Source: a virus
Virus record (IMG/VR): IMGVR_UViG_3300043015_000282
Span: 1 to 26,106 of that record
DNA: 26,106 nucleotides
Direction: 5' to 3' (one strand)
In this document: positions 1 through 26,106 of the stretch, piece by piece
Layout of the letters: each line of letters starts with the position of its first letter
Position numbering within the stretch: the stretch's first letter is position 1
Program-made: the position numbers and the translations under genes
The notes under the pieces: model-generated
Databases searched by the model: none
What the model saw: only the letters and a program-made list of their open reading frames with translations
Told to the model about the DNA's origin: nothing

Positions 1-621
1 CTCAACAGTATTGTATGTTGCTGTTCCTGTGATGCTTAAATCTGTAAATTCATTTGAGAATGTTAAGCCACCACTGCCATCAGTTTGTAAAAACTGTCCA
101 GCAGTACCATCTGCTGTGGGCATATTGTATGCATCATTAAGTCTAATAGTAGAACCTTGTACTTTAAATACTTCACCACTATTACTAGCATTGTAAACTT
201 TGAAAATTGGATCTGAACTGGAACCGTTATCTCTTACTCTTAATTGGGTAGCAGTTCCATTACTGTGGGCTACATCTAAATATGCACCACTAAATTTTAA
301 TGTTGGGTTTGTTCCTAATCTTAAACTACCATTTACAAATAGTCTATCATTAGAACTAGTTGAGCCGACGGAGACTGTATCGTTACTGCTGTCTACAAAT
401 AATGTACCAGAGTCAACGTTCAAGTCTGCTAAAGTACTTCCTACACTTACCCAAGCATTGTTATATACTTGTAAAGTCGAATTAGAACTATCTATATAGA
501 TATCACCGTTAGAGATACCGCTATCAGGTAATGTGCCAGTTGATATTTTCGAACCTTCAGAGGTTTTTCCAATCTGAAATTCAGATTGAGTGGTACCTTT
601 AAAATTTCCAAAAATCGCCAT
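1..621 (-). CDS. Fibre-like structural protein, C-terminus beyond window
   Basis: The frame is open from an ATG at 621 to the window edge (207 codons), so the C-terminus is missing. The product begins MAIFGNFKGTTQSEFQIGK and is rich in Ser, Thr, Gly, Asn and Asp, with short beta-type repeats and almost no Cys. It contains GTAGQFLQTDGSGGLTF (about residues 167-183), a phrase that recurs in phage tail-fibre and virion-appendage proteins. That composition supports an exposed beta-structured virion protein, but the exact role (tail fibre, whisker or head decoration) cannot be told. A late promoter at 737-744 would give a leader of about 110 nt that contains a long hairpin. Only a weak Shine-Dalgarno sequence is visible before the ATG. 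Confidence 0.7.
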   Translation of the reverse strand, partial: MAIFGNFKGTTQSEFQIGKTSEGSKISTGTLPDSGISNGDIYIDSSNSTLQVYNNAWVSVGSTLADLNVDSGTLFVDSSNDTVSVGSTSSNDRLFVNGSLRLGTNPTLKFSGAYLDVAHSNGTATQLRVRDNGSSSDPIFKVYNASNSGEVFKVQGSTIRLNDAYNMPTADGTAGQFLQTDGSGGLTFSNEFTDLSITGTATYNTVE

Positions 622-684
622 ACTTTATTATCCAGGTCAGTTCTAGGAGTTGTAATAAGGACACCATGCCTTACGAACCCTAGT

Positions 685-719
685 CTGTGTCCTCATGATA
701 TTCATGAGTGACGACACAG
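685..719 (-). promoter_or_regulatory. Long imperfect hairpin in the 5' leader
   Basis: Two nested perfect 7-bp inverted repeats are present. The outer arms are 685-691 and 713-719 (CTGTGTC/GACACAG). The inner arms are 692-698 and 702-708 (CTCATGA/TCATGAG) with a 3-nt loop, and there is a 4-nt bulge at 709-712. It lies between the late promoter at 737-744 and the ATG at 621, so it should form near the 5' end of the mRNA. No U-tract follows on either strand, so it does not look like an intrinsic terminator. A role in mRNA stability or translation control is inference. Confidence 0.5.
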
Positions 720-736
720 TCTTCTCCGTCTACATA

Positions 737-744
737 TATTTATC
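737..744 (-). promoter_or_regulatory. Predicted late promoter (GATAAATA)
   Basis: Exact GATAAATA on the minus strand, downstream of the di-iron gene and upstream of the fibre-like gene starting at 621. With T4 late-promoter geometry (octamer at -13 to -6), transcription would start near 731. Confidence 0.65.
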
Positions 745-747
745 TTT

Positions 748-1824
748 TTATACTGTTTTAAGTGGTTTACTTAGTTCTTCCCAACTGGTTTCAAAATCTG
801 AGTCACCATCTGCATAACCCATTACACCCAACTTGTCATATTCAGGTATAAGTTCGTCCGTTAGTAGTCCTATTCTTTTTAGGTTGGGCATTATTCGACT
901 GAATAATACGTCTTGAAATTGTGTTTGAAATATAAATTCTTTTTGATATGCTTCTGTTTGTTCTAAATCCATACCATATTTTTCCCAAACATCATATGCT
1001 CTTAATCTGTTTCTGCTTACAGTACAGGCCTCTAAGGCAAATTGTGCTCTGTCCTGGCGTTCTTCTTCTGTGAGTGTTTTTACATATTCTTCTAAATAGT
1101 TTACACCAAAGGTAACATGCCTTGCTTCATCTCTGATAATATATCCTACCATTTCTTTGTATACAGGATCGTTACTGGCATCTTTACTAGCCTGAAAGGC
1201 CGCAAGTGCTAGTCCTTCTATAACAATTTGCATACCAATAAACTTTAAATCCCATCTTGGATCAGTTAATATTTTGTCTAGTAATCCTTTTAGTGCTGTG
1301 CCTATAGGCCATGTTCTTTTAAGTCTTGTTTGCAGGTATTTGTTAAATGCTTCTACATGTCTTGCTTCATCGAATGTCTGTGAAGCCGCATATAGTTTGG
1401 CATTAAATGTAGGAGCACAACTGGCCAACTGACTTGCTACTAATAAAGCACCTTGTTCTCCGTGTAAGAATTGGCTGATACTCCATGCATTTAAGTCTCT
1501 GATAAATTCTAGTTTCTTTTCTTTATCCCATTCTGCATATACAGGATGTTTGCTCCATTGATTGTTTTCAAACTCAAATGCTTCTGTATCGATATCTGGA
1601 AACTCTGGTGTCCAGTCAACATCCACTTCTGCATTCCAGTTTAACTGTTTGCCTAATTCGTATAGTTTTTTAACACGATTGTCCTGTACTGTATAATCCC
1701 AATTATAAGTACCTGTTAGTGGAGTTTGAAATATTTCTACAATATCTGTGGGTTCAAGTCCGGCTGGATATTCGTCCTTATGAAGAACAACTTCCACAGG
1801 AGTTTGACCTTTAATAATTTTCAT
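748..1824 (-). CDS. Ferritin-like di-iron protein (possible oxidase/oxygenase)
   Basis: This is a 358-residue protein with a full ferritin-superfamily carboxylate di-iron ligand set: Glu123 (HGEQGALL), Glu153/His156 (DEARHVEAF), Glu203 (IEGLALAAF) and Glu233/His236 (DEARHVTFG). The E-ExxH-E-ExxH pattern on four helices is shared by ribonucleotide reductase R2, R2-like oxidases, AurF-type N-oxygenases and aldehyde-deformylating oxygenase. The wording of the motifs best matches the bacterial family annotated only as ferritin-like domain proteins, not NrdB, because typical R2 context is absent. The substrate is unknown. It sits between two fibre-type genes under its own late promoter (1830-1837), so it would be made with the virion proteins. 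It has no signal peptide. No Shine-Dalgarno sequence precedes the ATG, and the mRNA is predicted to be leaderless. It is probably an auxiliary metabolic gene or, less likely, a virion-associated enzyme. Confidence 0.8.
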   Translation of the reverse strand: MKIIKGQTPVEVVLHKDEYPAGLEPTDIVEIFQTPLTGTYNWDYTVQDNRVKKLYELGKQLNWNAEVDVDWTPEFPDIDTEAFEFENNQWSKHPVYAEWDKEKKLEFIRDLNAWSISQFLHGEQGALLVASQLASCAPTFNAKLYAASQTFDEARHVEAFNKYLQTRLKRTWPIGTALKGLLDKILTDPRWDLKFIGMQIVIEGLALAAFQASKDASNDPVYKEMVGYIIRDEARHVTFGVNYLEEYVKTLTEEERQDRAQFALEACTVSRNRLRAYDVWEKYGMDLEQTEAYQKEFIFQTQFQDVLFSRIMPNLKRIGLLTDELIPEYDKLGVMGYADGDSDFETSWEELSKPLKTV

Positions 1825-1829
1825 AATAT

Positions 1830-1837
1830 TATTTATC
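1830..1837 (-). promoter_or_regulatory. Predicted late promoter at a leaderless start
   Basis: Exact GATAAATA on the minus strand, followed by five bases and then the ATG at 1824. With the T4 late spacing (octamer ends at -6), +1 is the A of the start codon. Confidence 0.65.
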
Positions 1838-1862
1838 GATGTTTACGATGCAAACATCAGTT

Positions 1863-4800
1863 TTAAACTAAGATTTCTATTACACCTGGTTGTGCATCAG
1901 TTTTTGTTTCTAATGATCTGCCAACTATTTGTAGAGGACTTAGTGTATGTGGCATAGCACCTACCATTGCATACCCAGGGGTATCACTTGCAATAAGTAC
2001 ATCACCTTTATTCACATTGCCAATTACTTTACATGGTACTCTACCGCGTAATGCTACTGCTACACCGTCTGATTCACTGTTCATTAAGTATGCTGGATTT
2101 GTACTAACAACACCTGCTACTTTATAACTACCGGCTTCATCTGTTACTGTAACTTCTTCTTGACCACCTATAATTAAAACAGTACCTGGCTCGTAATCTG
2201 CATCTGCTGAATATATCTCAGCCAAATCCGCATACTGAGCCGCTGTTGCAGTACCAACAAAATAATTTGCCGCTACATTACCGGCACCGTCTCTAGCAAC
2301 AACTTTACTTGCTGTTGCGGCCGTTGTAGCATCTACGGCAATATCATTTGCATTTACATCTATATATGCTCCTGCGCCAACATTTACTGTAACTGTACCT
2401 GAAGTACCGCCACCTGTTAAACCATTTCCTGCTGTAACACCTTCTATGTCACCAGCATCATTAGTGAAACTAAATGCACCTGTTCCGCTGTTATAACTAA
2501 TGTCGCCTGAAGCACTAAATAGGCCTCTTATGGTACTAGTATGGTTGCTTATGTCGTCAACTGTTCCGTCTACATCGCCTATAAATTTTGTAGCATATAT
2601 TTCTGCATACTTGCTACTAGATGAACCTAACCCTAACGAGTTATTAACACTAGGTGAAATATTACCACTATGTGAATCTGTAGCATCACTTCTCAAAAAC
2701 TGTGTAGCATCTATACCATCTACTGTGGTTGCATTTACGTTTAATGCATTTACAAAAGAAGTTGTAACTTTATTATCTATAGCAACATTTGCCTGTGTTT
2801 GAATGTCGCTGTTAGCAACTTCTATATTATTTGCATTAACATCAATACCATAACCGCCGACAACATTTAGTGTAACGCCGCCACTTGACCCGCCACCTGT
2901 TAAACCATTACCAGCAGTAACACTTTCAATATCACCTGCATCATTTGTAAAACTGAATTCACCTGTTGAACTATTATAACTTAAATCTCCACCTGCACTG
3001 AACAATCCTCTTATAGTAGCATCACTTCTATCTGAGTCTGTAAAACTAAATTCACCAGTTGAACTATTATAACTTATGTCACCGGAACCACTAAACAAAC
3101 CTCTTACTGCTGAATTATCAAGTGATAATGTAACTGCTCCACTAGAGCCACCGCCGCTTAGGCCGGAGCCTGCCGCAACCGATGTAATGTCGCCTGTTTG
3201 GCCGTTGATTGTAATTGTGTTGCCGCTATGTGTAATACTAACACCTGTGCCGCCTGCAAACGTTAATGTTTCGCCGCTTGTAATTGATTCTGTGCCAGCA
3301 CTATCTGTTGTAAATCCCCAACTGCTAAAATTATCAGCAGTAGTTGATATAACACCTGTGCCACTGTCATAACTAATTGCACCTGTGCCGCTTAATAAAC
3401 CTCTAACTTCTGAATCTGTTCTTTCTGTAAAACTAAATGCACCTGTGCCGCTGTTGTATGATAAATCTCCGCTTCCGCTAAATGCACCTCGAACAGCACT
3501 AATATCTGCATCTATAGTAATAACATTACTTGATTCTGTTGCATTAGTGTATGTGCCGCCATCTATACTTTTAATATAATGTGTTGTAGTATTACCTGTT
3601 GCAATATTACCTGAATAAACATTTATACCACTTGAGCCAACATCTGCTACTGTGCCTACACTTGCCGCTGGTGTAATTTCTTGTGGTGCACCATTTATAT
3701 AAATGTATGCTTTTGTACTACTAGCATCATAGTAAATACCACCTGCTGTAGTAACTGCACTACTTGGTACTATTAATTCATCACTAAATGTTTTAGTACC
3801 TGCTATTGTTTGATTTGAACTTACATCAACAACTACACTTGTATCTATTTCTATGTCATCTGCATTTGCAGTAATACCGTTTCCGCCTACTGCATTTATA
3901 GTGATATTTGCATTAAATAATCCGCCACCAGTTAATCCATCGCCTGCTGTAATAGTTGTTGCATTTAAAGTTGCAATGTCAGTGGTATTCTGTACTACAG
4001 AAGCACCAATGTTTTCATCGTCATTGAGTGCCGCCGCAAGTTCATTTAATGTATCTAATGTACTAGGAGCGCCGCCAACTAAGGCATTGATTGCGGCTTC
4101 TACATATTCTGTAGTTGCAACACGTTTAGAACCACCGCTATCACCTGATGAATAATTAGCACCATCAGTAGATGGTAATGTAACTGTTACGTTTGCAAAA
4201 ACATCTGTACTTGAACCGAATGCAATTTGTCCGCCATCAAATAATATATTTCCGTTTAGAGGCGAACCAGAATCATAATCATTACCTGTTAAAAATACTG
4301 TTGAACCATCTATGCCTAATTGTCCTGTGCCGCTATTATATGTTACACCGCCACCGCCTGATATTGTTGTTCTTACATCTGATATAAGAGGAGCAGTAAA
4401 TGTAAATACGCCAGCATTATATGATAAATGTGAATTAGATAATAGGTCACTATCACCCGGAGTTGTTACGTTAGTAGTTGAAAATTGTTCTAGTACATAA
4501 TTTACATTCAATGCAACATCATCTGCATTAACTGTTAAACCTGTTCCTTGTCCTACAGCAATATCTCCTGATGTTTCTGTAAGTCCTGCTCCGCCAACTA
4601 TATAACTGCTTATAGCAGTATTAAAATCTGATACTTCGTTGCTTGTAATATAAACTGTACTTTGACTTGCTGAAGTTAATCGACCTTTGCTGTCTACTGT
4701 GAATGAAGGTATAGTACTTGCATTACCATATGTTCCAGCACTAACACCTGATGTATCTAAAGTAAAATTAAGTGCAACATTTTGACTACCATCAAAACTT

Positions 4801-5228
4801 ACTGATGGTGCTGTGCCGTCTCCTGTGATACTAAAGCCTCTTGCAGTTTCTAAAACTGTGGCTTCTGCCGCTGTACCTGATACATTACCAAAAAATACAT
4901 TACCGTTTATACTAGCACCGCCGGCTACTGTAAGTGTTTGGCCTGAACCTACTATAATGTTACCTTCTAATCCAGGTTCAACTTTTATATTTTCGCCATC
5001 TGCAAAAGACAACGTTCCCAATGAACCGTTACTGTTTAGATTAATACTTGCAGTAACATTGTCACCGTCAGAATTAATTGTAAATGTTTCGCCTTGTAAA
5101 TTTGTTACAACTGTAGTATCTTCTATTTGTGTAACATTACCTTGAAAACTTGCATTTCCTTGAACTAATAGTTTACCTTGAACGATAAGTTCTTCGTTTG
5201 CATTTATGTAGGTACGTTTAGTTGCCAT
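1863..5228 (-). CDS. Large repetitive tail-fibre-like structural protein
   Basis: A 1121-residue protein with very high Gly, Ser, Thr, Asn, Asp and Ala content. The N-terminus (MATKRTYINANEELIVQGKL) is followed by beta-type repeats. The phrase VRGLFSGSGDISYNSSTGEF recurs with variants about six times, and TAGNGLTGGG with a following NANDIEV-type strand recurs several times. The last roughly 120 residues form a distinct module (ADLAEIYSADADYEPGTVLI, later VALRGRVPCKVIGNVNKGD). I recognise this module from the C-termini of many marine myovirus fibres, and similar modules have been linked to autoproteolytic or assembly domains. It is probably a trimeric fibre or other appendage that contacts the host. 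Start: ATG with AAAGGA upstream and a late promoter at 5259-5266. It is separated from gp23 by a terminator, so it is its own transcription unit. Confidence 0.75.
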   Translation of the reverse strand: MATKRTYINANEELIVQGKLLVQGNASFQGNVTQIEDTTVVTNLQGETFTINSDGDNVTASINLNSNGSLGTLSFADGENIKVEPGLEGNIIVGSGQTLTVAGGASINGNVFFGNVSGTAAEATVLETARGFSITGDGTAPSVSFDGSQNVALNFTLDTSGVSAGTYGNASTIPSFTVDSKGRLTSASQSTVYITSNEVSDFNTAISSYIVGGAGLTETSGDIAVGQGTGLTVNADDVALNVNYVLEQFSTTNVTTPGDSDLLSNSHLSYNAGVFTFTAPLISDVRTTISGGGGVTYNSGTGQLGIDGSTVFLTGNDYDSGSPLNGNILFDGGQIAFGSSTDVFANVTVTLPSTDGANYSSGDSGGSKRVATTEYVEAAINALVGGAPSTLDTLNELAAALNDDENIGASVVQNTTDIATLNATTITAGDGLTGGGLFNANITINAVGGNGITANADDIEIDTSVVVDVSSNQTIAGTKTFSDELIVPSSAVTTAGGIYYDASSTKAYIYINGAPQEITPAASVGTVADVGSSGINVYSGNIATGNTTTHYIKSIDGGTYTNATESSNVITIDADISAVRGAFSGSGDLSYNSGTGAFSFTERTDSEVRGLLSGTGAISYDSGTGVISTTADNFSSWGFTTDSAGTESITSGETLTFAGGTGVSITHSGNTITINGQTGDITSVAAGSGLSGGGSSGAVTLSLDNSAVRGLFSGSGDISYNSSTGEFSFTDSDRSDATIRGLFSAGGDLSYNSSTGEFSFTNDAGDIESVTAGNGLTGGGSSGGVTLNVVGGYGIDVNANNIEVANSDIQTQANVAIDNKVTTSFVNALNVNATTVDGIDATQFLRSDATDSHSGNISPSVNNSLGLGSSSSKYAEIYATKFIGDVDGTVDDISNHTSTIRGLFSASGDISYNSGTGAFSFTNDAGDIEGVTAGNGLTGGGTSGTVTVNVGAGAYIDVNANDIAVDATTAATASKVVARDGAGNVAANYFVGTATAAQYADLAEIYSADADYEPGTVLIIGGQEEVTVTDEAGSYKVAGVVSTNPAYLMNSESDGVAVALRGRVPCKVIGNVNKGDVLIASDTPGYAMVGAMPHTLSPLQIVGRSLETKTDAQPGVIEILV
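2390..3495 (-). repeat. Internal coding repeats of the fibre gene
   Basis: Repeated units encode variants of [V/I]RGLFS-x-x-GD[I/L]SYNS-x-TG-x-FSFT. At the DNA level the phrase 'ctgttataact' and close relatives recurs at spacings of about 75-150 bp or more. One copy pair (about 2930-3000 and 3040-3100) is almost identical in sequence. The array could expand or contract by recombination, which is common in host-contact fibres. Confidence 0.65.
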
Positions 5229-5258
5229 TAAATAAATCCTTTAATCTTAATATGTAAC

Positions 5259-5266
5259 TATTTATC
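5259..5266 (-). promoter_or_regulatory. Predicted late promoter (GATAAATA)
   Basis: Exact GATAAATA on the minus strand, 31 bp before the fibre gene start at 5228. The predicted transcript start is near 5253, giving a leader of about 25 nt that contains AAAGGA. Confidence 0.7.
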
Positions 5267-5282
5267 ACAATTTAAAAAAGTC

Positions 5283-5311
5283 AAAAAAAAGCACACCCGA
5301 AGGTGTGCTTT
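5283..5311 (-). terminator. Intrinsic terminator after gp23, UUCG tetraloop
   Basis: On the minus strand a 10-bp stem (arms 5302-5311 and 5288-5297) closes a TTCG loop, with the C-G closing pair typical of very stable UUCG tetraloops. The T-tract continues to 5283. It begins about 25 nt after the gp23 stop codon and should end the head operon before the fibre gene's own promoter. Confidence 0.9.
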
Positions 5312-5335
5312 AAATTTCCTGTTAAGAACTAGTTC

Positions 5336-6478
5336 TTACTGGAAGGACACGTTTTGCAACGTAATGTGATCAACGTAGTCCGCCGCGTTACCCAATGAAC
5401 TTGCTGTGTTAGTAAGTTCTTTGTAACCATATCTTGTCATAAATGACACTACTGGTTCAAATGTAGCAGGATCCATAACTGGACCTGTGCTCATTAATGG
5501 GATATAAGGACAGTAGAATGCTGGAGCATCAGTTTCTGATGAACCTTTGTATCCTACTAATACGTCTGTACCGTCAGCCGCGTAGTTATCAGCAAATACT
5601 CTGATTGTTCCGTTTAGTGTTCCAACAAACTTAGTGTTTGTAGGTGCTTCAAAAGAACCTTCAGTTGTTCTAGCAAATGTTGATGTTGATGCACTTTGTA
5701 AAACAGTCAATGCTTCTGGAGAAACAACGATGTAGTTACCAGCACCACGTCTTGTTCTAGCCGCGATTCTGTTAGCACTTCTGTTGATCTCAATAGCCAA
5801 TGCCGCATGTCTATCACCGACATACACACTCTGACCACTTAAAGAACCAAAGTCTAAGTTATTTGTGCCTGTTCCTGCTAGTGATCTTAGTGAACCGATA
5901 ATTTCTTGGTCGATTTCAACTACAATCTCTTGTGCAAGAGCCTGCATAATTTCTGCTTCAACGTCTACACCATGCATTGCTTCTGCATCTTGCGCCGCTT
6001 CAAATGTCCATCTAGCACTTAAACGTCTTGTCTTTGCTTCGACAGTTTCTTTTAAGATTTGGATTGACATTTTTTTACCTGCTTGTCCTTCAGCAGATGC
6101 TGTTGCATCTGGAGAACCTGCATAGGTACCTGCAAGTTTAAAAGGACTTAAAGCCTCGTCACCTGCTGTTGCTCCACCACCAGTTTCCGCATAACGGACT
6201 CTTAGTGTGTGGATTTGTCCTACTGGACCAGTCATAGGCTGAACGCCTACTAGTTCGTTAGCAATAACAGAAGGCATAACCCTTCTAATTAATGGTAACA
6301 TAACTTTGTTTAATGTTGCTACTGAACCTGCGCCTGTGGCACCTGCTGTTGCGGCCTCTGACAAATGTCTCTTTGTATTTTCGAGGACCACATCTAATGA
6401 AGATTTTCTGTTTCCAGATAAGCCTTCAAGCAAAGCGTCTTTAGTTGCGGACCAGTTGCTTTCAAATAATTCTGCCAT
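5336..6478 (-). CDS. 23: Major capsid protein gp23
   Basis: A 380-residue protein with the T4 gp23 hallmarks: ANELVGVQPMTGPVGQIH near residue 77, and YIPLMSTGPVMDPATFEPVV with SFMTRYGYKEL near the C-terminus. It forms the hexamers of the HK97-fold head. It is shorter than T4 gp23 (521 residues), mainly because insertion domains are reduced. The N-terminal region contains HLSE|AATAGA: Leu-x-Glu followed by Ala at residues 39-42 fits the cleavage specificity of the gp21 prohead protease, predicting a mature protein that starts at Ala42. It is the last gene of the head operon, with AGGAG upstream of the ATG and only 12 bp after the gp22 stop, followed by a strong terminator. This is the most secure identification in the window. 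Confidence 0.97.
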   Translation of the reverse strand: MAELFESNWSATKDALLEGLSGNRKSSLDVVLENTKRHLSEAATAGATGAGSVATLNKVMLPLIRRVMPSVIANELVGVQPMTGPVGQIHTLRVRYAETGGGATAGDEALSPFKLAGTYAGSPDATASAEGQAGKKMSIQILKETVEAKTRRLSARWTFEAAQDAEAMHGVDVEAEIMQALAQEIVVEIDQEIIGSLRSLAGTGTNNLDFGSLSGQSVYVGDRHAALAIEINRSANRIAARTRRGAGNYIVVSPEALTVLQSASTSTFARTTEGSFEAPTNTKFVGTLNGTIRVFADNYAADGTDVLVGYKGSSETDAPAFYCPYIPLMSTGPVMDPATFEPVVSFMTRYGYKELTNTASSLGNAADYVDHITLQNVSFQ

Positions 6479-6490
6479 TTCTAACTCCTG

Positions 6491-7603
6491 TTATTTTGAA
6501 AGTCCGGCTAATTTACGGATCATATCAATTTCTACGATATTTTCCGCTTTGTCATCGGCTTCTGCAGTTATTACAGCCGCCTTATTACCAGTATATTCAC
6601 TAGTAACTGATTCTGACAACGTCTTCTTCACTCTTGGTGTATCTCCATCTAAAACTGAAGGTAAGTACTTATTAAAGGACTCTTCCAGTTTTTCAGTTTT
6701 TACACTTTCAAGTAAATCTGACATGATTTCTTTCTTCTCTTTACCAAGTGGTGCCATTAGATCATTTAATGTTTCTTTACGATTCATTTGATCTTCTGCT
6801 ATTCTTAACTTAGATTCAGTTAATTTAACTGCATCCTCTTTCTCAGCAATTATTTGCTTAGATTCATTAAGTTTAGTTTCCATCTCAGCGATTTGTTTCT
6901 GTACTTTCTTGATTTCTTTTGCTTCATTCAGATAACTTACGTTAAATTCATTTGCAAATGCTTCAAAAATTCTTCGACCGAAGTCGTTTTCACGAGCCTT
7001 AGTAATATCATCACGGAAAGATTTAACTTCATTAGTAATAGTCTTGTTGACAACTGTTTCCACTTTGTCAGCCGCTTTTCTAATAAAGTCTTTTTTGGCT
7101 TCTGCTAATTGCTTCTTGCCTTCTTTTACCATTTTGACTTTTTGTTCTACTAAAGATTTCTTATCTTCGTGGAACTCTGATAGTTCACTAGCAAGTTGCT
7201 CAGTAACAAAATCATCTAATTTCGTCACATGTTCACTTGTTCTTGTTCTATCTGCTCTAAGTTCTTTAACTTCTTTTGCAACCATTTCAGTTACAAATTT
7301 GTCAAGCACTTTGGCATGCTCACTAATGGCTTTATGATACTTAACTCGATCACCTGCTAGGGCATCTTTTTCTTCTGCTATTAAAGAAATCTCTGCTTCT
7401 ACTTTTTCTGAGATAAATTTGTCCATTGCTTCAACAATTTGACCTTTGTCATGATCGTATCTTTGAGCAAATTCTTCTCTAAGTTCTGCAGTTAGTTCTT
7501 CTCTGGCTTCTGAAATTCTAGAATCCCATGCTTCTTGAAGAGCAGATTTAACGTCTTCTGTTAATTCCGCATTCTCAAGTAGATCTTTAAAATTCACTGC
7601 CAT
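6491..7603 (-). CDS. 22: Prohead core scaffold protein gp22
   Basis: A 370-residue, highly charged, nearly Cys-free protein that is predominantly long coiled coil (about residues 20-300, with repeated E/K/A/L heptads). It begins MAVNFKDLLENAELTEDVK and ends DMIRKLAGLSK. It lies exactly between the protease gp21 and capsid gp23, as scaffold gp22 does in T4 and cyanophages. The scaffold fills the prohead, directs capsid assembly around the portal and is then degraded by gp21. The start is supported by GGAG before the ATG; the gap to gp21 is 9 bp and to gp23 12 bp. Identification rests on position and coiled-coil character, because scaffold sequences diverge quickly. Confidence 0.88.
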   Translation of the reverse strand: MAVNFKDLLENAELTEDVKSALQEAWDSRISEAREELTAELREEFAQRYDHDKGQIVEAMDKFISEKVEAEISLIAEEKDALAGDRVKYHKAISEHAKVLDKFVTEMVAKEVKELRADRTRTSEHVTKLDDFVTEQLASELSEFHEDKKSLVEQKVKMVKEGKKQLAEAKKDFIRKAADKVETVVNKTITNEVKSFRDDITKARENDFGRRIFEAFANEFNVSYLNEAKEIKKVQKQIAEMETKLNESKQIIAEKEDAVKLTESKLRIAEDQMNRKETLNDLMAPLGKEKKEIMSDLLESVKTEKLEESFNKYLPSVLDGDTPRVKKTLSESVTSEYTGNKAAVITAEADDKAENIVEIDMIRKLAGLSK

Positions 7604-7612
7604 CGTAGTCTC

Positions 7613-8239
7613 CTACTTTATTTTTAATTCATTAATGAAGCCAGTGATAGCCTTCATTAAATGTTTTTCTGCACTTTTATCGTGTGTTAATGCACTAGCG
7701 GTATCAAACAATGTTGCTCCGCCACGCATGTTAAATAAACTTTCATAGATTGTCTTAGGAAAGGCATCTGGTGCACTGGGCTGAGCCACAATGTCTACTG
7801 TTACTATATCGAAGTCGCTTACTCGTCCACTTTCGTTTACGTTTCCGCTACCTCTACTTGATACGCCCAGTTTTGCTCCTGATTGTAATAATGCTTTTGC
7901 AATATTTCCCATAGGTGTTTCTATGATTTTTAGTTTACCTAAACCATTTGAGTCATCACATGACATATCTGTAATGATATGACTCACTCTATCTAGGTTA
8001 ATTTGTAACTCTTCTGGATGATCTAACTCACCCATTACAGTTTCACCTTTTGACAACCTTTCAGTTACACTTTTAACAGCCTTTTGTATTTCTTCTTTTG
8101 GATATACTCTACCGTTTTGGTTTTTTACATCGCCTTGAATAAATAGGCCTGACATATATAAATTTTTGCCATCCTCAGATTCAGTAATCTGAACCTTAGA
8201 TTGCTCTGGACTCATATATTCGTATAACTTATTTGCCAT
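7613..8239 (-). CDS. 21: Prohead core protease gp21
   Basis: A 208-residue protein matching the T4 prohead serine protease family: NGRVYPKEEI (about residues 42-51), GELDHPEEL with probable catalytic His74, and LGVSSRGSG with probable nucleophile Ser127 or Ser128. The segment DIVTVDIVAQPSAPDAFP (about residues 143-160) is also typical. It matures the prohead by cutting scaffold, core proteins and gp23 at Leu/Ile-x-Glu sites. It is close to the T4 length of about 212 residues. TAGGAG precedes the ATG. It lies between the acidic core protein and the scaffold, the canonical order. Confidence 0.95.
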   Translation of the reverse strand: MANKLYEYMSPEQSKVQITESEDGKNLYMSGLFIQGDVKNQNGRVYPKEEIQKAVKSVTERLSKGETVMGELDHPEELQINLDRVSHIITDMSCDDSNGLGKLKIIETPMGNIAKALLQSGAKLGVSSRGSGNVNESGRVSDFDIVTVDIVAQPSAPDAFPKTIYESLFNMRGGATLFDTASALTHDKSAEKHLMKAITGFINELKIK

Positions 8240-8263
8240 TGTTTAACTCCTACTTAGAAAGAC

Positions 8264-9082
8264 TTATGCCTTTTTAGGTTCAACCTTAATGTTGTCTGTA
8301 GGTGTGTTATCTGCTGGTTTGTTGTTACCCATGTTGCCGTCGCTACCATCTTTTGCTTTAACAGGTGTACCTGCTCCGCTAACTGTAGTTTTCTTAGGTG
8401 CTTTTGTTAAAGGACTTTCGCCTTCGCCTTCACCTGCGCCGCCTTTTGGATCTGCAACTTTATCTTGTAATTTGGTTGCTTCTTCAACAACGTCTTCATC
8501 TCGAATTTCTTCATCTAGATCATATTCAACTGATTCTAAATCAAGTTCATCTTCCATGTCGTCTGCATCCATTTCTGCTTCTTCGCCGTCTTCCATGTCT
8601 GCTTCGTCGTCGTTTGCTAATAATTTTTCAAATTCTGCTTTAAGATCTTCCAACTCATCTTCGATGTTGTCAACTTTATCTTCTAAGTCTTCTTCACCTT
8701 CAGGTGCTTCTTCATCATCTTCTTCGCCGAATGTGTCTGAAGCAATTTCTTCTTCATCAGCAAGGATATCGTCTTCAAAATCGTTTGTTTGATCAATTAC
8801 TTCATCAACTTCAAACTCTTCTTCAACTGCTTCTTCTTCTGACTCTTCTGCTTCTTCAACAGCCTCTTCTTCAGATTCCTCTGATTCTTCAACTGCTTCG
8901 TCTTCTGACTCTTCTGCTTCTTCAATTTCTTCTTCTTCAGAAACGTCTTCGTCTAAAACTTTTTCATATTCTGCTCTTGCTTTTGCAACAACATACTCAT
9001 GAAGCATTTCTTCCGCTTTTTCGTTTTCTTCAGCAAGGAGAAGTTCAAGAATTTCTTCTAATTTACTTCTTGATTCTGACAT
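8264..9082 (-). CDS. Acidic prohead core protein, gp67/gp68-like
   Basis: A 272-residue, extremely Glu/Asp-rich protein. The N-terminal helix (about residues 6-44, SKLEEILELLLAEENEKAEE) resembles the short helical head of T4 gp67/gp68. It is followed by an acidic repeat tract (residues 54-89), further acidic coil (about 95-200) and a Lys/Gly/Pro-rich tail. T4 places genes 67 and 68 between portal gene 20 and protease gene 21, and this gene occupies that place apart from two inserted ORFs. It is much longer than T4 gp67 (80 residues). Its likely role is an internal core component that gp21 cleaves, possibly leaving acidic internal peptides. A very strong Shine-Dalgarno (AAAGGAGG) precedes the ATG. 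Sequence alone cannot separate gp67-like from gp68-like. Confidence 0.72.
   Translation of the reverse strand: MSESRSKLEEILELLLAEENEKAEEMLHEYVVAKARAEYEKVLDEDVSEEEEIEEAEESEDEAVEESEESEEEAVEEAEESEEEAVEEEFEVDEVIDQTNDFEDDILADEEEIASDTFGEEDDEEAPEGEEDLEDKVDNIEDELEDLKAEFEKLLANDDEADMEDGEEAEMDADDMEDELDLESVEYDLDEEIRDEDVVEEATKLQDKVADPKGGAGEGEGESPLTKAPKKTTVSGAGTPVKAKDGSDGNMGNNKPADNTPTDNIKVEPKKA
8816..8923 (-). repeat. Acidic coding repeat (AEESEEEAVEE-type)
   Basis: Three imperfect copies of a unit of about 11-13 codons reading EESEEEAVEEAE or variants occur in tandem in the acidic core protein (residues 54-89). The DNA repeats too, with 'gactcttctgcttcttc' found twice, which suggests recent slippage or duplication. 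Confidence 0.7.
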
Positions 9083-9162
9083 TATGGCCTCCTTTAATCG
9101 AATAAAATGTCGTAACTGTAAAATAACTTTTACAACTTATGTCTAATACTTATATATAAGGT

Positions 9163-9216
9163 GTGTTTTACTGTGTAAAACGGTGTGATTTTGATGTGAT
9201 ACGAGTGTTTTACTGT
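9163..9216 (-). repeat. 12-bp direct repeat and palindrome in the core-gene leader
   Basis: GTGTTTTACTGT occurs at 9163-9174 and again at 9205-9216. The first copy is part of a perfect 7-bp palindrome, GTTTTAC-TGT-GTAAAAC, at 9165-9181. Both lie in the roughly 150-nt leader between the late promoter at 9237-9244 and the core-protein ATG at 9082. This could be a binding site or leader structure. The rest of 9083-9219 holds no ORF I can support. Confidence 0.5.
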
Positions 9217-9219
9217 ATT

Positions 9220-10257
9220 TTATGATTGTGCAAGTTTATTTATCATATTATAGTTAAATTCTAAAACTTCATTTATTTGCGAAGAATTTAATAAATCATG
9301 TAACTCTTGTATTGTATACTTAGAACAAATGTTTTTTGTTTGCTCTAAAACAGCATCTACACGTTGCTCAGGGTCAAATATATTATCATAGGATTCATCA
9401 AATAATATATTTTCAAAAGTCTTAAATCCTATTTTCTTTAATTGGTCTAATGCTTTATAATCGCCTATAAGTAAAAAAGGACGTTTGTAAAATATACTTC
9501 TCCACAGTTTTTCAGTATAAAATATGTCTTTCCACCAAGAAAAAGGCACATAAAAGCCAGCACTTGTTTCTGTTATAACATCAAAATAAGAACCATAAAA
9601 AACATCATAAAAGTCTTGATGTTGAGGTGCATGACACATATGATACCCAGATTGATCTCTTTTTGGCTGAATCTCTATTGGTAACTGTTCTGCTATATAA
9701 CCCAGTGATTTATCATAAAACAAGTTTATAGCATCTCTATCAAACATAAAGGTACATTTACTTTTATCTATAAGATTATTTTCAAATAAAAATTCACATG
9801 CTTGAATACGTTGAGGTCTAGAAACACCATTTAGACAACTAAAATAATAAGGCCTGATGCTATCGCTATAATTATCAGATATATCTGTATGTGTATCTAC
9901 GGTTTGTTTTAACCAAAACTCTTTAGTTGCAACTGTCTTAAATTTAGGTCTATCGTATAAATCACAATATCTTTCGTAATTTTCGCTTATAAGATAATTG
10001 CCTGATAAAAATGTAACTCTATTAGGGTCTATATTGCAATAGTCAAGAATATCTAATATAGCAGTAAAAATATCTTTTGTGCTATTAACTCGATCTAAAT
10101 AATGATTACGTTCTGTAGAATAGTCTAATACAAAATCTTTTGTACTATGATGTAAATTTAATAAAGTATTTTTTAAACGTGTAGGAAGTTCATTCGACGA
10201 TTGTAAAAGTATTTCTATGTGTGTACTTTTTTCTGTATGTAATAACTGTGTGATCAC
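9220..10257 (-). CDS. Unknown protein, weakly glycosyltransferase-like
   Basis: A 345-residue, aromatic-rich soluble protein. I do not recognise it with confidence. The C-terminal segment (about residues 245-310) reads FYTEKLWRSIFYKRPFLLIG and then LKKIGFKTFENILFDESYDN. This resembles a phrase in uncharacterised marine-virus proteins often listed beside glycosyltransferases (SEKTxKPI-x-PFLLIG, LKxxGFKTF, SYD), so sugar transfer is a weak inference. An FSCLNGVSRPQR segment sits near residue 165. The start codon is GTG with no clear Shine-Dalgarno sequence, 9 bp after the preceding small ORF, so translation may be coupled. It interrupts the canonical portal-core-protease order and looks like an inserted accessory gene. 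A late promoter octamer overlaps its 3' end and serves the next gene. Confidence 0.6.
   Translation of the reverse strand: MITQLLHTEKSTHIEILLQSSNELPTRLKNTLLNLHHSTKDFVLDYSTERNHYLDRVNSTKDIFTAILDILDYCNIDPNRVTFLSGNYLISENYERYCDLYDRPKFKTVATKEFWLKQTVDTHTDISDNYSDSIRPYYFSCLNGVSRPQRIQACEFLFENNLIDKSKCTFMFDRDAINLFYDKSLGYIAEQLPIEIQPKRDQSGYHMCHAPQHQDFYDVFYGSYFDVITETSAGFYVPFSWWKDIFYTEKLWRSIFYKRPFLLIGDYKALDQLKKIGFKTFENILFDESYDNIFDPEQRVDAVLEQTKNICSKYTIQELHDLLNSSQINEVLEFNYNMINKLAQS
9237..9244 (-). promoter_or_regulatory. Predicted late promoter inside an upstream ORF's end
   Basis: Exact GATAAATA on the minus strand within the last codons of the 345-residue ORF. It would start transcription near 9231, giving a leader of about 150 nt for the core protein, protease, scaffold and capsid genes. 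It lets the abundant core and capsid genes be expressed independently of the portal. Confidence 0.6.
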
Positions 10258-10266
10258 AAGTTAGGT

Positions 10267-10470
10267 TTACATCATCCCGGCATCTTGTGCAGGTGGCATA
10301 TACATTGTTTTTACAAACTTATCATGCTCTGCATTCTCGGCATTTTTAATTGCTTTGATTTTACGCATTTTATTTAATTGCTCTAAGGTAAGTTTAGGCT
10401 TTCTAGTATCGTCCTGAGTACGTTTTTGAAATTCGTCAAATTCAGGATTGTAAAATTCATTTAATCTCAT
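10267..10470 (-). CDS. Small conserved protein after portal
   Basis: A 67-residue, charged protein, MRLNEFYNPEFDEFQKRT to PPAQDAGMM, with a central stretch DDTRKPKLTLEQLNKMRKIK. I recognise this type of short ORF from the same place, directly after gene 20, in cyanophage genomes; its function there is undefined. I chose the internal ATG at 10470 over the upstream one at 10497. The internal start lies 1 bp after the portal stop and has AGAGG about 6 nt upstream, whereas the longer version would overlap gp20 by 26 bp. Its location suggests a role in prohead assembly (inference). Confidence 0.75.
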   Translation of the reverse strand: MRLNEFYNPEFDEFQKRTQDDTRKPKLTLEQLNKMRKIKAIKNAENAEHDKFVKTMYMPPAQDAGMM

Positions 10471-10471
10471 A

Positions 10472-12178
10472 TTATACCTCTGGTGGTACGTCACCACCTA
10501 ATCCAGGTTCTCCAGTAGTATTTATACCTAAATCGCCTTCGGGACTAGGAGGTACTTGATCGAAAGGAATACTTGCTCCAGGATCTACCATTGCATTAGG
10601 ATCTGGTCTTATACCAATATTTCTTAAATCTGCGTCTGTGCTGTCATCTGTGTATTTTTGATAATCGTTTTCTTTACGCCATAGTTCTTCGTTTTGTTTC
10701 ATTTCTAATTCTGTTAGACCTAGATACTTTTGTAATTTAAACTGATTGCTTAAATATGGTATTGCGGCAACTTGGTTAAAGAGTGTGGCACGTTCAGCAT
10801 CTAATGATAACTCTCTGTAAGAACTAAAGTTCATTGGTGGATTAAATGTTATTTCAAATCCACTACTGTCTATATCAATACCTCTGTATTTTATAAACAT
10901 TTTAAATTCGTGGTCTAGATCTTCCTGTATTTGTTTCTGTAGTCGTTCTATGTATCTAGCAAATCTATATTCTTGTATATATGCAATACCTACTTTACCG
11001 TCATTATACATTGCTGACCCGTCTTCTGGTCCTGAAGGAAGATAACTGCTAGGTATACGCAAACCTCTAAGTAGTTTATTATTAAAATATCTAAGGTCGT
11101 CTATTTGTCCTAAGTTTTCACCGCCTGGTAAAGTATCAACTTTACTACCTCTACCATCTGCCGTTTGAGCAAAGAAGTAATCTTCTAACATACTCATTGG
11201 GTTATAGGCCGCATCTGCTACACCGTTGCCGTCTTTGTTTTTATTTGGTACACGTTTTTGTTGTACTTCATATTTAACTTGCTCTAAATACTGTCTTGCT
11301 TTGTGAGGTGGCATATTACCAACATCAATAAAGAACACACGTCTTTCAGGTGCTCTATGTACTCTGTATATAATAATAGAATCTTCTAATAGTTCTTTTT
11401 GCTTGAACACTTTAAATATAGGTTCAAGAATACTAACACCAAATGGCCATGCATGATCCATACCTTCTGTTAAACTAACATGTACAATGTGTTTAGCATC
11501 TACAGGTGATCCTTGGTCTACACCGTCCATAGCACCTGTCAAATAATTACCAGTTGATGTTCCTACATTACCGCCAGCCATCATGCCGCCACCTGCACCA
11601 TATGGTCTCGAATGCAAAGGTGCAACATCAGTTGCTACTAACTGTTCAAAGTTTGCTTGTAAATTTTTTATAAAATAAGTTTCAATTTTCTTACCTTCAC
11701 TTTCGTTTACAATGACTTTTTCTATGTTTGCTGGATCGACCCAGTAAAGTTTGTATGTTTCTGGATCTCTAATAAAGAATTGATCGCCATATTTTATTGT
11801 GCTACGAAATATTCTAAATGCTCTTTTATGCATTTCATTAAGTCTGCACCATTGTTCTAATGATTTTGTAAGGATTTTATTTTCAGTATCGCTTGGTTTT
11901 CCTTTGTAACTTAATTCAAATGGAAATTTTGAAGTTGCTTCTGCTTGTGAGCCGAATTCTGCAATAGTATCTAATGCGGCATTGACTTCTAGATCATTAT
12001 CCATCTGATCATACTGCATATATCTCATGAGCCTATTAGGACTTCCAGCATAAACTTCAGGTAACCAACTAGCATACCTACTTGTTGCGGCTCCTGGGCC
12101 TGAAGTATCTTTACTACCAGTTACGTTTAACGGTAAACCGCTGTTATCGACTGATGTAAAATATTTTCTCCAACTCAT
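10472..12178 (-). CDS. 20: Portal vertex protein gp20
   Basis: A 568-residue protein of the T4 gp20 family. Characteristic segments include SWLPEVYAGSPNRLMRYMQYD and DLEVNAALDTIAEF near the N-terminus, VHRAPERRVFFIDVGNMP in the middle, and LRIPSSYLPSGPEDGSAMYN about two thirds through. Twelve copies form the ring at the head's unique vertex, which nucleates prohead assembly, passes DNA and joins the neck. It is slightly longer than T4 gp20 (524 residues). AAAGGA precedes the ATG. It heads the head operon and has both a late-type octamer and a sigma-70-like promoter overlapping upstream. Confidence 0.96.
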   Translation of the reverse strand: MSWRKYFTSVDNSGLPLNVTGSKDTSGPGAATSRYASWLPEVYAGSPNRLMRYMQYDQMDNDLEVNAALDTIAEFGSQAEATSKFPFELSYKGKPSDTENKILTKSLEQWCRLNEMHKRAFRIFRSTIKYGDQFFIRDPETYKLYWVDPANIEKVIVNESEGKKIETYFIKNLQANFEQLVATDVAPLHSRPYGAGGGMMAGGNVGTSTGNYLTGAMDGVDQGSPVDAKHIVHVSLTEGMDHAWPFGVSILEPIFKVFKQKELLEDSIIIYRVHRAPERRVFFIDVGNMPPHKARQYLEQVKYEVQQKRVPNKNKDGNGVADAAYNPMSMLEDYFFAQTADGRGSKVDTLPGGENLGQIDDLRYFNNKLLRGLRIPSSYLPSGPEDGSAMYNDGKVGIAYIQEYRFARYIERLQKQIQEDLDHEFKMFIKYRGIDIDSSGFEITFNPPMNFSSYRELSLDAERATLFNQVAAIPYLSNQFKLQKYLGLTELEMKQNEELWRKENDYQKYTDDSTDADLRNIGIRPDPNAMVDPGASIPFDQVPPSPEGDLGINTTGEPGLGGDVPPEV

Positions 12179-12195
12179 ATTAATCCTTTATGTAT

Positions 12196-12224
12196 ATAAT
12201 ACACTATTTATCGTATATTGTCAA
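12196..12224 (-). promoter_or_regulatory. Sigma-70-like promoter before portal
   Basis: On the minus strand, TTGACA (12219-12224), a 17-bp spacer and TATTAT (12196-12201). It matches 11 of 12 consensus bases with ideal spacing. The late octamer GATAAATA lies inside the spacer. Confidence 0.5.
12205..12212 (-). promoter_or_regulatory. Predicted late promoter of the head operon
   Basis: Exact GATAAATA on the minus strand; predicted start near 12199, leaving a leader of about 20 nt with AAAGGA before the gp20 ATG at 12178. Confidence 0.7.
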
Positions 12225-12247
12225 CTAGTTCAATGTGAATTGATATA

Positions 12248-14674
12248 TTATGAATTTTGTTCTATTGCTTTTGTGGATTTTTTGGTTTGTTCATTAATCT
12301 TAATTAATCTATTTAAACTCATAAGTAACGACGACATGCTGTCGTCACTAAATGTTGCATCTGGTTGGATATAACCTTCTGAATTTGGGTTACGATTGTC
12401 CATTGCTACATGCCTACTCTTAATAGTGTCTTGATTTTCTAAGAATTGTATTAAGGCTTGTCTGTATTTTTCCTGTGTTTCTTTGTCTTTTTGGAATGCT
12501 GTCTTTACTGCTGACATCATTGTCTCTTCTGTAAAGTCAACTATTCCGCCAGTTTGGTTAGCCATTGCTAACGTTTCATTTCCAAATTTAAATGCTTCGT
12601 CTTTATATCTGTATTCATCTGAAGATTTGCCTATTACACCGAAAGACAAGTTATTTACAGCAGAACTAATTCCTCTGCCGGTTTTTTGCAATCCACCTTC
12701 TCCAGTTTGGGCACCTGCTACACCTTCAGAAACAGCCATATATGCACCTATAGGTGCAAGTATTTTGGTAAAAAGGCCTTTGCCTACTACTTTACCCAAG
12801 CCTGGTTTTTTAGGTGATTTGGGTTTATCTGGGCCATCTGAACTAATTGGATTACCATCTGCTCCTAGAATTGAACCTGCGGCAGTACTCACAGTGGCTC
12901 CGGTGGCTACTGTGGTGGCTACTTTTGTAGAAGTCGGCACCTTTCCTTTAGTAGGTACTAATGGTATTCCTCTGGTTAATGCTAATGCTGTAATTAAGGC
13001 TACCATGGCACCTATTACTTTTGGGTGGGTAAATAGCAGTTCCATTGCATATACTAAACCCTCTACGAGAGCCTCCATTGATTTTTCTAAAAGTGTCGAT
13101 ATACCTACCTTTACCATCTCACCAAGTTCTTTAAATGTCATACCTGACTCGGTTAACGCAGTCATTAATCCATCTAGATAGTCAATAAATTCAGCAGTTT
13201 TTTGTCCTACTCTTCTACCAAAATCCATTAAGCCGGTTTCAGCATCACCTAATGCTGTATTCACAAATCTAAAGAAAGAATGTGTAAGGTTTTCCATACT
13301 GGTAGTAACATCTAGTAACCCGTCTCCAAATCCAGACATAAATGTGTTAAGAACTTGATCAATTATAGTACTAAACCTTTTAACAATTACATTAAAAGCA
13401 TTAAATCCTTTTTGTACAGGTATAGGATCTAACCCCATTTTTTCTAATCTTTTTGCAGACTGTTCAAATTGAACAACTGCTTTTGCTAATTCTTTAGCAG
13501 TCTCATCGCCTGCCCTTGCAAAAGCAAATATTCTATCACGTTCAACATTTGAAAGATTGCCTAATTGTTGAGCAAACTGTTCAGATACATCTGCACCATC
13601 TAATACACCGCTCTCAAAATCTCTGATTGCACCGTTCATTGTTGATGCTAACGATGGTAATACTGTGACAAAATTCATTGCCGCATCAGAGAATCCTAAT
13701 GCGCCAAATGTTGCGGCTTCTAAAGTAGCCGCCCCAAGTTCGCCACCTACTTCGCCACCTAATGCTCTCATGGTACCTAAAAAGTCTGTTGCGCCTTTTA
13801 ATAAATTTTCTCTTGCCATAGTAGGCACTCTTAACAATGCTGAAGAAAATGCACCGTTGTCGTCTAATACATTTCTTACAAAACTTTGTATTGCTTCAAC
13901 ACTAGTACCTAATGCTTGGGCATAAATTACTTGTTTTCTTGTGGTGTCTACAATGTTTGCAGTAAGTAGAGATCGCTGTTTTGCATCTACAGTTCCTAAA
14001 TTAAGATATTCTGTTCTTGCAGTTAATTCTTTAGTATACATATTAACAGAATCATCTAATGTTAAACCTAAATTAACACCATAACTTGTTAATTTTAAAA
14101 ATTCTGCTGTTGCATTAGCAATGCCTCCAGTCAACAATCTCGTAACTTGAGAATTGTCCATCATAATATCTGTTGCATCTTCTGTACTAATACCTAAGTT
14201 ATTAAAATTAATCAGAGATTGCATTACTGCTCGGCCTTGACTTTCGTTAAATGCAATACCGGATTTTGTTAGATCGTTAAATACATTTCCTAAATTTATT
14301 GCCCTACCGGCTGTTACAGTTAAACCTGTTAAAAATATTCCACCTAATGTTAAACCAACTTTTCCAATAGTATCAAAAACACTACCAGTAAATTCACCAA
14401 TTGCTACTTCATAACTTTTTCTTATTTTTTCATTTGACCGATCCATCTCTTTAGTGAAATCGTCCATTGACTTTTTAAATGTTTTAGAATTGCTGGATGT
14501 TTCGTTAGAAAGGTTATTGATTGATTTTTCCAGAGTTTTTGTATTAAAACTTCCATCTAATTTTTCCAAAGCCTTAAGCATTTCTTCTTGTGTGCTTTGT
14601 TTTGCATAGGCAGGCAATTCAACAGACTGCGGATTGCCGTCTATATCAATTGTTATTTTTGTCCAGTCTGCCAT
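12248..14674 (-). CDS. Probable tail tape-measure protein
   Basis: An 808-residue, largely helical protein. About residues 25-95 form a charged coiled coil. A hydrophobic segment follows (GLTLGGIFLTGLTVTAG, about residues 105-125), then a long helical Ala/Leu-rich body. Further hydrophobic stretches lie near residue 560 (VIGAMVALITALAL) and in the Ala/Thr-rich VATTVATGATVSTAAGS region, followed by a Lys/Pro/Gly linker and a short coiled tail. This layout (coiled coil with interspersed hydrophobic helices) is typical of tape-measure proteins, which set tail length and are ejected at infection. T4 gp29 has this role, but I see no clear residue-level match. The neighbouring divergent gp26 gene with its apparent frameshift supports the call, because tail chaperones usually lie beside the tape measure. 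Another large virion protein cannot be excluded. Confidence 0.68.
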   Translation of the reverse strand: MADWTKITIDIDGNPQSVELPAYAKQSTQEEMLKALEKLDGSFNTKTLEKSINNLSNETSSNSKTFKKSMDDFTKEMDRSNEKIRKSYEVAIGEFTGSVFDTIGKVGLTLGGIFLTGLTVTAGRAINLGNVFNDLTKSGIAFNESQGRAVMQSLINFNNLGISTEDATDIMMDNSQVTRLLTGGIANATAEFLKLTSYGVNLGLTLDDSVNMYTKELTARTEYLNLGTVDAKQRSLLTANIVDTTRKQVIYAQALGTSVEAIQSFVRNVLDDNGAFSSALLRVPTMARENLLKGATDFLGTMRALGGEVGGELGAATLEAATFGALGFSDAAMNFVTVLPSLASTMNGAIRDFESGVLDGADVSEQFAQQLGNLSNVERDRIFAFARAGDETAKELAKAVVQFEQSAKRLEKMGLDPIPVQKGFNAFNVIVKRFSTIIDQVLNTFMSGFGDGLLDVTTSMENLTHSFFRFVNTALGDAETGLMDFGRRVGQKTAEFIDYLDGLMTALTESGMTFKELGEMVKVGISTLLEKSMEALVEGLVYAMELLFTHPKVIGAMVALITALALTRGIPLVPTKGKVPTSTKVATTVATGATVSTAAGSILGADGNPISSDGPDKPKSPKKPGLGKVVGKGLFTKILAPIGAYMAVSEGVAGAQTGEGGLQKTGRGISSAVNNLSFGVIGKSSDEYRYKDEAFKFGNETLAMANQTGGIVDFTEETMMSAVKTAFQKDKETQEKYRQALIQFLENQDTIKSRHVAMDNRNPNSEGYIQPDATFSDDSMSSLLMSLNRLIKINEQTKKSTKAIEQNS

Positions 14675-14704
14675 TCAAAATCCATTAACTATAGTTTTAA
14701 CTGT

Positions 14705-14712
14705 GATAAATA
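14705..14712 (+). promoter_or_regulatory. Predicted late promoter of gp26
   Basis: Exact GATAAATA on the plus strand. Predicted start near 14718, with a leader of about 49 nt containing AGGAG before the ATG at 14767. It forms one arm of a perfect 10-bp inverted repeat with the opposing late promoter. Confidence 0.7.
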
Positions 14713-14732
14713 TAACGATAGTATCACATGTA

Positions 14733-14740
14733 TATTTATC
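14733..14740 (-). promoter_or_regulatory. Predicted late promoter of the tape-measure gene
   Basis: Exact GATAAATA on the minus strand. Predicted start near 14727, with a leader of about 53 nt before the ATG at 14674. The transcript runs back across the gp26 promoter. Confidence 0.7.
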
Positions 14741-14766
14741 AAGTTTATTAACAGGAGTTTTAATAC

Positions 14767-15618
14767 ATGACAAATCAACCAAATCCATTAGTAAACCACT
14801 TTAGGTCTCCTAAATTATATGTTAAGTTACCTAGTGGTACAAGTCTATACTCAGAAGATGTTATAGAAATACCAGAGTCAGGAGAGATTCCTATTTTTCC
14901 TATGACTGCAAAAGATGAAATCATGATGAAAAATCCTGATGCATTATTAAACGGAGAAGCAACAACACAACTATTAATGAGTTGTTGTCCAAATATTAAA
15001 AAGCCTTTAGACATATATGCACCTGATGTTGATGCACTATTAGTAGCAATTACTGGTGCTTCAAACAATGACGATATTCCAATTAATGCACCTTGTCCAA
15101 AATGCGAAGAAGTTTGCGAAATTACTTTAAGTGCTGAAAATGTATTAGAATTAATGGGTACATTAGAAGAAAGTTATAAACTTAATGTTGGCGATGAATT
15201 AGTTATTGAACTTAGGCCTTACACTTACAGAAGTACAGTAAAAGCCGGCTTAGCAAATTTTCAAAGTACTAGAAGTCTACAATCACTCAGTGATATACCA
15301 GATGATTTAGATAGGTTAAAATTATTTAATGAAAACTTTGTACGTCTTGCTTCATCTAATTTTGAATTACTAGTTGATAGTGTACAAAGCATTACTATTC
15401 TAAACAAAGATAAAGATATTGTAGTAACTGATCGTATGCAAATATTAGAATTTTTAGAAAATTGCGATGGGCATATTGGAAAAACAATAAGCGAAGAAAC
15501 TAATACTATTAATAATATAGGAATTGCGGATCAGGCTACTTTTGAATGTGAAAAATGTGAAGAAACATTTGAAAATACTATATCGTTTGACCCTGTAAAT
15601 TTTTTCATGGCTTCCTAG
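14767..15618 (+). CDS. 26: Baseplate/tail assembly protein gp26
   Basis: A 283-residue protein that I assign to the T4 gp26-type baseplate family from its N-terminal pattern (PSGTSLYSEDVIEIPESGEI, then FPMTAKDEIMMKNPDALLNG, residues 22-64), which is conserved in cyanophage gp26. Cys110/Cys113 (CPKC) and Cys261/Cys264 (CEKC) could form a zinc ribbon whose halves are 148 residues apart. AGGAG lies upstream of the ATG. In T4, gp26 acts in baseplate hub assembly. Here the gene faces the tape-measure gene across a shared promoter region. Its 3' end carries a slippery heptamer within a short overlap with a -1 frame ORF, so this reading is probably the shorter of two products. Confidence 0.8.
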   Translation: MTNQPNPLVNHFRSPKLYVKLPSGTSLYSEDVIEIPESGEIPIFPMTAKDEIMMKNPDALLNGEATTQLLMSCCPNIKKPLDIYAPDVDALLVAITGASNNDDIPINAPCPKCEEVCEITLSAENVLELMGTLEESYKLNVGDELVIELRPYTYRSTVKAGLANFQSTRSLQSLSDIPDDLDRLKLFNENFVRLASSNFELLVDSVQSITILNKDKDIVVTDRMQILEFLENCDGHIGKTISEETNTINNIGIADQATFECEKCEETFENTISFDPVNFFMAS

Positions 15619-15839
15619 GTTCGGCTGAGCCCGACGCTATTGTTGGGTACCTAAAGAGGCTTAAAGACGAGTCGACCCAACTACAAAAACAAATTATGGA
15701 ACTGGTAGTATATTCTAGCGGTACTATATCCTATTTTGACTGTATGCTATTATCTAGATTAGAACGCGAATTATTTGCTAAAACTCTAACAGACTTCATT
15801 AACAAGAAAGCAGGTAAAGATACAGATGATTATCTATAA
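14767..15839 (+). CDS. gp26 -1 frameshift fusion (predicted long form)
   Basis: If ribosomes slip -1 at 15600-15606, residues 1-280 of gp26 continue as HGFLGSAEPDAIVGYLKRLK and on to KKAGKDTDDYL, ending at the stop at 15837-15839. This adds 77 residues (357 total). The extension is amphipathic and charged (LKRLKDESTQLQKQI, then MLLSRLERELFAKTLTDFIN) and looks like real protein. It has no ATG, GTG or TTG in its first part; its only ATG (about 15696) would lose the first 30 codons and has no Shine-Dalgarno sequence. The -1 frame is closed by TGA just upstream (about 15588-15590), so the switch must occur within the short overlap, exactly where the heptamer lies. Short and long forms made by frameshift are the hallmark of tail-assembly chaperones beside tape-measure genes (lambda G/GT, P2 E/E'). 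Confidence 0.68.
15597..15653 (+). promoter_or_regulatory. Predicted -1 frameshift signal
   Basis: In the gp26 frame, AAT TTT TTC (15598-15606) offers two X-XXY-YYZ heptamers: T TTT TTC (15600-15606) and A AAT TTT (15597-15603). After a 9-nt spacer, TAGGT (15616-15620) can pair with ACCTA (15649-15653). Between them CCCGAC (15630-15635) pairs with GTTGGG (15642-15647) around a 6-nt loop. Slippery site, spacer and stem match the usual stimulator geometry. Confidence 0.6.
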
Positions 15840-16350
15840 TATTTTAGGGTTAAGCACTTTATAGACACTTCGTGTCTTATCAAACTACATTCAATCGTTT
15901 CGTTTCACTACACTCTTTCACTTGTTTGAAATTAACTCCGTTATCACGAAACAAGAGCCAAAATTCACCTGTTGCCAGATGAATTAAAAAATGGTCATCA
16001 CGATGGACAATCGCCATCTCCAACTCGGGTGCTATTAGGAACCAGTAAGCCTTTTGTCCCCATACACTACCGTCACTGCTTTCGCACTTACGGAAACTAA
16101 TATAAACTTGTGGAGTTCGTTTATATTAATTCTCAGGTTGCTTTTTCCCAGAGCCTGAATACTTTTAATACTGTTTATCGTGTGTTTGTATCTTTGCCGT
16201 CATACATCTCCAGAATCTCGCACCGGGTGTTTCCATTGCCGGATTGTCAAAGAGCCCGATTTAATATGCCTCGGTTGGGGCCGGTGTATGATCCTATGTG
16301 TGCCTGTATTAGTATGACTTGGTGTCTGAATGTGCCTTAAGTGTATATAG
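15840..16350. other. GC-richer convergent intergenic island
   Basis: This gap of about 510 bp lies between the plus-strand gp26 unit and the 3' end of the minus-strand gp55-gp46 operon. My hand count gives about 43% GC for 15961-16320, clearly above the flanking genes. It contains a palindrome AGACAC-TTC-GTGTCT near 15862-15876, a perfect 10-bp hairpin (arms 16098-16107 and 16119-16128, TAATATAAAC/GTTTATATTA), and arms CTTGTTT/AAACAAG near 15932-15960. On the minus strand GCTCTTTGACAAT (16243-16255) resembles the boxA antitermination element of bacterial rRNA operons. I see no tRNA cloverleaf and no strong gene; a weak minus-strand ORF is listed separately. Possible origins are a degraded acquired fragment, a structured RNA or a terminator region. 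Confidence 0.45.
15880..16017 (-). pseudogene. Weak ORF, possible truncated gene remnant
   Basis: An ATG at 16017 opens 45 codons (MAIVHRDDHFLIHLATGEFW to KRLNVV). The same frame is open upstream without any ATG or GTG to 16125, reading QVYISFRKCESSDGSVWGQK and AYWFLIAPELE, which also looks protein-like. The aromatic and charged composition suggests past coding, with the true N-terminus lost. No homologue is recognised. It lies just downstream of the GIY-YIG gene on the same strand. Confidence 0.3.
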
Positions 16351-16776
16351 TTATTTCTTTGTCAGTGACTCTTTAAGAATTTCTGAGCCACCTACTCTCA
16401 CATTGATAATACCATTGTAATATTCGTCTGTGAGTAGCACTTTTCTTTCAAATTGTTCTTGTGCTTCTAAGTAACTTGCAACACCTCTACTAGGACAATA
16501 ATGTAATATTTCTCTAGTAAAACTGCTTTCTCCAAGTTCTTCGACATCTGCATTTAAATGATCTGAACTCCCCCAATATGTACGCCAATCACTTTCCTTT
16601 GTACCACGACGTTTATTCTTTTTGCCTTTTAAGGGAGGTTTGGTTGTTTTGAACTTTGCTAACTTTTTACCTATGTACTTTTTATTGTTTGTAGTGTTAG
16701 TAATCAAATAAACAAATGCTTCGCAGTCTTCTGGTAATATATCTACAACACTACCATTATAAGTCCAGTTTGCCAT
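16351..16776 (-). CDS. GIY-YIG family endonuclease-like protein
   Basis: A 141-residue protein with a GIY-YIG nuclease core: FVYLITN (residues 21-27) and KKYIGKK (32-38), a basic segment KGKKNKRRGTKESDWRTYWG (50-69) holding the likely catalytic Arg, and SYLEAQEQFE with probable metal-binding Glu104. The N-motif-like YYNGIINVRVGG follows at 119-130. This type is frequent in T4-like marine phages, often as a stable single-domain protein rather than an active homing enzyme; no separate DNA-binding domain is evident here. Its ATG overlaps the stop of the upstream gene by 1 bp (TAATG), so it belongs to the gp47-gp46 operon. It may cut DNA during recombination or host-DNA breakdown; that role is inferred. 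Confidence 0.8.
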   Translation of the reverse strand: MANWTYNGSVVDILPEDCEAFVYLITNTTNNKKYIGKKLAKFKTTKPPLKGKKNKRRGTKESDWRTYWGSSDHLNADVEELGESSFTREILHYCPSRGVASYLEAQEQFERKVLLTDEYYNGIINVRVGGSEILKESLTKK

Positions 16777-17597
16777 TATCTAACTTCTATACGATCTATA
16801 AAAAGATTTTCAGCAATAATGTCTAAGTCTGCTTTGCCTACTAATTTTCCTAAGGGTATACGACCGTATGCCATTCTTTTATCGTCTACATCGTAAGGTA
16901 ATTTTTTATACATTCTAGCCAAAAATCTTTTTGCTCTTATCAGCAAACTTTCTGGCGGCAAAAGGCTAGGCTTAGTAAAATAAACTAAAAAGTCCGGCTT
17001 TAAAACACTAGTAGGATGTATATGTTCTTTAGGAATAGTTACATCGTTATCAGTAAAAACAGCAAACGGATCTTTACCCACATGTGGGTAGTTCATATAT
17101 AATATGTCTGGAGTCGATTCTAATGTAAACAAGTCATAGTCATCATCTTCTAATGGTTCGCCTGTATAATTTGTTGTTGTAATAAATCTTTTGGGTGGTG
17201 TTTCAAATGCAACTATTTGCTCATACTGGTGTATTTTATAATTTAAAATACTTAACCAATGACTTAGTTTTTTATCTAATTCCGAGTCAGTGAGGTTACT
17301 ATGTAAATTTACAAAATTTTCATGCAAATAGTTAGCATCTATATTTTCTAAATTTAAATCAGGTCTAAGAGTTTTAATCTGTTCAACGCAGTTATGTAAA
17401 GATTTTTCTATATCTTCTAGACTATCATTAAATCCATAAAATCTATCTCGTGATACTGGCGGTAACGGATTCTTTAAACAAATTTCCCAAATCCTCCTTG
17501 CAACTCTATGATCGTATAATTTAAATGTAAGAGTATACGTAGGTGGCTTTTTTAAAAGAAATCTTGCTCGAGTATTTAAATGAAAATCAATCAACAT
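16776..17597 (-). CDS. Unknown 273-residue protein coupled to gp46
   Basis: A soluble protein of mixed charge that I do not recognise. It begins MLIDFHLNTRARFLLKKPPT and ends IAENLFIDRIEVR. The first half is helical and Asn/Asp/Leu-rich; the second contains TPDILYMNYPHVGKDPFAVF and a basic stretch (RAKRFLARMYKKLPYDVDDK, about residues 224-243). It has no signal peptide, no membrane segment and no clear catalytic motif. It starts 11 bp inside the end of gp46 and its stop overlaps the start of the GIY-YIG gene, so all three are probably translationally coupled. The tight coupling suggests a partner in gp46/gp47 recombination or DNA degradation, but this is inferred from position only. Confidence 0.75.
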   Translation of the reverse strand: MLIDFHLNTRARFLLKKPPTYTLTFKLYDHRVARRIWEICLKNPLPPVSRDRFYGFNDSLEDIEKSLHNCVEQIKTLRPDLNLENIDANYLHENFVNLHSNLTDSELDKKLSHWLSILNYKIHQYEQIVAFETPPKRFITTTNYTGEPLEDDDYDLFTLESTPDILYMNYPHVGKDPFAVFTDNDVTIPKEHIHPTSVLKPDFLVYFTKPSLLPPESLLIRAKRFLARMYKKLPYDVDDKRMAYGRIPLGKLVGKADLDIIAENLFIDRIEVR

Positions 17598-19350
17598 ATT
17601 CAGTATCAGTATTGTATGCAGTAAAGCCGCCTTCTTTTACTACTGTTAAAACATTATTTACACGACCCACAAGTTCTTCCTTGTGAGAAATGAGCATAAT
17701 ATTTTTGCCTTGTTCTCTATGCATTTTTTTAAGTATGCCTAACGCATTCTCTACACCCATACTGTCCATTCCGCTATCGATAAGTTCATCGATACACATT
17801 AAGTTCATTGGCCTATTAAGACTTTCGTACATGTCTCTAAATGCCCAACTTAGACCTAATATAAGTCTATTACGTTCTCCTCTACTTAGATTATCAAAGT
17901 CTAAGTCTCTGCCATATTCAGTAATTTCAACACCAAGATCACTTGCAAATTTTACATCATGAGGTAAACCTAGTTTTTCCAAATAATGTGCAAGTCTATG
18001 ATTAAGGTACATTATATTTTGATCTATAATTTTCTTTCTAATAAAACTATCTTTGCTTGTTAATAATTTATATAAAAATTCTTGATGATCTTGTAAAAAT
18101 GTTAGTTCATTCATTTTATCAAAACTTATATTTTGAATTCCTGTATTTCGTAAAGATTCTATTTGTTCAATATATGGATTTAATTCGTCTGCTTTTTCTT
18201 CTAATTGTGACTTTAATGTTTCTAAGTTATGTTTATGTGATAGTGCATCTTCTAATGATGTATAATTGATTACCGGTTCTTCAGGGATATCAAATGTTTC
18301 TAATTCTTTTTTAAGTGTTGATACTTTTTCAAAAATCTCATCATAATAAATTTGCTCTGCACCTATCTTTTCTTCTAATTCTTTTGTGTATTCTTCGTGT
18401 GTTTCTAAATGTGCTGTGTCTTGTCCACATGCAGGACAAGTGCCTGATTTTGCATCTTCGAAATTATTTTTTAATTCATTTAATTTATTTAAACTTCTAT
18501 CAAGTGAACGCTCTGCCGTGCTAAGATCTTTTGTAGTAGTTTGTTCTTTTACTTTTTCTTCTTTGATAGCATGTGATAATTTATGATTTTCTAATTCTTT
18601 TTCTATATCAACTTGCTCTAGATTTATAATAGCATTACCCAGTTCGATAATTTTATCTTCTTTGTTTCTTTCCCATGCCTTACTACGACTTTCTATCTCT
18701 TTAACATTTAACTCTATACGTTTGTTACTTGCCTCTATAGTATTGATAGTTATTTCTTCTTCTTTGATACTATCTCTTGTATCTTTTTGGCGATCTTTTA
18801 GTACTTCTGCTTTACGAGATAAATCAGTAATTCCTAATAACTGTTCAATCATATCTCGTTGATCGTTGTTTTTCATTGATAAGAAAGGTTCGGTGTAAGT
18901 GTTTAGTGCAATTAAATGCTTAAACATGTTATGTGGAAAACCGATAATTTTTTCTATTTCTTTTTGTGTTTCTCTGCTGTCGCCCTGCTGTTCATTATCT
19001 AATGCATCCTCGCCATTTATAAACAATCTTAATACATTAGGTTTTCTTCCTCGCTCGATTCTATATTCACGACCTTCTATTTCGAATTCGACAGTGGTCA
19101 TCATGCCCTTGCCGTTTGTCTTGTTTATAAGATTATCTTTTCGAATATTTGTTAATGCTTCGCCGTATAATGCATAACTGAGTGCATTTATTATAGTAGT
19201 TTTTCCAGTACCATTTCTGCTACCGTCACCACCCATGTCTAAGTTATGGCCTAAAACTAATGTAAGTTGACAACCATCAAAGTTTACTGCCTGTGTGTTG
19301 TTACCAACACTCATAAAATTCTTTGCTGATACGTTCTTAATTTTTAGCAT
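17587..19350 (-). CDS. 46: Recombination endonuclease subunit gp46 (Rad50/SbcC-like)
   Basis: A 587-residue SMC-like ATPase. Walker A is at about residues 43-52 (GSRNGTGKTT). Two long coiled-coil arms flank a zinc hook with Cys305 and Cys308 (CPACGQ). The signature motif is LSRGERNRLILGL near 490, and Walker B is LMCIDELIDSGMD near 530, followed by a conserved His region (MLISHKEEL). With gp47 it forms the phage Mre11-Rad50-type complex that resects DNA ends for recombination-dependent replication and degrades host DNA. It is close to the T4 length (560). Its ATG lies inside the end of the 39-residue ORF (14-bp overlap), with AAAGGA upstream. Confidence 0.96.
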   Translation of the reverse strand: MLKIKNVSAKNFMSVGNNTQAVNFDGCQLTLVLGHNLDMGGDGSRNGTGKTTIINALSYALYGEALTNIRKDNLINKTNGKGMMTTVEFEIEGREYRIERGRKPNVLRLFINGEDALDNEQQGDSRETQKEIEKIIGFPHNMFKHLIALNTYTEPFLSMKNNDQRDMIEQLLGITDLSRKAEVLKDRQKDTRDSIKEEEITINTIEASNKRIELNVKEIESRSKAWERNKEDKIIELGNAIINLEQVDIEKELENHKLSHAIKEEKVKEQTTTKDLSTAERSLDRSLNKLNELKNNFEDAKSGTCPACGQDTAHLETHEEYTKELEEKIGAEQIYYDEIFEKVSTLKKELETFDIPEEPVINYTSLEDALSHKHNLETLKSQLEEKADELNPYIEQIESLRNTGIQNISFDKMNELTFLQDHQEFLYKLLTSKDSFIRKKIIDQNIMYLNHRLAHYLEKLGLPHDVKFASDLGVEITEYGRDLDFDNLSRGERNRLILGLSWAFRDMYESLNRPMNLMCIDELIDSGMDSMGVENALGILKKMHREQGKNIMLISHKEELVGRVNNVLTVVKEGGFTAYNTDTEYVD

Positions 19351-19456
19351 TCTTTCGTTTTTGTCCTTTTAAAAATAATTTATTTGCTTGACGTTGCATA
19401 CTTTGTTCTATCTGCCTGTCAAACCAATTCCTAAACCACTGTCTTAATTTGCCCAT
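19337..19456 (-). CDS. Tiny basic ORF between gp47 and gp46
   Basis: A 39-residue ORF, MGKLRQWFRNWFDRQIEQSM then QRQANKLFLKGQKRKNAKN. Its ATG overlaps the gp47 stop by 1 bp (TAATG) and its 3' end overlaps the gp46 start by 14 bp. The product is strongly basic, with an amphipathic Trp/Phe-containing N-terminal helix and a Lys/Arg tail. Precise interlocking on both sides argues that it is translated. Short ORFs occur near genes 46 and 47 in other T4-like phages, but I know of no function. It could bind DNA, contact the nuclease complex, or simply keep translation coupled. Confidence 0.6.
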   Translation of the reverse strand: MGKLRQWFRNWFDRQIEQSMQRQANKLFLKGQKRKNAKN

Positions 19457-20472
19457 TACTCTATTTCAATACTATTATAAATGTCTATTAATTTCTGAGA
19501 TTCTACTGTATTGCTTTCTATAGTTTCTAATTGTTGTATAACTATTTGATCAACACTTTCGAAAGTTATTTCGCCACCCTCATACTCCTCCTCTTCTTTT
19601 ATAGGAATAAGTTGTAGTTCTCTTACTTTATATTGTTCAGCAAATTTTTCTCTTATAAAGTTTGCTTCTTCATATGATATGCTGATATCTAGTTTTACTC
19701 TAGCATAAGTGTATTCGTCTAATAGATTTTGATGATTGTCTAATAATTCTTTAAGTGCAAACACTCTATACTTAGGACACTCAGTCCAATTTACATATTG
19801 CGGTTCTTCTCCCCATGTCAAAAACATTGCTCCTCTTTCCTCGTCGCCTACATCAGCATAATTATGAGGGAAAGCATTGCCTATATAATGTATATTATTG
19901 TTATATTGACGTTTGTGAAAATGTCCACTGAATACAAGTTCAGGACCTTTAAGCATGTCTGCTTTAATTCCACCGTGATCCGGCATTTCAACCATTGCGT
20001 TCATTTTAAAAAACGGCAATTCAAAATGACCAAACATATATTTACATTGCATCTTTGCAACTTTTTTGTGTTCATCACCTACTAGCCAAGGAATAATAGC
20101 AACATCATCTTGTAGGAAGTGTTCATCTACCATAACAAAGTTAGATAGGTCTCTTGCATATTCGATACTGTTAAGTTCACGTTTATCACGATAATATAAA
20201 TCGTGATTACCTGTTATAAAATAAACAGTTTCAAATGCATTGTTAAGTTTCTTAAGATCTCTGATAGTAGCATTCATTGTTGCTACATTTACACTTGCTC
20301 TGTGGTGATGCCAGTCGCCTAAGAATATACATGTTTCTGCATTTCTGGCTTTTGCTTCTGCAATGAACCAATCTATGTACCTTTCACAGTCTTGTAAATG
20401 TAAACGGCTATTCTGCTTTAATCCGTAATGTATATCCGTAAAACAGGCCGCTGTCTTAAACAGTTGTGGCAT
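19456..20472 (-). CDS. 47: Recombination endonuclease subunit gp47 (Mre11/SbcD-like)
   Basis: A 338-residue calcineurin-type metallophosphoesterase with the ordered metal-binding motifs FTDIHYG (Asp13, His15), FLGDWHHHR (Asp53), TGNHDLY (Asn89, His90), MFGHFELP and FSGHFHKRQ. This is the nuclease partner of gp46. The length matches T4 gp47 (339 residues). It starts 1 bp after the gp55 stop (TAATATG) without a clear Shine-Dalgarno sequence, so translation is probably coupled to gp55. It shares its stop with the start of the 39-residue ORF. Confidence 0.96.
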   Translation of the reverse strand: MPQLFKTAACFTDIHYGLKQNSRLHLQDCERYIDWFIAEAKARNAETCIFLGDWHHHRASVNVATMNATIRDLKKLNNAFETVYFITGNHDLYYRDKRELNSIEYARDLSNFVMVDEHFLQDDVAIIPWLVGDEHKKVAKMQCKYMFGHFELPFFKMNAMVEMPDHGGIKADMLKGPELVFSGHFHKRQYNNNIHYIGNAFPHNYADVGDEERGAMFLTWGEEPQYVNWTECPKYRVFALKELLDNHQNLLDEYTYARVKLDISISYEEANFIREKFAEQYKVRELQLIPIKEEEEYEGGEITFESVDQIVIQQLETIESNTVESQKLIDIYNSIEIE

Positions 20473-20473
20473 A

Positions 20474-21346
20474 TTAATTGTTGTTTATGTCTGTAGTTTC
20501 GTTTTCTATTGCCGACTCTCTCAAAGCCTTCATCTCATTTTCATGCTGAATCTGTCTACCATAACTTGGTAAGTGGCCTGAGTCGATTAAAATATCATCT
20601 CTGATAGTTTGATTTCTTTTTTCTAAATTTAATACTCTAGTAAAACTATTGTTTACAGCGGCAGTATAGTATGCAAATGGATTATCTGATTTTGCTTCGT
20701 TAAACTGCAATCCTATTTGAGATAACTGTACTAATGCTTGTCCACGCATTTCGTCTACATAAGTGTACCCTCTCCAGTTTGCTCTGTGACTGTACCTTTC
20801 AACTAGTTTTAAAAACATTGTGCCTAATTTGTTAGTAATACTACCAACAGTAGGATTAAACTGCCCGTTACTTAAACTGCCTTCCCAATGACTTCTAGCA
20901 ACTTCTACTATTTCATCACCTTGATAAGCATAATGTTTAAATGCTGGAAAGTTTACTTTTGCTTTAGTTTCTGCTTCATTTTTAGGATTTTTCTTTCTAC
21001 CTGGCTCATCTGGAATGTGTTCCATAGTCATTACTCTAAAAACAATTTTTTCTTTATCAATGCTCTTAGGATCTACAGCAAACTCTTTTTGTTTAGGTTT
21101 ATTTTTATAATCCTTAGGATCATGTTTGGCCATTGCGGCCTGATATGCGTCATATTGTAGTCTAGCAACATGATTTTCTCTAGCAGTTTTAAGACTATTT
21201 CTATTGATCTTTTTAACGTCTTCTAGAATTATATCAAATATGCTGTATTTTTCATCTGCTAGATAGCAGTATGACATTTTGCTTTTGTGTATTTCTTTTA
21301 ATATATCTCTGTTATTAAGATAATTAACTTTTTTAGGCTGTGCCAT
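20474..21346 (-). CDS. 55: Late-transcription sigma factor gp55
   Basis: A 290-residue protein. The N-terminal VNYLNNRDILKEI (residues 8-20) corresponds to YNYVNNKELLQAI of T4 gp55. The region about 188-255 (RANWRGYTYVDEMRGQALVQ, then FAYYTAAVNNSFTRVLNLEK) aligns with the T4 sigma region-2-like core that recognises the late -10 octamer. T4 gp55 has 185 residues; this protein carries about 100 extra residues between the N-terminal motif and the core, rich in Lys and Pro (KDYKNKPKQKEF). It directs RNA polymerase to late promoters, here presumably the GATAAATA sites. A strong GAGGAG lies before the ATG and a near-consensus sigma-70 promoter upstream. It is first in the gp55-gp47-gp46 operon. Confidence 0.93.
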   Translation of the reverse strand: MAQPKKVNYLNNRDILKEIHKSKMSYCYLADEKYSIFDIILEDVKKINRNSLKTARENHVARLQYDAYQAAMAKHDPKDYKNKPKQKEFAVDPKSIDKEKIVFRVMTMEHIPDEPGRKKNPKNEAETKAKVNFPAFKHYAYQGDEIVEVARSHWEGSLSNGQFNPTVGSITNKLGTMFLKLVERYSHRANWRGYTYVDEMRGQALVQLSQIGLQFNEAKSDNPFAYYTAAVNNSFTRVLNLEKRNQTIRDDILIDSGHLPSYGRQIQHENEMKALRESAIENETTDINNN

Positions 21347-21385
21347 TAACTCTCCTCAAAATTATCGTTCATTTATATTGTTAGT

Positions 21386-21413
21386 ATTATACACAGTCTT
21401 TTGTGTATGTCAA
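21386..21413 (-). promoter_or_regulatory. Consensus sigma-70 promoter of the gp55 operon
   Basis: On the minus strand, TTGACA (21408-21413), a 16-bp spacer and TATAAT (21386-21391), which are perfect hexamers, about 40 bp before the gp55 ATG. No GATAAATA is present on this strand here. This fits early transcription by unmodified host polymerase. Confidence 0.8.
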
Positions 21414-21460
21414 GTAGTATTTAGTTAAACTGGATAATAATAACATCTGTTAATGGATTA

Positions 21461-21468
21461 GATAAATA
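21461..21468 (+). promoter_or_regulatory. Predicted late promoter at a leaderless start
   Basis: Exact GATAAATA on the plus strand, then five bases and the ATG at 21474. T4 late geometry puts +1 on the A of the ATG. No Shine-Dalgarno sequence precedes the start. Confidence 0.7.
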
Positions 21469-21473
21469 GTTGT

Positions 21474-22397
21474 ATGGCATTTGGAAATTTAATATCAGGA
21501 TATCTTGGAAACAAGGCTAAACAAAAACTTGGCTCAATAGATAATCCAGTAATAAGGCGAGCAGTAGGTGGCCTTTTAGGAAATCTAGGTGGCGATATCT
21601 TTGGAGGTTTAGCAAGTCCTCCTAGAAACGCAGATTCAAACCTGTTATTTGGTGCAAGAAATTTAAGCGAATTACAATTAAGAAATAGATTAGCACAACA
21701 AAGTAATCAAGCCGCGGCGTTAGATGTTTCAAATGAAGGCAGTTTAGCAGAAAATAAAGACTGGCGTGCTAGGTTGCGACCTAAATCTGCAGGAGAATTA
21801 CTTACTTACAGAGCAACTGCCTCCAATGCTGAAGAATCAGCATTATTGGCGCCTATTATCGAATCAGGTGGCTTAGTTTTTCAATATACTCCTAGGTTTT
21901 TTATTAGTGGTACTGCAAACTATCATCAGCATGAAGGCCAAGGAATGAATTATCCTATCATGTCGTATATAAATTCGACACCGCCTAATTTTCCTGTATC
22001 ATCAGATTTTACTGCAAACAATATAGATGAAGCAAGATATGTTTTAGCAGTATTAACATTTTTAAAAGTTATGACAAAATCTGAATACGGTGATACAGCA
22101 GTAGGTAGAGGTGTAGCAGGTACTCCGCCACCGGTTCTATTATTTGAATATCTTGGAGACCATGGTTTTAATAAAGTACCAGTTGTATTAAGAAGTTATA
22201 CTGTTGAATATTCCGATACAGTAGACTATGTACCAGTAGTCACAAATATAAAGGGAAAACCTACAACCACATATGTGCCTACGTCAACATCAGTGATGAT
22301 TGATTTACAGCCAACTTACACACCTCAAAAACAACGCAAAAGATTTGATCTCAAAGGTATTACTACTGGTGAAAGTTATAAGGATGGGTTTGTATAA
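21474..22397 (+). CDS. 48: Baseplate/tail-tube cap protein, gp48-like
   Basis: A 307-residue protein. The N-terminus is Gly/Leu-rich (GNLISGYLGNKAKQKLGS, then AVGGLLGNLGGDIFGGL). The body has tail-tube-like phrases: GLVFQYTPRFFISGTANYHQ (about 132-151), NNIDEARYVLAVLTFLKVMTK (about 180-200) and PPPVLLFEYLGDHGFNKVPV (about 217-236). These match what I know of marine T4-like gp48, which caps the baseplate and starts tail-tube polymerisation; the related gp54 is the main alternative. It is followed directly by gp53, whose ATG overlaps its stop. It has a late promoter immediately before the ATG and no Shine-Dalgarno, so a leaderless mRNA is predicted. Confidence 0.78.
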   Translation: MAFGNLISGYLGNKAKQKLGSIDNPVIRRAVGGLLGNLGGDIFGGLASPPRNADSNLLFGARNLSELQLRNRLAQQSNQAAALDVSNEGSLAENKDWRARLRPKSAGELLTYRATASNAEESALLAPIIESGGLVFQYTPRFFISGTANYHQHEGQGMNYPIMSYINSTPPNFPVSSDFTANNIDEARYVLAVLTFLKVMTKSEYGDTAVGRGVAGTPPPVLLFEYLGDHGFNKVPVVLRSYTVEYSDTVDYVPVVTNIKGKPTTTYVPTSTSVMIDLQPTYTPQKQRKRFDLKGITTGESYKDGFV

Positions 22398-22699
22398 TGG
22401 CTAACTTTCATAGAAGAGATAGTTTTTTAAAAAATGCTGGCACATTCGAAAACTTTTTAGATTTAAATGCATTACCAAAAATGCCAAAATCTTTATATGA
22501 CGAAGAGTACACATTAAGTAGTGCTGATCACAAAAGACCTGATCTTTTAGCATATAAAATTTACAATAATACAAGACTGTGGTGGGTGTTTGCACTAAGA
22601 AATCCAGATGTATTAGTAGACCCTATTAATGATTTTGTAGAAGGAACAGTTATACAATTACCGTCAGGCGATACTGTTAAAAGAATAGCAGGTTTATAA
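22397..22699 (+). CDS. 53: Baseplate wedge protein gp53-like
   Basis: A 100-residue protein. YKIYNNTRLWWVFALRNPDV followed by LVDPINDFVEGTVIQLPS (about residues 53-90) is the typical gp53 core, a LysM-like fold found in many contractile-tail baseplates. T4 gp53 is longer (196 residues); this is the short form, essentially the core domain with an N-terminal arm. The ATG overlaps the gp48 stop (TAATG) and the next gene starts one base after its stop, which indicates translational coupling in the baseplate operon. Confidence 0.85.
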   Translation: MANFHRRDSFLKNAGTFENFLDLNALPKMPKSLYDEEYTLSSADHKRPDLLAYKIYNNTRLWWVFALRNPDVLVDPINDFVEGTVIQLPSGDTVKRIAGL

Positions 22700-22700
22700 G

Positions 22701-25700
22701 ATGGCAGATCCAGATGCAATAGGATTCAGAGATGTAAATGCAGGAGGTACGCCTTCTGAAAGTCCTCCTAGCACATCAACTACACCAGAAGCACCAAGTG
22801 AAGGAGAAACTGTACCTGGTCCAGATACAACAACAAATAATAAATACGTCGGAGCAGTTTTACCAAATGTATTAGACTTCTATGATTCGCCTACTTATGT
22901 TGCTACATTGTATATGATACCGCCCGTAGAAAGTTCCTCCTCATCACAAGAGCCTGATGAAGATCAAACTGCAACAGATGGAAAAGATAAACGAGGTAAT
23001 AATGCAGATAACTCTAAAGGCAGTAAGACTAAAAAATTAGGAGGCGGTTTTTTAAATGGTGCTCTTAAGGCATCTCCAGAGAATACAGTAATTCTTGCTA
23101 GTACAGGAGCAACTGCTGGCATTACAATAGACAATATAGATTTAGTCACAGTTTCAGGCGGTCCTAATAGTGTTATTAATAAAACATGCGAGTTTGAAAT
23201 AATACAGCCTGGTGCGGCATCGTTTCCAGACATGATTACAAGGGCACAAACATATCTAGGTATTCCTACTGAAACAAAAGATTTTCCTCTGTTTTTAGAG
23301 ATCTCATTCAAAGGTAGAACAGAGACGGGAGGTGACCCTCAGAAGCCTGATTATGATGACATAGAGGGAGGCGGAAACATAGTAGCAGACATAGTAGGTC
23401 CATTTATCTATAAACTTGCACTAAAACAATTTAGCATTAACATAGATCAAACAGGTAGTAGATATCAATTCGATACAGTTGTAACAGACGAATATGCATA
23501 CAACCCGCAATTAAAAGCATTACCGATACTAACAACAACTGTAGGTAGTACTATAACAGAACACGTTAAAGGCCCTACAGGATTAGAAGTACTATTGAAC
23601 GACCAATTACAATCATCTGCAAATGAGAATGCAACACCAGACATAATAGAATTTGATTTGAGTGGATTAGTGGCCGCACAACAAATAGACCCTAAAGAAA
23701 AACAAGGAATAGATGATTTTTCTAAAGGCATAAACTTAAATGCATTTAATAAAGCAAAAGATACAGTTAATGATATACTAAACACACCTAATCCAATTGA
23801 TAGAATTCCTAAACAAGTACGAGGTACAGCAGGAGACCTTAAAAACGAATCTAAAAAACAATCAGGAATAGCAGAAAATTTAATTATAGATGAAACATTA
23901 AGTACAACAGAAACAACTAGTATTCAAAGTGTTCCTGGATTAGACGAAATAGACAAACCAAATGCTGAAGAATTAGAACAAATTATCGAAGAAAATAAAT
24001 CTAGCGGGTTTGTTAAGAAAGTTGATACAGGAAAAATAGAATTAGTTGCAAAACGAGGCTTAGGCATAAACGAATATTTTGAAATGTTATTATCTATGAA
24101 CGATGAGTTCTTTACTAAGATTAGCAAGGTAATTAATCCAGGTGAACCATTTATAAAAGAAGATCAATCTAAAACATCAACATATAAATTATCGATGAAT
24201 TACGAAGTAGTTGAATTAGAGTATAATCCAACAAGAAGAAAATATGTTAAAAAAATAATCTATAAGCCTGTACTAGTAAAAACACAACAGGTTACTGCAT
24301 TGACATCTGAAGGATTAATTTATAACCCAGAGCAAATGGCTAAAGCAGTAAAAGAAATGCAAATAAAGAAAGCATATCATTATTTGTTTACTGGAAGAAA
24401 CGACCAAATAGTAAGTTTAGATATTAACTATAATAAAGGACTAGATTTTTTATTACCAGTTGCAGGAGGCATGGTCGGAGATCCTGTGCTTAACACACGT
24501 CACTCATCTGCAACTCCTGTACCAGCAAGTGAAGACAGTAATGCTATTAATGAGTTATTTGATAAAGTAGAAAAAGTTAAAGATGCAAAAAAATTATTTG
24601 ATCTATTTAAAGGCAAAGATGATATCCTAGGTGGAATAGCAGGGATATTAGGTTTTGATTCTAACACAGCAAAAAATCTTTTAAATGACATAAATTCTTC
24701 TAGTGCAAAAGCATTTGCAGGTATGCTACAAGATAAGGTCACTAGAGAAAGTATATCTAATTTATTACTTAATAAAAAAGGCCCATCAAATCAATCTGGT
24801 ACTAACACAGAAAGTGACAATCAAAGAATTATAGACGGAAGTGAAGATTATACTCCTACTCCTAGTGGGTATGTGTACGGTGTTGACCTTTTAGGAGGCT
24901 CAAAACATGCTGAAGAATTGTTACAAAAAGAGTTAGCAAAACGTACTAGTGAAAATGTCAAAGAAAGCGATGCTGAAAAAGTAAATTCTGGTCCAGTAGC
25001 GGCTGGACAAGAAGGCCATACAAATTCACATGTAATGGGAGCCCCACAAAAAAGTAATAGAAACTCTTTGATGGCATATTTGTTTCAACAACAGAATTCG
25101 GGTAGATTTTTAGTAGACCTTAACATGGTAGTCAGAGGAGATCCATGGTACTTAGGACAGCCAAATGATAAACTATTTCATACACAAGAATTATCTTTTG
25201 GTAATGATGCTAATTCTAAAAGTAATGATGCTGACGGTATTACTACATCAAGAAAAGATAATTTTTTATTATTAGAAATTAATACTCCTAGATATTTTGA
25301 TTTGAATGTAAAAGATGAAGACAGCAATACTGGAAAATGGTATAGTGACGGAGAAGAAGGAACAGCATATTTCTTCTCAGGTGTTTATAGAATATTTACT
25401 GCAACATGTAGATTTCAAAATGGTTTGTTTACTGTTGATGTTGCAGGAGCAAAAGAAACAGCAATCGATATTAGTCAATTAAAACCTATGGTAGAGTATG
25501 ATATGACTCTAGAAGAAAAAGACTTCCTAAGAGATAGACAATCTGCCTTCCAGTCTGAAACAGACTCTGATAAAAATAAATCACCTGCATGGATAAATGG
25601 TTACTTTACAGGAGATAGAATCGTAGCAGGTATACGAGAAGGAGATCCAGTAACACTACAAGATTTACTTGAGAGAGGGATAATTAATAGTGATGAAGCC

Positions 25701-25742
25701 GCGGCATACGAGTCATGGCAAAGGGATAAAGGCGGTAATTAA
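22701..25742 (+). CDS. Large baseplate hub-like structural protein
   Basis: A 1013-residue protein. A Ser/Pro/Thr-rich disordered arm (1-50) is followed by an insertion rich in Ser, Lys and Asp (about 75-110), then hub-like beta domains: ITIDNIDLVTVSGGPNSVIN and FPLFLEISFKGRTETGG (about 145-215), and YKLALKQFSINIDQTGSRYQ. The C-terminal part has FLVDLNMVVRGDPWYLGQP (about 808-826) and FSGVYRIFTATCRFQNGLFT, phrases typical of tail-hub proteins of the gp27/gpD class. The middle is helical and charged, with RGLGINEYFEMLLSMNDEFF near 450. The position between gp53 and a gp5-like gene supports a central hub role. It is far longer than T4 gp27 (391), so orthology is not claimed. Confidence 0.7.
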   Translation: MADPDAIGFRDVNAGGTPSESPPSTSTTPEAPSEGETVPGPDTTTNNKYVGAVLPNVLDFYDSPTYVATLYMIPPVESSSSSQEPDEDQTATDGKDKRGNNADNSKGSKTKKLGGGFLNGALKASPENTVILASTGATAGITIDNIDLVTVSGGPNSVINKTCEFEIIQPGAASFPDMITRAQTYLGIPTETKDFPLFLEISFKGRTETGGDPQKPDYDDIEGGGNIVADIVGPFIYKLALKQFSINIDQTGSRYQFDTVVTDEYAYNPQLKALPILTTTVGSTITEHVKGPTGLEVLLNDQLQSSANENATPDIIEFDLSGLVAAQQIDPKEKQGIDDFSKGINLNAFNKAKDTVNDILNTPNPIDRIPKQVRGTAGDLKNESKKQSGIAENLIIDETLSTTETTSIQSVPGLDEIDKPNAEELEQIIEENKSSGFVKKVDTGKIELVAKRGLGINEYFEMLLSMNDEFFTKISKVINPGEPFIKEDQSKTSTYKLSMNYEVVELEYNPTRRKYVKKIIYKPVLVKTQQVTALTSEGLIYNPEQMAKAVKEMQIKKAYHYLFTGRNDQIVSLDINYNKGLDFLLPVAGGMVGDPVLNTRHSSATPVPASEDSNAINELFDKVEKVKDAKKLFDLFKGKDDILGGIAGILGFDSNTAKNLLNDINSSSAKAFAGMLQDKVTRESISNLLLNKKGPSNQSGTNTESDNQRIIDGSEDYTPTPSGYVYGVDLLGGSKHAEELLQKELAKRTSENVKESDAEKVNSGPVAAGQEGHTNSHVMGAPQKSNRNSLMAYLFQQQNSGRFLVDLNMVVRGDPWYLGQPNDKLFHTQELSFGNDANSKSNDADGITTSRKDNFLLLEINTPRYFDLNVKDEDSNTGKWYSDGEEGTAYFFSGVYRIFTATCRFQNGLFTVDVAGAKETAIDISQLKPMVEYDMTLEEKDFLRDRQSAFQSETDSDKNKSPAWINGYFTGDRIVAGIREGDPVTLQDLLERGIINSDEAAAYESWQRDKGGN

Positions 25743-25750
25743 AATTGAGT

Positions 25751-26106
25751 ATGGATGGTAAAAATGACGGAATGGTTAATGCCAGTATCCGATCAAGCAA
25801 AAACTTAACAGAAAAAGCAGAAAATCTTTCTAAGATACCACCTGGCGTTTATTCTGGTGTTGTTAATGGAAATTCATCTAATAGAAGAGACGGCACAATT
25901 AATGTGTTTCTCGATAACTTTCATAAGAGCCCTACAAACAAAGCAAGTATAGGCGGCATTATGGCCAGATATGCTGGACCATTTTACGGCAACATGAACG
26001 TAAATAAAAATATAGACGACCCTACCGAATCTGAAAAACCTATAACTAGTTACGGTATGTGGACTCAGGCGCCTGAACCAGGTAACCGAGTACTAGTTGC
26101 TATAGT
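25751..26106 (+). CDS. 5: gp5-like hub/spike protein, N-terminal part
   Basis: The frame is open from an ATG at 25751 through the window edge (118 complete codons). IPPGVYSGVVNGNSSNRRDG (about residues 29-48), GTINVFLDNF and TSYGMWTQAPEPGNRVLVAI (the end) form the N-terminal OB-fold of gp5, which binds the gp27 hub at the tail tip. Whether the lysozyme and needle domains follow cannot be seen. The start is uncertain. An in-frame TTG at 25745 lies better spaced from the AAAGGCGG sequence near the end of the preceding gene, while the ATG two codons later is only weakly served. Confidence 0.75.
   Translation, partial: MDGKNDGMVNASIRSSKNLTEKAENLSKIPPGVYSGVVNGNSSNRRDGTINVFLDNFHKSPTNKASIGGIMARYAGPFYGNMNVNKNIDDPTESEKPITSYGMWTQAPEPGNRVLVAI

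Follow-up and report, generated by a model that had tools for sequence, protein, structure and literature searches.

The window, by which we mean the whole 26,106-nt stretch of DNA analyzed here (IMG/VR record IMGVR_UViG_3300043015_000282), is a fragment of a marine T4-like phage genome. Its genes include those for a gp55-like late sigma factor (20474 to 21346, minus strand; phrog_12791, E = 3e-92), a portal, a major head protein, an SbcC/SbcD-like nuclease pair, and baseplate proteins. The nearest isolates by head and portal proteins are those of the PA5oct group (69.5% and about 54%, respectively). Two further genes are the subject of this analysis. The first (748 to 1824, minus strand) encodes a 358-aa AurF-like di-iron protein (PF11583) that has 132 relatives in IMG/VR, weak matches in the PDB, and no match among INPHARED phages. 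Distant homologs of this protein (31 to 39% identity) are also present, as open frames of ~400 aa, in 45 of the 197 genomes in the order of a Pelagibacteraceae genome. The second (21474 to 22397, plus strand) encodes a 307-aa virion structural protein (phrog_12050) and is divergent from the gp55 gene.

Both genes begin in the same way. The octamer GATAAATA, exactly five bases, and an ATG follow one another at 1837 to 1822 (minus strand) and again at 21461 to 21476 (plus strand), as the original prediction had reported for both places. At the di-iron gene, the octamer (1837 to 1830) is followed by the spacer ATATT and the ATG at 1824 to 1822. At the virion structural gene, the octamer (21461 to 21468) is followed by GTTGT and the ATG at 21474 to 21476. 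GATAAATA is the T4-type late octamer TATAAATA with one deviation, at the first base, and the window phage encodes the gp55 homolog expected with T4-type late promoters (20474 to 21346). Passages of a T4 late review (PMC2988020) number the first base of the octamer as −13 and place the transcription start about one helical turn downstream. The last base of the octamer is therefore −6, in agreement with the geometry first proposed, and +1 lies five bases on, which makes the A of the ATG the predicted +1 at both 1824 and 21474. No Shine-Dalgarno (SD) sequence is present in the predicted transcript at either start; its absence at 1824 had been claimed from the outset. In dinucleotide shuffles of the window, the octamer had a mean count of 2.5 versus eight in the real sequence (1 of 400 shuffles reached eight), and the octamer with five bases and an ATG had a mean count of 0.035 versus two (0 of 400 reached two), so that two copies are far above shuffle expectation.

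Seven of the eight GATAAATA sites in the window lie 0 to 149 nt before a called start and point in the correct direction; the gene that the eighth one faces is truncated at the edge of the window. The six sites other than the two described above are predicted to give leaders of 21 to 149 nt. Five are on the minus strand: 5259 to 5266 (25 nt; a tail-fiber gene with AAAGGA), 12205 to 12212 (21 nt; the portal gene, with AAAGGA), 14733 to 14740 (53 nt; gene 12248 to 14674), 9237 to 9244 (149 nt; gene 8264 to 9082), and 737 to 744 (a structured leader of about 110 nt; the gene leaves the window at 621). The sixth, at 14705 to 14712, is on the plus strand (49 nt; a baseplate hub gene with CAGGAG). 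The predicted leader at 621 to 731 (minus strand; promoter at 744) folds better than its shuffles (−33.1 kcal/mol, z = −2.2). An Rfam search with this leader gave no match, and Rfam and tRNA searches over the whole window found nothing. The earlier statement that most other genes here have clear AGGAG-type sites holds only roughly: 9 or 10 of the 17 other upstream regions have one, and several starts do not, including those at 12248, 16351, 16776, 19456, and 22701. Upstream of the gp55 gene, there is a perfect 12/12 sigma-70–like promoter (TTGACA-16-TATAAT; 21386 to 21413, minus strand), which is adjoined by a late-like ACTAAATA at 21425. The sole exact TATAAATA of the window (10519 to 10526, minus strand) lies within the 3′ end of the portal gene, is followed by CTACT and GGAG, and is possibly an internal late promoter.

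The five-base spacing is not confined to this fragment. We examined the distance from ATAAATA to the first ATG gene start in ten sequences (the window, contigs G001 to G004, G007, and G012 to G014, and the cultured phage HTVC008M). Note that G002, G007, G008, G009, G012, Vibrio 2.275, and Phosso were only partly analyzed. Across the ten sequences, 68 starts lay at 5 nt, 3 at 4 nt, and 5 at 6 nt; there were none at 11 to 15 nt, and a broad second group spanned 16 to 60 nt. Comparing this spacing across genomes was the check originally proposed, and the sharp peak lends strong support to a promoter–start codon fusion. Within G001 (250 kb), 26 starts were found at 5 nt and none at 0 to 4 or 6 nt, with none for the reversed pattern. 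G008 and G009 had 19 starts at 4 nt and none at 5. We also scanned all 7-mers at offsets 0 to 49 upstream of candidate starts, with probabilities that assume independent genes, which genes are not. The best word in the window plus eight related contigs was ATAAATA at offset 5 (55 of 165 occurrences), above the SD word TAGGAGA. ATAAATA at offset 4 was best in G008/G009 and TAAATAG at offset 4, which is the same register, in HTVC008M; the best word in T4 was GGAGAAT. Among the matches listed in viral contigs, an ATG opened 60 codons in 68 of 81 at a spacing (k) of 5 and in 22 of 80 at k = 6.

The arrangement recurs over gene families and phage groups. Starts at 4 to 5 nt numbered 0, 0, 1, and 2 in T4, Syn9, P-SSM2, and PA5oct, where leadered octamers numbered 18, 11, 22, and 24. 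The ratio of such starts to leadered ones was 90 to 80 in the marine set versus 3 to 75 in these controls (Fisher P = 1e-15). The 90 leaderless candidates are not independent, as they form 59 blastp clusters and both G012/G013 and G008/G009 are close pairs. Ten candidates scanned from G001 include the terminase large subunit, a head-tail adaptor, a gp25-like wedge protein, and a CHASE2 guanylate cyclase, and several of the ten had no named match. Partial stretches of Vibrio 2.275 and Phosso contained no such starts. Counting against a general rule, the PA5oct group, which contains the closest isolates by capsid protein, is without the pattern. In G001 (loci L085 to L097), TATAAT also occurs exactly 6 nt before an ATG five times, the highest count among offsets 0 to 40, which hints that some early promoters may be leaderless too.

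We consider it about 85% probable that gp55-type late promoters have here been fused to start codons, making leaderless late mRNAs that are read from a 5′-terminal AUG. The DNA evidence for the fusion is strong, while the site where the mRNA begins, the time when it is made, and the way in which ribosomes bind it are predictions made from it. The gp55-like late sigma factor (20474 to 21346) and host RNA polymerase would bind GATAAATA, and RNA would start five bases past the octamer, at the A of the ATG. Such an mRNA would begin 5′-AUG, without a leader or an SD, and ribosomes would bind the 5′-terminal AUG directly. This could act as a stage gate, modeled on T4 gene e, whereby only the late transcripts of such genes would be translated.

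The leadered promoters carry an initiator at the same place. Of the 71 leadered promoters in the k = 5 group, 44 have a YR (pyrimidine-purine) step, the mark of a probable start, at bases 5 and 6 past the octamer, more than at any other position compared. For the k = 4 group, the step is at bases 4 and 5 in 8 of 9, a small number that includes related promoters. A comparison of TA steps gave a Fisher P of 0.002. In both groups, the leaderless ATG starts at the purine position of the YR step. Because the step is found at this same distance in promoters with leaders, the ATG is tied to the predicted +1. The core distance that places +1 on the start codon is accompanied by a predicted transcript without an SD. 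AUG is also preferred, since the codon that opens the frame at k = 5 was ATG in 60 cases, GTG in 1, and TTG in 1. An SD word precedes the start in 52 of the 82 leadered genes. An SD-like word was scored for 14 of the 90 leaderless candidates, and these words must lie upstream of the octamer because none fits the octamer or the scanned spacer positions. Furthermore, the first 40 nt of leaderless genes are less folded than those of other genes at equal GC (−2.14 versus −2.88 kcal/mol, P = 0.002).

The most durable alternative, which we nevertheless judge to be unlikely, is a real late promoter whose initiation is imprecise or lies at least one base upstream, giving 1- to 5-nt leaders and start codon–proximal translation. 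Sixteen gene starts do lie 6 to 8 nt from the octamer, equivalent to predicted leaders of 1 to 3 nt, and the "about one helical turn" of the T4 late review (PMC2988020) also speaks for this reading. However, the spacing peak is one base wide, and the YR step of the leadered promoters falls on that very base.

Orthologs of the virion structural gene add a comparison within a single gene family. We examined 67 of 79 homologous loci, after dropping 12 whose N-terminus did not align. The octamer is present in all 67, at 16 to 28 nt from the ATG in 62 and at 5 nt in 5, and the leaders carry an SD-type sequence in the examples printed. Four of the five homologs with 5-nt spacing are the window's own lineage (99 to 100% identical); the fifth, L362, is separate. 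The first residues of L362 are nearly identical to those of its nearest compared homolog (L351; 58%), whose leader is 16 nt longer. Because the orthologs keep the octamer, mostly with an SD-bearing leader, the predicted leaderless state at this gene is derived, and at least twice.

The same orthologs bear on a much less probable reading, that the AT-rich octamer is not a promoter but a translation-initiation element (an A/U-rich enhancer) on longer transcripts. Many phage and host genes are without an SD, which would suit such an element: a crude count found an SD for 41 of 299 Pelagibacteraceae ORFs versus 77 of 124 in T4. Readthrough is also possible at the di-iron gene, as the gene upstream is on the same strand. 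However, an octamer 16 to 28 nt upstream of the ATG, with an SD in the leader, is what 62 of the 67 homologs of the virion structural gene have. This gene is divergent from gp55 and so cannot acquire a leader by readthrough from that neighbor, no sigma-70–like site was found on its strand, and the octamer is that of the T4 late consensus.

The promoter–start codon fusion appears to have been gained repeatedly at the di-iron gene. Octamer-to-ATG spacing over 80 loci with relatives of this gene spikes at five bases. The stop of the upstream gene overlaps the di-iron ATG (TAATG) in L007 and L010. The gap from stop to ATG is 38 to 39 bases in the window, L001 to L003, and L005, where it contains a hairpin and GATAAATA; it is 17 bases in L006/L008 and 12 in L011, each with the octamer five bases from the ATG. 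The hairpin has 10 pairs (1837 to 1859, minus strand; −9.6 kcal/mol, z = −2.9); it follows the stop of the upstream gene and reaches the octamer, with which its last base overlaps. Its sequence is kept in L001, L002, L003, and L005, and a possible role is to protect or terminate the mRNA of the tail-fiber gene upstream. We found no terminator-like site between that gene and the di-iron octamer. On a tree of 79 rows (78 of the 80 loci plus the window; L029 and L078 were omitted because their upstream sequence is missing), the leaderless state requires six changes, at least four of them forced by well-supported branches. Counting against this, the octamer is missing from the 4 to 6 nt before the ATG in 50 of the 79 rows, two relatives have it at 6 nt, and one clade has it at 4 nt. 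That clade belongs to G012 and G013, genomes that otherwise mostly use 5, so +1 would have to shift there by one base. Together with the spacing peak, the initiator step, and the leadered orthologs of the virion structural gene, the gains on this tree support the original prediction of a promoter–start codon fusion.

The layout is common to the cultured phages HTVC008M and Mosig and, more weakly, Melnitz. All nine sites with the octamer, five bases, and an ATG in HTVC008M coincide with annotated CDS starts, of genes that include the tape measure, a baseplate tail tube cap, a baseplate wedge subunit, a DNA end protector, and CsgF. The nine genes are those at 6280, 7562, 16007, 18916, 19456, 31132, 49760, 75559, and 142360 of HTVC008M. 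Mosig has eight sites, and the five checked are all annotated starts, including those of the tail tube and DNA end protector genes. Melnitz has four, of which two of the three checked are annotated starts. The third counts against the pattern: the annotated gene, which has AAAAGGG, opens 17 nt downstream in a different frame. At L627 143 to 178 of Melnitz, an out-of-frame AUG at the predicted +1 precedes an SD-led gene start, with a possible 8-codon upstream ORF. S-SKS1 has one site and DLP_6 none. This one Melnitz case, and a GTG at codon 10 of the di-iron ORF (its one alternative start, with AAAGGT upstream), would fit a true SD-led start further downstream and a fortuitous ATG at +1, which is the least credible explanation and very improbable, given that the virion structural ORF has no in-frame ATG, GTG, or TTG in its first 60 codons, that an in-frame SD-led alternative within 90 nt exists for only 1 of the 90 leaderless candidates (versus 7 of the 82 leadered genes), and that di-iron relatives with different upstream contexts have the same Met and similar first residues. 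The gene at 21474 accordingly lacks a downstream start with a ribosome-binding site, and one is unlikely at the di-iron gene (1824).

Two possible causes were tried and rejected. For host-driven use of leaderless mRNAs, we searched 400 kb of one Pelagibacteraceae genome, in which TATAAT 6, 7, and 8 nt before an ATG gave 2, 3, and 3 starts, with no clear peak; pattern counts over the whole host genome exceeded the reversed control only slightly. A tblastn search detected a phage-encoded bS21 in HTVC008M, G004, and PA5oct and in none of the other genomes searched. As PA5oct has bS21 but is without the leaderless pattern, there is no correlation.

Leaderless transcripts are made from lambda cI and by the Thermus phage P23-45. 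These are also phage mRNAs that begin at AUG, but they involve other promoters, other polymerase factors, and phage families that are not T4-like. T4 late promoters (TATAAATA), at which transcription depends on gp55/gp33/gp45 and on replication, have the same octamer, the same position, and an encoded gp55 homolog. Unlike the marine set, however, T4 has no called gene with the octamer 4 to 5 nt before the ATG, and leadered starts are the rule. At T4 gene e, according to passages of one study (PMC3014915), late promoter position likewise decides which transcripts are translatable, although T4 late transcripts retain a ribosome-binding site, unlike those predicted here. Bacterial leaderless genes, as in Mycobacterium and Deinococcus, share the fixed core-to-ATG distance, the lack of an SD, and the preference for AUG, and leaderless translation by 70S binding to a 5′ AUG is covered in a review of such genes (PMC9031893). 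In the present case, a sigma factor of the phage would instead read one of its late promoters, and leaderless translation would therefore be tied to the late stage.

Reports on related phages touch on parts of this picture. The AR9 paper states that phage transcripts are often leaderless (PMC5312081). The Melnitz paper describes a search for TATAAAT and a count of 15 late promoters (PMC9004378). A pelagimyophage survey reports no success in locating middle and late promoters by the approach used for cyanophages (PMC7029224). We found no description of leaderless late transcripts in T4-like phages in the portions of the open-access literature covered, with subscription journals mostly outside that scope. 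The promoter–start codon fusion is a real and recurrent architecture, and it is apparently undescribed in the open-access papers covered.

Late promoters and start codons can be annotated together from DNA alone in such phages, and the fusion offers a reason for the failure with late promoters noted in the pelagimyophage survey (PMC7029224). HTVC008M or Mosig with the Pelagibacter strain HTCC1062 provides a cultured pair for stage-specific leaderless translation. More tentatively, there may be a marine T4-like class in which about half of late promoters make leaderless mRNAs, a trait that would have arisen more than once among phages of streamlined, low-SD hosts, although we regard this broader proposal as rather doubtful. 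Late and early translation would thereby be separated, since SD-less readthrough transcripts would be poorly translated, and the phages may adjust the host ribosome toward 5′-AUG mRNAs late in infection. Regardless, the predicted architecture would bring late transcription of the T4 type together with leaderless translation, in phages that are abundant in the sea.

Follow-up and report, generated by a model that had tools for sequence, protein, structure and literature searches.

A probable frameshifted tail-assembly chaperone gene, gp26, beside the tape-measure gene of a marine T4-like phage

The gp26 locus of a 26-kb virus record with T4-like genes (hereafter the window, that is, the entire stretch of 26,106 nucleotides that was analyzed) is very likely the tail-assembly chaperone gene of a marine T4-like myophage, which would be expressed as a short and a long form through -1 slippage at the end of gp26 (Table 1). 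Under the proposed mechanism, most ribosomes would terminate at the TAG codon of gp26 and release the 283-aa short form, and a minority would slip by -1 at T TTT TTC, where the two tRNA-Phe could re-pair on TTT TTT, to give a predicted long form of 357 aa ending at 15839; the downstream hairpin would probably aid the slip. On the model of lambda G/GT and T4 gp26/gp51, the short form would coat the tape-measure protein encoded by the divergent neighbor, and the predicted all-helical tail of the long form would recruit another tail part. We infer the occurrence of slippage, its efficiency and the chaperone role, the last of these from T4 gp26/gp51, the tape-measure neighbor and the literature.

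Table 1. Features of the gp26 locus, in window coordinates
Feature	Position	Strand	Basis
Tape-measure protein gene, 808 aa, divergent neighbor of gp26	12248..14674	-	homology to relatives' tape measures
gp26, short form (TAC-N), 283 aa	14767..15618	+	PF12322 match, AlphaFold2 model
A AAT TTT, second possible slippery heptamer	15597..15603	+	sequence; sole heptamer in eight relatives
T TTT TTC, main slippery heptamer	15600..15606	+	TTTTTTN in 88/99 non-identical loci
-1 frame extension	15606..15839	+	77 residues after slip, then TAA
Downstream hairpin, likely stimulator	15609..15661	+	conserved position, weak covariation

The slip site and the -1 extension

The gp26 gene starts with the ATG at 14767 and ends with the codons GTA AAT TTT TTC ATG GCT TCC TAG (stop at 15616-15618), in which both T TTT TTC and A AAT TTT are in register with the gp26 frame for a -1 slip. 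From 15591, after a TGA at 15588-15590, the -1 frame stays open up to the TAA at 15837-15839 and comprises 82 codons, 77 of them past the slip; the predicted long form corresponds to join(14767..15606, 15606..15839). Past the gp26 stop, this frame contains no ATG, GTG or TTG before the ATG at 15696, which lies 27 codons further on and lacks an upstream Shine-Dalgarno-like sequence. The original prediction had described the same stops, the 77-residue open frame without a usable start codon and both heptamers within the overlap, and all of this is confirmed by direct reading of the sequence.

The extension is predicted to be all-helical (AlphaFold2, pLDDT 88.7). Family searches with the window extension alone returned nothing significant, as did a fold search, and tblastn yielded only three weak matches, two of which are located directly downstream of gp26. 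A sequencing error or a broken gene was rejected because the same arrangement is found in 99 loci, and stop-codon readthrough because the extension lies in a different frame from gp26.

Downstream of the heptamer, the two-part stem that the original prediction had placed at a distance of 9 nt is indeed present (15616-15620 pairing with 15649-15653, and 15629-15635 with 15642-15648), and an additional outer helix (15609-15614 with 15656-15661) appears in the fold of the window. The energy of this hairpin is -20.9 kcal/mol (z -1.58; equalled or beaten by 14 of 200 shuffled sequences). Across 94 loci, folding relative to shuffled sequences is stronger in the 55 nt right after the heptamer (mean z -1.36) than in three comparison windows (-0.26, -0.29 and -0.54). 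RNAalifold over 41 relatives found no consensus structure. The named stem pairs well and shows little covariation; given that its 5' arm is nearly invariant, covariation cannot support it. Some form of downstream stimulator is likely to be present; as an element of the locus, the stem is weaker than the heptamer.

Conservation across gp26 loci

Relatives of gp26 were obtained from scans of viral contigs and, for the more distant ones, from annotated phages, and comprise 99 non-identical loci from window-type marine phages, jumbo phages, cyanophages, Aeh1- and KVP40-like phages and Rhizobium phages. In all 99, a -1 extension continues beyond the gp26 stop; it is at least 50 residues long in 98 (the remaining one ends with its contig at 38 aa), and 96 loci have a slippery heptamer within the overlap. 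The loci are of unequal relatedness, and these figures count sequences and not independent events. As controls, we used 432 further ORFs (150 codons or more) from the same sequences; only two of them combine a heptamer with an extension of at least 50 aa, and none contains a run of six T. One of the control matches comes from phage S-PM2 (L033, 26809-27534). This ORF, of no assigned function, has A AAA AAG close to its end, and its -1 frame of 94 residues overlaps with the annotated gene that follows; this combination is probably due to chance, and gp26 was not found within the S-PM2 stretch examined.

The heptamer is TTTTTTN in 88 loci and A AAT TTT alone in eight, and its register relative to the gp26 frame is constant in all loci. 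T TTT TTC is present in SCTP-2, PA5oct, Atu_ph07, CBB, XaC1, 121Q, RaK2 and Phosso as well as in Vibrio 2.275, Sf-FS3, S-SM2, P-TIM40, EniLVp02, Aeh1, phiAS5 and IC12; the variants are T TTT TTT (XacN1, CM1 and pf16) and T TTT TTG (RL38J1). In the eight loci that keep A AAT TTT as the only canonical heptamer (L047, L064, L071, L079, L083, L084, L092 and L118, among them a marine sublineage), the end of gp26 has AAT TTT TC instead of AAT TTT TTC, and the site of slippage appears to be displaced by one codon. Three distant relatives, namely Cygsa01 (L032), ECML-4 (L034, Ackermannviridae) and Vibrio K469 (L039), have the -1 extension without a canonical heptamer; an overlapping TAATG occurs at the gp26 stop of Cygsa01 and Vibrio K469, and such a start is absent in ECML-4. 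These loci could employ either a non-canonical shift or separate translation of the extension. The alignment of gp26 loci, which had been proposed as a check, indicates conservation of the heptamer, the overlap and the -1 ORF among marine T4-like phages and most of the other T4-like groups sampled. Within the window's own lineage, we detected neither loci that lack a slippery site or provide a separate start codon nor signs that the extension is non-coding.

The pN/pS of the extension, calculated from 103 pairs of window-type relatives with moderate divergence, is 0.38 in the -1 frame, as opposed to 1.00 and 1.20 in the other two frames, and among 36 sequences of equal length the -1 frame contains no stop codons, compared with 207 and 270 in the other two. 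The extension is a conserved coding part of a protein, and the -1 frame is the only one under purifying selection. Among 48 relatives, conservation reaches 95% in the final 28 nt of gp26, versus 61% in the preceding 50 nt, as would be expected of a segment in which two frames overlap with a recoding site.

The gp26 product and its link to T4 gp26 and gp51

The window gp26 belongs to the PF12322 family (53.2 bits, with a cut-off of 24.5), and its AlphaFold2 model (pLDDT 87) has, according to a fold search, the same predicted fold as the gp26 proteins of T4-like phages. Tail-assembly chaperones are very diverse. A search of the PDB with the model gave no match at E <= 0.001, and at the level of predicted structure no link to the lambda- or HK97-type chaperones was found. 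The gp26-like predicted fold was also detected in uncharacterized jumbo-phage proteins, namely B2ZYI8 of phiRSL1, A0A0K2QR08 of RSF1 and A0A191ZCG4 of Erwinia phage Special G (BFVD entries, E from 8e-7 to 1.3e-5), which are candidates for unrecognized tail-assembly chaperones.

Both gp26 and gp51 of T4 match PF12322, and these two proteins are therefore paralogs. T4 gp51 additionally contains a C-terminal part covered by phrog_634; it is a full second copy of gp26 with the extension, a natural fusion of both parts. The phrog_634 profile is also matched by the -1 extensions of cyanophages, EniLVp02 and Aeh1, most of which match the C-terminus of phrog_150 as well. These extensions can be aligned to the end of T4 gp51, and F, N, E and R are invariant in the alignment. 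By this sequence similarity, the extension is the C-terminal part of T4 gp51 in cyanophages and in KVP40- and Aeh1-like phages. The window extension itself shows a weak match to gp51 (hhalign E 2.6e-4, probability 42%); together with the position and the shared FF start, this weakly ties the window-type extension to gp51. The original prediction had asked whether an ORF annotated as gp51 corresponds to the extension: this holds for the gp51-like ORF of cyanophages, but T4 gp51 consists of a gp26 copy plus the extension.

The conserved protein sequence of the extension begins at the slip site (FFHGFL). At the corresponding place, T4 gp26 ends with ...GLKEFFELL*, the T4 DNA reading GAG TTC TTT GAG, and T4 gp51 continues through the place where T4 gp26 stops. 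The simplest reading is that the T4 lineage swapped one frameshifted gene for a short and a long gene. The distribution, with one frameshifted gene in most of the T4-like and jumbo phages examined, suggests that this arrangement gave rise to the paralogous genes 26 and 51 in T4.

The tape-measure neighbor

The gene divergently adjoining gp26 was predicted to encode the tape-measure protein, and comparison with homologs bears this out. Its product is homologous to TMP1 of L164 (contig IMGVR_UViG_3300017909_003416; E 4e-48) and to proteins of further relatives, and it is identified as a tape-measure protein because homologs, namely L164 TMP1 (5.8e-13) and a protein of L203 (8e-19), match PHROG tape-measure families. 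The L203 tape-measure protein (7505-10222) additionally matches tail-associated lysin and endolysin families at about residues 459-816 and, judging from these matches, may carry an enzyme domain.

The adjacency of gp26 to the tape-measure gene, in divergent orientation, is found in the window and its relatives. Across five relatives, the flanking genes are conserved (74-81% for the portal gene and 70-80% for gp46), and between them strong divergence affects the tape measure and gp26 in concert, with several tape-measure types that are about 22-30% alike and gp26 types that are about 30-51% alike. This sequence co-variation fits a chaperone that is matched to its client. When window positions 10472-19350 are compared with L201-L205, the tape measure and gp26 have the appearance of a mosaic cassette with well-conserved portal and gp46 flanks.

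Two tape-measure/chaperone pairs per contig were observed in L164 (4518-13720) and in L200 (3300021960_000435; 5521-14489). In both, the second pair is inverted, and a TTTTTTC site with a -1 extension accompanies each of the chaperone genes; the two contigs terminate within or close to the second tape-measure gene, and the two-pair arrangement could possibly be a chimeric assembly. It is a rather doubtful conjecture that the tape measure and the chaperone form an exchangeable cassette in the marine T4-like group, with some phages carrying two complete cassettes, each with its own frameshift, and building a tail with two tape measures.

Alternative explanations

The extension is usually annotated as a small gene of its own, whose translation would follow the gp26 stop through re-initiation or translational coupling; the records give it a separate CDS, and the TAATG of Cygsa01 and Vibrio K469 suits such an interpretation. 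We consider separate translation very unlikely, given the 27 codons without ATG, GTG or TTG past the stop in the window, the conserved protein that begins right at the slip site, the slippery heptamer retained in 96 of the 99 loci, and T4 gp51, in which both parts are naturally fused. The six consecutive T at the site (seven in XacN1, CM1 and pf16) would also be compatible with a frame change brought about by the RNA polymerase instead of the ribosome. However, six T are few for slippage of this kind in bacteria, the heptamer keeps its register relative to the gp26 frame in all loci, and the run comprises just five T in eight loci, where A AAT TTT is in register, all of which makes polymerase slippage extremely improbable.

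A different kind of objection would accept the frameshift and regard gp26 and its long form as structural proteins of the baseplate hub, not as chaperones of the tape measure. Genetic studies placed T4 gp26 in the hub (PMC3004832), and relatives are annotated as 'structural protein' or 'baseplate hub'. However, T4 gp51 is required but is missing from the completed particle, and the same source lists it together with gp26 among the hub assembly chaperones (PMC3004832); moreover, the tape measure and gp26 co-vary between conserved flanks. A structural role in the hub thus seems improbable. The proposal in the original prediction that gp26 and its extension are the tail-assembly chaperone pair of this lineage is supported, with the chaperone function suggested by analogy.

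Comparison with known systems

As cited in the relevant passages of PMC10885494 and PMC12846349, the tail-assembly chaperones of T4-like phages were identified by Vladimirov, Gautam and Davidson (2022, Virology 566:9-15), who are also the source given in PMC12846349 for poly-T -1 sites in these genes; a passage of PMC10885494 adds that some T4-like phages have one short gene and one long fused gene, with no frameshift. Going by these citations, the frameshifted T4-like chaperone was already described in 2022, and the window is another member, from a new lineage. The sublineage with A AAT TTT only, the lineages without the heptamer, and the co-mosaic tape-measure/chaperone cassettes are possibly new. 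The analysis also corrects an annotation error, given that the T4-like records examined omit the extension or call it a separate gene; in cyanophage records, it is labeled 'baseplate hub assembly catalyst' (gp51-like, phrog_634). The name 'tape measure protein assembly chaperone' is already given to gp26 and gp51 in the Acinetobacter phage Stupor record. The sublineages that lack T TTT TTC represent natural tests of how the ratio of the short to the long form is kept.

Lambda G/GT and other tail-assembly chaperones with a -1 frameshift were reportedly described by Xu, Hendrix and Duda in 2004. The lambda locus resembles the window in its two overlapping ORFs, the -1 slip at the end of the first ORF and the adjacent tape-measure gene. 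It differs in the slippery site, which is G GGA AAG in lambda and T TTT TTC in the window, and in the tape-measure gene, which is downstream on the same strand in lambda and divergent in the window, and no sequence or fold relation between G/GT and the window gp26 was detected. The chaperone gene of phage Adele (Vandenendeviridae/Andersonviridae), for which the frameshift was inferred by comparative genomics, is similar in that TAC-N has a poly-T -1 site close to its end and the -1 frame is open without interruption, but its motif is GTTTTT as opposed to TTTTTTC and the phage families differ (PMC12846349). The T4 gp26/gp51 pair shares with the window the PF12322 domain, the short and the long form, and a C-terminal extension that starts at the same place; in T4, however, there are two paralogous genes and the slippery site is lost, whereas the window has one gene with a -1 site, its gp26 is longer (283 aa versus 208 aa), and its extension is only weakly similar to that of T4.
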